A stretch of 64,000 bases of DNA, taken from Solirubrobacteraceae bacterium (GTDB taxonomy: Bacteria > Actinomycetota > Thermoleophilia > Solirubrobacterales > Solirubrobacteraceae). Within the stretch, counting starts at the first letter, position 1. Each line of letters starts with the position of its first letter. The position numbers and the translations under genes were made by a program. The notes under the pieces are model-generated. The model ran no database searches. It had not been told where the DNA came from and saw only the letters and a list, made by a program, of their open reading frames with translations. The stretch covers positions 124,001 through 188,000 of the forward strand of contig JAPSGI010000007.1 in assembly GCA_031177685.1 (NCBI GenBank), written 5' to 3'. Below, in pieces: positions 1 through 64,000 of this stretch.

Positions 1-650
1 AGGCGCACCGCGTCCACGGGCTCGGCGCCGGCCAGCAGCGAGCCGACCATGATCCCGGGGAAGGCGACCAGCCCGGTCGTCTTGGTCTGGTCGATCAGCG
101 GGATCATCCCCGAGCGCAGGCTGGAGCGGATCAGGGTCCGCGCCGCCTCGGTCGCGGTCGCCCCCAGGGCGAGGGTCGCCTCGATCTCGCGCGCGCGAGC
201 CGCGACCTCGTCACCCAGCCGGTTGAGCGCCACCGCCGAGGCGGTCATCGCGTTGCCGATCACGATCCCTCCGACGGGTACCAGGAAGCGCGCCTCCGGC
301 TCGAACACGCCCAGCGCCACGACGAGGCCCAGCGTGGACGCGCCCGCCAGCGACAGCGCGACCAGCAGTGGCCAGAACGCGCCCGGCACGCCGCGGGCGC
401 GGTGGCGGGCGGTCAGGGTGCCGACGAGAACCATGACCGCGATCAGCGCGAACACGAACACCAGGCGGTCGCTCTCGAAGATCAGCTCGATGACGAAGCC
501 CACCGCGGTCAGCTGGACGAACGCGCGGGCGGCGGCCACCGCGATCTCGCCCTCCAGGCGCGCGCGCTCCCACACCGACACGCCGATCGCCACCGCCACG
601 AGCGCCAGCGCGCCCGCCACCTCGGCGAGCCCGACCTCGGAGCCGCTCAT
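1..650 (-). CDS. fetB: FetB-like (UPF0014) ABC transporter permease, 3' end outside window
   Basis: Reverse-strand translation contains GMIPLIDQTKTTGLVAFPGIMVGSLLAGAEPVDAVR, typical of FetB; overlaps the start of the adjacent ATPase gene by 4 bp. Confidence 0.85.
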   Translation of the reverse strand, partial: MSGSEVGLAEVAGALALVAVAIGVSVWERARLEGEIAVAAARAFVQLTAVGFVIELIFESDRLVFVFALIAVMVLVGTLTARHRARGVPGAFWPLLVALSLAGASTLGLVVALGVFEPEARFLVPVGGIVIGNAMTASAVALNRLGDEVAARAREIEATLALGATATEAARTLIRSSLRSGMIPLIDQTKTTGLVAFPGIMVGSLLAGAEPVDAVR

Positions 651-1273
651 GCCAGCCGGCCGTCCTCGATCCGGAACACCTCGTCGGCCAGGCGCTGGGC
701 CTGCCCCTCGTCGTGGGTGACCAGCACGTAGGAGAGTCCGAGCCGCCGGCGCAGGTCCAGCAGGGTCGCCTCCACCGCGTCGCGGGATGCGACGTCCAGC
801 GCCGACGTGGGCTCGTCCAGCAGCAGCACGCGCGGCTCCAGCGCCAGCGCGCGGGCCAGCATCACCCGCTGCTGCTCGCCCACCGACAGCCGACCGGCGT
901 CGCGCTCGGCGAAGCTCTCGTCCAGGCCGGCCAGGCGCAGGGCGCGCGGCACGTCCGCGGGCCGGCCCGCCAGCCGAGGGCCCAGCGCGACGTTCTCCGC
1001 GACGCTCCCCTCGCGCAGCGCCGGGAGCTGCGGCACGAGCCCGACCTCCCGTCGCAGGTCGAGCACGTCGCGCTCGCGCACGTCGGCGCCGCCGTAGAGG
1101 ACGGCGCCCGCGTCGGGGTCCATGAGCCGGTTGAGCAGCCGCAGCAGCGTGGACTTCCCGGAGCCCGACGGACCGGCCACGCAGCTGGCCCCGTCCGCCA
1201 GCCGCACGCTGAGGCCGTCCAGCACCGTGCGCCCGCCCCGGCGGGCTGTCACGTCGCGCAACTCGAAGGGCAC
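647..1273 (-). CDS. fetA: FetA-like ABC transporter ATP-binding protein
   Basis: Walker A GPSGSGKST, signature LSVGEQQR, Walker B VLLLDEPTSALD; adjacent to fetB. Confidence 0.85.
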   Translation of the reverse strand: MPFELRDVTARRGGRTVLDGLSVRLADGASCVAGPSGSGKSTLLRLLNRLMDPDAGAVLYGGADVRERDVLDLRREVGLVPQLPALREGSVAENVALGPRLAGRPADVPRALRLAGLDESFAERDAGRLSVGEQQRVMLARALALEPRVLLLDEPTSALDVASRDAVEATLLDLRRRLGLSYVLVTHDEGQAQRLADEVFRIEDGRLA

Positions 1274-1314
1274 CGCGGGATTATCTCGGCGCCGGCCGCT
1301 ACCGTTTGACCGGC

Positions 1315-2568
1315 ATGAGCGAGATCCTCGACGTCGAGCAGGCCCTGCTGCTGCTGGAGCTCGAGCCGCCCTTCGACCAGCGGGCGGTCCAGCTGGCGCG
1401 CCGGCGCCAGGCCAAGCGCTGGCACCCGGACCTCGCGCCGGCCGGCAAGCAGGTCGAGCACGAGCGCCACCTGAAGGCGATCAACCGCGCCGCCGACCAG
1501 CTGGAGTCGCTGGCCGAGGGCTCGCGGGGCGGTCGCGTCTCCGCCAACGCGGTGCGCGCCAGCGCCGCCGCCGCGCGCGCGGCCCGCGCCGAGGCGGGGC
1601 GCCGCGCCTACGAGGCCGAGCAGCGGGCGCGCGAGCACGCCGCCGAGCGCGAGCGCCACGACCCGTTCGGCGACCGCGTCCCGGACCACTCCGTCGTCCA
1701 CCGCTACGCACGCTGCCTCTCCTATCCCGAGTGGGGCGTGGGCAGCGTCACCGGCATCTTCTTTTCCGGCGAGGGCGACGACGTGCAGCAGTGGGCGCGC
1801 ATGAAGTTCCAGGTCGGCGTGCGCACCGTCCCCGCCGGCTCCCTGCAGTTCGTGGACTTCTCCAAGCCCGACGCGGGCGCCGACCGCGTCCAGCGCTTCA
1901 TGACGGCCGCCCAGCACGCGATGGCCGAGGGCGACTTCCCGCTCGCCGCGCAGCGCCTGGTCTACGCCCGCGACGCCGAGCCCGCCAACGCGGCGGTGCT
2001 GCGGCTGATGACGGTGGCCTTCTGGCAGGCGGGCAACCTCCCGGCCGCCGCCCGCGCGATGCGCGACTGGGCACGGGTGGAGGGCGAGCGCCCCACCCCC
2101 CACCGCTACGCCTCGCGCATCTACGAGGACATGGGAGCGATCCCGCTCGCCGCCGAGGCGGCCGACCGCGCCGCCGCCCGCGCGCCGCGCGACGCCTCGG
2201 CGTGGGAGCGCGTGGGGCGCATGCGGCTGCGGCTGATGGAGCGCCGGGGCGCGCTGGAGGCGCTGGAGCGCGCCCGCGAGCTCGGCCCCACCGTCGAGGG
2301 CCTGCTCGACCTCGCGCTCGCGCGCCAGCTGTCCGGCGACGTGGGCGGCGAGGTCTCGGCCTGCCATGACGCGACGCTGCTGGACGCGGACTCCGCCGAG
2401 GCCTGGGCGCGCTACGCGCATGCCCTGGCCCGCACGGACCGCGTCTCCGAGGCGATCGCCGCCTGCGAGCGCGCGCTGGCGGTCGGACCGGACGCCGAAG
2501 TCGACACGCTGCTCGCGCACCTGCGCGAGGTCGAGGCGCGCGTGCTCCCGCAGAGCGCCGCCGCCTGA
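1315..2568 (+). CDS. J-domain-like N-terminus plus TPR-repeat protein
   Basis: N-terminal HPDLAPAGKQVEHERHLKAINRA (HPD motif) followed by alanine-rich helical TPR-like repeats. Confidence 0.65.
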   Translation: MSEILDVEQALLLLELEPPFDQRAVQLARRRQAKRWHPDLAPAGKQVEHERHLKAINRAADQLESLAEGSRGGRVSANAVRASAAAARAARAEAGRRAYEAEQRAREHAAERERHDPFGDRVPDHSVVHRYARCLSYPEWGVGSVTGIFFSGEGDDVQQWARMKFQVGVRTVPAGSLQFVDFSKPDAGADRVQRFMTAAQHAMAEGDFPLAAQRLVYARDAEPANAAVLRLMTVAFWQAGNLPAAARAMRDWARVEGERPTPHRYASRIYEDMGAIPLAAEAADRAAARAPRDASAWERVGRMRLRLMERRGALEALERARELGPTVEGLLDLALARQLSGDVGGEVSACHDATLLDADSAEAWARYAHALARTDRVSEAIAACERALAVGPDAEVDTLLAHLREVEARVLPQSAAA

Positions 2569-2640
2569 TCGCGGGTTTCGCGCCCCTTCGCGCGGGCGAT
2601 CCTTCCATCACACGGAGGCACAGCGATCGGAGGGATTCTC

Positions 2641-2982
2641 ATGGCACGCGCACTGTCGATGGGTAGGCGAGACCGCGGCGAGGGCTCGGCGGTCGGCGAG
2701 GGAGCGCGGCGCGGGGCGTGGGGCCTCGCCCGGCTGGTGATGCTCGTCGCGTGGGGCGTGGCCGCGGTGCTCGTGGCCGGCATCCTGCTCGTCGTGCTGG
2801 AGGCGAACCCCGGCAACGCGATCGTCGAGGCCGTGACCGACGCGGCGCGCTGGCTGGCGGGCCCGTTCAAGGAGCTCTTCACGCTCGACAACGCGAAGAC
2901 GCAGACGGCGGTCAACTGGGGCATCGCCGCCGTGGCGTACCTGGCCGTCGCGAGCCTGGTGGCGCGGCTGCTGCGCCGGTAG
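2641..2982 (+). CDS. small membrane protein, two predicted TM segments
   Basis: ORF with hydrophobic segments VMLVAWGVAAVLVAGILLVVL and WGIAAVAYLAVASLVARLL. Confidence 0.6.
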   Translation: MARALSMGRRDRGEGSAVGEGARRGAWGLARLVMLVAWGVAAVLVAGILLVVLEANPGNAIVEAVTDAARWLAGPFKELFTLDNAKTQTAVNWGIAAVAYLAVASLVARLLRR

Positions 2983-3004
2983 CGCTTTGAAATAGCTTTC
3001 CGGC

Positions 3005-3826
3005 ATGGCGCCGGAGGGCATCGAAACCGAACGGGTGGTCGGGGACGCGGGCGCGTCCGTGGACCCGGCCCTGCGCATCGACGACCTCGTCAAGCGCTAT
3101 CCGACCGGAACCGAGGCGCTGCGCTGCGTGTCGCTGGAGATCCAGGCCGGCGAGTTCTTCGGGCTGCTGGGGCCTAACGGCGCCGGCAAGTCGACGCTGA
3201 TCCACTGCGCCACCGGACTCGCCCAGCCGACCTCGGGATCGATCCGGATCTTCGGCAACGACGCGGTCGACCACTACGAGGCGGCCCGGCTGGCCGTCGG
3301 ACTGGCGCCGCAGGAGCTCAACCTGGACTGGTTCCTCACCGTCCACGAGACGCTCGACTACCACGGCGGCTACTTCGGGATGCGCCGCCGCGAGCGCCGC
3401 GAGCGCGCCGCCGAGCTGCTCGAGGCCTTCTCGCTGACCGACAAGCGCGACGAGCGCATCCGCACGCTGTCGGGAGGCATGAAGCGCCGGCTGGTCCTGG
3501 CCCGCGCGCTCATGCACCGCCCGCGCCTGCTGATCCTCGACGAGCCGACCGCCGGCGTGGACGTGGAGCTGCGCCTGGAGCTGTGGCACTACGTCCAGCG
3601 CATCAACGCCGAGGGGACCACGGTGCTGCTCACCACGCACTACCTCGAGGAGGCCGAGCAGCTGTGCGACCGCATCGCCTTCATCAACGAGGGCCAGATC
3701 GTCGCCACGGGCACCAGCGGCGATCTGGCCGCGGAGTTCGGCGTCAGCTCGCTGGAGGACGCCTACCTCGAGCTGGTCGGGCGCAAGGAGCTCTCGCGCG
3801 CCCATGTCGGAGTCGACGCTCCGTGA
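3005..3826 (+). CDS. ABC transporter ATP-binding protein (drug/polysaccharide exporter type)
   Basis: GPNGAGKST, LSGGMKRRL, LLILDEPTAGVD; overlaps permease start. Confidence 0.9.
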   Translation: MAPEGIETERVVGDAGASVDPALRIDDLVKRYPTGTEALRCVSLEIQAGEFFGLLGPNGAGKSTLIHCATGLAQPTSGSIRIFGNDAVDHYEAARLAVGLAPQELNLDWFLTVHETLDYHGGYFGMRRRERRERAAELLEAFSLTDKRDERIRTLSGGMKRRLVLARALMHRPRLLILDEPTAGVDVELRLELWHYVQRINAEGTTVLLTTHYLEEAEQLCDRIAFINEGQIVATGTSGDLAAEFGVSSLEDAYLELVGRKELSRAHVGVDAP

Positions 3827-4590
3827 CCCCGGGACAGATTCGCTTCCTCGCGCTCGTGCGGCGCGAGGTCAACCGCTTCATGAAGATCAAGCGCCAGACC
3901 GTCGGCGCGCCGCTGCTGGAGACGTTCCTCTACATCTCGGTCTTCGGCGCGGCGCTGGGGACCCGGATACGCGAGCTGCACGGCTTCGACTACGTCGTGT
4001 TCGTCATCCCCGGCCTGATCATGATGGCCTGGGCGATCAACGCCTTCACGAACAACTCCTCGTCGATCCTGCAGCAGAAGTTCCAGCGCGCGATCGACGA
4101 CCAGCTGTCCTCCCCCGCCTCGCCGCTGGAGCTGCTGCTCGCCTTCTCGCTGGGCGGCTTCGTGCGCGGGATGCTCGTGGCGCTGCTCACGTTCGGCGCG
4201 TCCGCCGTGCTGATCGGCGTCCCGGTGGAGCACGTGCTGGTCCTGCTGCCGGCGCTTGGGCTCGTGGGGTTCTTCTTCGCCCAACTCGGCGTGCTGATCG
4301 GCGTGCGGGCCGAGCAGTTCGACGACGTGTCGTTCGCCCAGACGTTCGTGCTCCAGCCGCTGATCTTCCTGGGCGGCGTCTTCTACTCGGCGTCGCTGCT
4401 GCCCGAGCCCTTTCAGACGCTGACCCACTTCAACCCCGTCTACTACATGATCGCGCTGGTGCGCTACGGCTTCCTCGGCTACTCCGAGGCCAACGTGGCG
4501 ATGTCGCTGGGACTGCTGACGCTGGCCACGCTCGCGCTGTTCGCGGTCAACTGGCGGCTGTTCGCGCGCGGCTACAAGCTGCGCGTTTGA
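3823..4590 (+). CDS. ABC-2 type transporter permease
   Basis: GTG start overlapping upstream TGA; multiple TM segments; ABC-2 motif LQPLIFLGGVFYSASLLPEPFQTLTHFNPVYY. Confidence 0.9.
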   Translation: MTPGQIRFLALVRREVNRFMKIKRQTVGAPLLETFLYISVFGAALGTRIRELHGFDYVVFVIPGLIMMAWAINAFTNNSSSILQQKFQRAIDDQLSSPASPLELLLAFSLGGFVRGMLVALLTFGASAVLIGVPVEHVLVLLPALGLVGFFFAQLGVLIGVRAEQFDDVSFAQTFVLQPLIFLGGVFYSASLLPEPFQTLTHFNPVYYMIALVRYGFLGYSEANVAMSLGLLTLATLALFAVNWRLFARGYKLRV

Positions 4591-4618
4591 GCGGCGCGGC
4601 GCGGGGCAGACGCGCCCC

Positions 4619-4747
4619 GTGCTCTTCGTGCGCAAGGAGCCCGGGCGCAAGGCGCAGGTCCGGTTCATGCCCGGCTGCCTGCTGTGGTCGCTGCTGATCT
4701 CCGTCGGCCTGACGATCCTGCTCAACGTGGCGCTGCGGGCGTTCTGA
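4619..4747 (+). CDS. small single-TM protein (42 aa)
   Basis: GTG start; VLFVRKEPGRKAQVRFMPGCLLWSLLISVGLTILLNVALRAF; below the 60-aa cutoff of the ORF track. Confidence 0.5.
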   Translation: MLFVRKEPGRKAQVRFMPGCLLWSLLISVGLTILLNVALRAF

Positions 4748-4778
4748 GCCCATCCGGCGGCGGCCGTAGATTGCGCGC

Positions 4779-5444
4779 GTGCGCCTCATCGTCGCCCGCT
4801 GCGAGGTCCGCTACACCGGCCGGCTGACCGCCGTGCTGCCCGAGGCGCTGCGGCTGGTGATGGTGAAGTCGGACGGGTCGGTGATGGTCCACGCCGACAC
4901 GGGCGGCTACAAGCCGAGCAACTGGATGACCGCCCCCACGGTGATCGAGGAGACGCCGGACGGGATGGTGGTGCGCAAGCTGCGGGGCGAGGACCGGCTG
5001 GAGATCCGCATCGCCGAGGTGGTGTCGGACTCCGAGCACGACATGGGCGAGGCCGCCGCGCTGGAGAAGGACGGCGTCGAGGCGCACCTGCAGGAGGCCC
5101 TGGCCGCGGCGCCGGAGTGGTGCGGCGAGGGCTTCCGGCTGGTGCGCCGGGAGTGGCCGACGGACATCGGGCCCGTCGACCTCATGTGCCGCGACTCCGA
5201 GGACGGCTGGATCGCCGTGGAGATCAAGCGCATCGGCACGATCGAGGCGGTCGAGCAGCTCACGCGCTACCTGGAGCGCATCCGCCGCGACCCCGCGATG
5301 GCGGACTGCCGCGGCATCCTGGCCGCCCAGTGCGTCAAGCCGCAGGCCCGCGTCCTGGCCGACTCGCGCGGGATCGCGTGGGTCGAGGTCGACCTCGACG
5401 TCCTGCGCGGCGAGCGCGAGCCCGACTTGACGCTGTTCGCCTAG
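4779..5444 (+). CDS. nucS: endonuclease NucS (EndoMS) for non-canonical mismatch repair
   Basis: Full-length match in memory: MRLIVARCEVRYTGRL...VEIKRIGTIEAVEQLTRYLERI...EPDLTLFA, with C-terminal clamp-binding-like tail. Confidence 0.93.
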   Translation: MRLIVARCEVRYTGRLTAVLPEALRLVMVKSDGSVMVHADTGGYKPSNWMTAPTVIEETPDGMVVRKLRGEDRLEIRIAEVVSDSEHDMGEAAALEKDGVEAHLQEALAAAPEWCGEGFRLVRREWPTDIGPVDLMCRDSEDGWIAVEIKRIGTIEAVEQLTRYLERIRRDPAMADCRGILAAQCVKPQARVLADSRGIAWVEVDLDVLRGEREPDLTLFA

Positions 5445-6592
5445 CTCGGTCCCGGGACCGGGCCGCCGCGCAGCGGCCGGCCGTCCTGGGCGCGATCCTC
5501 GTTGTCGCGCACGCGCGGCTCGTAGTGCGCGAAGAACACGCGGCCCACCAGCTCGCGGCGGCTGTTCACCCCGGTCTTCTCGAACACGCTCTTGAGGTGC
5601 TGCTGGACGGTGTGCGGAGAGACCGACAGCTCGTGCGCGATCTGCGTCGTGGAGTCGCCGCGCAAGACCAGCCGGGTCACTTCCTGCTCGCGCTCGGTCA
5701 ACCCGTAGGCCGCCATCAGCAGCGGCGAGATGCGCGCCGGATGCGCCGGCTCGACGATCACCGCCACGCGCCGCGCGCCGTCCGCCACCAGGGAGGCCCC
5801 GTGGAGCACCATCCAGCGCCCGCTGCGGGACAGCACCCGGGCCAGCGCGACCTCGCCGGCAGCGTCGCGACCCTCGGCCGTGCGCAGCGCGCGCCCCGCG
5901 ACCGCGAGAACCGAAGGAGGCAGCTGCTCGCGCGCCTCCCAGTCCCCGCCCGGCAGCTCCGCCAGCCAGCGCTCCACGCCCGGCGTGAGCGAGTCCACGC
6001 TCCAGTCCTCGCGCAGCACGACCAGGCCGGGCGCTTCGGGGCCCTCGGGGTCCGACGCCTCGCCCACCAGCAGTCCGCGGCGCGCGCCCTCGGCCAGATG
6101 GGGCGCCAGCGCGCGCAGGAACTCGCGCTCCTCGCGATCGAAGAGCGGCTGGCCCGGCTCGCGGTAGAGGCCCAGGACGCCCCACGGCTCGCCGTCGTGG
6201 GTGCGCAGAGCCAGCAGCAGCTCCTGCTCGGCGCCGTAGGGCTGGAGGATCTCGCGGTAGGAGAAGCTGCGCTCGGGCTGGCCGCCCGTCGCGTCGTGCA
6301 GCGTCGAGACGCCCTCGTCCGAGCGCGCGACGCCGGCGAGGTTGTGGAAGTCGTCGCCGTAGTACTCGTGGGCCAGCCACTCCGGCGGCAGCTCGCCCAG
6401 CATGCCGTGGTCGTGGTGGCTGGTGACCAGCAGCGACGCCGGGTCCAGCGTGAACCAGCACGGCGTCATGTAGTACGGCATCGCCGGGCGCACGGCGTCG
6501 CGGGCCTCGCACCAGAACGTCACGAGATCCAGGCCTTCCCCGGCCAGGGCGGCCACCCGGTCGTGCGCCCGCTCCCGCGCGTACGTGCCCAT
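5441..6592 (-). CDS. LuxR-family transcriptional regulator
   Basis: C-terminal HTH LTEREQEVTRLVLRGDSTTQIAHELSVSPHTVQQHLKSVFEKTGV. Confidence 0.88.
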   Translation of the reverse strand: MGTYARERAHDRVAALAGEGLDLVTFWCEARDAVRPAMPYYMTPCWFTLDPASLLVTSHHDHGMLGELPPEWLAHEYYGDDFHNLAGVARSDEGVSTLHDATGGQPERSFSYREILQPYGAEQELLLALRTHDGEPWGVLGLYREPGQPLFDREEREFLRALAPHLAEGARRGLLVGEASDPEGPEAPGLVVLREDWSVDSLTPGVERWLAELPGGDWEAREQLPPSVLAVAGRALRTAEGRDAAGEVALARVLSRSGRWMVLHGASLVADGARRVAVIVEPAHPARISPLLMAAYGLTEREQEVTRLVLRGDSTTQIAHELSVSPHTVQQHLKSVFEKTGVNSRRELVGRVFFAHYEPRVRDNEDRAQDGRPLRGGPVPGPS

Positions 6593-6679
6593 GGGGTGAT
6601 CCTACGGCGTGCACGCAAGGCGGAAATACCACCTTTGTGGAATGGCGCCGCGCGCGGCCCGCCCCTAGCTTGGGCCTCC

Positions 6680-7027
6680 ATGAGAGCGACCACGCCCGAG
6701 GAGCTGGAGACGCTGCTGGAGGACGCCTTCGTGACGCGCGACCGCACGGCGGTGGCGTCCCTGTTCGAGGACGCGGCGGTCCTCGACGCCGAGCCGGGCG
6801 CCCCACCCGCGCGCGGGGGACCGCAGATCGCACAGCTCGCCAGCCGGATGTGGGAACGTGGTCGCGGCTACCTGGCCGAGCCGCGGCGCGTGCTGCAGGC
6901 GCGCGACACCGCGCTCGTCGTGTCGGATGGCGCGATCGGCGTGATGCGGCGCGCGAGCGACGGGAGCTGGCGCTACGCGATCGCTCTGCTGACCTTCGAA
7001 GACCCACGACGACAGGAGGAGCGATGA
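6680..7027 (+). CDS. SnoaL/NTF2-like domain protein
   Basis: Short ORF with ATTPEELETLLEDAFVTRDRTAVASLFEDAAVL, typical ketosteroid-isomerase-like pattern; divergent from the LuxR gene. Confidence 0.6.
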   Translation: MRATTPEELETLLEDAFVTRDRTAVASLFEDAAVLDAEPGAPPARGGPQIAQLASRMWERGRGYLAEPRRVLQARDTALVVSDGAIGVMRRASDGSWRYAIALLTFEDPRRQEER

Positions 7028-7512
7028 CCCCCGACACGACGCAGGAGCCAGTGGCGGTCCGCCGCGACGAGGGAGAGGCGCGCTGGTGGTTCGGCGGGCT
7101 GGCGGTGATCAAGGCCACCGCGGCCGACACCGGCGGCCAGATGGCGATCGTCGAGATGACCGAGCCGCCGGGGACCGAGGCGCCGCTGCACGTCCACCAC
7201 CGCGAGGACGAGGCGTTCTGGATCCTGGAGGGAAGTCTGACGCTGCAGGTCGGCGACGCGACGATCGAGGCCGGCGCGGGCGACTACGCGTTCGGGCCGC
7301 GTGGGATCCCGCACAAGTACACGGTCGGTCCCGAGGGGTGCCGGATGCTGTTCATCTGCACCCCCGCCGGGTTCGAGGACCTCGTGCGGGAGATGAGCGA
7401 GCCCGCGCCCGAGCGGACGCTGCCGCCGCAGGACGGCCCGCCGCCCGACATGGAGCGCGTCGCCGCGATCGCCCAGGCGCACGGCTGCGAGCTGCTCGAG
7501 GGAGGCGCTTGA
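7024..7512 (+). CDS. cupin domain protein
   Basis: PLHVHHREDEAFWILEGSLTLQVGD...AGDYAFGPRGIPHKY; overlaps preceding ORF by 4 bp. Confidence 0.85.
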   Translation: MTPDTTQEPVAVRRDEGEARWWFGGLAVIKATAADTGGQMAIVEMTEPPGTEAPLHVHHREDEAFWILEGSLTLQVGDATIEAGAGDYAFGPRGIPHKYTVGPEGCRMLFICTPAGFEDLVREMSEPAPERTLPPQDGPPPDMERVAAIAQAHGCELLEGGA

Positions 7513-7518
7513 CGAGCT

Positions 7519-7621
7519 AGGCTCCCCGGCCATGGCCGGGGAGCCCGCCGTCCTCACCGAGCGCCGCGAGGAGGTCCTCCTCGTCACGCTCAACCGCCCG
7601 GACGCCCGCAACGCGGTCAAG
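7519..7621 (+). repeat. direct repeat copy 1 (second copy at ~9115-9218)
   Basis: About 100 bp near-identical to 9115-9218, about 4 mismatches by eye. Confidence 0.85.
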
Positions 7622-7645
7622 CCCGACCTGACTCTGTTCGCCTAG
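7532..7645 (+). pseudogene. chimeric fragment: 5' end of enoyl-CoA hydratase gene fused in frame to 3' end of nucS
   Basis: MAGEPAVLTERREEVLLVTLNRPDARNAV (same as start of gene at 9129) + KPDLTLFA-stop (same as NucS C-terminus at 5444). Confidence 0.8.
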
Positions 7646-9117
7646 TGGGGGCTGGCGAGTCCGCCAGCCCCTCGGACGGCACTCGCCTCTCCCCGCGCGC
7701 ACTCCCGGTCGCCGTCGACGCCGCGCTGGTGGAGCGGGACGGACGCCATCGCGTCACGTACCGGCTGCCGATCCCCTACTTCGCCTTCCTGTGGGCGCCG
7801 CTGGTCGCCCGCCGGGCACGGCGCGTCGAGCACGCGGCCGATCTCGGCCGGCCCCTGCCCGACGACACGCCGTGGTGGGCGCCGCCGGTGCCGCTCGGCG
7901 CCCGGGCCAGCGAGGCGCTGGCCGCGCTGTGCTTGATCTCGCTGCTGTGGAGCTACGGCGGCGGCACGCTGAGCCTGCTGACGGTCACGCTTCCCTACGC
8001 GGCGGACGTGTATTCGGTCGAGAACCGGGCGCTCGCGACCGGGCTCGCGGTGGCGCGCCTGGGCGTGCTGCTCGCGCTGGCGCTGGGCCCCCTCGCCGAC
8101 CGCTTTGGCCGCCGGCGCCTCGTGGTCGGCGCCGCCGTCGCGCACTGCGTGCTGGCCAGCGCGCTGGGGCTCGCGCCGAGCTTCGAGGCGTACGTGGGCG
8201 GCCACGTCCTCCTGCGCTGTATCGACACCGCGCTGGCGATCGCCATCGGCGTGCTGGTCGCCGAGATCGTGCCGGCCGGCTCGCGGGCGATCGCCCTCAG
8301 CCTGGTGGGGGTCGCGACCGGAGGCGGGATCGTGCTCGCCGTGGTGTCGCTGCCCCTGGCCGCAACCGGCCGGGCCGGGTTCGCCGCCGTCTACCTGCTC
8401 CAGCTGGCGGCGATCCCGGCGATCCTGCACGCGGCGCGCCATCTGGTCGAGTCCCCGCGCTTTTTGCGCCACGCGAACGAGCCGCACCGCTACCGCGACG
8501 TGCTCGCCGGGATCTATCGCCGCCGGCTCGCGCTCCTCGGCGCCACGACGTTCCTGGCCGCGGCGTTCACCGCGCCCACGCTCGAGTTCACCACCCGCTA
8601 CCTGAGCGACGAGCACGGCTTCTCCGCCTTCGAGATCGTGCTCTTCCTCGGCGTCACGGGCCTGCCGAGCTTCCCGATGCTCGTGCTGGGCGGCCGGTTG
8701 GCCGACCTGCGCGGCCGCAAGGCGGTCGGCATCCCGCTGGTCGGCGCGTCCGCCCTCGCCTACGCCGGTTTCTACTTGGCCTCGGGCGTCCTGCTGTGGC
8801 CGCTGGCGCTGGCCGGGGCGATGCTCGGATCGGCCGGCGGAGCCGCCCTCGCGCCGTACGGGTCCGAGCTGTTCGCGACCCGGATCCGCGCCGAGGCCCA
8901 GACGCTCACGCTCGCCTTGGGCGTGACCGGATCGGTGACCGGCCTGGCGATCGTGGGGCTGCTCTCCGGCCCTCTCGGCCTCGGGCCGGCGATCGCCGTA
9001 CTCGCCGGGCTGCCGCTTGTCGCCCTTGCCGTCGTCGCCCTCGCCTTCCCGGAGACCGCGCGGCGCGAGCTGGAGGACACGAGCGGCGAGGCCTCCGGGC
9101 CGGTCGCGGTCGCGTAG
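7645..9117 (+). CDS. MFS transporter
   Basis: 12-TM-type sequence with LGPLADRFGRRRLVVG and GGRLADLRGRKAVG loops; GTG start overlaps stop of the chimeric fragment. Confidence 0.85.
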   Translation: MGAGESASPSDGTRLSPRALPVAVDAALVERDGRHRVTYRLPIPYFAFLWAPLVARRARRVEHAADLGRPLPDDTPWWAPPVPLGARASEALAALCLISLLWSYGGGTLSLLTVTLPYAADVYSVENRALATGLAVARLGVLLALALGPLADRFGRRRLVVGAAVAHCVLASALGLAPSFEAYVGGHVLLRCIDTALAIAIGVLVAEIVPAGSRAIALSLVGVATGGGIVLAVVSLPLAATGRAGFAAVYLLQLAAIPAILHAARHLVESPRFLRHANEPHRYRDVLAGIYRRRLALLGATTFLAAAFTAPTLEFTTRYLSDEHGFSAFEIVLFLGVTGLPSFPMLVLGGRLADLRGRKAVGIPLVGASALAYAGFYLASGVLLWPLALAGAMLGSAGGAALAPYGSELFATRIRAEAQTLTLALGVTGSVTGLAIVGLLSGPLGLGPAIAVLAGLPLVALAVVALAFPETARRELEDTSGEASGPVAVA

Positions 9118-9218
9118 GCTCCCCGGTCATGGCCGGGGAGCCCGCCGTCCTCACCGAGCGCCGCGAGGAGATCCTGCTCGTCACGCTCAACCGCCCCGAC
9201 GCCCGCAACGCGGTCAAC
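9115..9218 (+). repeat. direct repeat copy 2, intact gene start
   Basis: See 7519-7621. Confidence 0.85.
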
Positions 9219-9899
9219 GGCGCGCTGGCCCAGGGGATCGCGGACGCGCTGGACGAGCTGGACGGCGACGAGGCGCTGCGCGTCGGCGTGCTCACCGGCG
9301 CCGGCAAGGGCTTCTCCTCGGGCATGGACCTCAAGGCGTTCGTGGCCGGCGAGCGCCCCTATGTGGACGACCGCGGCTTCGCGGGGATCACGCAGCGCAG
9401 CTCGCGCAAGCCGCTGATCGCCGCGATCGAGGGCTTCGCGGTGGCCGGCGGATTCGAGATCGCCCTGTCCTGCGACCTGATCGTGGCGGCCCGGGGCGCG
9501 CGCCTGGGCATCCCGGAGGTCAAGCGGTCGCTGGTGGCCGCCGCCGGCGCGCTCATCCGCCTGCCCCGCCGGATTCCCTACCACCTGGCGATGGAGCTGG
9601 CGCTCACCGGCGACCCGATCGACGCCGAGCGCGCCCACGAGCTCGGCCTGGTCAACCGCCTGGCCGACCCGGGCGCCGTGCTCGACGAGGCGCTGGAGCT
9701 GGCGGCCGCCATCGTGCGCAACGGACCGCTGGCCCTCATGGCTTCCAAGGAGATCGTGCAGTCCGCGCTCGACTGGACGGAGGCCGAGGCGTGGCAGAAG
9801 CAGGGCGCGATCGCCGGCCCGGTGATGGTGTCCGAGGACGCCCGCGAGGGCGCCACGGCCTTCGCCGAGAAGCGCGACCCGGTCTGGAAGGGCCGCTAG
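9129..9899 (+). CDS. enoyl-CoA hydratase/isomerase (crotonase)
   Basis: GAGKGFSSGMDLKAF...AAIEGFAVAGGFEIALSCDLIVAARGARLGIPEVK. Confidence 0.92.
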   Translation: MAGEPAVLTERREEILLVTLNRPDARNAVNGALAQGIADALDELDGDEALRVGVLTGAGKGFSSGMDLKAFVAGERPYVDDRGFAGITQRSSRKPLIAAIEGFAVAGGFEIALSCDLIVAARGARLGIPEVKRSLVAAAGALIRLPRRIPYHLAMELALTGDPIDAERAHELGLVNRLADPGAVLDEALELAAAIVRNGPLALMASKEIVQSALDWTEAEAWQKQGAIAGPVMVSEDAREGATAFAEKRDPVWKGR

Positions 9900-10321
9900 G
9901 CCTCCTCGCCCCAGGCGGTCACGACCAGCGAGCGAGCGCCGCCGTGGTCGCGGTGCTCGCACAGGTAGATGCCCTGCCACGTGCCCAGCGCGGGGCGGCC
10001 GTCGATGACCGGGAAGGAGACCGACGGGCCCAGCAGCGAGGCCTTGACGTGCGCTGGCATGTCGTCGGGACCCTCCAGCGTGTGCGAGAAGTCACCCCAA
10101 CCGTCGGGGACGGCGTGCGTGAACCACGTCTCGAAGTCGCGACGCACGTCGGGCGAGGCGTTCTCGTTGAGCGTCAGCGAGGCGGACGTGTGGCGGACGA
10201 ACACGTGCACGATCCCCACGCGCAGCGCGCGCAGCTCGGGCACCGCCTCCAGCACCTCGCCGGTCACCAGGTGGAAGCCGCGGGGGCGCGGGCGCAGCTC
10301 GACGTCGCGCTGGAGCCACAT
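9896..10321 (-). CDS. YjbQ-family (UPF0047) protein
   Basis: FVRHTSASLTLNENASPDVRRDFETWF...ALGTWQGIYLCEHRDHGGARSLVVT. Confidence 0.9.
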   Translation of the reverse strand: MWLQRDVELRPRPRGFHLVTGEVLEAVPELRALRVGIVHVFVRHTSASLTLNENASPDVRRDFETWFTHAVPDGWGDFSHTLEGPDDMPAHVKASLLGPSVSFPVIDGRPALGTWQGIYLCEHRDHGGARSLVVTAWGEEA

Positions 10322-10648
10322 CTAGCCCGGGATCCTCACACGTCGCAGGTCCACCCGCGCGCCGCGGAACGGAACCCCCTCCGCCTCCAGCCGGCGCCGC
10401 TGCCGCGCGCCCTTGGCCAGCGTCCCGTCGGCCCGCACCACCCGCCACCACGGCACCGAGTCGTCATCGCAGCGCGACAGAGCCGAGCCCGCGAACCGCG
10501 GCGCGCCCGGCGACACGTCTCCGTACGTGCGCACGAACCCCGGCGGGATCGCCCGGATCCGCTCCAGCACCCGCCGCTCGCGCGCGCGTCCCTCGTAACG
10601 ATCGGGTGTCGATTCCGCTGCGCGATGCGTCGTAGCGTCCATGTCCAT
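10322..10648 (-). CDS. MGMT-family alkyltransferase-like (ATL) protein lacking the active-site Cys
   Basis: IPPGFVRTYGDVS...VPWWRVVRADGTLAKG; the PCHRV box is replaced by PWWRV. Start overlaps the divergent ORF, so the true start may be internal. Confidence 0.8.
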   Translation of the reverse strand: MDMDATTHRAAESTPDRYEGRARERRVLERIRAIPPGFVRTYGDVSPGAPRFAGSALSRCDDDSVPWWRVVRADGTLAKGARQRRRLEAEGVPFRGARVDLRRVRIPG

Positions 10649-10922
10649 GGCGCAGAGTCTCGAGCAGCTGGCCTACGAGCTCTCCGTGGCCTCCATCTCG
10701 CAGCAGCAGGCACGCGAGACGGAGCTTCGGAGCCGAACCGTCCTGGTGCGGCTGGCACGCTGGTACACCGCCGCTGTTGCCTTCGTCGGGCTCGAGATCT
10801 TGCTTTGGACCGTCAGCGTGAAACCGAACCCGCCGCCGAAGATGCCGAAGGTGCCGCCGCCCGGGTTCGGGTTCCCGGAGAAGCCCGGCAGCATTCCCGG
10901 CGACCCCATGCGGTCGCGTTAG
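10641..10922 (+). CDS. hypothetical single-TM protein with Pro-rich tail
   Basis: ORF with TM WYTAAVAFVGLEILLWTVSV. Confidence 0.5.
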   Translation: MSMAQSLEQLAYELSVASISQQQARETELRSRTVLVRLARWYTAAVAFVGLEILLWTVSVKPNPPPKMPKVPPPGFGFPEKPGSIPGDPMRSR

Positions 10923-13900
10923 CGCAGGCCCGGGGCGGCCTTCGGGAACATCGAGACCGGGATCTTCAGGTTGAGCGCCGTGGAGATGATCCGGTTCTGC
11001 TCGCCGATGTGGGCGGCGGGGTAGCCCTCGCCCGGGGAGGCGCGCTCCGGGCGCCCGATGTACCCGAACGAGATGTCGTCGGGGAGGATCTGCATCAGCC
11101 GCGGGGACATGAACGCGCGCGCGCCCATGTTGCGCGGCTCCTCCTGGACCCACACGACCTCCTCGAGGTTCGGGTAGGACTCGATCAGCTCCAGGATCTG
11201 CGCCTGGGGGAACGGGTAGAGCAGCTCGACGCGTCCGACGGCGAGCCCCTGATTGCCCTCCCGCGCCGGCGACCCGACGAGGTCGTAGAAGATCTTGCCG
11301 GTGCACAGGATCAGCCGCTTGACCTGGTCGGCGTCGACCCGCGGCTCGCCCAGCACCGGGTAGAACTGGGTGTCGGACAGGTGCTCGATGCGGTTGGTCG
11401 CCTGCGGCAGGCGCAGCAGCGACTTCGGCGTCATGACCACCAGCGGACGCTGCTTGGCGATCCGCGCCTGGCGGCGCAGCAGATGGAAGTACTGGGCCGG
11501 CGTGGTCAGGTTGGCCACGCGGATGTTGCCCTCCGCGGCCAGCGTGAGGAAGCGCTCCAGCCGCGCACTGGAGTGCTCGGGGCCCGAGCCCTCGTAGCCG
11601 TGGGGCAGCAGGAGCGTGATCCGCGACGTCTGCCCCCACTTGGCCAGGCCCGAGACGATGAACTGGTCGATGATCACCTGCGCGCCGTTGACGAAGTCGC
11701 CGAACTGGGCCTCCCACAGCACCAGCGTCTCGGGCGCCTCCTGCGAGTAGCCGTACTCGAAGCCCAGGCAGGCGACCTCCGAGAGCGGGGAGTTGTGGAT
11801 CTCCATCGGGGCCAGCGCGCCCGGCAGCTCCTGGATCGGCGAGAAGCGCTGACCGGTCTTGGAGTCGTGCAGGACCATGTGGCGCTGCGAGAAGGTCCCG
11901 CGCTCCACGTCCTGCCCGGTGAGCCGGATCGGGATCTCCTCGGTGAGCAGGGACGCGAAGGCCAGCGCCTCGGCATGCGACCAGTCGATGCCGCCGTCCG
12001 GGCCCAGCGCCTCGCGGCGGCGCTCCAGCTGCTTGACCAGCTTCGGGTGCACGCTGAAGCCATCGGGGACGTGCAGCAGCTCCTCGTTGAGGGTCCGCAG
12101 GCGCTCGGCCGACACCGCGGTCGACACCTCCGGGCTCGGCGAGCGGTCCAGCTCGTACTGGCCGGTCGTGTGCTCGACCTGCTGCGAGGCCTCGATCGTG
12201 CGCTTGAGGTCCTGGTGCATCCCCGTGAGGCGGTCCCAGACCTCCTGGTCGAGCGCGTCGGCCTCCTCCTTGCTGACCGTCCCCTCCTCGATCAGGCGCT
12301 TGCAGTACAGCTCGCGCACGCGCGGATGCGTCTTGATGTTGGCGTACATCGCGGGTTGGGTGTAGGCGGGCTCGTCGGCCTCGTTGTGGCCGTAGCGGCG
12401 GTAGCCGATGAGGTCGATGACGACGTCGCGCCCGAACTCCTGGCGGAAGGCGAAGGCCAGGCGCACCGCGGCGATGCACGCCGCCACGTCGTCGGCGTTG
12501 ACGTGGATGATCGGCACGTCGAAGCCCTTCGCCAGGTCCGAGGCCCACCGCGTCGAACGGCCCTCGTGCGGCGTCGTCGTGAAGCCCACCTGGTTGTTCT
12601 GGATCAGGTGGACCGTGCCACCGACCTTGTAGCCCTCGATGCCCTGGAGGTTCAGCGTCTCGGCCACCACGCCCTGCCCGGGGAAGGCCGCGTCGCCGTG
12701 CAGGACGATCGGGACGGCGGCGTTGGAGTCGCGGTGGGCGTGCGGCCCCTGACGGGTCGTCTGCGCGGCGCGCGCCGCGCCCGCGACGACCGGGTCCACG
12801 AACTCCAGGTGCGAAGGGTTGCTCTCCAGCACCACCTTCACCGAGTCGCCGTCGGGCAGCTGGTAGGAGCCCTCGGCGCCGTGGTGGTACTTCACGTCTC
12901 CCGTGCCGCCCTGCGGCAGCGTGGTGACCGCCTCCAGCGTGGAGGCGCCCTCGAACTCCGCGAAGATCGTGTCGTAGGGACGGCCCAGGTTGTGCGCCAG
13001 CACGTTGAGCCGCCCGCGGTGCGCCATGCCGATGACGACCTCGCGCGCGCCCTGCGAGGCCGAGAGCTGGATCAGCTCGTCGAGCATCGGGACCGTCATG
13101 TCCAGCCCCTCGACCGAGAACTGCTTCTGACCCAGGTAGGCCTTGTGCATGAAGCGCTCGAGCGCGTCCACCTCGGTGAGCCGCTTGAGCAGCGCCCGGT
13201 TCTCCTCGTTGGTCAGCGGCTTGCGGAACGTCCCGGACTCGACCTTCTCGCGCAGCCAGACGCGCTGGCGGTGGCTGGAGATGTGCTCGATCTCGTAGGC
13301 GATGGGGCCGCAGTAGGTCTCGCGCAGGTGCGGGAGCGCGTCGGCCAGCGTGGCGCCCGGGACGTACATGCGCAGGATGGACGCCGGGAGCTGCGCCATC
13401 AGCTCCGGGGTCAGGCCGAGCGGCTCGGGGTCGAGCGCGGGGTCGCCCTTGGGCTCGGAGCCCAGCGGGTCCAGCCGCGCGGCGAGGTGGCCGTGGGTGC
13501 GGTGGGCCTTGAGCAGCGACGTCGCCGCCTGCACCGCCTGCAGCATCTCGTCGCTGGGCACGCCGGCGGCCGGCGCGGGCACGGCGCGCGCCGCGGCGGC
13601 GGCGGCCGCGGGCGCCGGCGGGCTCGGCGCGGGGCCGAGCTTGACGCCGAGCGCGCCGAAGACGTCCTCGTAGAAGCCGTGCTCGCCGCGCAGGTACTCC
13701 TCGACCACGGCGAGGAAGCGGCCCGACTCGGCGCCCTGGATGACACGGTGGTCGTACGTCGAGGTCATGGTCATGACCTTCTCGGCGCCGACCATGTCGC
13801 CGATGCTCGCCAGGCCCGGCGGGTAGCCGATCGAGCCGGTGGCGACGATCGTCCCCTGGCCGGGCATCAGCCGCGGGACCGAGGCGATCGTCCCGATGCC

Positions 13901-15235
13901 GCCCGGGTTGGTGAGCGAGACGTTGGCGCCAGAGAGATCGTCGACGACTAAGCCACCTGAGCGAGCGCGGGCGATCAGGTCGTCGAAGGCCTCGACGAAG
14001 GCCTCGAAGCTCAGCGCGCCCGCGTTGCGGATCACCGGCACCATCAGCGTCCGGCTGCCGTCCTTCTTCTCCACGTCCACGGCGATCCCGAGGTTGACCT
14101 GGCCGTCGTCGACGCGGTGCGGCTTGCCGTCGCGCTCCTCGAAGTGGTGGGCCATCACCGGCATCTCCTCGGTCGCCGCCTTGGCGATCGCGTAGGCGAT
14201 GAGGTGCGTGAACGACACGCGCTGGCCCGCGGCCTTGAGCTCCTTGCGGCGCGCGTCCATCGCGGTGACGGCGATCGTGCGAAACGACGTGGCGGTCGGA
14301 ATCGACCGGCTCTCGTCCATGTAGCGGGCGAGCATGGCCGCTCCGCCGCGCAGCGCCTGCACCTTGCCTTCGTGCGGCACGACCGGGGCGCTGGTCTTGC
14401 CGTTGCCCGCGGCGGCCGCCAGGACGTCGGCCTTGGAGATCCGCCCGCCCGGGCCGGACCCCTCGATTCCCGCGAGGTCGATGCCGTGCTCGGCCGCCGC
14501 GCGGCGCGCCACGGGCGTGGCCGGGGCGCCGTCCTCGCGCGGCGCGGCAGGCGCGGCCGGCTCGGCAGCCGGCTCGCTCGGCACCTCCGCCGCGGCGCCG
14601 ACCTCCATACGCGCGATCGTCTCGCCGACCCCCACCGTGGCGCCCTCCTCGGCCAGGATCTCGGTCAGCGTGCCGGACGCCGGCGCGGGCAGCTCGACGT
14701 CGACCTTGTCCGTGGAGATCTCCACGATGGTCTCGTCGGCGGCGACCGCCTCGCCGGGCCGCTTGCGCCACTCGAGGATCGTGCCCTCGGTCACCGACTC
14801 GCCCGCCTGCGGAGTGACGATGTCCACGACCTTGCCGGTCGCGCCCGGCGCGCCGCCGTTGCCGGTGGCGAGCTGGTCGGACTCCTCGTCCGCGGCCTCC
14901 TCCTGCGCCCGGGTGCCGGCCACCGGGTCGGCGCCCTCCGACTGGACCTCGGCGTCGCGCGACGTCACCGGGACCGCCTCGGCTCCGTTCGTCGCGATCT
15001 CGGCCAGGAGCTGGCCGACCTCGACGGTGTCCCCCTCGGCGACGTGGATCTTCGACACGGTTCCCGCGACCGGCGCGGGAACCTCCGCGTCGACCTTGTC
15101 CGTGGAGATCTCGACGAGCGTGTCGTCGGCGGCGACCTCGTCGCCGACCTGCTTGTGCCACTCCAGGACGGTCCCCTCGGTCACCGACTCGCCCATCGCG
15201 GGCATCGTGACCTCGATGGTTGTCCCGACCGCCAT
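10919..15235 (-). CDS. kgd: multifunctional 2-oxoglutarate dehydrogenase: two lipoyl domains + PSBD + E2 + E1
   Basis: Two lipoyl motifs STDKVDAEVPAP and STDKVDVELPAP; PSBD ATPVARRAAAEHGIDLAGIEGSGPGGRISKADV; E2 YDHRVIQGAESGRFL; E1 GMAHRGRLNVLAH...HGDAAFPGQGVVAETLNL. Confidence 0.93.
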   Translation of the reverse strand: MAVGTTIEVTMPAMGESVTEGTVLEWHKQVGDEVAADDTLVEISTDKVDAEVPAPVAGTVSKIHVAEGDTVEVGQLLAEIATNGAEAVPVTSRDAEVQSEGADPVAGTRAQEEAADEESDQLATGNGGAPGATGKVVDIVTPQAGESVTEGTILEWRKRPGEAVAADETIVEISTDKVDVELPAPASGTLTEILAEEGATVGVGETIARMEVGAAAEVPSEPAAEPAAPAAPREDGAPATPVARRAAAEHGIDLAGIEGSGPGGRISKADVLAAAAGNGKTSAPVVPHEGKVQALRGGAAMLARYMDESRSIPTATSFRTIAVTAMDARRKELKAAGQRVSFTHLIAYAIAKAATEEMPVMAHHFEERDGKPHRVDDGQVNLGIAVDVEKKDGSRTLMVPVIRNAGALSFEAFVEAFDDLIARARSGGLVVDDLSGANVSLTNPGGIGTIASVPRLMPGQGTIVATGSIGYPPGLASIGDMVGAEKVMTMTSTYDHRVIQGAESGRFLAVVEEYLRGEHGFYEDVFGALGVKLGPAPSPPAPAAAAAAARAVPAPAAGVPSDEMLQAVQAATSLLKAHRTHGHLAARLDPLGSEPKGDPALDPEPLGLTPELMAQLPASILRMYVPGATLADALPHLRETYCGPIAYEIEHISSHRQRVWLREKVESGTFRKPLTNEENRALLKRLTEVDALERFMHKAYLGQKQFSVEGLDMTVPMLDELIQLSASQGAREVVIGMAHRGRLNVLAHNLGRPYDTIFAEFEGASTLEAVTTLPQGGTGDVKYHHGAEGSYQLPDGDSVKVVLESNPSHLEFVDPVVAGAARAAQTTRQGPHAHRDSNAAVPIVLHGDAAFPGQGVVAETLNLQGIEGYKVGGTVHLIQNNQVGFTTTPHEGRSTRWASDLAKGFDVPIIHVNADDVAACIAAVRLAFAFRQEFGRDVVIDLIGYRRYGHNEADEPAYTQPAMYANIKTHPRVRELYCKRLIEEGTVSKEEADALDQEVWDRLTGMHQDLKRTIEASQQVEHTTGQYELDRSPSPEVSTAVSAERLRTLNEELLHVPDGFSVHPKLVKQLERRREALGPDGGIDWSHAEALAFASLLTEEIPIRLTGQDVERGTFSQRHMVLHDSKTGQRFSPIQELPGALAPMEIHNSPLSEVACLGFEYGYSQEAPETLVLWEAQFGDFVNGAQVIIDQFIVSGLAKWGQTSRITLLLPHGYEGSGPEHSSARLERFLTLAAEGNIRVANLTTPAQYFHLLRRQARIAKQRPLVVMTPKSLLRLPQATNRIEHLSDTQFYPVLGEPRVDADQVKRLILCTGKIFYDLVGSPAREGNQGLAVGRVELLYPFPQAQILELIESYPNLEEVVWVQEEPRNMGARAFMSPRLMQILPDDISFGYIGRPERASPGEGYPAAHIGEQNRIISTALNLKIPVSMFPKAAPGLR

Positions 15236-15246
15236 TTTGCCCGAGT

Positions 15247-15552
15247 CTAGCGGTGCCCTGGGGCCAGGGCCGCAAGGCGCCGCCTACGGCTCTCCACCAC
15301 GAACCCGGCCGTGCCCGCGAACGGGCCGACGCCGCCGACGACGGTCACCACGACGGCCAGCCAGAACGGGATCGCGCGGACGCGCACGGCGACCAGGCAC
15401 AGGAGCGAGAGCGCGATCCACAGGCACCCGTGCGCCCAGCCGCAGACGGTCGTCTCGGCGTCGTAGCCGGGCGCCAGCCAGAAGAACAGCAGCGCGCTGA
15501 AGATCGCCGAATTGGCGAAGGACATGGCGCGCAGCAGCGAGAACAGGTTCAC
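15247..15552 (-). CDS. DUF3817-like integral membrane protein
   Basis: Multi-TM 101-aa ORF containing CGWAHGCLW and GGVGPFAGTAGFVVE. Confidence 0.75.
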   Translation of the reverse strand: MNLFSLLRAMSFANSAIFSALLFFWLAPGYDAETTVCGWAHGCLWIALSLLCLVAVRVRAIPFWLAVVVTVVGGVGPFAGTAGFVVESRRRRLAALAPGHR

Positions 15553-15584
15553 GCCGCCATTCTGTCGCGGCTAGGCTGGCGGCC

Positions 15585-15971
15585 ATGTCCCCCTACACAC
15601 TCAGGAACCTCGCGGAGGTAGAGGACTCGGCCCAGAAGTTCGGCTTCGGCGAGCTCGGAGAGGTGCGCTTCGCCACCGAGGCGCTGGAGACCGCCGACAC
15701 CGGCTTCAGCCTGCATCGCCTCAACCCCGGCCGCCGGCAGGCCTTCGGCCACCGCCACGAGGACGCGGAGGAGGTCTACGTGGTGATCGCGGGGTCAGGG
15801 CGCGTCCGCCTCGACGACGAGGTGGTCGAGCTCGGCCGCCTGGACGCCATCCGCGTCGACTCCGGGGTGACGCGCGCCTTCGAGGCGGGTCCGGACGGCA
15901 TGGAGTTCCTGGTGTTCGGCCCCCGCCGCGACGGCGACGGCGAGCTGGTGCACGGCTGGTGGAGCGACTGA
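15585..15971 (+). CDS. cupin domain protein
   Basis: FGHRHEDAEEVYVVIAGSGRVRLDDEVVELG. Confidence 0.8.
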   Translation: MSPYTLRNLAEVEDSAQKFGFGELGEVRFATEALETADTGFSLHRLNPGRRQAFGHRHEDAEEVYVVIAGSGRVRLDDEVVELGRLDAIRVDSGVTRAFEAGPDGMEFLVFGPRRDGDGELVHGWWSD

Positions 15972-15972
15972 G

Positions 15973-16938
15973 CTACCGGCGGTACACGTAGATCCGCTCG
16001 CCCCGGCGCACCCAGCGGTAGATCGTCAGGGCGTCGGCCAGCGGGACGCGCAGGCAGCAGTGGCTGTAGGGGTAGACCGGCACCGCGAAGTACCCGTGGA
16101 TGCCGCACGCCGGACGCGTGGGCTTCGTCTTCTTGTCCCGCGTGAAGTAGACGGTGTGCAGCATCTTGCGCGAGTTCAGGCCCCGCTCCTTGCGCCAGAA
16201 CCGGTACACGCCCAGTGGGGTCTTGAAGCGCGGGCGCCCCGAGGAGGTGTGGTAGACCCGGACGACCTTCCCGCCGGGCTCGACCAGGGCGAGCACCTGC
16301 CGCGTCAGGTCGGCCTCCACGTGGCGCCCGGCGCGCGGGAAGCGTGCGGCGTAGGCGCCGCGTCCCTCCATCGCTGCGCGGAAGACGGCGGCCGACGCGG
16401 CTCCCACGCGCGCGATGCGCAGGACCTTGCGGTAGGCGATCACGGCGTTGGACGTGTGGGCGTCGTGGACGCCTGTGAGGCGCACGGCGTAGCCGAGCGC
16501 GGCGAGTTGGCGCTGCAGCCAGCGCACGCGGACGCCCCGCGCGCCGGCGCGCGAGCCGGGTTCCATGACCCTCACCGCGGTGGCGGCCGAGTCGCCCGCG
16601 GCCGGCGTGCCACCGGGCGGGGTCAGCTGCGCCCGCACCGTCAGCGCTCCTGGCGGCACGACGACCGACCCGCTCGCCTGGCCGGACCCGCTGACGGGCT
16701 CCTGGACGGTGCCTAGCGTCCGCCCGCGCTGGACGAAGGCGAGGGTCAGCGTCGACCCCGGGAGCGCGCCCGACACCCGCGCCACCGCGCCGATCGGCTC
16801 GCCGCCCAGCGCGACCACCCGGCGCTCGAACGGCTGCGTCCCGCTCGTCTCGAGCGTCACGTCCGCCGCGGACGCCGAGGCGGGCAGCCCGAGCGCCGCG
16901 AGCCCCGCCGCGACGACGACAGATCCGCGAAGCCTCAT
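15973..16938 (-). CDS. secreted L,D-transpeptidase with peptidoglycan-binding domain
   Basis: Signal peptide; PGSRAGARGVRVRWLQRQLAALGY; catalytic region GIHGYF...YSHCCLRVPLADA. Confidence 0.85.
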   Translation of the reverse strand: MRLRGSVVVAAGLAALGLPASASAADVTLETSGTQPFERRVVALGGEPIGAVARVSGALPGSTLTLAFVQRGRTLGTVQEPVSGSGQASGSVVVPPGALTVRAQLTPPGGTPAAGDSAATAVRVMEPGSRAGARGVRVRWLQRQLAALGYAVRLTGVHDAHTSNAVIAYRKVLRIARVGAASAAVFRAAMEGRGAYAARFPRAGRHVEADLTRQVLALVEPGGKVVRVYHTSSGRPRFKTPLGVYRFWRKERGLNSRKMLHTVYFTRDKKTKPTRPACGIHGYFAVPVYPYSHCCLRVPLADALTIYRWVRRGERIYVYRR

Positions 16939-16976
16939 GCACCCCAAGTAATGCACACGCCGCATCCGCCCCGTCT

Positions 16977-17816
16977 TCAGGCCGCGGCGCGGTCCACCGG
17001 ACCGGCGCGCGCGGCCAGGGCCACGGCGCGCGTCTGCCGGCCCAGGACCAGCGAGGGCGCGTCGCGCAGCAGCGGGAGGGTCAGCGCGGCGGCGGCCGGC
17101 CGCACGGCGGCGATCGTGAGTCCGTCCACGGCGCGCGACCGGTCGATGCCCGCCATGACGCGCAGGTGCCGCGGGATGGTGGCGATCGCGGCGCTCGCCA
17201 CGATGCGCAGCGGCACCTGGAGAGCCAGCAGGTCGCGGGTCAGCGGCGGGTGCACGACGAACTCGATCGCCTCGCGCGCCGCCTCGCTGATGCACAGCTG
17301 CGGGCGGACCGCCTCGAAGTACTCGCGCATCTGCGCCACCGACGCGGGAACCGTGTCCTGCGGAACGTCGAGCAGCGCGGCCGCCCGGACGCCCTCGGCG
17401 ACGTAGGCGTCCTCGTCCTCGCGCGACAGGCGCCCGCCGTAGGCGCGGTAGGCGGCGAGGAAGGAGTGCCACTCCACGCAGTGCACCCATAGCTGCGTGG
17501 CCGGATCGTCGGCGCTGTAGGGCTGGCCGGTCACCGGATCGATCCCGCGCACACGGCGGTGGACCTGCTTGACGCGCGCCGCGGCGGCGTGGGCGGTCGC
17601 CGTGTCGCCGAACGTGGTGGCGGTGACGTAGTAGGCGGTGCGCCGCAGGCGGTCCAGCGCCCGGCTGCGGTAGTCGCTGTGCTGCGCGACCCCCGCCATG
17701 GCCAGCGGGTGCAGCGACTGGATGATCAGCGCGCGCAGCCCGCCCACGATCGAAACGGGGTGGCCGATCACCCTCCAGGCCACCGACTCCGGGCCGAACA
17801 AGCCCTGGTCGCGCAT
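16977..17816 (-). CDS. DUF2236 / MpaB-family oxygenase-like protein
   Basis: QSLHPLAMAGVAQHSDYRSRALDRLRRTAYYVTATTFGDTATAHAAAARVKQVHRRV. Confidence 0.85.
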   Translation of the reverse strand: MRDQGLFGPESVAWRVIGHPVSIVGGLRALIIQSLHPLAMAGVAQHSDYRSRALDRLRRTAYYVTATTFGDTATAHAAAARVKQVHRRVRGIDPVTGQPYSADDPATQLWVHCVEWHSFLAAYRAYGGRLSREDEDAYVAEGVRAAALLDVPQDTVPASVAQMREYFEAVRPQLCISEAAREAIEFVVHPPLTRDLLALQVPLRIVASAAIATIPRHLRVMAGIDRSRAVDGLTIAAVRPAAAALTLPLLRDAPSLVLGRQTRAVALAARAGPVDRAAA

Positions 17817-17842
17817 GACGCAAGAGTACTCGGGCCCGCGGC

Positions 17843-18490
17843 CTAACCGGCCAGCAGCGTGGCCATCCGGCGCAGCGGCTCGTCGGCCTCGGGCGGCCAG
17901 TCGGCCACGTCGGCGGGCCACCACGCGTGCGCATCGTGCTCCTCGTCCGGCACGACCTCGGCGCCGGGCGGCAGCGCGGCCAGCCCGACGATCAGCACCA
18001 GCCCGCCGGGGATCCGGACCAGCGCCTCGACGGTCAGGCGCTCCGGCGTCACCGACCACTCCTCGTCGAGCTCACGGGTCAGCGTCTCGGCGGGGTTCTC
18101 CCCCACCTCCACCGACCCCCCGGCGCCCAGCGCCCACCGTCCCGCCCAGGTGGCCAGCCAGGCCGCGCGGCGGCCGGCCAGCCAGCGGCCCTGCGCATCG
18201 CGGACCACGCACAGTGCCGACAGGCTGGCCATCGCGTCGTCGCCCAGCCGAACCGACCAGCGGACCGGCTGCAGCTCGAGCTTCAGGCGTGCCGGCGTCG
18301 CCTCCACCCGGCACAGCCGCGCCGCCAGCCCGTCGTGGCTGGGCGATCCCCGCTCGCGCAGCCGCGCGATCGCGCTGTCGGCCGCCGCGCTGGCATCGGC
18401 GTGTGGCTGGTACTCATCGTCCCGCCAGCTCGCGGCTACCTGCGCGGGGTCCCACGGGCCGCGGGCCAGGAGTGCGGGCGGTTGCGACAT
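17843..18490 (-). CDS. NUDIX-like hydrolase
   Basis: [27 protein letters not shown] (Nudix-box-like). Confidence 0.75.
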
Positions 18491-18506
18491 GCCCCCGGCT
18501 GGGCGC

Positions 18507-19157
18507 TTACTCCGCTGCGGTGCCGAGCCCCACCGGGCAGGACACGCCGGTCCCGCCCAGCCCGCAGTAGCCGTTGGGCACCTTGTGCAGGTACTGCTGG
18601 TGGTAGTCCTCGGCGTAGTAGAACGGGCCGGCCGGGGCGATCTCGGTGGTGATCTCGCCGGAGCGCCCCGCGGCGCGCAGGGCGGTGGCGTAGCGGTCGC
18701 GTGAGGCCTCGGCCGCCTCGCGCTGCGCGTCCGACGTGGTGTAGATCGCCGAGCGGTACTGCGTCCCCACGTCGTTGCCCTGGCGCATCCCCTGCGTGGG
18801 GTCGTGGCCCTCCCAGAACGTGCGCAGCAGGTCGTCGTAGGAGACCTGCGCCGGATCGAAGACGACCAGCACCGCCTCGGTGTGACCCGTCCGCGCCGAG
18901 CACACCTCCTCGTACGTCGGGTTGGGCGTGAAGCCGCCCGCGTAGCCGACGGCCGTCGTGTACACGCCGGGCAGCTCCCAGAACAGCCGCTCGGCGCCCC
19001 AGAAGCAGCCCAGGCCGAACACGGCCTGCTCCAGTCCCTCGGGGAACGGCGGCTTCAGCGGTGTCCCCAGCACGGCGTGGCGCTCGGGGACGGGGATCTC
19101 GGTCTCGCGGCCGGGCAGGGCGTCGGCCGGGTCGATCAGGCCGGTCGTGGCGCTCAT
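18507..19157 (-). CDS. msrA: peptide methionine-(S)-S-oxide reductase
   Basis: [12 protein letters not shown]...[27 protein letters not shown]. Confidence 0.95.
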
Positions 19158-19189
19158 CAGGCGGACATGTTCACACACGCCCGCGGGCT

Positions 19190-20077
19190 ATGCTGCGCGT
19201 CGTGGGGCTCCTGAAGCCATGGAGGTTTCCGCTGTTCCCCCTGATCGTCGCCCGTGAGAAGCTCGCGCGCGGCGAGCGGACCCGTGAGGTGGGCGGCGAG
19301 CCGCCGGTGATGGACGAGCCCCAGGGCGTGGCCGAGTACGACGCGTTCGGCATGGGCGGGGAGGTCGGGATCCACGAGCTGAGCGCCCGCGCGATCAGCC
19401 GGCTGCTGCCGGAGGGCGGGACGCTGGTGGACCTCGGCTGTGGCTCGGGGCGGCTGCTGGCGCGGCTGGCCAAGGGCCGGCCCGACGCTCGGATCATCGG
19501 CTTCGACCTGTCCGAGCCGATGCTCGACACCGCCCGGCAGCTGATGGAGCGCGAGGGCCTCGCCGGCCGCGTCGATCTGCGCCGGGGCGACATCACGACG
19601 TTCGACGCCGGCCTGTCCGAGGAGCCCGACGTCGTCAGCTGCAACTTCGCGCTGCACCATCTGCCGGACGAGGAGGTGGCCGGCCGCTGCCTGGAGGCGA
19701 TTGCCCGGGTGCGCTCGGGGACGGGCTGCGCCGTCTGGATCCTCGACTTCGCGCGGCTGCGCCATCCGGGCTCGTGGCCGGCCGTGGTGTCGATGCTGCG
19801 TTGGCCGGGTCCGGTCGTGCACAGCGACGCGATCGAGAGCGAGCGCGCGGCGTTCTCGGAGGCCGAGCTGACGCGGCTGCTCGAGCGCAGCGGACTGGAC
19901 GATCTGCACCATCTGCGCTCGCGTCCACTCGGCGAGCAGCAGGTGCACTGGGTGGCCGGGCGCGAGCATCCCGCCCCGGTGACCGGCCTGTGGCGCCAGG
20001 CGCCGCTGACCCGCGAAACCCGGGTGCTGACCCGGCTCGCCCTGCAGTCGTACCCCCGCTCGCTCGCGCAGACGTAG
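19190..20077 (+). CDS. class I SAM-dependent methyltransferase
   Basis: [35 protein letters not shown]. Confidence 0.9.
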
Positions 20078-20092
20078 CTTACGCTCCCCGCG

Positions 20093-21661
20093 ATGGCGCG
20101 CCGGCGCAACCACTGGGGATGGGGCTACGAGGACGAGCGCCCCGCCACCGACGAGGTGCGCGCCGCCGCGGCCGGCATCGCGCCGCTGCTGGGCTTCGGG
20201 GAGACGGAGGTGGAGGAGCCGGTACCGCTGGAGCGCGTGCGGTTGCCCGCGCCCCGGCTCGAGCCGCCGCCGGCGCTGCGCGAGATCTGCTCCACCGACT
20301 TCCACGATCGCGCCTCCCACGCGCACGGCAAGGCCTACCGCGACGTCGTACGCGCCTTCCGCGGGCGCTTCGACCATCCCCCCGACGTGGTGGCGCGGCC
20401 CCGCGACGAGCGCGAGGTCGAGGCGGTGCTGGAGTGGTGCGAGTCCGCCGGCGCCAAGGCCGTGCCCTACGGCGGCGGCACCAGCGTCGTGGGCGGCGTG
20501 GAGCCGCGCTTCGACGCCCCGGCGGTCTCGCTGGACCTCGGCCGCCTGGACCGCGTGCTGGAGGTCGACCGCACGTCGCGCGCCGCGCGCATCCAGGCGG
20601 GGGCGCTGGGCCCCGACCTGGAGGCGCAGCTCCACGAGCACGGCCTGACCCTGCGCCACTTCCCCCAGTCCTTCCAGCTCTCCACGCTGGGCGGCTGGAT
20701 CGCCACCCGCGCCGGCGGCCACTTCGCGACCCTCTACACGCACATCGACGACCTGGTCGAGTCGGTGCGCGCGATCACCCCGCGCGGCGCCTGGGAGTCG
20801 CGCCGCCTGCCCGGCTCGGGCGCCGGCCCCAGTCCCGACCGGCTGCTGATCGGCTCCGAGGGGACGCTGGGAGTCATCACCGAGGCGTGGATGCGCGTCC
20901 AGGACCGCCCGGAGCACCGCACGTCGACCGGCGTGCGCTTCGCCGGCTTCGCCGCGGGCGCCGAGGCGGTGCGCGCCATCGCCCAGGCCGGCCTGTACCC
21001 CACGAACTGCCGCCTGCTGGACCCGGGTGAGGCGCAGCTGACCAGCGGCGGCGACGGCGAGCATGCGCTGCTGGTGCTGGGCTTCGAGTCCGCCGACCAC
21101 GATCCGGGCCCGTGGATGGAGCGGGCGCTGGACATCGCCCGCGCGCACGGCGGGGAGTGGGACGAGGTCCGCGCGGGCGGGCGCGAGGGTGCGGTGGGGG
21201 CCTGGCGCGAGGCGTTCCTGCGCGCGCCCTACCTGCGCGACACGTTCGTGGCCATGGGCGTGCTGTCGGAGACGTTCGAGACCTCGATCACCTGGGACCG
21301 CTTCCCGGCCTTCCACGAGGCGGTGACCGGCGCCGTCGAGGAGGCCCTGCGCGAGACGTGCGGCGGCGGGCGGCTCTCGTGCCGCTTCACCCACGTCTAT
21401 CCCGACGGCCCCGCGCCGTACTACACGTTCCTGGCGCCCGCGCGGCGCGGCGAGGAGCTGGATCAGTGGGAGGCCGTCAAGTCCGCCGCCTCGGATGCCG
21501 TCATCGCCGCGGGCGGCACGATTACCCACCACCACGCGGTCGGCCGCGACCACCGCCCCTGGTACGACCGCCAGCGCCCCGAGCCCTTCGCCGCCGCGCT
21601 GCGGGGCGCCAAGGCCGCAATAGACCCTGCGTCGGTCCTCAACCCGGGGGTCCTCGTCTAG
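20093..21661 (+). CDS. FAD-binding oxidase, alkyldihydroxyacetonephosphate synthase-like
   Basis: MARRRNHWGWGYEDE; VPYGGGTSVVGGVEPRF; FAD/GlcD-type architecture. Confidence 0.85.
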   Translation: MARRRNHWGWGYEDERPATDEVRAAAAGIAPLLGFGETEVEEPVPLERVRLPAPRLEPPPALREICSTDFHDRASHAHGKAYRDVVRAFRGRFDHPPDVVARPRDEREVEAVLEWCESAGAKAVPYGGGTSVVGGVEPRFDAPAVSLDLGRLDRVLEVDRTSRAARIQAGALGPDLEAQLHEHGLTLRHFPQSFQLSTLGGWIATRAGGHFATLYTHIDDLVESVRAITPRGAWESRRLPGSGAGPSPDRLLIGSEGTLGVITEAWMRVQDRPEHRTSTGVRFAGFAAGAEAVRAIAQAGLYPTNCRLLDPGEAQLTSGGDGEHALLVLGFESADHDPGPWMERALDIARAHGGEWDEVRAGGREGAVGAWREAFLRAPYLRDTFVAMGVLSETFETSITWDRFPAFHEAVTGAVEEALRETCGGGRLSCRFTHVYPDGPAPYYTFLAPARRGEELDQWEAVKSAASDAVIAAGGTITHHHAVGRDHRPWYDRQRPEPFAAALRGAKAAIDPASVLNPGVLV

Positions 21662-21703
21662 ACTCGCGGAGCTCGTCCCGACCACAGGAGTCCCCAAGCG
21701 CAC

Positions 21704-21883
21704 ATGATCTTCGGCTACCTCGATCCCGGCAGTGGCAGCGTCATCCTCCAGGCCATCGTGGGCGGGTTCGCCGCGATCGCCGTGACCGGCAAGCTCTGGT
21801 GGCGCCGCGTGACCGGCATCTTCCGCCGCAAGGACGACGAGGAGACGCCCGCTCCCGGCAAGGCCTCGGAGGAGTCGGCCTGA
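21704..21883 (+). CDS. small membrane protein with YLDPGSGSVILQ motif (59 aa)
   Basis: MIFGYLDPGSGSVILQAIVGGFAAIAVTGKLWWRRVTGIFRRKDDE; just below the ORF-track length cutoff; stop overlaps next gene. Confidence 0.7.
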   Translation: MIFGYLDPGSGSVILQAIVGGFAAIAVTGKLWWRRVTGIFRRKDDEETPAPGKASEESA

Positions 21884-23283
21884 CCGACGTCCGGATCGAG
21901 CCCGGCTCGTTCCGCGATCCCGACAGCCGGGTCCTCTACACCCCGGAGGGCGTGGTCCGCGCGCTGAGCGCGCGCGGCCTGGACGACTGGCGGGCGCTGG
22001 CCGGCACCCGGTTCTTCCCCCGCCTGATGGAGGCAGGGAAGGTCGTGCGCACCGAGGAGGCGTCGGCCAACGGGCAGCTGACCGGCGTCCTGCGCGGCGA
22101 GGCCGCGGGGATGCTGCGCCACGAGCGCATCCCCTTCGTCTCCTACCCCTACGAGTGGCCGTTCTCGATGCTCAAGGACGCCGCGCTGCTGCAGCTCGAG
22201 CTGGTGGCGGCGGCGCTGGAGGAAGGGATGATCCTCAAGGACTCCTCCCCCTACAACGTCCAGTTGCGCGGCGCGCGGCCGGTGTTCGTGGACGTGGGGT
22301 CCTTCGAGGCGCTGCGCGAGGGCGAGCCCTGGGTGGGCTACCGCCAGTTCTGCATGCTGTTCCTGTATCCGCTGATGCTGCAGGCGCACCAGGGGATCGA
22401 CTTCCACCCGCTGCTGCGCGGGAGCATCGACGGCATCGCGCCCGCCCAGGCCGCGGCGATGCTGCGCGGCCTGCGCGGCGGGGTGCTCAAGCACGTCAAG
22501 CTGCACGCCAAGCTGGAGCGCCGCTACGACGACTCCTCGCAGAAGGCGGTGCGCAAGGAGCTCAAGGACGCCGGGTTCTCCTCGGAGCTCATCAAGGCCA
22601 ACGTCAAGGGCCTGACCAAGCTGGTGTCCGGGCTGCGCTGGGAGCCCGCGGGCTCCGAGTGGTCGACGTACCGCGACATCTGCACGTACACCGACGAGGA
22701 GTCGCGCGAGAAGGCGGACTTCGTGCGCGCGGCCGCCGCGACCCGCCGGCGCGCGCTGGCCTGGGACCTCGGCGCCAACGACGGGCGCTACGCGCGCATC
22801 GCGGCCGAGCACGCCGACACCACCGTGGCGGTGGACGTCGACCACCTGACCGTGGACCGCCTCTACCGCACCCTGCGTGAGGAGGGCCGCGAGGACGTCC
22901 TGGCGCTGGTGATGAACCTGGCCGACCCGTCCCCCGGCCTGGGCTGGCGCGGGCGCGAGCGCCGGCGCCTGGAGGAGCGCGGGCGCCCCGAGCTGGTCCT
23001 CGCGCTCGCGCTCGTCCACCACCTGGCGATCGGCGCCAACGTGCCGCTGACCGAGGTGGTCGACTGGCTGGGCTCGCTGGGCGCCAGCCTCGTCGTGGAG
23101 TTCCCCACGCGCGAGGACCCCATGGTCCAGCGCCTGCTGGCCGGCAAGCGCGAGGGCACGCACGACGACTACACGCTGCAGACGTTCGAGCGCCTGCTCG
23201 GCGAGGCGTTCGAGGTCGAGCGCCGCCAGGAGCTGCAGGGCGGCGTGCGGGTGATCTTCCTGGCCCACCCGCGCGGCGGGTGA
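21880..23283 (+). CDS. kinase-like N-terminal domain fused to SAM-dependent methyltransferase
   Basis: LKDSSPYNVQLRGARPVFVDVGSFE (kinase catalytic-loop-like) and ALAWDLGANDGRYARIAAEHADTTVAVDVD (MTase motif I); start codon uncertain (possible CTG at 21880). Confidence 0.75.
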   Translation: MTDVRIEPGSFRDPDSRVLYTPEGVVRALSARGLDDWRALAGTRFFPRLMEAGKVVRTEEASANGQLTGVLRGEAAGMLRHERIPFVSYPYEWPFSMLKDAALLQLELVAAALEEGMILKDSSPYNVQLRGARPVFVDVGSFEALREGEPWVGYRQFCMLFLYPLMLQAHQGIDFHPLLRGSIDGIAPAQAAAMLRGLRGGVLKHVKLHAKLERRYDDSSQKAVRKELKDAGFSSELIKANVKGLTKLVSGLRWEPAGSEWSTYRDICTYTDEESREKADFVRAAAATRRRALAWDLGANDGRYARIAAEHADTTVAVDVDHLTVDRLYRTLREEGREDVLALVMNLADPSPGLGWRGRERRRLEERGRPELVLALALVHHLAIGANVPLTEVVDWLGSLGASLVVEFPTREDPMVQRLLAGKREGTHDDYTLQTFERLLGEAFEVERRQELQGGVRVIFLAHPRGG

Positions 23284-25502
23284 GCGAGCCGCGGCAGTCG
23301 GCCTGGCTCAACGGCGCGCATCTGCTCGCGCTGTGGGCCTTCGCGCTGGTGCAGCCGCTGTTCGACCTGCTCGGGCGCAACGCCGACTTCTTCGTCGCGC
23401 GCGGCTCGACCAGCGGGGACATCGTCGCGTTCGCACTCGCCGTGACCCTGCTGCCGCCGGCGCTGCTGCTCGGGATCGAGCTGCTGGTGGGCCTGGTCTC
23501 GCCGGCCGTCCGCGACTGGGTCCACCTCGCGCTGGTCGCCCTTCTCGTCGCGCTCGTCTTCGTCGGGTTCGCCAAGAAGGCCGTCGACGCCTCCAGCGCG
23601 GTCCTGTTCCCGGTGTCCCTCGCCGTGGGGATCGGCGCGGCGGCGTGGTACCGCGAGGAGGCCGTCGTGCGCCGCTTCGCCACCGTCCTGGCGGCCGCGC
23701 CGGCCCTATTCGTCTTCCTGTTCCTGTTCACGTCGCCCGTGCAGAAGCTCGTGACGGGCGGTGAGGCGCGTGCGGAGTCCGCCCGGGTGGACGGGAAGGT
23801 CCCGGTGATCATGGTCTCCTTCGACGAGTTCCCGACGACCTCGCTGCTGCGCCCGGACGGGACCATCGACGCGCAGCGCTATCCCAACTTCGCGCGCTTC
23901 GCACGCCAGGCGGTGTGGTTTCGCAACACCACCACGGTGGCCGACGGCACGCGCTGGGCCACCCCGATCGTGATCTCCGGGCAGCTGCCCGAGCGCGACG
24001 CGCTGCCGACGTTCCAGGACTACTCGCAGAACCTGTTCACCGCCCTGGGCGGCGGCTACCGGCTCCACGTGACCGAGCCGGTCACGCGGCTGTGCCCGAA
24101 GGAACTGTGCGCCGACACGGGGCCGCGCCAGTCCGAGGCCGCCGAGACGGCGGACGAGGGCGACGCCGACACGCGCGACGAGTCGTTCGGGGAGCGGATG
24201 GAGTCGCTGGTCTCCGACGTGTCGATCGTCTCCGCCCACCTGATGCTGCCCGACGACCTGCGCGAGCGCCTGCCCTCGGTGTCCGAGCAGCTGGGGGACT
24301 TCGCGGCCGAGGGCAAGCGCAAGGCGCCGGCCGCGCTGCCGCGCCCGGCGCGGCGGCCGCGCCCCGGGCGCGAGCGCCGAGCCGCCGAGCGGCGCCTGAC
24401 CGAGCTGATCCCCACGGCCAAGGAGGCCGAGCAGGTCGCGCCCGCCTTCCCCGGGTTCATCTCCGGGATCCGGCCGTACAGCGGCCGTGGCAAGCCGCCC
24501 CTGTACTTCCTGCACGTGCTCCTGCCCCACCACCCGTGGCGGCTGCTGCCGTCGGGCCGCGTGTACGGGGAGTCGGTCCCACCCAACCCGGGACTGCGCG
24601 ACAACGTGTGGAACGCGGACGAGCAGGCGGTCCTCCAGGGCTGGCAGCGCCATCTCCTCCAGGTGGGCTACGTGGATCGCGCGCTGGGGCAGCTGATGGC
24701 GCGGCTGCGGGCGACGGGCCTGTGGGACCGCTCGCTGGTGGTCTTGGCAGCCGACCACGGCGTGGCCTTCAACCCGTCCTCCTCGCGGCGGACGGTGACG
24801 GCGCGGTCGGTCGGCTCGATCGCGCCGGTGCCCTTCTTCGTCAAGCTCCCGGGCGCGCGCGCGGGGCGCGTGGTCGAGCACCACGTGGAGACGATCGACG
24901 TGCTCCCTACGATCGCCGACGCGCTGGACTTCGAGCTGCCCGAGCGCGCCGACGGCTCCTCCGCGCTGGCCGACGACTTCCGCGGGCACGAGGGCGTGCG
25001 GGTGTGGTCGACGACCTCGGCCGCCCACTTCGAGCGCCGCCAGTACAGCTGGTCGCACTTCGCCGCCCGGCGCGCCGAGGTCGTGGCGCGCCAGGCGACG
25101 CTGTTCGGGACGGGCGCGCGCAACCCCGGGCTGCTGTGGGCGGTGGGGCCGCACCGCGAGCTGGTGGGGCGGCCGGTGGCCGTCGCCGCCCGGGGCGCCG
25201 GCGTCTCGCGGTCACGCGTGCGCTACGACCGCCCCGAGGAGCTGGAGGCGTGGACGCCGGCGGCGCGCTGGACGCCCTCGCACGTCACGGGGGTGGTGGA
25301 CGGAATGACCGGCGGGCGCAACCTGGCCATCGCGGTCAACGGCCGCATCCGGGCGGTCGCGCGCACGTACTCGTTCGTCGGCGACGCGCGCTTCTCGTTC
25401 ATGGTGCCGGAGTACGCCTTCCGCGCGGGCTACAACGACGTGCGCGTGTTCGAGGTGCGGCGGGTGGGCCGGCGGCTGCAGCTTGTGAGTCTCCGTGGTT
25501 AG
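23280..25502 (+). CDS. membrane-anchored alkaline-phosphatase-superfamily (sulfatase-like) hydrolase
   Basis: N-terminal TM segments then VPVIMVSFDEFPTTSLL...AVWFRNTTTVADGTRWATP...VVLAADHGVAF. Confidence 0.85.
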   Translation: MSEPRQSAWLNGAHLLALWAFALVQPLFDLLGRNADFFVARGSTSGDIVAFALAVTLLPPALLLGIELLVGLVSPAVRDWVHLALVALLVALVFVGFAKKAVDASSAVLFPVSLAVGIGAAAWYREEAVVRRFATVLAAAPALFVFLFLFTSPVQKLVTGGEARAESARVDGKVPVIMVSFDEFPTTSLLRPDGTIDAQRYPNFARFARQAVWFRNTTTVADGTRWATPIVISGQLPERDALPTFQDYSQNLFTALGGGYRLHVTEPVTRLCPKELCADTGPRQSEAAETADEGDADTRDESFGERMESLVSDVSIVSAHLMLPDDLRERLPSVSEQLGDFAAEGKRKAPAALPRPARRPRPGRERRAAERRLTELIPTAKEAEQVAPAFPGFISGIRPYSGRGKPPLYFLHVLLPHHPWRLLPSGRVYGESVPPNPGLRDNVWNADEQAVLQGWQRHLLQVGYVDRALGQLMARLRATGLWDRSLVVLAADHGVAFNPSSSRRTVTARSVGSIAPVPFFVKLPGARAGRVVEHHVETIDVLPTIADALDFELPERADGSSALADDFRGHEGVRVWSTTSAAHFERRQYSWSHFAARRAEVVARQATLFGTGARNPGLLWAVGPHRELVGRPVAVAARGAGVSRSRVRYDRPEELEAWTPAARWTPSHVTGVVDGMTGGRNLAIAVNGRIRAVARTYSFVGDARFSFMVPEYAFRAGYNDVRVFEVRRVGRRLQLVSLRG

Positions 25503-26703
25503 GCGCGTGCTGCTGGCCGGCCTCGCCGTCGCCGCGCTCGCGGCCGCGCCTGCGTCTGCCGCGGCGGCGGCGGTCGCCGAGACCCCCGTCGTCTTCGTGA
25601 CCTTCGACGAGCTGCCCACCACCTCCCTGCTCGACCGGCGCGGCGACCTCGACGGGCGGCGCTTCCCCGGCTTCGCGGCCTTCGCCCGCACGTCGACGTG
25701 GTTCGCGCACACCACCACGGTCGCGGACGGGACGCGCTGGGCGGCGCCCGTGGTGATCGGCGGTCGCTACCCCGATCGCCGCCGGATCGCCGCCTGGTTC
25801 GACTACGAGCCCAACCTCTTCACGCTGCTCGAGCGCACCCACCGCGTGCACGCGATCGAGCCGATGACGCGGCTGTGCCCGCCGCGGCTGTGCGGGCGCG
25901 CCCTGCCCGGCAGCCGCCGGGCCCAGGCGCGGACACTGACCGAGCTGATCCCGCGCGCCAAGCACGACGCCGCGCGCCGCTCGGCGATGGCGCGGTGGAT
26001 CCAAACGATCCGCCCGTGGCGGCGCGGCAAGCCGCCGCTGTACTTCATCCACGCGCTCATGCCTCACCACCCCTGGGTGTGGATGCCCGACGGCCGTCGC
26101 TACGCGCTCCCCACGCCGGGGATCCCCGGCCTGTTCGGCGACAACATGTGGCGCCGCGACCAGCGCGCCGTGGACCAGGGCTGGAAGCGCCACCTGCTGC
26201 AGACCGGCTACACCGACCTGCTGCTGCGCCGCCTGATGGCGCGCCTGCGGGCCGTCGGCCTGTGGGACCGCGCGCTCGTCGCCTTCTCGGCCGACCACGG
26301 CGTCTCGTTCGTCCCGGGCAGCTCGCGGCGCAGCGCCACGCCACGCACGGTCGGCGGCATCGCCCCCGTCCCGTTCTTCCTCAAGGCGCCGGGGCAGCGC
26401 ACGCCCCAGCGCGTCGACGACCACGTCGAGACCATCGACGTCCTGCCCACGCTCGCCGCGGCGCTCGGCCTGCCGCAGGCGCCGGAGTGGGACGGACGCC
26501 CCGTCGTCCCGGGCTACCGCCCCAAGCCCCGCGTCGACCTGTGGTCCACCACCAGCGTCGTGACGTTCGGCCGCCACACGTACTCCCTGGCCTACGTCCG
26601 CCGCGAAGCCGCCCGCGTCGCCGCACGCCAGCACGCAAAGTTCGGCACCGGCCCCCTCCGGGGCCCCTTCTGGGCCAACCCCTTCACCCCCACCCACCGA
26701 TGA
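25495..26703 (+). CDS. secreted paralogue of the preceding sulfatase-like hydrolase, no N-terminal TM array
   Basis: VVFVTFDELPTTSLLDRRG...TSTWFAHTTTVADGTRWAAP...SADHGVSF; collinear similarity with 23280-25502. Confidence 0.85.
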   Translation: MVRRVLLAGLAVAALAAAPASAAAAAVAETPVVFVTFDELPTTSLLDRRGDLDGRRFPGFAAFARTSTWFAHTTTVADGTRWAAPVVIGGRYPDRRRIAAWFDYEPNLFTLLERTHRVHAIEPMTRLCPPRLCGRALPGSRRAQARTLTELIPRAKHDAARRSAMARWIQTIRPWRRGKPPLYFIHALMPHHPWVWMPDGRRYALPTPGIPGLFGDNMWRRDQRAVDQGWKRHLLQTGYTDLLLRRLMARLRAVGLWDRALVAFSADHGVSFVPGSSRRSATPRTVGGIAPVPFFLKAPGQRTPQRVDDHVETIDVLPTLAAALGLPQAPEWDGRPVVPGYRPKPRVDLWSTTSVVTFGRHTYSLAYVRREAARVAARQHAKFGTGPLRGPFWANPFTPTHR

Positions 26704-26722
26704 CTGAAGCCTTTTCCCGCCT

Positions 26723-27655
26723 ATGACCGGGAAAACGCTTCAACGAGTCGCGGTGCTGGGCCCGGGCGGGGTTGGCGGATTCGTGGCGGGCGCGCTGGCG
26801 CGGGCGGGGGCGCCCGTCACCCTGGTCGCGCGCGAGGAGACGGCGGCGCTGATCCAGGAGCGCGGCCTGCGCGTAGAAAGCCGGCGCCTCGGCGACTTCA
26901 CCACCCGACCGGCCGCCGTTCACGCGCTGGAGGACGCGGTCGACGCTCTCATCGTCGCCACCAAGGCCGGGGCGCTAACCGAAGCGCTGACCCGCATCCG
27001 AGCCGAAGCGAAGCTCGTAATCCCCCTCCTCAACGGCCTCGACCACATGGAGACCCTGCACGCGCATTTCGGCGCGGAGCGAGTAGCCGCCGGGACCATC
27101 CGCATCGAGGCCGACCGCCCCGGGCCCGGCGAGATAGTCCAGACCAGCCCCTTCCTGCGCATCGACCTCGCCTCCGACGGCGGCCGGCTGCGCCCGCAGC
27201 TCGAGGGCGTCGCAAGGACCCTCGAGCAGGCCGGGATCCCCACCCAGGTCCTCGACTCCGAGGCCCAGGTGCTCTGGGGCAAGCTCGTGCGCCTCAACGC
27301 GCTCGCCTGCACCACCAGCGCGTACGACCTCCCGCTCGGGCCGATCCGCGACACGCCCGAGCTGCGCGACGAGCTGGAGGGCGCGGTGCGCGAGGCCGTC
27401 GCGGTGGCGCACGCCGAGGGGGCCAGCGTGGAGGCGAGCAACGTCCTCGGCGAGCTGCGCGACGCCCACGCCGAGCTGGGCTCCTCCATGAACCGCGACC
27501 TCGCCGCGGGGCGCGCGCCGGAGCTCGATCAGATCCCCGGCGCCGTCCTGCGCGCCGCGCGCCGCCACGGTTTGGAATGCCCGACCATCGCCCGGCTCAC
27601 GCTCCAGGTCGCGAGCCGGGCGGGCGTCGAGCCGCCGGCGGCGGCGCGCGCCTGA
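26723..27655 (+). CDS. 2-dehydropantoate 2-reductase family protein
   Basis: VAVLGPGGVGGFVAGALARAGAPVTLVAR; LNGLDHMETL; VLWGKLVRLNALACTTSAYDLPLG. Confidence 0.85.
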   Translation: MTGKTLQRVAVLGPGGVGGFVAGALARAGAPVTLVAREETAALIQERGLRVESRRLGDFTTRPAAVHALEDAVDALIVATKAGALTEALTRIRAEAKLVIPLLNGLDHMETLHAHFGAERVAAGTIRIEADRPGPGEIVQTSPFLRIDLASDGGRLRPQLEGVARTLEQAGIPTQVLDSEAQVLWGKLVRLNALACTTSAYDLPLGPIRDTPELRDELEGAVREAVAVAHAEGASVEASNVLGELRDAHAELGSSMNRDLAAGRAPELDQIPGAVLRAARRHGLECPTIARLTLQVASRAGVEPPAAARA

Positions 27656-28150
27656 CTAGTCGATCACGCGGCCGATCGTGATGTTCGTGACGCGGTTCGT
27701 CGTGCGCGAGATGCCGAACACCGTGACGGTGCGGCCCGGCAGCTCCTGCCCGATCACGCAGCGGCGAAAGCCGCCCTCGGTGAGGCAGCGCTCCCCCCGC
27801 AGGCGCGCCCGCAGGTAGGCCTCGGTGGACCCCACGCCCACGCCCGACGCCGTCCGGGCCGAGCGCCCGCGCGTGAAGAAGTTGAAGATCCGCCCGCTGG
27901 AACGCGGGGTGGCCATGAACAGCGAGACGTACACCTCGCCGTAGCGGTACTCGGTGTAGCTGCCGAGGATCTCGCTCGTCTGGGTGCGCACCGCGTCCGG
28001 CGGCCCGATGCGGGCCTGCAGCTGCGCGCCGGTCATGCCAAGGCTGCCGCCCAGCATGCCCCGCTGCGGGACGATGCTGGCGCCGGCGACGGACGGTACG
28101 GCCAGGGAGGCGGCGACGGCCGCGAGGAGGATGTATCGAAGGAGTCGCAT
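27656..28150 (-). CDS. secreted hypothetical protein
   Basis: Signal peptide MRLLRYILLAAVAASLAVPSVAGA; 164 aa. Confidence 0.6.
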   Translation of the reverse strand: MRLLRYILLAAVAASLAVPSVAGASIVPQRGMLGGSLGMTGAQLQARIGPPDAVRTQTSEILGSYTEYRYGEVYVSLFMATPRSSGRIFNFFTRGRSARTASGVGVGSTEAYLRARLRGERCLTEGGFRRCVIGQELPGRTVTVFGISRTTNRVTNITIGRVID

Positions 28151-28176
28151 GGCGCGAGCATGGCAGACTTCGCGGC

Positions 28177-28494
28177 ATGTCGAGCGCCGAAGCGAAGAAC
28201 TTCGAGGCGATCGTCAAGGCCAAGGACGCGCACAACCGCTCCTGCCCGTTTCCGCCCCACACCGTGCGGATGAACCCGTTCGAGATCGAGCGGATGGGCT
28301 GGGAGGAGGGCGACACGATCGCCGGCCTCGCCCTGGAGGCGGACGGGGCGATCGGGACGGGCGCGTTCCGCCTGATCTGCGACGGCATGGAGCCGCCCGA
28401 GCTGGACATCGAGGAGGAGGCGGTCATCGAGGCGCCCGCCGAGCCGATCGTCGTCCCCGCCGGCCCGCCGCGCGAGCGCGAGCCGACCGCGTGA
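28177..28494 (+). CDS. hypothetical protein
   Basis: 105-aa ORF overlapping downstream OsmC gene by 4 bp. Confidence 0.6.
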   Translation: MSSAEAKNFEAIVKAKDAHNRSCPFPPHTVRMNPFEIERMGWEEGDTIAGLALEADGAIGTGAFRLICDGMEPPELDIEEEAVIEAPAEPIVVPAGPPREREPTA

Positions 28495-28961
28495 GCGGGC
28501 GCGTCCACTCCTTCGACGCCGAGCTTCGCTGGAGCGGCTCCACCGCCGCCGGCGACGACGCCTACGACCGCGCGCACGACGTCCGCTGCTCCCCCGCCGC
28601 GGACGAGCTGCGTCTCAGCGCCGACCCGGCGTTTCGCGGGGATCCCGCGCGGCTGAACCCCGAGCAGCTGCTGGTCGCCGCCGTGTCGTCCTGCCAGCTG
28701 CTGAGCTTCCTCCACGTGGCGGCCCGCGCGCGCGTCGACGTGCGCGAGTACCGGGACGCGGCGCACGCCACGATGGACGAGGACGACCCGCCGGTGCGCG
28801 TGGGGCGGATCGTCCTGCGGCCGCGGATCATGGTCGGACCCGGCACGACGGAGGAGCGCGTGCGCAAGCTGTGCGAGACGGCGCACCGCCACTGCTTCAT
28901 CGCCAACTCGATCGGGACGGAGATCGTGGTGGAGCCGGAGGTCGAGCTCGCCGGTGCCTGA
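28491..28961 (+). CDS. OsmC-family peroxiredoxin-like protein
   Basis: LNPEQLLVAAVSSCQLLSFLHVAARARVDV...VRKLCETAHRHCFIANSI. Confidence 0.88.
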   Translation: MSGRVHSFDAELRWSGSTAAGDDAYDRAHDVRCSPAADELRLSADPAFRGDPARLNPEQLLVAAVSSCQLLSFLHVAARARVDVREYRDAAHATMDEDDPPVRVGRIVLRPRIMVGPGTTEERVRKLCETAHRHCFIANSIGTEIVVEPEVELAGA

Positions 28962-30321
28962 TCCCCGCGAAGTGGATGTCGTGGTCCTCGGCGGCGGTCC
29001 GGCCGGCGAGGTGGTGGCCGGTCGCCTGGGCGAGGCGGGGCTGGAAGTGGTGCTGGCCGAGCGCGAGCTGGTGGGCGGGGAGTGCTCCTACTACGCGTGC
29101 ATGCCGTCCAAGGCGCTGCTGCGCCCGGGCGACCTGGTGGCGGAGGTCGAGCGGGTGCCCGGCGTGCGGCTGGACGAGCCGGCGCTCGACGTGCCCCGCG
29201 CGCTCGCGCGCCGCGACGAGGTGATCCACGACCTCGACGACTCCGCGCAGCTGCCGTGGCTGCAGGAGCGCGGCGTGTCCGTCGCGCGCGGAGAGGCGCG
29301 CCTGGAGGGCGAGCGGACCGTGCGCGTCGGCGACCAGGTGCTGCGCGCCCGGCGCGCCGTGGTGGTCGCCACCGGGTCCGGCCCCGTGATGCCGCCGATC
29401 CCCGGCCTGGCCGAGGCGGCGCCGTGGACCAACCGGGAGGCCACCACGTCCAAGCGCGTCCCGCAGCGGCTGCTGGTGCTGGGCGGCGGCGTGGTGGGCG
29501 TCGAGATGGCCCAGGCGTGGTCGGCCCTCGGGTCCTCGGTCGCGCTGGTCGAGGCGCTGCCGCGCCTGATCGCGCGCGAGGAGGACTTCGCCTCCGAGCA
29601 GGTGGCGGACGCGCTGCGCGCCGCGGGCGTCGACGTCCGCCTCGGCGCGAAGGCGACGGCCGTGTCGCGCAACGGCGGCGAGGTCCGCCTCGAGCTCGAG
29701 GACGGCTCCTCGCTGACCGGCGACGAGCTGCTGGTGGCGATCGGCCGGCGCCCCCACACCGACGACCTCGGGCTGGAGACGGTCGGCCTCGAGCCCGGCC
29801 GGGCGATCGAGGTCGACGACCGGTTGCGCGCCGGCGGGCGCGAATGGCTGTACGCGATCGGCGACGTCAACGGGCGCGCGGCGCTCACCCATGCGGGGAA
29901 GTACCAGGCGCGCGTGGCGGCCGACGCGATCCTCGGCCGCGAGGCGCGCGCCACGGCGGACGGCCCCATGTCCCCGCGGGTGATCTTCACCGACCCGCAG
30001 GTCGCCGCGGTCGGCCACACGCTGGCCTCGGCGCGCGAAGCCGGCCTGGCGGTGCGCGCGGTCGACCATCCCGTCTCCGCGGTCGCCGGGGCCTCGTTCC
30101 ACGGCCGCGAGGCGCCCGGGCTGGCGCGGCTGGTGATCGACGAGGAGCGCGACGTGCTGGCCGGTGCCACGTTCACCGGCCCGGACGTGGCCGAGCTGCT
30201 GCATGCGGCGACGATCGCGCTGGTCGGCGAGGTCACGCTCGAGCGCCTCAAGGACGCGATCCCCTCGTTCCCCACGCGCAGCGAGGTGTGGCTGCGCCTG
30301 CTGGAGAAGGACGGGCGCTAG
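28954..30321 (+). CDS. FAD-dependent pyridine nucleotide-disulfide oxidoreductase (dihydrolipoyl dehydrogenase/mercuric-reductase-like)
   Basis: VVVLGGGPAGEVVAGRLGEAG; GGECSYYACMPSKALLRPG redox disulfide motif. Confidence 0.9.
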   Translation: MPDPREVDVVVLGGGPAGEVVAGRLGEAGLEVVLAERELVGGECSYYACMPSKALLRPGDLVAEVERVPGVRLDEPALDVPRALARRDEVIHDLDDSAQLPWLQERGVSVARGEARLEGERTVRVGDQVLRARRAVVVATGSGPVMPPIPGLAEAAPWTNREATTSKRVPQRLLVLGGGVVGVEMAQAWSALGSSVALVEALPRLIAREEDFASEQVADALRAAGVDVRLGAKATAVSRNGGEVRLELEDGSSLTGDELLVAIGRRPHTDDLGLETVGLEPGRAIEVDDRLRAGGREWLYAIGDVNGRAALTHAGKYQARVAADAILGREARATADGPMSPRVIFTDPQVAAVGHTLASAREAGLAVRAVDHPVSAVAGASFHGREAPGLARLVIDEERDVLAGATFTGPDVAELLHAATIALVGEVTLERLKDAIPSFPTRSEVWLRLLEKDGR

Positions 30322-30899
30322 CCGAGCACGCGGAAGGCGGCGCTGCGCGGCCGCGAACGCGTGCCGCCCGCGACCGCCGTCACGACCGCGCGATAGGCGC
30401 CGGGCCGCAGGCCGCGCGCCGGGAGGACGACCGCGGCGTTTCCGGGCCGCCGGACGCTGCGCACCAGGCTGCGGACGCGCACCCAGCGCGTGGCGCGCCG
30501 GCGCTCGATCGCGATCCGCACCGTGGCGGAGCGCGAGAGCCCGAAGCGCAGCGTGGCCGCGCGCCGCCCGCGCAGCGCGGCGGGGACCAAGCGCAGCCGG
30601 CTGACCACCGGCGCGCCCTGCGTCCCGCCGCCGCCCGGGCACCCGCCGGTGCGCTGGCGGACGATCTCCGCCCCGATCGCGCCCTCGAGCCCGCTGTACT
30701 CGTCCTCGCCGGTCATCACGGAGCGGGCGTTCTCCAGCTCCTCGACGGTGAACCGGCACGCGGTCAGGACGCGGTCGCGCTGCCAGTCGCCGCGGACCGC
30801 GGCGTAGTCGCTGCGCTCGTCCGCCGCCGCGGGCGCGGCCGCGCCGAGCGCGCAACCCGCCGCCGCCGCGAACGCCCCTGCCCAGGTCCGCCGCCGCAT
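30318..30899 (-). CDS. secreted hypothetical protein
   Basis: Signal peptide MRRRTWAGAFAAAAGCALGAAAPAAA; 193 aa. Confidence 0.55.
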   Translation of the reverse strand: MRRRTWAGAFAAAAGCALGAAAPAAADERSDYAAVRGDWQRDRVLTACRFTVEELENARSVMTGEDEYSGLEGAIGAEIVRQRTGGCPGGGGTQGAPVVSRLRLVPAALRGRRAATLRFGLSRSATVRIAIERRRATRWVRVRSLVRSVRRPGNAAVVLPARGLRPGAYRAVVTAVAGGTRSRPRSAAFRVLG

Positions 30900-30940
30900 C
30901 GCGGCGACGATAGCCGGCGCTCATGGCCATCCGTCGCAGG

Positions 30941-30958
30941 TGCGAACATGTGTTCGCA
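30941..30958. promoter_or_regulatory. LexA/SOS box
   Basis: TGCGAACATGTGTTCGCA; matches the Gram-positive SOS consensus CGAACRNRYGTTCG exactly; 7-bp arms. Confidence 0.8.
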
Positions 30959-33900
30959 TGGCCTACGTCGAGCTCCACGCCCACTCCGCCTACTCGTTCC
31001 TCGATGGCGCGTCGCTGCCCGAGGAGCTGGCCGCGGCGGCGGTGCAGAAGGGCTACCCGGCGATGGCGCTCGCCGACCACGACGGCGTGTACGGGTCGAT
31101 GGAGTGGGCGGTGGCCGCGGAGGCGCTCGGGCTGCGGGCGATCCACGGCGCGGAGCTGACCCTCGACGACGGCCGCCACGTGACGCTGCTGGTGGAGGAC
31201 GCGCGCGGGTGGGCGAGCCTGTGCCGGCTGATCACGCTCGCCCACGCGCACACGCGGGACGGGCGCGAGGGCGCGCCGGCCACGCCGCCCCACGTCGCGC
31301 TGGAGGCGGTGCTCCTCCACGCCGCCGGACTCGTCTGCCTGACCGGTTGCGCGACGAATGGCGTGGAGGACGAGGCGACCGCGCGGCGGCTGCTGGAGGC
31401 CTTCGGCCGCGACGGGTTGCGCGTCGAGCTGCAGCGCCCGTTCCTCCCGGGCGACCGGGCGCGCAACCGCGTCCGCGCCGCGCTGGCCCGGCGGCTGGGG
31501 GTGCCGGCCGTGGCCACGGGCAACGTCCACGCGCACGTGCGCGCGCGCGCGCCGCTGCAGGATGCGCTCACCGCGGTGCGCCTGCACGAGACGCTGGACG
31601 CCTCAGAGCCGCGCCGGCGCGGAAACTGGTCGCACGTCCTGGCCTCGCCGGCCGCGATGGCCGCCCGCTTCGCGGACCATCCCGACGCCGTGGCCGAGAC
31701 CGAGCGGCTGGCCGAGCGGCTGCGCTTCGACCTGCGCGCCGGCCTGGGGTACCGCTACCCCGGCGCGGAGGACGCCGGCGCGGGCGCGCAGCTGGCCGCC
31801 CGCTGCCGCGACGCGCTGGAGGAGCGCTACGGCGCGGGCCGCGACCACGGCGCCGCCCTCGCGCGCCTGGAGCAGGAGCTGCGCGTGATCGAGAAGCTCG
31901 GCCTGGCCGGCTTCTTCCTGCTGCACCACGACATGGTCGAGCTGGCCCGCGAGGTGGCGGTCGAGGTGCGCGGAGCGGGGAGCGCCCGCGGCGTGCTGCC
32001 GCCGGCGCGCGGGCGCGGCTCCTCGGTCTCCTCGATCGTCTGCTACCTGATCGGCCTCTCGCACGTGGACCCGATCCGCAACGAGCTGTTCCTCGGGCGC
32101 TTCCTCAACGAGGAGCTGACCGCTCTGCCCGACATCGACCTCGACTTCCCGCGCGACATCCGCGAGCGGCTGATCCCCCGCATCCACGAGCGCTACGGGC
32201 GCGACCGCTCGGCGCTGGTGGCCGCCTTCCCCACGTACCGCGCGCGCGGGGCGATCCGGGAGCTGGGCAAGGCGCTGGGGCTGCCGCCCGGCGAGGTGGA
32301 GCGGGTGGCACGCGGCTCGGAGGGCTGGTCGGCGAAGGAGGTGGGCCGCGACGTGGTCGCCGCGCTGGGCGCCGACCGCGCCCGGCACGGGCGCTGGCCG
32401 TGGCTGGTGCGCCTGGCGCACGAGGCGCACGGGCTGCCCCGCCACCTCTCGCAGCACTCGGGCGGGATGATCGTCGCCACCCGCCCGCTGGTCGACTGCT
32501 GCCCGATCGTGCCGGCCGCCATGGAGGGGCGCCAGATCGTCCAATGGGACAAGGACTCCTGCGCCGACGCGGGCTTTTTGAAGATCGACCTGCTGGGCCT
32601 GGGGATGCTCTCGGCGGTCGAGCGCTGCGTGGACACGATCGCGCGCACCCGCGGCGAGCGCATCGACCTCTCGCGGATCCCCTACGACGATCCCGCCACC
32701 TACGACGCGATCCAGCGCGCGGAGACCACCGGCGTGTTCCAGATCGAGAGCCGCGCCCAGATGGCCTCGCTGCTGCGCACCCGCCCGGCCAACCTCGACG
32801 ACATCACGGTCCAGGTGGCGATCGTGCGCCCCGGGCCGATCCAGGGCGGCGCGGTCAACCCCTACATCGAGCGCCGCCAGCGCCTGCGCGCCGACCCGTC
32901 CTACGAGGTCCCCTACGAGCATCCGTCCCTGGAGCCGGTCCTGCGCGACACGCTGGGGACGATCATCTTCCAGGACCAGGTGCTGGAGGTCGCCGCGGCC
33001 TTCGCGGGGTTCTCGGCGGGCGAGGCGGAGAGCCTGCGCCGGGCGATGAGCCGCAAGCGCAGCGAGGCGGCGATCGCCGCCCACCACGAGCGCTTCGTGG
33101 CCGGCGCCGCGGCCACCCACGGCGCCGGCCGTGAGACGGCCGAGCGGGTGTGGTCGATGATCGAGGGCTTCTCGGGCTTCGGGTTTCCCAAGGCCCACGG
33201 CGCCGCGTTCGGCCTGCTGGCCTACCAGTCGACATGGCTGCGCGTCCACCATCCCGCGGAGTTCCTGTGCGCACTGCTCAACGAGCAGCCGATGGGCTTC
33301 TACGTCCCGGACACCCTCGTCCACGAGGCCCAGCGCCGGGGCGTGAAGGTTCTCCCACCCCACATAGAAATCAGCAACGCCGAGTGCGCCACCGAGCAGT
33401 GTGGAGTTGACCGCGACATAGGCGGCAAACTCAACACGGTGGGAGTGCGGATCGGCCTGGGCTACGTCGCCGGGGTGCGCCGGGACGAGGTGGACGCGCT
33501 GGTGGCCGCCCGCGCGGCGCGGGGTGGGCGCTTCGGCTCGCTGGCCGCGCTGGCGGCGAGCGCCGGCGCGGGACGCGCGTCGCTGGAGCGCCTGGCCTGG
33601 GCCGGCGCCTGCGACGGCCTGGCCGGCGGCGACCGCCGCGCCGCCCTGTGGTCGATCGGGGTCACGGCGACCGCCGAGCCGGCAAGGAGCGGCACGCAGC
33701 TGGCGCTGGCGCTCGACACGCCGGCGGCGCCGGACCTCGACCGGCTCACGCCGTGGCAGCGGATGCTGGCCGACTACTCCGCGACGGGCTTGACGACCGC
33801 GGCGCACCCGCTGGAGCTCCTGCGCGACAGCCTGCCGCGCGGGGTCGCGACCTCGCGCGACCTGCGCACGCTTCCCCACCGCCGCCGCGTGCGGGTGGGC

Positions 33901-34263
33901 GGGCTGGTGGTGGCGCGCCAGCGGCCCGGCACGGCCAACGGGATCGTCTTCCTGCTGCTGGAGGACGAGCACGGGACGACCAACCTCATCGTCCCGCCCG
34001 ACGTCTACGAGCGCCACCGCCTCACCGTGCGCACCGAGCCGCTCGTGCTGGCGACCGGGCGCCTCGAGCGCCACCCCGCCGCCGGCGGCGCGATCAACGT
34101 GCTCGTCGACCACCTCGAGCCGATCCACGCCCCCGAGCAGCCGACCGCCGAGGTGCGCGACCTGGAGCGCCCGGCGCAGGAGGCCCGCGGCGGCGAGGAG
34201 GAGGCGGACTTCCGGGCCGTGGCGCCGGCGGTGATGAGCTTCGGGTCCGGCCGCCGCCGCTAG
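30958..34263 (+). CDS. dnaE2: error-prone DNA polymerase III alpha subunit (DnaE2/ImuC)
   Basis: MAYVELHAHSAYSFLDGAS PHP domain start; GFLKIDLLGLGMLSAVERC; ETTGVFQIESRAQM; GFPKAHGAAFGLLAYQSTWL; starts at the SOS box. Confidence 0.92.
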   Translation: MAYVELHAHSAYSFLDGASLPEELAAAAVQKGYPAMALADHDGVYGSMEWAVAAEALGLRAIHGAELTLDDGRHVTLLVEDARGWASLCRLITLAHAHTRDGREGAPATPPHVALEAVLLHAAGLVCLTGCATNGVEDEATARRLLEAFGRDGLRVELQRPFLPGDRARNRVRAALARRLGVPAVATGNVHAHVRARAPLQDALTAVRLHETLDASEPRRRGNWSHVLASPAAMAARFADHPDAVAETERLAERLRFDLRAGLGYRYPGAEDAGAGAQLAARCRDALEERYGAGRDHGAALARLEQELRVIEKLGLAGFFLLHHDMVELAREVAVEVRGAGSARGVLPPARGRGSSVSSIVCYLIGLSHVDPIRNELFLGRFLNEELTALPDIDLDFPRDIRERLIPRIHERYGRDRSALVAAFPTYRARGAIRELGKALGLPPGEVERVARGSEGWSAKEVGRDVVAALGADRARHGRWPWLVRLAHEAHGLPRHLSQHSGGMIVATRPLVDCCPIVPAAMEGRQIVQWDKDSCADAGFLKIDLLGLGMLSAVERCVDTIARTRGERIDLSRIPYDDPATYDAIQRAETTGVFQIESRAQMASLLRTRPANLDDITVQVAIVRPGPIQGGAVNPYIERRQRLRADPSYEVPYEHPSLEPVLRDTLGTIIFQDQVLEVAAAFAGFSAGEAESLRRAMSRKRSEAAIAAHHERFVAGAAATHGAGRETAERVWSMIEGFSGFGFPKAHGAAFGLLAYQSTWLRVHHPAEFLCALLNEQPMGFYVPDTLVHEAQRRGVKVLPPHIEISNAECATEQCGVDRDIGGKLNTVGVRIGLGYVAGVRRDEVDALVAARAARGGRFGSLAALAASAGAGRASLERLAWAGACDGLAGGDRRAALWSIGVTATAEPARSGTQLALALDTPAAPDLDRLTPWQRMLADYSATGLTTAAHPLELLRDSLPRGVATSRDLRTLPHRRRVRVGGLVVARQRPGTANGIVFLLLEDEHGTTNLIVPPDVYERHRLTVRTEPLVLATGRLERHPAAGGAINVLVDHLEPIHAPEQPTAEVRDLERPAQEARGGEEEADFRAVAPAVMSFGSGRRR

Positions 34264-34901
34264 GTGTCGGCGGCCGCCTCGCCGCGCGCGGCGGCGCGCC
34301 GCTCCAGCAGGCGCGCGACCTCGGAGTCGTCGACCTGCGAGAAGTCCGCGTAGAACTGGCCGACCGCGAAGAACTCGGGCGGCTCCACGACCAGCGGAGC
34401 CACCGCCTCCCAGCGCCCCGACAGCTCGCGCAGGCCGGGCCCCGAGGCCACCGGTACCGCCATCACCACCCGGTCGGCGCCGTGGCGCTCCACCGTCTCC
34501 AGCGCCACCGCCATCGAGCGTCCGGTGGCCAGGCCGTCGTCGACCACGATCGCGGTCCGGCCGGCGATCGCCACGCGCTCGCGCCCGGACCGCAGGGTCC
34601 CGGCCTGCTCGCGCGCCAGCTCCAGCTGCGGCTCGACCAGCTCGCGCGGCACGCCGGGCGGCAATACGACCCCGTCCTCGCTGACCGCTCCCAGCGCGTA
34701 CTCGCGCTGGGCGGGATGGCCGACCTTGCGCACGACCAGGACGTCCAGCGGCGCGTCGAGCGCGTCGGCGACCTCCGCGGCCACCGGAACTCCGCCCCGT
34801 GCCATCCCGAGCACGAGCACCTCGTTCTCCAGGTGAGGCAGCGCCTCGGCGACCCGGCGGCCGGCCTCGGCGCGGTTCGCGAAGGAGCGACCTCGCGCCA
34901 T
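34260..34901 (-). CDS. phosphoribosyltransferase family protein
   Basis: VLVLGMARGGVPVAAEVADALDAPLDVLVVRKVG; TAIVVDDGLATGRSM. Confidence 0.9.
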   Translation of the reverse strand: MARGRSFANRAEAGRRVAEALPHLENEVLVLGMARGGVPVAAEVADALDAPLDVLVVRKVGHPAQREYALGAVSEDGVVLPPGVPRELVEPQLELAREQAGTLRSGRERVAIAGRTAIVVDDGLATGRSMAVALETVERHGADRVVMAVPVASGPGLRELSGRWEAVAPLVVEPPEFFAVGQFYADFSQVDDSEVARLLERRAAARGEAAADT

Positions 34902-34964
34902 GCGCCCACCGTAGCGCGCCCCACGCGCCCCCGGGGGCGCGGCGTGTATGTTCCCCGGCGCCAG

Positions 34965-35456
34965 ATGGGTGCGCTTCTGTTCATCGGGGCCTGGGTGCTG
35001 CTGGGCGTGGCGGTCTTGTTCATCGCGATGAGCGGCGGTCCGCGCGGTGCCCGCGAGGCGCTCTACAGCCAGCGCAAGGGCCCGCGCCGCGCGACCGCGA
35101 TCGCGGTGACCGTCGTCTTCGCCGTGATGGGGATCGCCGTGCCGGCCGCCGTCATCGCCGGCAACGAGGACGACGACGAGGCCGGCCGCGCGCGCATCGA
35201 ACTGACCGCGAGCCAGGAGCGCGGCCGCGAGCTGTTCGGCGAGGTCTGCCAGCAGTGCCACACGCTGGCGGCGGCCAACGCCGTGGGTCGGGTGGGCACG
35301 AACCTCGACACGCTCAAGCCGCCCAAGTCGCTCGTGCTCGACGCGATCCTCAAGGGGCGCGTGCGCGGCGCGGGGACGATGCCGGCCGGCCTCTACACGG
35401 GCAAGGACGCCGAGGACGTGGCGGACTTCGTGGCCGCCGTGGCCGGCCGCCAGTAG
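34965..35456 (+). CDS. membrane-anchored c-type cytochrome
   Basis: TM segments then GRELFGEVCQQCHTLAAANAVGRVGTNLD; CxxCH heme motif. Confidence 0.88.
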   Translation: MGALLFIGAWVLLGVAVLFIAMSGGPRGAREALYSQRKGPRRATAIAVTVVFAVMGIAVPAAVIAGNEDDDEAGRARIELTASQERGRELFGEVCQQCHTLAAANAVGRVGTNLDTLKPPKSLVLDAILKGRVRGAGTMPAGLYTGKDAEDVADFVAAVAGRQ

Positions 35457-35797
35457 TGGAGGAAGCCCGCGCACGCGAGCTGCTGGCCCGCGAGCGCGCC
35501 CGCATCGAGCGTGCGCTGGGCGAGCTGCGCGGCAGCAGCGCCGGCGACGAGCTGGCCGACTACGACCAGCACCTGGCCGACGCGGCCAGCGAGCTCTACG
35601 AGTCCGAGCGCGACGCCGGCCTGGCGGAGCAGCTGCGCGAGGAGCTGGCCGCGGTCGAGCGCGCGGAGCGCCGGCTCGCCGAGGGGACGTTCGGGCTCTC
35701 GGTCGAGAGCGGCGCCCCCATCCCCGACGAGCGCCTGGAGGCCATGCCGACCGCCGAGCGCACCGTCGAGGAGCAGTCCCGCCGCGCCCGGCGCTGA
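35456..35797 (+). CDS. DksA/TraR-like protein lacking zinc-finger cysteines
   Basis: Coiled-coil LADYDQHLADAASELYESERD...VERAERRLAEGTFGLSVESGAPIPDERLEAMPTAERTVEEQ; GTG start overlaps upstream stop. Confidence 0.75.
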   Translation: MEEARARELLARERARIERALGELRGSSAGDELADYDQHLADAASELYESERDAGLAEQLREELAAVERAERRLAEGTFGLSVESGAPIPDERLEAMPTAERTVEEQSRRARR

Positions 35798-35894
35798 TCG
35801 CCCCCCGCAAAGTGCGGCAAGAGCTCCGTCCGACGGCTCCATAACACTGCGCGCATCCGTCCCCGGACCGATCCGCTGGTAGGATGCCGCCCGC

Positions 35895-36026
35895 CATACC
35901 GCTGAGTTCCCGCGACCGCTGCGGGAAGCGGGGGACCCACAGTTCGGGGCGAATCGCGCGTTCTGCGCGTAGCGCGGCTCTTTCGGCGCAAGCCCGTCAG
36001 CTAACCCCGTAAGCACGAGAAAGAGG
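35895..36026 (+). ncRNA. c-di-AMP riboswitch (ydaO/yuaA type) candidate, boundaries approximate
   Basis: Leader carries ctgagttcc...gggGACCCacagttcGGGGcGAATcgc...GCCCGtcAGCTAACCccGTAaGCacgagaaagagga directly before an ATG; recognised against remembered ydaO core segments. Confidence 0.82.
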
Positions 36027-36027
36027 A

Positions 36028-36258
36028 ATGAGCAACCGACAGGCACACGCACGCGTGGACGAGGTTCCGCGCCGGACCGTCACGATCACCGGCCGCCCCG
36101 AGCGGGTGGTCCCGCGACACCTGCGCCTGGTGGAGATCGAGCGCCGCCGCCCGCCGCGGACGGCCGTCGAGCGGCTCGGGCCGCGACCGGACCGCATCGC
36201 GCTGTGGGCGGTCTTCATGGCGCTTTTCCTCATCCTCGTGGTCCTTCTCTCCGGCTGA
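36028..36258 (+). CDS. uncharacterised 76-aa single-TM protein downstream of riboswitch
   Basis: Basic cytoplasmic N-terminus, C-terminal TM IALWAVFMALFLILVVLLSG; RBS agaggaATG. Confidence 0.65.
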   Translation: MSNRQAHARVDEVPRRTVTITGRPERVVPRHLRLVEIERRRPPRTAVERLGPRPDRIALWAVFMALFLILVVLLSG

Positions 36259-36263
36259 CCCCG

Positions 36264-36284
36264 GTCCGCGGTCAGGCCGCGGAC
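36264..36284 (+). terminator. candidate terminator hairpin
   Basis: GTCCGCGG-tcagg-CCGCGGAC perfect 8-bp stem just after the stop; no clear U-tract. Confidence 0.5.
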
Positions 36285-36325
36285 TGAGCCGATGTTTATG
36301 AAGGCCCGTACAAGTGGAGAACAAC

Positions 36326-36373
36326 CCGTAAGCGGTATCTCGCGCGAAGTTCGCATTCGAGATATACTTACGG
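36326..36373. promoter_or_regulatory. nested inverted repeat upstream of carboxymuconolactone decarboxylase gene
   Basis: ccgtaagcggtATCTCG - cGCGAAgTTCGCatt - CGAGATatacttacgg. Confidence 0.7.
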
Positions 36374-36435
36374 ATCGTAAGGAGTCTCTCCTCCGAACGC
36401 CTCTCCTCCACTCCCCCTCCCCGAAAGACACGCCC

Positions 36436-37008
36436 ATGCCGAAGACCGAGATGAGCAGGTTCCAGATCCATGACGAGCTGACCGCGCCCGAGGGGTCGGT
36501 TCCCGTCCTCAAGGGCGCTCTGGCCAGCGGCGGCCAGCTCCCGAACTTCCTCGGCGTGCTGGCCGGCTCCCCCGCCGCCCTGCGCGGCTACGCGCGGTTC
36601 CGCTCGGAGCTGCGCCACGGCCAGCTCGACTCCGCCACGGTGGCGCGGATCGCGCTCGCGGTCGCCGAGCACCACGGGTCCCAGCCCGGCATCGCCATCC
36701 ACTCCAGGATGGCGCGCAGCGCCGGCCTGGGCCTCGACGAGGTCGCCCTGGCGCGCGAGTGGGACTCGCGCGACGAGCGCCAGTCCGCGCTGCTGCGCCT
36801 GCTGCGGCCGCTCACCAGCGCGGGTGAGAAGCCGCCCGCGTACCTCCTCGAGGAGGCGCGCGAGGCCGGCTGGTCAGACGAGCAGATCCTCGAGGCCATC
36901 GCGCACCTCTCGCTCGAGACGTTCACCGCCCTGATCAACGTGGCGGGCGACGTCCCCGTCGACGGGTCGGTCGAGGAATCCCGCACTTCGACCCTACGAG
37001 CCGCATAG
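36436..37008 (+). CDS. carboxymuconolactone decarboxylase/AhpD-like protein
   Basis: VARIALAVAEHHGSQPGIAIHSRMARSAGL; LSLETFTALINVAGDVPVD. Confidence 0.75.
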   Translation: MPKTEMSRFQIHDELTAPEGSVPVLKGALASGGQLPNFLGVLAGSPAALRGYARFRSELRHGQLDSATVARIALAVAEHHGSQPGIAIHSRMARSAGLGLDEVALAREWDSRDERQSALLRLLRPLTSAGEKPPAYLLEEAREAGWSDEQILEAIAHLSLETFTALINVAGDVPVDGSVEESRTSTLRAA

Positions 37009-37014
37009 CCGGGC

Positions 37015-37359
37015 ATGTCCGACGAGCCCGCCGCCTGCTGTCCCTACTACCACCAGGCGGTGGAGCTCATCGGCAAGCGCTGGACCGGCGCGATCGTCGT
37101 GGTGCTGCTGGACGGGCCGCTGCGCTTCTCCCAGATCGGCGCGGCCGTCCCGCAGCTCTCGGACCGGCTGCTCTCCGAGCGCATGAAGGAGCTGGAGGCC
37201 CGCGGGCTGGTGGAGCGCAGCGTCGAGGCGGGACCGCCCATCCGCGTGGAGTACGCGCTCACCGACATGGGCCGCCAGCTCGAGCCCGCGCTCACCGAGC
37301 TCAAGGCCTGGGCGCGCCGCTGGCTGGCCTCGGATGCGCGAGCCGCGGCCGCCCGATAG
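37015..37359 (+). CDS. HxlR-family transcriptional regulator
   Basis: CCPYYHQAVELIGKRWTGAIVVVLLDGPLRFSQIGAAVPQLSDRLLSERMKELEARGLVER. Confidence 0.92.
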   Translation: MSDEPAACCPYYHQAVELIGKRWTGAIVVVLLDGPLRFSQIGAAVPQLSDRLLSERMKELEARGLVERSVEAGPPIRVEYALTDMGRQLEPALTELKAWARRWLASDARAAAAR

Positions 37360-37402
37360 GTTGACGCCTTCCTAGAAAGCGAAGAATCGTCGGGGAGGGC
37401 AA

Positions 37403-38740
37403 GTGGCCGATCAGCCCATGACCGTCGACGACGTCAAGGCCGTCGTCGACGAGCGCAAGATCCGCTTCATCCGCTTCTGGTTCACGGACATACTGGGCCA
37501 GATCAAGTCGTTCTCCATCAACGCGGCCGAGCTGGACGACGCGTTCGAGGGCGGGATGGGGTTCGACGGGTCCTCGATCACGGGCTTCAACGCGATCGAG
37601 GAGTCCGACATGATCGCCCAGCCGGACCCGACCACCTTCGCGGTGCTGCCCTGGCGGCCCGAGGAGCAGGGCGTCGGGCGGATGTTCTGCGACGTGCTGA
37701 CCCCGGAGCGCACGCCGTACGAGGGCGACCCGCGCCACGTCCTGCGCCGCGCGCTGGAGCGCGCTTCGGCCATGGGCTACGACCGCTTCAACGTCGGGCC
37801 CGAGCTGGAGTACTTCTACTTCCGCGACGCCAAGGGCACGGAGGTCCTCGACGAGGGCGGCTACTTCGACCTCACAACGCTGGACGCGGGCTCCGACCTG
37901 CGCCGCGAGACCGTGCTGGCGCTCGAGCAGCTGGGCATCCACGTGGAGTACTCGCACCACGAGGTCGGCCCGTCGCAGCACGAGATCGACATGCGCTACG
38001 CCGACGCGCTGAAGATGGCCGACGACTGCATGACGTACCGGATCACGATCAAGGAGTTCGCGCTCAAGTACGGCTACCACGCGACCTTCATGCCCAAGCC
38101 GCTGTTCGGGGAGAACGGCTCCGGGATGCACACGCACCAGTCGCTGTTCCGCGAGGGCCGCAACGCGTTCTTCGACGAGAGCGATCAGTACTTCCTCTCC
38201 GACGTGGGCAAGGCGTTCATCGCCGGCCAGCTCAAGCACGCGCGCGAGATCTGCGCGATCTTCGCGCAGTGGGTGAACTCCTACAAGCGGCTGGTCCCGG
38301 GCTACGAGGCGCCGGTCTACTGCGCCTGGTCGCGGCGCAACCGCTCGGCGCTGGTCCGCGTCCCGCTGTACCACCCCGGCAAGGAGCAGGCCACGCGCAT
38401 GGAGCTGCGCTGCCCCGACCCTGCCTGCAACCCCTACCTCACCTTCGCGGTGCTGCTGCAGGCGGGGCTGGAGGGCATCGAGAAGGGCTACGAGCTACCC
38501 GAGCCGATGGAGAAGAACCTCTACCACCTGTCGCCCGACGACCGCAAGCGCCTGGGCATCGAGCAGCTGCCCGAGACGCTCGGCGAGGCGATCGAGCTGG
38601 CCGCGGAGTCAGAGCTGGTCCTGCGCACGCTCGGCGAGCACATGTTCAACCGCTACGTCGAGATCAAGCGCCAGGAGTGGGAGGACTACCGCGTCCAGGT
38701 CACGCCCTGGGAGCTGGAGCGCTACCTGCCAATTCTCTAG
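37403..38740 (+). CDS. glnA: glutamine synthetase type I
   Basis: MGFDGSSITGFNAIEESDMIAQPD; NVGPELEYFYF; HEVGPSQHEID; FMPKPLFGENGSGMHTHQSL; GTG start. Confidence 0.95.
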   Translation: MADQPMTVDDVKAVVDERKIRFIRFWFTDILGQIKSFSINAAELDDAFEGGMGFDGSSITGFNAIEESDMIAQPDPTTFAVLPWRPEEQGVGRMFCDVLTPERTPYEGDPRHVLRRALERASAMGYDRFNVGPELEYFYFRDAKGTEVLDEGGYFDLTTLDAGSDLRRETVLALEQLGIHVEYSHHEVGPSQHEIDMRYADALKMADDCMTYRITIKEFALKYGYHATFMPKPLFGENGSGMHTHQSLFREGRNAFFDESDQYFLSDVGKAFIAGQLKHAREICAIFAQWVNSYKRLVPGYEAPVYCAWSRRNRSALVRVPLYHPGKEQATRMELRCPDPACNPYLTFAVLLQAGLEGIEKGYELPEPMEKNLYHLSPDDRKRLGIEQLPETLGEAIELAAESELVLRTLGEHMFNRYVEIKRQEWEDYRVQVTPWELERYLPIL

Positions 38741-40856
38741 CGGCGGACTCCTCGGCGAGGCGGTCGGCGTCGGGGCGAAACAGCTCGCGGCGGTCGATCG
38801 AGCGACTCAGCGTGGACGGCCACCACACGCGCGGACCGAGCTCGAACACCAGCGCGGGGACGAGCAGCGAGCGCACGACGAAGGTGTCCAGCAGCACGCC
38901 GAAGGCGATCGTGAAGCCGATCTCGGTCAGCGCGACCAGCGGCAGGATCGCCAGCGCGCTGAACGTTCCGGCCAGCACGATCCCCGCCGAGGTGATCACC
39001 GCCCCGGTGACCGCGAGCCCCCGCACCATCCCCTGCCGCGTGCCGCCGCGCAGCGCCTCCTCGCGCACGCGCGCCATCAGGAAGATGTTGTAGTCGATCC
39101 CCAGCGCGACGAGGAAGACGAAGGCGAACAGCGGCAGCGCCGGGTCCATGCCCGCGTAGCCGAAGACGTGCTCGAAGAAGAACGAGCCCACGCCGAGCGC
39201 CGCGAGGTAGGACGCGATCACGGTGCCGATCAGCAGCAGCGGTAGCAGCACGGCGCGCAGCAGCGCCCCGAGGACGAGCGCGACCACGACGAGGACGATG
39301 GGCGGGATGACCTTGTTGTCGCGCGTGGCCGAGGTGCGCAGGTCGCGCTCCTCGGCGGTCGGCCCGCCCAGCAGCGTGCCCTCGCCGCCTGCCTCGCGGA
39401 TCGCCCCGCGCAGTCGCGGGACGGCCGCGAAGGCCGCGTCGGAGTACGGGTCCGCGCGCAGCGTCGCGTCGAAGCGCGCGCCCGGCGCGCCGCGCTCGAC
39501 GGGCCCCAGCCGCGCCACCTCACGCCGGCGCGCCAGCGCCGCGCGCACGGCGGGCACGCGCGCCGGGTCCCGCACGACCACGGTGGACGGCGCGCTCCCG
39601 CCGGCCGGGAAGCCGCGCTCGAGGAGGTCCTGGCCCTCCACCGATTCGACCGTCTCCCGGAAGGAGTTGCCGCTCGTCAGGTCGGAGTTGAGGTTCACGA
39701 TCCCCAGCGTCATCACGCCCAGCAGCACGAGCGTTCCCGCCCAGATCCGGCGCGGGCGCAGCGCCACGCGCTCCGCGATGCCCCGCCAGGCGCCGTGCGT
39801 CTCGTCCGCTCCCCCGGCCCCGAAGCGCGGCACGAACGGCCAGAAGGCGCGCCGCCCGCAGATCGTGAGCAGCGCCGGAAGGACCGTGAGCATCGAGAGC
39901 ATCGCCATTGTCACGCCCATGGCGCCGATCGGCCCGAGTCCCTGCGTGCCGTTGACCTCGGCCAGGCTGAGGCACAGCAGGGCGGCGATCACGGTCATGC
40001 CGGAGGCGACGATCGCCGGCCCGGCGCGGCGCAGGGCGAGGGCCATCGCCTCGTGTTTGTCCTCGTGCCGGCGCAGCTCCTCGCGGTAGCGGGCCACGAG
40101 CAGCAGCGCGTAGTCCGTGCCCGCGCCGAAGACGAGCACGAGCAGCACGCCCGCGGACTGGCCGTTGACGGTCACCCCGGCCTCGGCGATCCCATACCCC
40201 AGCGCGCGGGTGCACGTCTCGGCGACGGCGACCGCGAACATCGGGATCAGCCAGAACCACGGGCTGCGGTAGATCGCGATCAGCAGGAAGAAGACGAGGC
40301 TCGCGGTGGCGATCAGCAGCGTCCCGTTGATCTGCTCGAAGACGTCGATCGCGTCGGCCGAGAAACCGGCGGGCCCCGTGACCTTGACCTCCAGGCCCCG
40401 CGGCGCGCCGGCCTGCACGCGGTCGCGCACGTCGGTCGTCGCCTCGAGCAGCAGGTCGCCGTCGCCCTCCACGTCGCGGATCGGGGTGACCAGCAGGGCC
40501 GTGGTGCGGTTGGGCGAGACGGCGGGCGCCGCGGTCGCGTTTCCGTTGGGCGGGCGGTCCGCGTTCAGGCTCGCGCGGTCGCGCGCGACCTTCGCCAGGT
40601 CGGCGCGCGTCAGGCCGCCGTCGCGGTGGTAGACGGTGACCGCGGGGATCAGCTCGCCGGACGGGAAGTCGTCGATCTGCTCCAGCGCCTTGACCGACTC
40701 GGCGTCGCCCGGCAGGTAGGAGACCGGGTCGTTGCGCTGGACCTCCTCGAACTTGCCGGCCACCGATCCGGCGCCGAACACGACGAGCAGCGTGACCGCG
40801 AGGACGACCCACTTTCCCCGGCGTCCCGCCGGGAAGGTGAGAAGCGAACGACGCAC
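38700..40856 (-). CDS. MMPL-family transporter
   Basis: Two 6-TM blocks, VFGAGTDYALLLVARYREELRR and ALGIDYNIFLMARVREEA. Confidence 0.92.
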   Translation of the reverse strand: MRRSLLTFPAGRRGKWVVLAVTLLVVFGAGSVAGKFEEVQRNDPVSYLPGDAESVKALEQIDDFPSGELIPAVTVYHRDGGLTRADLAKVARDRASLNADRPPNGNATAAPAVSPNRTTALLVTPIRDVEGDGDLLLEATTDVRDRVQAGAPRGLEVKVTGPAGFSADAIDVFEQINGTLLIATASLVFFLLIAIYRSPWFWLIPMFAVAVAETCTRALGYGIAEAGVTVNGQSAGVLLVLVFGAGTDYALLLVARYREELRRHEDKHEAMALALRRAGPAIVASGMTVIAALLCLSLAEVNGTQGLGPIGAMGVTMAMLSMLTVLPALLTICGRRAFWPFVPRFGAGGADETHGAWRGIAERVALRPRRIWAGTLVLLGVMTLGIVNLNSDLTSGNSFRETVESVEGQDLLERGFPAGGSAPSTVVVRDPARVPAVRAALARRREVARLGPVERGAPGARFDATLRADPYSDAAFAAVPRLRGAIREAGGEGTLLGGPTAEERDLRTSATRDNKVIPPIVLVVVALVLGALLRAVLLPLLLIGTVIASYLAALGVGSFFFEHVFGYAGMDPALPLFAFVFLVALGIDYNIFLMARVREEALRGGTRQGMVRGLAVTGAVITSAGIVLAGTFSALAILPLVALTEIGFTIAFGVLLDTFVVRSLLVPALVFELGPRVWWPSTLSRSIDRRELFRPDADRLAEESAARELAGSAPAPRA

Positions 40857-40919
40857 GGGCGCGGATGCTACGACGCCGCGGCGCGGGCGCGGCGGCTCTG
40901 TGCGCACGCGCACACTGCC

Positions 40920-41171
40920 TCAGCGAAAGAGGCCCTCCGCGTTGCGGGCCAGCCGGTCCTCGATGCGCTCGGCCTCCTCGCGATGGAGCTGGCGCAGCTC
41001 CTCGTAGCGCGGGTCGGCCAGGTCGTACTCGATCGCCATCAGTCGCAGCAGCAGCCTGCGACGCTTCCAGCGGCGGAGCCACCGGCGCCGGTAGCGCCGG
41101 GCACGGCGCCGGACGAGCTCCTGTCTGAGAGGTTCCATCACGTCGCCCCGTTCGGCTGGTGTCGCGCTCAC
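40920..41171 (-). CDS. small very basic protein, translationally coupled to the NYN gene (alternative start 41138)
   Basis: MEPLRQELVRRRARRYRRRWLRRWKRRRLLLRLMAIEYDLADPRYEELRQLHREEAERIEDRL; GTGA overlap with NYN stop. Confidence 0.5.
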   Translation of the reverse strand: MSATPAERGDVMEPLRQELVRRRARRYRRRWLRRWKRRRLLLRLMAIEYDLADPRYEELRQLHREEAERIEDRLARNAEGLFR

Positions 41172-42115
41172 GGCTCGGGCTCCTTGGTCGGTCCCCCGGT
41201 GATCGGCCGGTCGCCACCGGCCACGTCGCGCAGCGCGAACCAGAACGTGCCGCGCACCTCCTGCTTGAGATCGGGACGCTGGCGCAGCGAGCCGAGCTCG
41301 TTCTCCGCGAAGACGATCAGCTCGATGTCCAGGCGCTGCGGCAGGTGCGGAAAGGCGGCGAGAACCTCCTCGACCTCTTCGCGACCCGTCAGCTTGGCCC
41401 AGCGCCGGGCGAACGTCTCGCCCAGGCGCCGCGCGTTGGCCAGTGTCTCGTCGTCGGGCTCGTCGTCGGGATCGCGCCGGTGGAAGTGACGCTTCCACAG
41501 CTCGCTGGGCAGCACGACGTACTCGTCGCAGTCGCGCACCAGCCGCGCCGATTGGTTCTGGCCCTCCTCGACCGGCATGCCGAGCAGGATCACCTGCACG
41601 CCGACCTCCTTGGCCTCCACCACGCCCTCGCGCAGGTCCTCGTCCCCGGCCAGCAGGTAGGCGCGCGAAATGGCCCGCTCGTGGGCGAGCTTCATCATGT
41701 CGCGGTAGATCAGGAAGTCGACGCCCTTCTGCTGGCGCGCGCGGCTCAGCCGTCCCAGGCGAACCGTGACGTACGGGAAGGCGGCGATCCGGTTGTGCTC
41801 GTGCGTGGGAAGCCCGCCGACCGCCGCGTCGTACCAGTACGTGCGAAGTCTGCGCATCCCCGTGCTGTGGCCGTCGACGTGGTCGCCGAGGCTCTCGAGC
41901 AAGCCGCGGTAGTCGCACGCCAGCTCCTCGCGCCGGGGACTTCCCAGGACCAGGAGGCCGGCGGCCGCAAGCAACCATCCCGCGTCCACGAAGACCGCCG
42001 CCGCAGGAGCCTGCGCAGAGCGGATCTGAGGGGCCGGCGAGCCTATCGGTGCCCGCCTTCGCGCTCGCGGCCGGGGACGCCCGACCGCCCGTTGTTGCAT
42101 AGCCTTAGCGAGCAT
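41168..42115 (-). CDS. NYN (PIN-like, LabA-type) domain protein, putative RNase
   Basis: AAVFVDAGWLL...YWYDAA...KGVDFLIYRDMMKLAHERAISRAYLLAGDEDLREGVVEAKEVGVQVILLGMP. Confidence 0.85.
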   Translation of the reverse strand: MLAKAMQQRAVGRPRPRARRRAPIGSPAPQIRSAQAPAAAVFVDAGWLLAAAGLLVLGSPRREELACDYRGLLESLGDHVDGHSTGMRRLRTYWYDAAVGGLPTHEHNRIAAFPYVTVRLGRLSRARQQKGVDFLIYRDMMKLAHERAISRAYLLAGDEDLREGVVEAKEVGVQVILLGMPVEEGQNQSARLVRDCDEYVVLPSELWKRHFHRRDPDDEPDDETLANARRLGETFARRWAKLTGREEVEEVLAAFPHLPQRLDIELIVFAENELGSLRQRPDLKQEVRGTFWFALRDVAGGDRPITGGPTKEPEP

Positions 42116-42125
42116 AACGCTTCAG

Positions 42126-42137
42126 AAGTATCTACTT
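42126..42137. promoter_or_regulatory. short inverted repeat, candidate XRE operator
   Basis: AAGTA-tc-TACTT in an AT-richer divergent intergenic region. Confidence 0.4.
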
Positions 42138-42588
42138 GCGAAGGCATGGTCGCTTGCGGGGGCGCCACCACGCCGATTCGATAGCCGCTCTGCGCACCCC
42201 GCCCGACGACCCCCCCGAGCCAATCGGAGCCGTCATCCGCCGCCTGCGGATCGATCGCGGCTGGAGCCAGGAGGCGCTCGCCTTCGAGGTGCGCTCGCAG
42301 TCGGGAGCGTCGCCCACCGCGGGTGCCATCGGACAGATCGAGCGCGGGGTCACACGTCCGCGTCCCGAGACGCTCGAGGGGATAACCCGCGCGCTCGACC
42401 TCGCCGCCACGGAAGTACCGGAATATCGCCTGGCCATCGTGCGGCGGCTGTTCGACGAGCGCGCCGTGGGCCTCGATCAGGCGATCGCCAACCTGAACGC
42501 CTTCGAGCAGGCCTTCGACTACCCGCTGGACTCCGCCGGACGCGAGCGTTCGGCGACGATCCGCCGTCCGCGTGGCAGCGGTGCCTGA
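42136..42588 (+). CDS. XRE-family helix-turn-helix regulator (start uncertain)
   Basis: IGAVIRRLRIDRGWSQEALAFEVRSQSG...AIGQIERGVTRPRPETLEGITRALDL. Confidence 0.8.
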   Translation: MRRHGRLRGRHHADSIAALRTPPDDPPEPIGAVIRRLRIDRGWSQEALAFEVRSQSGASPTAGAIGQIERGVTRPRPETLEGITRALDLAATEVPEYRLAIVRRLFDERAVGLDQAIANLNAFEQAFDYPLDSAGRERSATIRRPRGSGA

Positions 42589-42709
42589 TCCCGTGGGATG
42601 AGCTGGGAGGTTTCGTCGTTGCATGCCGCGCCGGTCCGCCAGCAACGGGTCAAACCCCTCCAGGCGACAAAAGGTGTCATTTCGCCTCCCGGCCGCCGGC
42701 GCGGCGGGA

Positions 42710-43639
42710 CTACATGTGGGCGGAGCACGCCGGCCGCAGGGCGGCGCGCCGGCGGTTCAGAACCGGCGAACGTCGCAGCCGGCTGAGCATCGGCAGGCGC
42801 TGCGTCAGCGGCTCGGAGACCGACGGCCGCATGTCCCGCATCTCCTCCCGCGCTCGCGCGAGCGCGCGCTTGCACAGCGACTTCACGGCGTCCTCGGTGA
42901 CGGACATCACCGCCGCCGTCTCGGCGATGCTCAGGCCGATCCCGTAGCGCAGGATGAAGACGTGCTGCTGGCGCTCGGGCAGCTGCTCACCGAGCTCGAG
43001 CAAGGTACGCGCACTGTGCAAGTCGGCCCACGGGGCACTCGTCTGCTCCAGCTCGTGCGGGTCGTGAGCCTGGACCGTGATGCCGCGCCCGCGCAGCGCC
43101 CGGCGCACCTCGTTGCGGGCGATCTCGCGCAGCCACGACCAGAACGGGACCGCGGGCTGGAAGCGGTAGCGCGGCAGCGCGCGCAGCGCCCGCACGAAGA
43201 CCTGCTGCGCGACGTCCTCGGCCTGGTCGGCGTCGCGCAGCGACATGCGCAGGTAGCTGTAGACGCTCTCGTAGTGGCGCCGGTACAGCGCGTCGAACGC
43301 GTCGGGGTCCCCGTGCTGGAAGCGTGCGACGAGTCTGAGGCTGTCGCGGTCGGCGACATCGGGCGCGTCGGGCTCGATCAGCCGCAGGAAGCGCAGTCGC
43401 TTGGCGTACGGGATCGCCTCGGGGGGCAGCACGCCCGGAGCCGAGGCGGAGATCGTCATGCGCGGGGAGGGTCCGCGGTCCCCGGCGCGCCGGCCGCTGC
43501 GTGGCCCTCCGCCGTCGGCGGCGGCGGCGGCGCGACGCTCGACGATCACACGGATCGTCGAGTCGTGGCCGTAATGTCGCCGCAGCGGCTCGTGCAGCTC
43601 GTGCGCGAGGTCGCCCGGAATGATGACGTACCGAACCAT
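42710..43639 (-). CDS. ECF-type sigma factor with N-terminal extension (ECF-A)
   Basis: Region 2 [30 protein letters not shown]; region 4 LPERQQHVFILRYGIGLSIAETAAVMSVTEDAVKSLCKRAL; N-terminal VRYVIIPGDLAHELHEPLRRHYGHDSTIRVIVERR. Confidence 0.9.
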   Translation of the reverse strand: MVRYVIIPGDLAHELHEPLRRHYGHDSTIRVIVERRAAAAADGGGPRSGRRAGDRGPSPRMTISASAPGVLPPEAIPYAKRLRFLRLIEPDAPDVADRDSLRLVARFQHGDPDAFDALYRRHYESVYSYLRMSLRDADQAEDVAQQVFVRALRALPRYRFQPAVPFWSWLREIARNEVRRALRGRGITVQAHDPHELEQTSAPWADLHSARTLLELGEQLPERQQHVFILRYGIGLSIAETAAVMSVTEDAVKSLCKRALARAREEMRDMRPSVSEPLTQRLPMLSRLRRSPVLNRRRAALRPACSAHM

Positions 43640-43711
43640 GACCCGACCCGCCCGCGAACGCTACCGGCAAGCGGCCGCCAGTGCGACCGCGATTTCGCGC
43701 ACGGACCGGGC

Positions 43712-44056
43712 TCAGCGGGTTCGGGTCGTACGTCCGCCCGGCGCGAACGCCCCCTCGATCCAGTCGTAGCCGCGCTCGATGTTGCGCCAGGCCGCCTCGC
43801 CGGTCAGCGACCCGACGAACAGCCGGTCCTCTTCGACGAGGTGCCGGTCGAGCGCGTCGAAGACGCTCGGCACGGATCTCGTCGTGCGCACGATCCACAC
43901 GGTTCCCGTCAGCCGGGTCGTTGCGGAGTACCGCTCCAGCGCACGCACCAGCCCGGCATCGGAGCGCTCGTCTCCGTTGTGCGGGGGCGCGAGCTCGTAG
44001 ACGATCAACAGAAGGTTCAGCTCATCGGTTGGCATGCCGTTCGTTGCGTCAGCCAT
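43712..44056 (-). CDS. small Cas2/SinR-like (ferredoxin-fold) protein
   Basis: LNLLLIVYELAPP...ALERYSATTRLTGTVWIVRTTRSVPSVFDALDRHLVEEDRLFVGSLTGEAAW resembles SinR/Cas2-like proteins; upstream of ECF-A on same strand. Confidence 0.6.
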   Translation of the reverse strand: MADATNGMPTDELNLLLIVYELAPPHNGDERSDAGLVRALERYSATTRLTGTVWIVRTTRSVPSVFDALDRHLVEEDRLFVGSLTGEAAWRNIERGYDWIEGAFAPGGRTTRTR

Positions 44057-44313
44057 GGTCGGCTCTCCAGCGGCGGGCTCGACAAAGCGGTCGATGGGGC
44101 ACTTCGCGCCTCCTCGGTGGTTCGAAGTCGGCGAGCTAGTACGGGCGGCGACCGGCGAAATCACGCGGAGTTTGGAACGACTACCGCGTTTACCGCACCA
44201 TCTTTCGCTGTGTTGTGGCAATCTGCACGTGCGGGAGAGGGCGGGAGTCGCACGCCCGAGCACGATTCGATCCCGCACGGGAGATGGATCAAACTCATCG
44301 GGAGGGGACAGGA

Positions 44314-44829
44314 ATGCGCAAACGCTTGCTGGCCGGCGCCCTGTGTGGGCTCTTACTTGCCGCGATCTCCGCGGACGTGGCCGGAGCTCATCATGTGCAT
44401 GTGAACGATTGGAATGGGACCAACGGCACGCAGTGCGAGCCTGCGACGCACGTGGCGTACTACGACTTTCGCCGAGACGGGCAGACGGTGTGGGATCTGG
44501 ACAATCCGAATGGGGACCATGTCTTCTACGTCGACGACGACCCCACGAAGGACTTCTCGCCGACCGGGAACTACAGCTCGCCCTCACACGACTGCGACGG
44601 CACGCCAGTGCTGCGGGCCTCGGCATACGTCGCCGCGAACATCGAGTTCGAGGCTCCCCCATTTCACAAGATGGCCGGCTATCCCTGGTGCCCTCGCGGC
44701 TGGTACGACAACCGGAATCCTGGTTGCGAGCGCGAGAACACCGCATCCGCCGGAGTTTTCGTCGCCCAGGGCGACGGCAGCAACGGGACCGGCAAGGAGG
44801 TCATCGTGATGCCTCTCAACCACCCGTAG
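44314..44829 (+). CDS. secreted hypothetical protein, four Cys in mature region
   Basis: Signal peptide MRKRLLAGALCGLLLAAISADVAGAHH; RBS gggagggg before ATG. Confidence 0.75.
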   Translation: MRKRLLAGALCGLLLAAISADVAGAHHVHVNDWNGTNGTQCEPATHVAYYDFRRDGQTVWDLDNPNGDHVFYVDDDPTKDFSPTGNYSSPSHDCDGTPVLRASAYVAANIEFEAPPFHKMAGYPWCPRGWYDNRNPGCERENTASAGVFVAQGDGSNGTGKEVIVMPLNHP

Positions 44830-44973
44830 CGGCCAAGACACGCGGCGCGGACTGACACTTTCCGGCGGCCGCGCGGGTTTATCCGGGTGCCAGGGCCACG
44901 CGTCCGAGACGGCGAGTGCTCCGCCCCTGCGCTAACGGATGTCTCGCCGTGGACATTGGAAAGGGGAGCTGAC

Positions 44974-47900
44974 GTGAAGGTGGTGTTGCAGGGCCACCGT
45001 CGGACGCGCTCCCGCGGCGTTCGCCTACTGCTGGGCGTGGTTCTGGTGGCGGGATGCGTCCCGCTCGGTGGCTACGTCCGCGTGGCGGTAGCCGCTCCAG
45101 GCGACTCCCTGTACTCGGCGTTTCGTCCTATCGCTACGAACCAGCGCCCGAGTGCAGTGCCGGCATTGGGGAGTCGAGCCGCAGCGATCGTGCCATGGCA
45201 GTTCGAAGCTTGGGGTTCTCCCGACGCGACCCGGCCGATGTCCCAAATCACGAACCGGATCATGTCGATCGCGGCGAGTGCCGATGGACGAGAAACATGG
45301 GCGGTGGGCCCGCAAGCGGCCGGTGGCCGCTTGACGCTCTACCGATTCGACGGCTTGGGATGGCGAAGCTGCGATCCCCAGGCGGGCGCGGCGCAGAGCA
45401 CCCACAGTGCCTGCGCCGACCTGGCACCGCTCGCCGCAAGAGGACTTCTGCTCGAGTCGATCGCCACGGTCAGCTCGGACGGCGAGGCCTTCGAAGCCGT
45501 GGCGGTCGGCTGGCTGCCCGCTCCGCCCGGTAGCCCAGAGGCCGATATCACCGCCGTGATCGTCCGCTACCGCGACGGGCGGTGGACGGTGGAAGCGACG
45601 CCCACAGACCCGACGGTGGGCCGTCGATACCGCCTGCGCGCCGTTGCCTTCGCCGAGCGCAACGACGGCTGGGCCTACGGCGCGTCCGCGTGGGACTCCG
45701 ACGATCCGGTGATCTTGCGCTTCGAAGACGGGCACTGGATCAGCTGCAGTACGTCCGGGACCTGCGATGCCGGCGGGGCCCTTCCCGACCAGCGCTTCGC
45801 GGCGCCGACGTACGGGCCGGCATTGGTTGCCGCGGGCGACGGTGTCTTCCTCGCGGGGACTCGCATCGTGCCGAACAAGCCGCTTCCTCATCGCTACTAC
45901 CCCGTGGTCCTCGCGCGAGACGGCGAGCGGTGGGGGACCACAGACAGCTTGGATCCCGCCGCACCCGGGCGATCTCCGACGCCGGGCGACGAGGCGAAGC
46001 TCACGTCGTTCGCCGTCACGGCGAAGGGGGATGGAGGAAGCGACGGTTGGGCGCGGCTCGGTCCGCCGGACGGAACGCGCTCGACGACGACGCTTCGCCT
46101 CCAACCTGACGGGCAGTGGCGCCCCTGGTCGCCCAGCCAAACCGACGCCTTGGCCAGTCGAACGTCGGGATCGGAAATCCGGGGTGCCGCAACGAGCGGA
46201 TCGAGCGGGGCCCAGCCGGTCATGACGACCGACAAGGGACCGCTCCTGCGCTTCGACGCCGAGGAAGACCGCTGGCGCGTCTTGCCGGCCCCCTTCGACC
46301 CGAGCGGCGACAATCCCTTCACGGCGGCCGACGTTCACGCCGTGGGGCCGGACGGTCGTGGCGGGCTCTGGCTGGTCCAGGACGGTGGGGCGAACGGCCC
46401 GTACTTCCACCGCTACGCCGATCGCGTCCACCGGCCGGTCTTCGACGACGTCGGGCACCCGTTCGTGGGGGGCCGGCTACGCGCCCTGGCCGCGGGTCCC
46501 GCGGGAACCGTGTGGCTCGCCCGCGACGGCGGTCAGCTTGCCCGCTACGACCGGCTGACCGGCTGGAGCCGCGTCGACGTCGAGGGCTGGGACCGCGGGT
46601 CCGCCGGGCCGACGCCGGTGAGCGCGATCGCGGTCGGCGCCGGCGGGCGCGGCGTCGCGGTCGGCGACCGCGGGCAGATCGCTGACTTCGGTCCCCGTGG
46701 CGCCCGCCTGGACACGACGGTCAGACCGCCGCTGCGCGCCGTCGACGTCGCGCTGGACGGCTCGGCGATGGTGGGCGGCGACTCCGCCACGCTGCTCTGG
46801 AGCCCGCGCCCGGGGGACTTCCACTCGATCCGTCCGCCACCGGCCGGCGCCGGCGCCAAGATCACCGCGGTCGCGCTGCCCGCGCCGGACCGTGCGTGGG
46901 TCGCGACCGCCGGCGGAGAGGTGTTCGCCGGCCGCCGGACCGGCGACACGTGGACATGGGGGGACGCGCCCGAGAACGTCGGCGACGGCGGCAAGCTCCT
47001 GGCGGGCCCGCGCGCGCTGCGAGCGATCGCGCTCGACGCGCGGGGCCACGGGTACGCCGTGGGCGACGGCGGCACGGTGTTGGAGCGCACGGACGGCGCG
47101 TGGCGGCGCTTGGAGCTGGGCGTGAGCGACGACTTCACCGCGGTGGCGCTCTCCGACGAGGAGGTCCTGATCGGAGCGGCGGCCGGCGCCATCTGGACGC
47201 GGGTCGGCGGAGCCTTCCAGCTCGCGCGCCCGGGCAGCGTGATCGACGGCTACACCGCGCTCGGCGGTGCGCGAATCAGCGGACTCGCCCTGCTGCCGGG
47301 CGACGACGCCGGCGACGTCGAGGCCTGGGCCGCGCTCGACGGTGGTCTCTCGACCAGCGCGCTGCTGCACTACGCCAGCGACCCCGGCGATCCGCTCCTG
47401 ACGCCCGCCGGCAGGGCCCCGCCCCTCCCGGACGCCCCGGCGCCCCGCCCCGGTGAGCTGTCCTTCGTCGCCTTCGGCAAGTCGGACTGCGCCAACCCCA
47501 GCAACGAGCAGTGCCCCGGGCCCAGCGGGACCGACGCGCTCAACGACATCGTGTCGCGGCGCCTGTCCGAGCGGATCGCCGCCCTGCGCCGGGAGCCGAA
47601 TCCGCTGGCGTTCGCAGTGTTCACCGGCGACGCGAACGACCACGGTGGCAACCTGGCGCGCGGCTCGCGTCCCGTGCTGCTCAACGAGTGGGTCGACCTC
47701 GTGGTGCGCCCGATCGAGGAAGCGTCGGTGCCCGTGATGGGCGCGATCGGCGTACTGGACCTCGCGGAGGCGACGCCGTGCTGGCAGCGCAGCGCGGGAG
47801 TGTGCCTCAGCACCGACCACACGGCCCGCGCCGGCGCCAACATCTTCTGGCGCCAGGCCATGGCCCGCCGCGTGGGGCAGGACGGCGGCCGGCAGGAGTT

Positions 47901-49710
47901 CGGCGGGCTGCACTACCGGCCGGTGCGCGACGAGCTGGCGCCGTCGACTCCTGACGTCAAGCTGCCCGCGAGCGGTCCGGATCCGGCGCCTTCCAGCGTG
48001 CCCACCGGCGGGGCGCGGACGCACTACGCGGTGGACGTGCTGCGCGGCCAGGAGGCGCTGGTTCGACTCGTGTTCGTGGACAACTCGCTGGGATCGCTGC
48101 GGGCCAGCGACCCCCTGCAGCAGCCGCCGGAGCCGCGCGGACAGCTCGCCTGGCTGGACCGGGTGCTGGGGTCGCGACCGAAGGGCGCTCGGGCGGTCGT
48201 CGTCTCGACCTCGCCGTCGTACAGCTACCGCCCGGAGACCGTGGCGAACTCGGCGGACGACGGCGCGATCTTCGAGGAAGTCGTACTCAAGCACGGCGTC
48301 AGCGCCGTGGTCTCGGGCCGGCTGGGCTGGAACGCGCTCTACTACACGCTCGCGCCCGGCCTGCACTGCCCGGCCCCCGGCGGTTCGCATCCCGAGCACG
48401 CGCCGACGAGCGCTCGGGGGTGCGGCCGCTCCGCCGCGCTGCCCGCCGGCGCTCCCGCGCTGGGCGACCACGAGCTCCACGGCGCCGTGCCGTTCGTGGT
48501 CTCGTCCTCAGCCGGGGGGAAGCTCGCGCAGGAGTCCGGCGAGGGCTACTGGCACGGCTACTCGGTGATCCGCCTCGACGCCCCCGGCGACCCGGCGAAG
48601 ACGATCGTCGAGCAGCGCCCGATCCTCGATTGGGTCGTCGTCACGGCGTCCGCGCGCCGGCTGAAGCCGGGCCGGCGCCTGACCCTGAAGGGAGTCGGGC
48701 GCGAACCGCCGGCCGCCGACACGCCACCGCGCTACCACCGCATCGACAGCCCGGCGATCACCCACCGCTACGACCTCCTGCTGGCCGATCCCGACAAGCC
48801 ATGGCTGCCCCTCCGCGACGACCAGGGGGACTACGTGCCCGTCACGCAGCGCCACCCCGGGTGCGAGGTCGGGTGCGTGGACCGCCAGACCGGCGAGGTC
48901 CGCGCCGGCGAGGGCGCCGACGAGCGCGTCTACGCCGTCGCGCTGCTGTCCGTGGGCGAGCTGAGCGCCACCTACCCCCTCGTCTTCGACCCGCGCTCGG
49001 CGCGCAAGGCACTGGCGGCGGTCGACGGATCGCCGGCGGCGCCCGGGGTCGCACCGGCGGCCGGCCGGCCGGCCGCAAACCCGTCCTCGCCGACGACCGG
49101 CGCCCCGACCGCGCCGGGCTCCCCTTCGGCGACGCTCGAGCTCCCCACCTTCCCGACATTCCCGCCGGCCGCGCCACCGCAGCCACCGCAGGCGCCGGGG
49201 CCCCCGACCCCGGCCTCCCCGAACGCTCCGCCGCCGCACGTCGCCGGCTCGGCGTCGCAGGCCGCGCAGGCCGCCTCCAGCGCACTGGAGGCCCCGCGCG
49301 TGGCGCCCGTGCCGCCAGGCGCTCCGCACGCCAAGCCGTCTCCGAAGGTGACGCCGGGGATCGAGGCCGCGGTGCCCCTGCAGGCCGCGGTCGCGGCCAT
49401 CGACGACGACCCGCTGGACGCCGCCGCGGCGACCGCGGACCCGCGCGAGGACCTGCTGGTCGACATCGCTCCCGCGCCGTCCATGCCGCCGGGTGCGGCG
49501 ACCACGCGGCGGGCGCACGAGCGGCCGGAGATGCAGATGACGGCCCTGGACTCCGCAGACCAGCCCTCGGCCTGGACCCGCAACGCCGGCTACGGCGGCG
49601 GGCTGACGCTGGCCGCGATGGTGCTGGCGGGCGGGTGGCTGGCCGTCCGCTCCCGCCGCCGCGCGGCGGGAGCGCCCGCGCCGGCATACAACCCACACAG
49701 GCGGAGGTAG
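44974..49710 (+). CDS. large (~1579 aa) surface protein: propeller-like repeats, degenerate metallophosphoesterase-like domain, Pro-rich linker, C-terminal TM
   Basis: GTG with RBS aaggggagc; signal sequence; repeats such as VALDGSAMVGGDSATLLWSPRPGD and GHGYAVGDGGTVLERTDGAWRRLELG; FAVFTGDANDHGG; C-terminal LTLAAMVLAGGWLAVRSRRR. Confidence 0.8.
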   Translation: MKVVLQGHRRTRSRGVRLLLGVVLVAGCVPLGGYVRVAVAAPGDSLYSAFRPIATNQRPSAVPALGSRAAAIVPWQFEAWGSPDATRPMSQITNRIMSIAASADGRETWAVGPQAAGGRLTLYRFDGLGWRSCDPQAGAAQSTHSACADLAPLAARGLLLESIATVSSDGEAFEAVAVGWLPAPPGSPEADITAVIVRYRDGRWTVEATPTDPTVGRRYRLRAVAFAERNDGWAYGASAWDSDDPVILRFEDGHWISCSTSGTCDAGGALPDQRFAAPTYGPALVAAGDGVFLAGTRIVPNKPLPHRYYPVVLARDGERWGTTDSLDPAAPGRSPTPGDEAKLTSFAVTAKGDGGSDGWARLGPPDGTRSTTTLRLQPDGQWRPWSPSQTDALASRTSGSEIRGAATSGSSGAQPVMTTDKGPLLRFDAEEDRWRVLPAPFDPSGDNPFTAADVHAVGPDGRGGLWLVQDGGANGPYFHRYADRVHRPVFDDVGHPFVGGRLRALAAGPAGTVWLARDGGQLARYDRLTGWSRVDVEGWDRGSAGPTPVSAIAVGAGGRGVAVGDRGQIADFGPRGARLDTTVRPPLRAVDVALDGSAMVGGDSATLLWSPRPGDFHSIRPPPAGAGAKITAVALPAPDRAWVATAGGEVFAGRRTGDTWTWGDAPENVGDGGKLLAGPRALRAIALDARGHGYAVGDGGTVLERTDGAWRRLELGVSDDFTAVALSDEEVLIGAAAGAIWTRVGGAFQLARPGSVIDGYTALGGARISGLALLPGDDAGDVEAWAALDGGLSTSALLHYASDPGDPLLTPAGRAPPLPDAPAPRPGELSFVAFGKSDCANPSNEQCPGPSGTDALNDIVSRRLSERIAALRREPNPLAFAVFTGDANDHGGNLARGSRPVLLNEWVDLVVRPIEEASVPVMGAIGVLDLAEATPCWQRSAGVCLSTDHTARAGANIFWRQAMARRVGQDGGRQEFGGLHYRPVRDELAPSTPDVKLPASGPDPAPSSVPTGGARTHYAVDVLRGQEALVRLVFVDNSLGSLRASDPLQQPPEPRGQLAWLDRVLGSRPKGARAVVVSTSPSYSYRPETVANSADDGAIFEEVVLKHGVSAVVSGRLGWNALYYTLAPGLHCPAPGGSHPEHAPTSARGCGRSAALPAGAPALGDHELHGAVPFVVSSSAGGKLAQESGEGYWHGYSVIRLDAPGDPAKTIVEQRPILDWVVVTASARRLKPGRRLTLKGVGREPPAADTPPRYHRIDSPAITHRYDLLLADPDKPWLPLRDDQGDYVPVTQRHPGCEVGCVDRQTGEVRAGEGADERVYAVALLSVGELSATYPLVFDPRSARKALAAVDGSPAAPGVAPAAGRPAANPSSPTTGAPTAPGSPSATLELPTFPTFPPAAPPQPPQAPGPPTPASPNAPPPHVAGSASQAAQAASSALEAPRVAPVPPGAPHAKPSPKVTPGIEAAVPLQAAVAAIDDDPLDAAAATADPREDLLVDIAPAPSMPPGAATTRRAHERPEMQMTALDSADQPSAWTRNAGYGGGLTLAAMVLAGGWLAVRSRRRAAGAPAPAYNPHRRR

Positions 49711-49756
49711 GTATGCGAGTCTTCGCGCACTCGAAAGCTGTTTCGCATTTCGCCCG

Positions 49757-50664
49757 ATGCCCATCTACTGCCTCGTACCGCAGGATCTCGCCGATGAGCT
49801 GCACGACCCGCTCCACGCCCACTTCCGCCGGGATCGGTCGGTGATGGTCGTCATCGACCGCCGCTGGCGCAACGGACGGCGCAACGGGCGCGACACGGCC
49901 GAGCGCGAGCCGCCGACGCACCTGGTCGACGTCTCGCCCCCGCCCCTGCCGCACGCCGCGCGTCCCCACGCCGACCGGCTGCGCTTCGTGCAGCGTGTCG
50001 AGCCGCTCGCCGGCGAGGCGGAGGACGCGGACACCCACGAGCTGGTCGCCTGGGCCCAGTTCGGCGACACGGACGCGTTCGCCGCCCTGTACATGCGCTA
50101 CTTCGACCGCGTCTACGGCTACCTGCGCATGTCGCTGCGCGATCGCCACGAGGCCGAGGACCTCGCGCAGCAGGTGTTCCTCAAGGCGCTGGACCACCTC
50201 GACCAGTTCGAGACCGCGCCGGACCGGCCGTTTCGCCCGTGGCTTTTTCGCATCGCGCGCAATCTGCTCGTCGACCATCTGCGCAAGCACCGTCCCGCCC
50301 TCTTCGAGGACCCGCAGGAGATCCCCGACCGTCCCGCGGCGGGCCCGGCCGACATCGCGACGATGGAGTCCACGCTGGCTTGGATGTCCGACAGCGAGGT
50401 GACGCTGTTCATCGAGCGCCTGCCGCTGCCCCAGCGGCAGGTGATCACGCTGCGCTACCTGATTGGACTCTCGCTCGAGGAGATCGCCGAGGTCCTCGGC
50501 CGCAGCCCGGGATCGGTCCGCATGCTGGACCTGCGCGCGCGGCAGTACCTCCAGGAGCGCCTGACGGCCCTCGGCCGCAAGCCCGTCGTGGCCCGCCGCC
50601 GCGCCATGCGCACCCTGTGGCGCCAGATGCACGTGCTGCGCGAGCGGCGCTTCGCGCTGCGGCC

Positions 50665-50668
<4 letters not shown>
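49757..50668 (+). CDS. ECF-type sigma factor with the same N-terminal extension (ECF-B)
   Basis: N-terminal [106 protein letters not shown]. Confidence 0.92.
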
Positions 50669-52629
<1,961 letters not shown>

Positions 52630-52690
52630 CCCATGAGAGGCTACCCTCGCCTCCCTTCCCCGACTCCCCAGCCAGAGAGGAACCTCCCCG

Positions 52691-53083
52691 ATGTCCCACC
52701 ACCGCGAGATCGTCACGGCCCTGGGCGCGCCCGCCGCCATCGGGCCCTACTCCCACGCCGTGCGCGCGGGCGGCCTGCTGTTCTGCTCCGGCCAGATACC
52801 GCTGGACCCCGACACGGGCGAGCTGGTCGGCGACGACCCGGCCGCGCAGACGGAGCGCTGCCTGGAGAACCTGTCGGTCATCTGCGCGGCCGCGGGGACG
52901 ACGCTGGACGACGCGGTGCGGATCACCGTGTACACGACCGACATGCAGGCGTTCGAGCGGATCAACGAGGCCTACGCCCAGCACTTCGCGGGGGACCCGC
53001 CCGCCCGCGTCGTCGTCGGCGTGGCGGCGCTGCCGCGCGGCGCCGCGGTCGAGATCGACGCGGTGGTTGCGCTCACGGGCTGA
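52691..53083 (+). CDS. RidA-family enamine/imine deaminase
   Basis: [25 protein letters not shown]...[22 protein letters not shown]. Confidence 0.93.
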
Positions 53084-54246
53084 TGGCCGAGCTGCCCCCC
53101 GACGCGATCGCCCGCGCGCGCACCGCCGGCGAGGGCGTCGTGCGGCGCACGCCCGTCCTCTCCTCGGCCACGCTGAGCGAGCGTTGCGGCGGCGCGGTCG
53201 CGCTGAAGGTCGAGAGCCTGCAGCGCACCGGGTCGTTCAAGCTGCGCGGCGCCCTCGCCAAGCTGGCGGCGCTGGGAGACGCCGCGCGCGCGGGGGTCGT
53301 CGCCGGCAGCGCCGGCAACCACGCCCAGGCGGTGGCGTACGCGGCCCGGGCGCGCGGCGTGCCCTGCGAGGTGTTCATGCCCAGCGACGCCTCGATCGCC
53401 AAGACGCAGGCCGCACGGGACCTGGGGGCCACGGTGCACGTCCCGGCGGGAAGCGTCGACCATTGCGTGGCGGCGGCGCGCGAGCACGCGGAGGCGGCCG
53501 GCCTGGCCTTCGTGCACCCGTTCGACGACCCCGACGTGATCGCCGGGCAGGGCACGCTGGGGCTCGATTTGCTGGAGGACGTTCCCGACCTCGCGCGGAT
53601 CGTCGTGCCCGTGGGCGGGGGCGGGCTCGCCGCGGGCGTCGCCATCGCGGTGAAGTCGGCGCGCCCGGACGTCGAGGTGCACGGCGTCGAGGTCGAGGAC
53701 CGCGGCCTGACGATCGCGGATGGGATCGCGGTCAAGCGTCCCGGCGAGCTCACCGGGCCGCTGTTGGCGCAGTGGCTGGACGGCACGGTCGCGGTGGCCG
53801 AGGACCGGATCGCGGAGGCGATGGTGGTGCTGATGGAGCGCGCCAAGCTCGTCGTGGAGGGCGCGGGCGCGATCGGCGTGGCTGCGCTGCTGGACGGAAG
53901 GGTCCCGCGCGCCCCCTCGGGCACCACCGTGGCGATCCTCTCCGGCGGCAACGTCGACGCGGGGCTGCTGGCCGCCGTGGCGCGGCGCCACGAGACGGTG
54001 TCGGGCCGGCGCCTCGTGCTGCTCACCCGCATCTCCGACCGCCCGGGCGCCCTGGCCGCGCTGCTTTCCAAGGTGGCCGCCACCGGCGCCAACCTGGTCG
54101 AGGTCTCCCACGTCCGCGAGGGCCTGGACCTCCACGTCCGCGAGACCGCCGTCGAGCTCACGCTGGAGACCCGCGGCCGCGAGCACGCCGAGGAGATCCA
54201 GGGGACCCTGCGCGACGCCGGCTACCGCTGCTCCGCGGTCACATAG
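53083..54246 (+). CDS. ilvA: threonine ammonia-lyase
   Basis: LKVESLQRTGSFKLRGA; AGSAGNHAQAVAYAAR; C-terminal ACT-like domain; ATGA overlap with ridA. Confidence 0.9.
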   Translation: MAELPPDAIARARTAGEGVVRRTPVLSSATLSERCGGAVALKVESLQRTGSFKLRGALAKLAALGDAARAGVVAGSAGNHAQAVAYAARARGVPCEVFMPSDASIAKTQAARDLGATVHVPAGSVDHCVAAAREHAEAAGLAFVHPFDDPDVIAGQGTLGLDLLEDVPDLARIVVPVGGGGLAAGVAIAVKSARPDVEVHGVEVEDRGLTIADGIAVKRPGELTGPLLAQWLDGTVAVAEDRIAEAMVVLMERAKLVVEGAGAIGVAALLDGRVPRAPSGTTVAILSGGNVDAGLLAAVARRHETVSGRRLVLLTRISDRPGALAALLSKVAATGANLVEVSHVREGLDLHVRETAVELTLETRGREHAEEIQGTLRDAGYRCSAVT

Positions 54247-56515
54247 GCGGCGCTGGATAGAGCGGCAGCGCGGCAAGGTTCGACCACGGGCGGCCCTCCC
54301 AGCTCCATAGGTCGCCCGCCGCGTACAGGCGCGTCGGCGTCGCGAGCAGGGCGCATACGCGTCCTACGTAGCGGGACGCCGCGATGCCTCCGCGCCCGGT
54401 CCGCGCGGCGACCGTGATCAGCCGCCCGGCGCCGCCCGGCGACGCGGCGACGAGCGTGGAGTCCACGAGCGCCAGCGCCGACGTCGAGAAGGGAAGGGAC
54501 CGGAACCTCGGGTCGGGCCGACCGGTTACGGGGTCGAGCGCCAGCGTCGCGCTCGCGGCGCCCCGGGCGGCGAACTCCCCGCTGGCGTAGAGGCGTCCGC
54601 TGCCGTACGCGAGCGCGCGCGTCGCGCTGGTCGCGTGCTCGGGGTCGAGGCGGGGCGCGCGGAACCCCGAAACCATCCGCCCCGTGCGCGGATCGAGGGC
54701 GAGGACGCCGCGCTGGCGCGCGCCCCGGCGCCCCGCGGCCACTCCGACGTACACCCGCCCGCGCGCCACCTCCATGACGAGCGGGACGGGGGCGTCCGGG
54801 GTATCCGCGATGGGGAGGTGGGGGTCGCCGACCGGCGACCGGAAGGCGGCGCGGCGCGCGCCGGTGTGCGCGTCGAGCGCGAGGATCTCGCGGGTGCTCA
54901 GGTCGGCGACGTAGAGCGTGCGCCCACGCGCGGCGATCGCCGAGCCGGCATAGATGCTCGGGGCGTCGAAGCCCCGCAGACGCCGTCCCGTCACCGGGTC
55001 GAGCGCCACGACGCCTTCGCGTGTGGCCCGGCGGCCCTTCTGAGCCGGAGTCGTGAACGAGCCCGTGGCGAACAGCCGTCCGCCGGCCGTCGCGAAGCCC
55101 TTGACGAAGCGCGCGCCGGAGACAACGAAGCGCCGGTCGAGTCGCCCGGTGCGCGCGTCGAGCGCCGCGACCGAGGTCCGGTACGCGCCGCCCGCGCTGT
55201 CGAACCGGCCGCCCGCGAACAGCCGATCCCCCGACGCCGCAAGCGCTTCCACCGGGCGATTGGTCCGCACGAGGACGCGCCTCTCACGCCGGCCGGTGCG
55301 CGCGTCGAGCGCGACGATCGCGCCCCGGCCGGTGTCGAAGTTGTGGGTGACGAACAGGCGCTCCCCGGCCGCCGCCACCCGGTGGGGGAAGATGTCGGGC
55401 GGCGCTTCGAACCCCGGGATCCGCGCCCCGGTGCCAGGGTCCAACGCCACGAGCTCGGGCTCGGCAGGCAGGCCGTAGGTGGGTTGGGCGACGTACAGCA
55501 CCCCATTGCCCGGCACGATCGCCTCCACGTCGGGGTGCGGCCGCGGTGCGAATCGCGCGTCCAGCGCTCCGGAGTCTGGATCGAGCGCCACCAGCCCTCG
55601 GCGCGCCACCCCGCCTACCGTGCGAAAGCGCCCGCCCACCAGGAGCCGGGATCCGGCGAGTGCGAGCGCACGCACGTCGGTGTCGCTGTCAAGCCGTGGG
55701 TACGGCTCAGCGCTCTGCCCCACCCGCGGCGCGAACCCCTCGTCGACCGCTCCCGTCGCCGGGTCGACGGCGACCAGGTCAGCCCGCGCGACCCCGTTGA
55801 CGCGCTCGAAGTCGCCGCCGACGTAAAGATGCCGCGGCGAGGCGACGAGCGCGACGACGCCACTCTCACGACGCGTTCGCCAATAGTCGAGTTCCGGGCA
55901 GCGATCTCGGGACAAGGTCGGACTGGGAATCCCGGTGGGGGTCATCCGCAACGGCGCGTTGAGACTGACGGAGAAGGTGGGATCGATCGTGCCGCGGGCG
56001 AGGTCGAACGACAAGACCTCGTGGGTCACATCGCCGCGCCGCCAGCGCGCCGCCGTCGCGACGTATAGCCGGCCGTTGCCGAGCGCCAGCGCCGTGACGG
56101 GCGCGTCGAGCGGTTCCCCGAAGCGCCGATCGATGCGTCCGTCGGCGAGCACGTGCACCAGGTGGCGGCGATCCTCGGGGATTACGTGCGGCGGTTCGGC
56201 CGGGAACCAGCCGCCGACGAAGAACCCGCCGGCGCCGTCCGCGACCACCGCGTTGACCGCGCCGTGGAGGGTCGGGAAGCGCGGGTCGCGGTGGCCCAGC
56301 TGGTCCAGGCCGACGCCCGAGCCGGTGTGCGGCCCGGCGTACGCGAACCGTCCGCCGAGGTAGACCCGGTTGCCGACGCGGGCCAGCGCCTCGACCCGCG
56401 CGTCGGTCACCGTGGTGGGGCGAGGCAGGACGGGGTTGGAGCCCGAGCCCGCCCAGGCCGGCGACGCCGCGCCCGCGACGAAGAGCGCCAGTGCCGCGGC
56501 CATCCGCCTCCTCAT
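54239..56515 (-). CDS. secreted repeat (beta-propeller-like) protein
   Basis: Signal peptide; many VALD.(R/P).TG repeats, e.g. ALDPRTGRMVSGF, ALDARTGRLDRRF, AVDPATGAVDEGF. Confidence 0.8.
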   Translation of the reverse strand: MRRRMAAALALFVAGAASPAWAGSGSNPVLPRPTTVTDARVEALARVGNRVYLGGRFAYAGPHTGSGVGLDQLGHRDPRFPTLHGAVNAVVADGAGGFFVGGWFPAEPPHVIPEDRRHLVHVLADGRIDRRFGEPLDAPVTALALGNGRLYVATAARWRRGDVTHEVLSFDLARGTIDPTFSVSLNAPLRMTPTGIPSPTLSRDRCPELDYWRTRRESGVVALVASPRHLYVGGDFERVNGVARADLVAVDPATGAVDEGFAPRVGQSAEPYPRLDSDTDVRALALAGSRLLVGGRFRTVGGVARRGLVALDPDSGALDARFAPRPHPDVEAIVPGNGVLYVAQPTYGLPAEPELVALDPGTGARIPGFEAPPDIFPHRVAAAGERLFVTHNFDTGRGAIVALDARTGRRERRVLVRTNRPVEALAASGDRLFAGGRFDSAGGAYRTSVAALDARTGRLDRRFVVSGARFVKGFATAGGRLFATGSFTTPAQKGRRATREGVVALDPVTGRRLRGFDAPSIYAGSAIAARGRTLYVADLSTREILALDAHTGARRAAFRSPVGDPHLPIADTPDAPVPLVMEVARGRVYVGVAAGRRGARQRGVLALDPRTGRMVSGFRAPRLDPEHATSATRALAYGSGRLYASGEFAARGAASATLALDPVTGRPDPRFRSLPFSTSALALVDSTLVAASPGGAGRLITVAARTGRGGIAASRYVGRVCALLATPTRLYAAGDLWSWEGRPWSNLAALPLYPAPPM

Positions 56516-56550
56516 GCGAGAACAACGCCGCCCGGCTGTGGTTCGTGACC

Positions 56551-57294
56551 CTACTCCGCCGTCACGTAGGCCCCCGACAGCCCGCCGTCGACCATGAACG
56601 CGGTGGCGTTGACGTAGGTCGACTCGTCGCTGGCCAGGAACAGGGCCGCGTTGGAGACCTCGCGGGGCTCGGCGAAGCGGCCCATCGGGACGTGGACCAT
56701 GCGGCGCGCCGCCTGGGTCTCGTCCTTGGCGAACAGCTCGAGCAGCAGCGGCGTGGCGACGGGGCCGGGGCACAGCGCATTGACGCGCACGCCGCGCTTG
56801 GCGAACTCGATCCCCAGCTCGCGCGACAGCGAGACCACGCCGCCCTTGGACGCGGTGTAGGAGATCTGCGACACGGCGGCGCCCATGAACGCGACGAACG
56901 ATGCGGTGTTGATGACCGATCCGCCGCCCGTGTCGAGCAGGTGCGGGATCCCGTGCTTGCAGCAGAGGAACACGCTGCGCAGGTTGACTTCGTGCACGCG
57001 CTCCCACACGTCCAACGGGGTGTCGAGCACGGAGCGGTCGTCGGTGGGGTTGATCCCGGCGTTGTTGTAGAGCACGTCGATGCGCCCGAACGCCTCGCGC
57101 ACGCCCGCGTAGACCGAGCGCATCGCCGCCTCGTCGGAGACGTCGGCCTGGAAGGACAGGTCTCCGGGCGACCCCTCGACGACGTCGACCCCGACCACCT
57201 TCGCCCCCTCGGCCGCGAACAGCTCCACGCTGTCGAGCCCGATCCCCGAGGCCGCGCCCGTGATCACGCACACCTTCCCGTCCAGGCGACCCAT
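56551..57294 (-). CDS. short-chain dehydrogenase/reductase
   Basis: VCVITGAASGIGLDSVELFAAEGAKVVGVDV; NNAGIN; SYTASKGGV. Confidence 0.93.
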   Translation of the reverse strand: MGRLDGKVCVITGAASGIGLDSVELFAAEGAKVVGVDVVEGSPGDLSFQADVSDEAAMRSVYAGVREAFGRIDVLYNNAGINPTDDRSVLDTPLDVWERVHEVNLRSVFLCCKHGIPHLLDTGGGSVINTASFVAFMGAAVSQISYTASKGGVVSLSRELGIEFAKRGVRVNALCPGPVATPLLLELFAKDETQAARRMVHVPMGRFAEPREVSNAALFLASDESTYVNATAFMVDGGLSGAYVTAE

Positions 57295-58679
57295 CAGGCC
57301 GGCTCCGTGGCGAGGTACACGCTCTTGACCTCCGTGTAGTGCTCGAGCGCGTGCGGACCGAGCTCGCGACCCACGCCCGACTGCTTGAAGCCGCCGAACG
57401 GCGTGGAGACCCGCACCGAGGTGTTGGAGTTGACCGACAGCACTCCGCTCTCCACCGCCCGCGCCACCCGCAGCGCGCGCGCGCCGTCCCGCGTCCAGAT
57501 CGATCCCGACAGCCCGTAGATCGTGTCGTTGGCGATCCGCACGGCGTCGGCCTCGTCCTCGAACGGAATGACGCTCGCCACCGGTCCGAAGATCTCCTCG
57601 CGCGCGGCACGGTCGTGGTTGTCGACCGGACACAGGACCGTGGGCGCGAACCAGAACCCCGGACCGTCGGGCGCCGAGCCGCGGATCGCCACGGGAGCGT
57701 CGGGGCCCACGAAGGAGGCGACCTCCTCGCGCCGTGCGGCGGAGATCAGCGGTCCCATCTGGGTGGACTCGTCCAGCGGATCGCCGACGCGGATGCCCTC
57801 CACCGCCTCCTCCAGCGCCTCCATGAAGCGATCGAGCACCGTGCGCTCGACGAGGATGCGCGAACGCGCGCAGCAGTCCTGGCCGGCGTTCCCGAACACC
57901 GCCATCGGGGCCGAGGCGGCGGCCCGCTCCAGGTCCGCGTCGGCGAACACGACGTTCGCCGACTTGCCGCCCAGCTCGAGCGTCACCCGCTTGATCGTCT
58001 GCGCGGCCGCGGCGGCGATGCCGCGCCCCACCTCGGTCGAGCCGGTGAAGGCGATCTTGGCCACGTCCGGGTGCTCGGTGAGCCGGCGGCCGCACACGCT
58101 GCCCGGACCGGCGACCACGTTGACCACGCCCTCCGGCAGCCCCGCCTCCAGCGCGATCGCCTCGAAGCGCACGGCGGTCAGCGGCGTGAGCTCCGCCGGC
58201 TTGAGCACGACGGTGTTCCCCGCGGCCAGCGCGGGACCCAGCTTCCACGACGCGATGACGAGCGGGAAGTTCCACGGGACGATCAGGCCGACGACGCCCA
58301 GCGGCTCGCGGAAGGTCAGCGCCTCCCCGCCGGCCACCGGGATCGTGTCGCCCAGCAGGCGCTCGGGCGCGCCGGCGTAGTAGCGCAGGGTGTCCGCCAC
58401 CATCCCCATCTCGCCGCGCGCGTCGGCGATCGGCTTGCCCGCGTTGCGCGCCTCCAGGACGGCCAGCTCCTCGCCGTGCTCCTCCACGCGGTCGGCCAGG
58501 CGCCGCAGCAGCGCCGCCCGGTCACCCGGCGCCACCGCGCGCCAGCCCGGATACGCCGCCTTGGCGCGAGCCACGGCGGCGTCCGCCTGCTCCACGCCCG
58601 CGCGCGGGATCGCCGCCAGCTCGAGCTCGGTCGCGGGCTCGACGACGCTGAGGGTTTCGGTCACCAAGCTCGGCGGCAA
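57294..58679 (-). CDS. aldehyde dehydrogenase
   Basis: VTLELGGKSANVVFADADLERA; FGNAGQDCCARSRILVE. Confidence 0.95.
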   Translation of the reverse strand: MPPSLVTETLSVVEPATELELAAIPRAGVEQADAAVARAKAAYPGWRAVAPGDRAALLRRLADRVEEHGEELAVLEARNAGKPIADARGEMGMVADTLRYYAGAPERLLGDTIPVAGGEALTFREPLGVVGLIVPWNFPLVIASWKLGPALAAGNTVVLKPAELTPLTAVRFEAIALEAGLPEGVVNVVAGPGSVCGRRLTEHPDVAKIAFTGSTEVGRGIAAAAAQTIKRVTLELGGKSANVVFADADLERAAASAPMAVFGNAGQDCCARSRILVERTVLDRFMEALEEAVEGIRVGDPLDESTQMGPLISAARREEVASFVGPDAPVAIRGSAPDGPGFWFAPTVLCPVDNHDRAAREEIFGPVASVIPFEDEADAVRIANDTIYGLSGSIWTRDGARALRVARAVESGVLSVNSNTSVRVSTPFGGFKQSGVGRELGPHALEHYTEVKSVYLATEPA

Positions 58680-58683
58680 GGCG

Positions 58684-60180
58684 TCACTTCGTCTCCTCCA
58701 GCCGCGTGCGCCCGTAGCCCTCCTCTTCGGGATGGCCGTGGTCGCCCTGGGTCATCGCGAACTCCTCCTCCGGCGAGAGCACCAGGCGGTGCCGCCCGGC
58801 GATCGCGAAGTAGGCGAGTGCGACCAGATACACGATCGCCACGCCGTACACACCGGGCCGGTACTCGCTGTTCTCGAGGATCGCCACCAGCGAGGCCAGC
58901 GCGATGATCCCCGCCACCACCGCGCCCGGAATCCCGACCGGGCTGCGGAACGGCCGCGGGATGTGCGGGAACTTCTGGCGCAGGCGCACGAACGCCGCGC
59001 ACTGCAGGATGTAGGAGATCACCGCGCCGAACACCGCCATGTAGAGCAGCGACGCGCCCACGTTGGTGTCGGCGTTCTTGTAGATGATGTAGGCGGCGAT
59101 CCAGCCGACGATCGCGCCCAGCAGCAGCGCCGCCCAAGGCGTCTGCCGGGTGCCGTGGGTCACCGAGAGCGGGTGCGGGTAGTAGCCGGCCCGCGACAAC
59201 GAGAAGATGTTGCGCCCGTAGGCGAAGATGATCGCGTGGAAGCTGGCCACCAGGCCGGCCACCGCGATCAGCCCGAGCAGCGAGGCCGACGTGCCCTCGC
59301 CGAAGATCGTCTTCAGGCCGTCCAGCAGCGGCTCGGAGGACTCGCCCAGCGCCGCCGACCCCGGTGCGATCCCCGCGTTGAGGAACAGCACGAGGAAGCC
59401 CGTGATCACCAGCGTCCCGAGGCCGAACATGGTGCCGCGCGGGATGTCCTTCTTGGGGTCTGAGGACTCCTCGGCGGCCAGCGGCAGCTCCTCGATGGCC
59501 AGGTAGAACCAGATCGCGAACGGCAGGGCGTAGAACACCCCTCTCACCCCGTCGGTGAACCACTGGCCGTCGTGGGTGTCGATCGCGTAGCGGGTGAAGT
59601 CGAGCTTCGTGAGCGCGCCGATGTAGAACACCAGCAGGATGGCCAGCGAGGTGAGGCAGATGAGCACCGCGAAGCGGAAGCTGGCCTCCACGCCGATGAA
59701 GTTCAGCGTGAAGAAGATCACGTAGAAGATCGCCCACCACAGCGGCTGGGAGAGGTTGAGGCCGATCAGGTCGTCGGCGATCGTGTCCATGTAGGCGCCG
59801 ATCCCCACCACGATCACCGCGGGCGTGATCACGTACTCGATGGTCTCGGCCACCCCCGTGGCGAACCCGCCCCACGGCCCCATCGCCGAGCGCGAGAACG
59901 AGTACGCGCCGCCCGTGTGCGGCAGCGCCGGCGACATCTCGGAGATCGACCAGCACAGGCCGAAGTACATGACGGTCACCACCACGGTGGCGACCAGCAG
60001 CCCGCCGAAGCCGTAATTCAGGCCGAAGTTCCACCCGAAGAAGTCCCCGGAGATGACCGCGGCGACCCCCAGCGCCCACAGCGACCAGACGCCGGCGTGC
60101 CGCCGGAGCCGGCGCTTGTCGAAGTACTCCTGGCCCGCCTCGCGATAGGTGATCGCGCCGACCTTGCGTGCCTCAGCCAC
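58684..60180 (-). CDS. APC-family amino acid/amine permease
   Basis: Multi-TM; GVWSLWALGVAAVISGDFFGWNFGLNYGFGGLLVATVVVTVMYFGLCWSISEMSPALPHTGGAYSF. Confidence 0.92.
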   Translation of the reverse strand: MAEARKVGAITYREAGQEYFDKRRLRRHAGVWSLWALGVAAVISGDFFGWNFGLNYGFGGLLVATVVVTVMYFGLCWSISEMSPALPHTGGAYSFSRSAMGPWGGFATGVAETIEYVITPAVIVVGIGAYMDTIADDLIGLNLSQPLWWAIFYVIFFTLNFIGVEASFRFAVLICLTSLAILLVFYIGALTKLDFTRYAIDTHDGQWFTDGVRGVFYALPFAIWFYLAIEELPLAAEESSDPKKDIPRGTMFGLGTLVITGFLVLFLNAGIAPGSAALGESSEPLLDGLKTIFGEGTSASLLGLIAVAGLVASFHAIIFAYGRNIFSLSRAGYYPHPLSVTHGTRQTPWAALLLGAIVGWIAAYIIYKNADTNVGASLLYMAVFGAVISYILQCAAFVRLRQKFPHIPRPFRSPVGIPGAVVAGIIALASLVAILENSEYRPGVYGVAIVYLVALAYFAIAGRHRLVLSPEEEFAMTQGDHGHPEEEGYGRTRLEETK

Positions 60181-60236
60181 GGACTCTCCCTTCCTCCTCC
60201 GACAAAGGTATGCGTGCTGTTCCTTCTGGCGCCGCG

Positions 60237-60265
60237 AGCCTACGCGCAGGTGTCGGGACGGTCAA
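60237..60265 (-). promoter_or_regulatory. candidate sigma70-type promoter for the permease
   Basis: Minus strand TTGACC - 17 nt - TAGGCT. Confidence 0.4.
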
Positions 60266-60975
60266 CCCCGCGCGGCGTCTACCAGGGCGCCCACGACGCG
60301 GCTGGCCTCGTCGGACTCGGGGTGCCACTGGACCCCCAGCAGGAAGCCGTCGCCGGGCCGCTCCACCGCCTCGACGATCCCGTCCTCCAGCCGCGACCAC
60401 GCGCTGGGCACCAGCCCCTCCCCCACACGCTCGACGCCCTGGTGGTGGAAGCCGTGCGCCTCGGCGACCTCGGCGCCCACGGCGCGCGCGGCGAGCGAGC
60501 CGGGTTGCAGCCGCACCTCGTGGCGCACGAAGGCCCCCGGCGTGCCGGCGTGGCGCTCGTGGCCGACTGCGTCGGGGAGGTGCTGCACGAGCGTGCCGCC
60601 GTGCGCGACGTTTACCACCTGCATCCCACGGCAGATGCCCAGCAGCGGCGTTCCGCGCTCTGCGGCCGCGCGGACCAGCGCCAGCTCGTAGTCGTCGCGC
60701 ACGGACGCGACCGGAGAGGTCGCCGGATGCGGGCGCGCGCCGTAGTGGGCCGGGTCCACGTCGCCCGCCGCCCCGGTCACCACGACGCCGTCCACGAGGT
60801 CCAGCACGGCCGCCGGGTCGGCGGCGTCGTCGGGGTCCGGCGCGAGCAGGATCGCCCGCCCGCCGGCCCGCTGCACCGCCCGGACGTAGAGGATCGGCAC
60901 GACCGCGGAGTCCTCCACCCAGCCGCCGGAAGCGACCGTCTCCAGCGCGGCGGTGATCCCGATGGTCGGCCTCAC
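60262..60975 (-). CDS. PuuD-like gamma-glutamyl-gamma-aminobutyrate hydrolase (class I amidotransferase)
   Basis: GTPLLGICRGMQVVNVAHGGTLVQHL; HHQGVERVGEGL; GVQWHPE; GTG start. Confidence 0.9.
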   Translation of the reverse strand: MRPTIGITAALETVASGGWVEDSAVVPILYVRAVQRAGGRAILLAPDPDDAADPAAVLDLVDGVVVTGAAGDVDPAHYGARPHPATSPVASVRDDYELALVRAAAERGTPLLGICRGMQVVNVAHGGTLVQHLPDAVGHERHAGTPGAFVRHEVRLQPGSLAARAVGAEVAEAHGFHHQGVERVGEGLVPSAWSRLEDGIVEAVERPGDGFLLGVQWHPESDEASRVVGALVDAARG

Positions 60976-62300
60976 AGGCGCTCGAAGCCCCGGTAGCGCT
61001 CCCAGTCGGTGACGGCGCGCGCAAAGGCGTCCAGCTCCACGCGCGCGTTGTTGAGGTAGTGCTCGACCACGTCGTCGCCGAAGGCGGCGCGCGCCAGTGC
61101 GCTGCCCGCGAACAGGTCGCGCGCCTCGCCGAGGCTGTCGGGGACGCGGGGCTTGTCCGACGCGTAGGCGTTGCCCTCGCAGGGCGGCTCGAGCTCCAGC
61201 CCCTCCTCGATCCCATGCAGGCCGGCGGCGATCATCGCGCTCAGCGCCAGATAGGGGTTGACGTCGGCGCCGGGCAGCCGGTTCTCCACGCGCTTGCCGG
61301 GGCCGTGGCCGACCACGCGCAGCGAGCACGTCCGGTTGTCGGCGCCCCACGCGACCGCGGTGGGCGCGAAGGAGCCCGCCACGAAGCGCTTGTAGGAGTT
61401 GACATGCGGAGCGAAGAACAGCGTCAGCTCGCGCATGCCCGCGAGCAGCCCGGCCACGAAGCGGTCAAACACCTCCGTCTCGTCCGCGAACACGGGCGTC
61501 CCGTCCTCGCGCTGCAGGGACAGATGGATGTGGCACGAGTTGCCCTCGCGCTCGTCGAACTTGGCCATGAACGTCAACGCATGCCCCTCCTGCGCGGCGA
61601 TCTCCTTGGCGCCGTTCTTGTAGATCGCGTGCTCGTCGGCCGTGCGCAGGACCGGCCCGTAGCGGAAGTTGATCTCGTGCTGGCCGAAGTTGCACTCGCC
61701 CTTCGAGTTCTCCACGCGCATGCCCGCGTCCATCATCGAGTTGCGGATGCGGCGGATCAGCGGCTCCACCCGCGCCGTGCCCAGCAGCGAGTAGTCGACG
61801 TTGTAGAGGTTGACCGGGTCCAGATCGCGGTAGCCCTTCTTCCACGCCTCCTCGTAGGTGTCGCGGAACACCTGGAACTCCAGCTCGGTCCCCGCGGCCG
61901 CGACCCAGCCGCGCTGGGCCAGCCGGTCGATCTGGCGCCGCAGGATCTGGCGGGGCGAGGCGACGACCTCCGAGCCGTCCTCCCACTCCAGGTCCGCCAT
62001 GCACAGCGCCGTCCCGGTCAGCCACGGGACCGGGCGCAGCGTGTCGAGGTCGGGTCGCATGACGAAGTCGCCGTAGCCGCGGTCCCAGGAGGACATCTCG
62101 TAGCCGTCGACGGTCGTCATGTCGACGTCGACGGCCAGCAGGTAGTTGCAGCCCTCGGCGTTGCCCTCCACCACCTCGTCGAGGAAGTGGGCCGCCGTGA
62201 GCCGCTTGCCCTGCAGGCGCCCCTGCATGTCGACCAGCGCCAGCAGGACCGTGTCCACCTCGCCGCGGTCCGCCAGGTCGCGCAACTCGTCGAGCGTCAT
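60972..62300 (-). CDS. PuuA-like glutamine synthetase family protein (gamma-glutamyl-amine synthetase)
   Basis: GTELEFQVF; NFGQHEINFRYG; HALTFMAKFDEREGNSCHIHLSL; RLPGADVNPYLALSAMIAAG. Confidence 0.92.
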   Translation of the reverse strand: MTLDELRDLADRGEVDTVLLALVDMQGRLQGKRLTAAHFLDEVVEGNAEGCNYLLAVDVDMTTVDGYEMSSWDRGYGDFVMRPDLDTLRPVPWLTGTALCMADLEWEDGSEVVASPRQILRRQIDRLAQRGWVAAAGTELEFQVFRDTYEEAWKKGYRDLDPVNLYNVDYSLLGTARVEPLIRRIRNSMMDAGMRVENSKGECNFGQHEINFRYGPVLRTADEHAIYKNGAKEIAAQEGHALTFMAKFDEREGNSCHIHLSLQREDGTPVFADETEVFDRFVAGLLAGMRELTLFFAPHVNSYKRFVAGSFAPTAVAWGADNRTCSLRVVGHGPGKRVENRLPGADVNPYLALSAMIAAGLHGIEEGLELEPPCEGNAYASDKPRVPDSLGEARDLFAGSALARAAFGDDVVEHYLNNARVELDAFARAVTDWERYRGFERL

Positions 62301-63046
62301 CGGGCTCTCCTTTCCCCTCGCGGCCTCTCCGAAGCCGACATCAGCCCGGCGAGGATGTGCTCGGTCCCGGCGAGGTGGGTGCGCACGAGCCGCACCGCCC
62401 GGGTGGCGTCGCCGCGCTGGAGCGCCTGCACGAGCTTGGCGTGCTGCGCGTTGGAGCGCGTGAGGACCTCCTCGGGATGCGGGATCAGGGCGATCAGGTC
62501 CCCCATGTCGGCCTGGACCTCCGTCATCGCCTTCACCAGGCGCGGCGAGCCGGTCGCCTCGGCCAGCGCGACGTGGAAGCGCGTGTCCGCCCGGCGATAG
62601 GAGTCGAAACGCTGGGCCGCGCCCATCCGCTCCACGCACGCCTGCATGCGCGCGATGTCGCGCCTCCCCGCGCGCTCGGCGGCCAGCACCGCGGCGCCCG
62701 TCTCCACGGCGACCCGGTAGTCGAGGATCTCGCGCATCCGGCGCGACGAGGGCCGGCGCGTGCCGCGCGCGGCCAGCGGCGGCTCGTCCGCGACGAACGT
62801 CCCGCCCGCGCGCCCGCGGACCGAGATCAGGTGCCCGCTCTGCACCAGCGTCACGATCGCCTGGCGCAGCGTCGAGCGCGAGATGCCCAGCTGCGCCGCG
62901 AGCTCGCGCTCGGGAGGCAGGCGGCTCCCCGGGCCCAGCACGCCGAGTCGTATCGCCTTGCCCAGCCGCTCCACGGTCTCCTCGAAGGTCGTGGGCGGCG
63001 AGACCGGCTGAAAGACGGCGGCGACCGCGGCGCTCCTCTGTTCCAT
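62297..63046 (-). CDS. FadR-type GntR transcriptional regulator
   Basis: LGPGSRLPPERELAAQLGISRSTLRQAIVTLVQSGHLISVRGRAGGTFV plus FCD-type C-terminus. Confidence 0.93.
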   Translation of the reverse strand: MEQRSAAVAAVFQPVSPPTTFEETVERLGKAIRLGVLGPGSRLPPERELAAQLGISRSTLRQAIVTLVQSGHLISVRGRAGGTFVADEPPLAARGTRRPSSRRMREILDYRVAVETGAAVLAAERAGRRDIARMQACVERMGAAQRFDSYRRADTRFHVALAEATGSPRLVKAMTEVQADMGDLIALIPHPEEVLTRSNAQHAKLVQALQRGDATRAVRLVRTHLAGTEHILAGLMSASERPRGERRAR

Positions 63047-63092
63047 TCCGCGACAAACGTATCCCGTCCCACCCGCTGGCGGGAGAGGGGGC

Positions 63093-64000
63093 TCAGGACG
63101 GACGCGCGTGCAGGTCGGCGGCCAGGGCGCCGATCACCGTCTGCAGCCAGGCGCGCTCGTCCTCGTCGGCGTTGCGCATGCGCCGGCGCGCCCAGTCGGC
63201 CACGTCCTCGCGCCCGCCGACCGCCAGCACCCGGCCCGTCGCGGCGTAGCGCCCGTCCTCGAGTACGGCGAGGGCGCCCGGCTGGTCACGGCGGATCCGG
63301 AGCAGGTCGACCACGTCCTGGCCCAGGACGGTCTGCGGGCGACCCGGGTCGCCCGCGCCGCGTGGCCACGGCCCGGAGCGGAACACCGCCGGGTGGCCGC
63401 GCGGCGGCGGCACCGGTCGCCGCGGAGGCCCGGCCGGGCCGTGGCGCCAGCGCTCCACCAGCCGCGGCATGTCCAGCGACGCCTCCTGGCGCACGAGGAC
63501 GTGGAGGCGATCGCCGGCGCGCACCCGCGTCGAGCCGCGCGGCGGCAGCGCCTGCTCGTCGCGCACGATCAGGTTGACCACGGCGTCGCGCGGCAGCCCC
63601 AGCTCCCGTACGCGCGAGCCGACGGCCGCGTCGCCCTCGCGGACCCCGTGCTCGAGCACCTCCGCCCCCATGCCGCGCACCGTGCCGGCCTCCACCAGCC
63701 GCGGCACCGCCGGCACGCTGGTGGTCACGTTCAGCGCCCGCGCCAGCGGCTCGAACGTCGCTCCCTGCAGCAGCGTCGAGAGCAGCACCGCGAAGAAGAC
63801 CAGGTTGAAGATCTCCAGGCCCTCCCCCACGCCGGCGATCACGGGGAAGGTCGCCAGCACGACGGGGATCGCGCCGCGCAGCCCGGCCCAGCCCAGGACC
63901 GTCCGCTCGCGCCAGTTGAAGTCGAAGGGCAGCGTCGCCACGAAGGCGGCCAGCGGCCGCGCCACCAGCGCGAGCACGAGCGCGATCGCCGTGCCCTCCA
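63093..64000 (-). CDS. CPA1-type potassium/proton antiporter C-terminal part with TrkA-C domain, 5' end outside window
   Basis: ERTVLGWAGLRGAIPVVLATFPVIAGV; RVRAGDRLHVLVRQE. Confidence 0.85.
   Translation of the reverse strand, partial: EGTAIALVLALVARPLAAFVATLPFDFNWRERTVLGWAGLRGAIPVVLATFPVIAGVGEGLEIFNLVFFAVLLSTLLQGATFEPLARALNVTTSVPAVPRLVEAGTVRGMGAEVLEHGVREGDAAVGSRVRELGLPRDAVVNLIVRDEQALPPRGSTRVRAGDRLHVLVRQEASLDMPRLVERWRHGPAGPPRRPVPPPRGHPAVFRSGPWPRGAGDPGRPQTVLGQDVVDLLRIRRDQPGALAVLEDGRYAATGRVLAVGGREDVADWARRRMRNADEDERAWLQTVIGALAADLHARPS

What the first reader, a model, noticed from the sequence alone, without database searches (positions are those of the whole stretch)
35895..36258. c-di-AMP riboswitch-like leader in front of an uncharacterised 76-aa membrane protein
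The leader carries the conserved ydaO/yuaA core segments (GGGGACCC..., GGGGCGAATC, GCCCGTCAGCTAACCCCGTAAGC) ending a few bases before the ATG. In Actinobacteria this class is known mainly upstream of cell-wall hydrolases and Rpf-type proteins. Here the only gene before a terminator-like hairpin (36264-36284) is a small protein with a basic N-terminus and a C-terminal TM helix. It is a candidate new c-di-AMP/osmotic or cell-wall effector.
Basis: partly seen in the sequence, partly recalled or inferred. Interest (0 to 1): 0.75.

Follow-up and report, generated by a model that had tools for sequence, protein, structure and literature searches.

The report
Riboswitch-controlled small membrane anchor protein
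A genuine c-di-AMP-sensing RNA switch precedes a tiny conserved membrane protein that appears to be the leftover membrane anchor of a cell-wall enzyme, so the cell's wall-remodelling signal here controls a non-enzymatic protein of unknown role.

Summary
Window 35890-36030 is a c-di-AMP (ydaO) riboswitch, RF00379, 84 bits, E = 4e-18. The 76-aa ORF at 36028-36258 is a real conserved gene. Relatives occur across the order (Solirubrobacterales MAGs, Svornostia abyssi), and the riboswitch lies just upstream in 40 of 46 relative genomes. The pair sits in a conserved locus, and the protein core is under purifying selection.

(1) This is the smallest of a family, mostly 80-240 aa: a disordered cytoplasmic tail with short motifs (WWADVEHLR, RRTVxIxG), then RPDR plus one TM helix. 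In several relatives the same gene continues into peptidoglycan-binding and RlpA-type (DPBB) domains. In the sister family f3 the same slot holds a riboswitch-controlled RlpA enzyme. The small protein is therefore best read as the retained anchor of a lost wall enzyme. (2) The aptamer's pseudoknot pairs with the Shine-Dalgarno region and covaries across 76 aptamers, which favours translational OFF control.

The genome's seven other such riboswitches precede secreted proteins, six of them clearly cell-wall-related. The riboswitch is known; the target family is absent from Pfam and NCBIfam. What the anchor does is inferred only.

The parts
35857..35862 (+). putative -35 element CCGTCC (17 nt from the -10)
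   Evidence: sequence; CCGTCC/TCCGTCC recurs at this place upstream of L060, L061, L066, L067 and in the riboswitch-less relatives L059 and L062; inferred promoter
35880..35885 (+). putative -10 element TAGGAT (TANNNT)
   Evidence: TANNNT in the -20..+5 stretch around the aptamer start in 34 of 39 orthologous leaders against 2.5% of background windows
35890..36030 (+). c-di-AMP (ydaO/yuaA) riboswitch aptamer, RF00379
   Evidence: cmscan 84.0 bits, E = 4.3e-18, model 1-134 complete
35978..35984 (+). pseudoknot 5' arm CTCTTTC
   Evidence: pairs with 36019-36025; across 76 aptamers own loop/tail pairing averages 6.43 contiguous WC pairs against 5.65 +/- 0.11 (max 5.91) with tails swapped between sequences
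36019..36025 (+). pseudoknot 3' arm GAAAGAG, overlapping the Shine-Dalgarno region (AGAGG 36022-36026)
   Evidence: 1 nt from ATG at 36028
36028..36258 (+). 76-aa single-pass membrane protein (RlpA-type anchor without enzyme)
   Evidence: homologues in 37 of 61 searched genomes, own included; Ka/Ks of core 0.09-0.33 between close pairs; no Pfam/NCBIfam match
36070..36093 (+). codons of the conserved cytoplasmic motif RRTVTITG (residues 15-22)
   Evidence: alignment A1, glycine at least 90% conserved
36187..36252 (+). codons of invariant P54-D55 and the single transmembrane helix (residues 55-75)
   Evidence: P and D invariant in 27 sequences; AF2 helix 55-75, pLDDT about 97
36262..36286 (+). 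GC-rich hairpin after the stop codon, possible terminator (no U tract)
   Evidence: fold z = -4.3

Best explanation
A c-di-AMP OFF riboswitch controls a non-enzymatic membrane anchor that belongs to the cell-wall remodelling regulon. SHOWN: aptamer, gene conservation, conserved promoter-like box right at the aptamer start, and a pseudoknot arm overlapping the SD. INFERRED: when c-di-AMP (made by the genome's diadenylate cyclase) is high, ligand locks the pseudoknot, the SD is masked and translation stops; when it is low, the anchor is made together with the secreted wall proteins that share the same switch. The protein inserts N-in with one TM helix and almost no outside part. By locus, sequence and domain evidence it descends from a riboswitch-controlled, membrane-anchored PG-binding/RlpA protein whose enzyme part was lost in most lineages. 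Its conserved cytoplasmic motifs (RRTVxIxG, RPDR; WWADVEHLR in many relatives but not here) most likely bind a partner of the wall-synthesis, division or secretion machinery. The partner and the activity are not known.
For: Riboswitch. Pair conserved: 27 of 29 plus 13 of 17 further genomes. Synteny cytC-(dksA-like)-[riboswitch-anchor]-ahpD-hxlR-glnA. Fused forms anchor + PG_binding_1 + DPBB: L041 Pfam 1.4e-27 and 1e-12, L063, L065, L068, L156, L072, L094, L126. In f3 the riboswitch-RlpA gene abuts ahpD. Anchor-bearing RlpA domains cluster: 2 changes against 6.6 shuffled, 0 of 500 as low. Fused and stand-alone forms within one genus (g6: L041/L053; g14: L063/L040). Purifying selection. Pseudoknot covariation. 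Other switch targets: M23 x3, PG-binding x1, CAP x1, DPBB x2. DAC cyclase domain 2.9e-26. Translational OFF precedent in Corynebacterium glutamicum nlpC (PMC9960051).
Against: No expression, ligand-binding or phenotype data. Six relatives keep the gene without a detectable riboswitch (L016, L040, L056, L059, L062, L069), so the switch is not indispensable. The SD-ATG spacing in the window is short. Pseudoknot pairing is also part of transcriptional ydaO switches, so it does not by itself prove translational control. Loss of the enzyme is favoured over gain but the tree does not settle it (standalone label needs 7 changes). The minimum-energy fold without pseudoknots is not better than shuffles.
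Confidence: 0.66

Rival explanations
1. Dying relic: after losing its enzyme the gene is only a decaying signal anchor, and the riboswitch persists by inertia.
For: Linker and length vary greatly; linker-containing whole-protein Ka/Ks reaches 0.55; some lineages lost the riboswitch and some family members have no detectable copy.
Against: Core Ka/Ks 0.09-0.33 for close pairs, P-D invariant in 27 sequences and the RRTVxIxG glycine at least 90% conserved; promoter box and riboswitch kept over family-level divergence in 40 of 46 genomes.
Confidence: 0.15
2. The riboswitch really controls the downstream ahpD-hxlR(-glnA) genes and the small ORF is only a leader peptide.
For: ahpD and hxlR follow on the same strand in the window and most f1/f2 relatives.
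Against: A strong hairpin and a long inverted repeat (likely operator) lie between; in f3 ahpD is convergent with the riboswitch gene (L065, L163, L166); several relatives have ahpD with no riboswitch nearby (L155, L157, L158); the ORF is conserved as protein.
Confidence: 0.06
3. Same target, but the switch acts by transcription attenuation, not SD masking.
For: Bacillus subtilis ydaO terminates transcription and S. coelicolor rpfA shows c-di-AMP-dependent terminated transcripts in vitro (both as reported in PMC9960051).
Against: No room for a terminator between aptamer and ATG (0-15 nt in most orthologues); pseudoknot arm overlaps the SD.
Confidence: 0.2
4. Gain instead of loss: a riboswitch-controlled stand-alone anchor is ancestral and RlpA domains were added in some lineages.
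For: Stand-alone form dominates in f1, f2 and f4; on the ahpD tree the enzyme-plus-anchor form is scattered.
Against: Family f3 has riboswitch-RlpA in the same slot, part of it with the same RPDRIALWA anchor; the RlpA domains of anchored forms cluster; within-genus loss is simpler than repeated gain of the same domains.
Confidence: 0.22

Closest known systems
c-di-AMP riboswitch (ydaO/yuaA, RF00379)
   Same: Complete aptamer with conserved core and the loop-to-3'-tail pseudoknot whose arms can be read in the solved aptamer sequence printed in PMC5393176 (CUCCUUCG with CGAAGGAG).
   Different: No difference in the aptamer; the 3' pseudoknot arm overlaps the SD and the aptamer runs into the start codon.
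Corynebacterium glutamicum nlpC riboswitch (PMC9960051)
   Same: Actinobacterial, no terminator between aptamer and gene, cell-wall target, translational OFF control proposed through RBS pseudoknot pairing.
   Different: There the target is a cell-wall NlpC/P60 peptidase; here a non-enzymatic membrane anchor.
Streptomyces ydaO leaders (S. lividans, PMC8079986)
   Same: Several copies per genome, linked to cell-wall proteins.
   Different: All six S. lividans targets are listed as secreted hydrolases, a transglycosylase or peptidases.
RlpA-family (DPBB) proteins with PG_binding_1
   Same: Same locus, same riboswitch, same RPDR-TM anchor in fused relatives (L041, L063, L065, L068, L156).
   Different: The window protein has neither PG-binding nor DPBB domain; it ends 1 residue after the TM helix.

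Membership tests
c-di-AMP riboswitch RF00379 | score over the curated gathering threshold, full-length model match | tested here: met
   84.0 against 38 bits, model 1-134
c-di-AMP riboswitch RF00379 | pseudoknot between internal loop and 3' tail | tested here: met
   CTCTTTC 35978-35984 with GAAAGAG 36019-36025; covariation over 76 sequences
c-di-AMP riboswitch RF00379 | binds c-di-AMP and represses the downstream gene | not testable with these tools
   needs in-line probing and a reporter
c-di-AMP riboswitch RF00379 | organism makes c-di-AMP | tested here: met
   DAC cyclase domain PF02457, E = 2.9e-26 in the window's genome; production itself not measured
RlpA / DPBB lytic transglycosylase family | DPBB domain (PF03330) | tested here: not met
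   76-aa protein has no Pfam match; fused relatives do. It is not an RlpA, only anchor-related to a subset of them
anchor family described here (RRTVxIxG ... RPDR-TM) | conserved RRTVxIxG and PDR motifs followed by one TM helix | tested here: met
   A1 alignment, AF2 helix 55-75
anchor family described here (RRTVxIxG ... RPDR-TM) | N-terminal WWADVEHLR motif (subfamily feature) | tested here: not met
   absent from the window protein; present in about a dozen of 29 relatives, so it does not define the whole family
translational (SD-masking) riboswitch | switching helix overlaps the SD and no terminator lies before the start codon | tested here: met
   regulation itself not measured

The most novel reading that the evidence does not exclude
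A c-di-AMP riboswitch regulon contains a non-enzymatic cytoplasm-facing membrane adaptor that arose by shedding the catalytic part of an anchored RlpA enzyme, and that links c-di-AMP from the inside to the wall-building or division machinery. This would be a new kind of c-di-AMP output, distinct from secreted hydrolases and from ion or osmolyte transporters.
Probability: 0.35. Interest if true: 0.75.

Novelty: new variant of a known kind. Interest (0 to 1): 0.52.

Why it matters
c-di-AMP control of the cell wall in Actinobacteria is known almost only through secreted hydrolases. A widely kept riboswitch in front of a protein that cannot touch the wall suggests that the signal also sets something inside the membrane. 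The same locus in different genera holds the enzyme or only its anchor, which gives a natural experiment on what the anchor alone does. Svornostia abyssi J379 (complete chromosome, titled as a strain) carries a copy, so a test may be possible. The pseudoknot/SD covariation also supports translational control for actinobacterial members of this riboswitch class, so far proposed for one gene in C. glutamicum.

Tried and rejected
Control of ahpD-hxlR by the riboswitch: rejected (convergent orientation in f3, own inverted repeat and hairpin between). Chance ORF: rejected by Ka/Ks and synteny. A paralogue or second copy in the genome: none. A link to a solved structure: no match. Distribution outside the order: class search gave only two weak hits (E about 7e-4) outside it, phylum search none. 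Plain MFE folding does not show the aptamer (pseudoknot not modelled). Literature: no paper found on c-di-AMP riboswitches with Solirubrobacter or with RlpA in Actinobacteria; the Streptomyces rpfA and crystal-structure papers were not held. Osmotic role: considered, no supporting evidence found.

Full report
1. Observation. Scanning the 64-kb window against all Rfam families returns one hit, RF00379 (c-di-AMP, ydaO/yuaA leader), at 35890-36030 on the + strand, full-length, 84.0 bits, E = 4.3e-18. The last model positions run into the ATG at 36028. The ORF 36028-36258 gives MSNRQAHARVDEVPRRTVTITGRPERVVPRHLRLVEIERRRPPRTAVERLGPRPDRIALWAVFMALFLILVVLLSG. AlphaFold2 with 24 family members predicts one confident helix, residues 55-75 (pLDDT about 97), and no other structure. 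Charge is positive before the helix and about zero after it, so the expected topology is N-in, with 1 residue outside in the window protein. The hairpin after the stop is far more stable than shuffles (z = -4.3) but has no U tract.

2. The gene is real and the pairing is conserved. A search of 61 genomes (the own genome and 60 relatives) found homologues in 37. Of 29 relative loci read, 27 carry RF00379 just upstream on the same strand. A profile search of the class added 17 genomes, of which 13 have the riboswitch. The total is 40 of 46 relatives. The six exceptions (L016, L040, L056, L059, L062, L069) keep the gene; L059 and L062 still show a promoter-like stretch directly before the ORF, as if the aptamer had dropped out. 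The protein is restricted to the order: only weak class-level hits outside it and none in a phylum sample. Named records are mostly Solirubrobacterales, Solirubrobacteraceae and Thermoleophilaceae MAGs plus Svornostia abyssi J379. In close pairs Ka/Ks of the conserved core is 0.09-0.33, while whole-protein values including the linker reach 0.55.

3. Anatomy of the family. Most relatives are longer than 76 aa (about 80-240 aa; L016 296 aa): a short N-terminal motif in about a dozen (for example MAHTEARAWWADVEHLR), a variable low-complexity linker, RRTVxIxG, a basic stretch, RPDR and the TM helix with a short tail. P and D of PDR are invariant in 27 sequences. The window protein lacks the WWADVEHLR motif. 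No Pfam, NCBIfam or PDB match exists.

4. Where it comes from. In L041 the same reading frame continues past the TM helix into two PG_binding_1 domains and a DPBB/RlpA domain. L063, L065, L068 and L156 show the same layout by sequence, and L072, L094 and L126 combine riboswitch, anchor motif and RlpA motif in one frame. The locus order cytC - (dksA-like) - [riboswitch, anchor] - ahpD - hxlR - glnA is shared by f1 and f2 relatives, by many with dnaE2 upstream, and in part by f4 and f3. In family f3 the slot beside ahpD holds a riboswitch-controlled RlpA protein, with the anchor in some genera and an ordinary signal peptide in others. RlpA domains attached to the anchor cluster on a tree (2 changes against 6.6 in shuffles). 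Genus g6 has a fused (L041) and a stand-alone member (L053), and genus g14 has a fused (L063) and a stand-alone member (L040). The simplest reading is an ancestral riboswitch-RlpA gene whose enzyme part was lost repeatedly while the anchor was kept. The ahpD tree does not prove the direction, and gain is kept as a rival.

5. How it is probably controlled. A TANNNT box lies close upstream of the aptamer start in 34 of 39 leaders against 2.5% in background windows; in the window it is TAGGAT 35880-35885 with CCGTCC 17 nt upstream. Transcription therefore probably starts at the aptamer. The loop arm CTCTTTC (35978-35984) is complementary to GAAAGAG (36019-36025), which overlaps the SD region. Over 76 aptamers the own pairing averages 6.43 contiguous Watson-Crick pairs; with tails exchanged between sequences it is 5.65 +/- 0.11, maximum 5.91 in 200 trials. 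Variants change together, for instance CCCTTT/AAAGGG (L004), CTCTTTTCG/CGAAAAGAG (L103), CTCTCTTT/AAAGAGAG (L131). The exchange test does not correct for relatedness. The equivalent arms are visible in the sequence of the solved aptamer (CUCCUUCG and CGAAGGAG, printed in PMC5393176). For C. glutamicum nlpC, c-di-AMP lowers protein but not mRNA, and a pseudoknot with the RBS was proposed (PMC9960051). SD masking by the ligand-stabilised pseudoknot is therefore the best-supported mechanism here, as inference.

6. Context. The genome has a diadenylate cyclase domain and eight RF00379 copies, one slightly under the gathering score. The seven others precede secreted proteins: three M23 peptidases, one PG-binding protein, one CAP-domain protein and two DPBB proteins. 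The S. lividans set is likewise all secreted hydrolases or a transglycosylase (PMC8079986). The window's target is thus the only one in this genome without an extracytoplasmic domain.

7. Judgement. The riboswitch itself is a known kind. The target is an undescribed family, so the finding is a new variant: a wall-regulon riboswitch that now drives an enzyme-less anchor. The proposed role, a cytoplasm-facing adaptor, is inference at about 0.35-0.4 and needs experiments.

Noticed in passing
window 36326-36373: Long imperfect inverted repeat CCGTAAGCGGTATCTCG...CGAGATATACTTACGG between the small ORF and the carboxymuconolactone decarboxylase-family (ahpD-like) gene; a likely operator for the HxlR regulator encoded at 37015-37359.
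   Followed up: no
window 30940-34263 and 34263-35797: A DnaE-type polymerase gene (PHP, alpha, finger, OB domains; dnaE2-like), a phosphoribosyltransferase, a cytochrome c and a DksA/TraR-type zinc-finger gene lie upstream of the riboswitch; cytochrome c is conserved there in most relatives.
   Followed up: partly
L065, L066, L067, L068, L155, L165, L167: RNase P RNA gene (rnpB) lies within 1.5 kb of this locus or of ahpD in several f2 and f3 genomes and one f1 genome.
   Followed up: no
L053, L060, L061, L066, L067 and window 35857-35862: Leaders show two kinds of -35 region: TCCGTCC-like in some genomes and TGCAGGGA-like in others (L014, L029, L041, L053), before a shared TACGAT/TAGGAT box.
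   Followed up: no
L089 and L071: Records titled Bifidobacterium breve (CAMCUD010000002.1) and Pseudonocardiales (QHBY01000163.1) carry this Solirubrobacterales locus with conserved synteny; the titles are probably wrong.
   Followed up: no
L034/L057 and L041: Apparent frameshifts within the small-protein gene in MAG contigs; probably assembly errors.
   Followed up: partly
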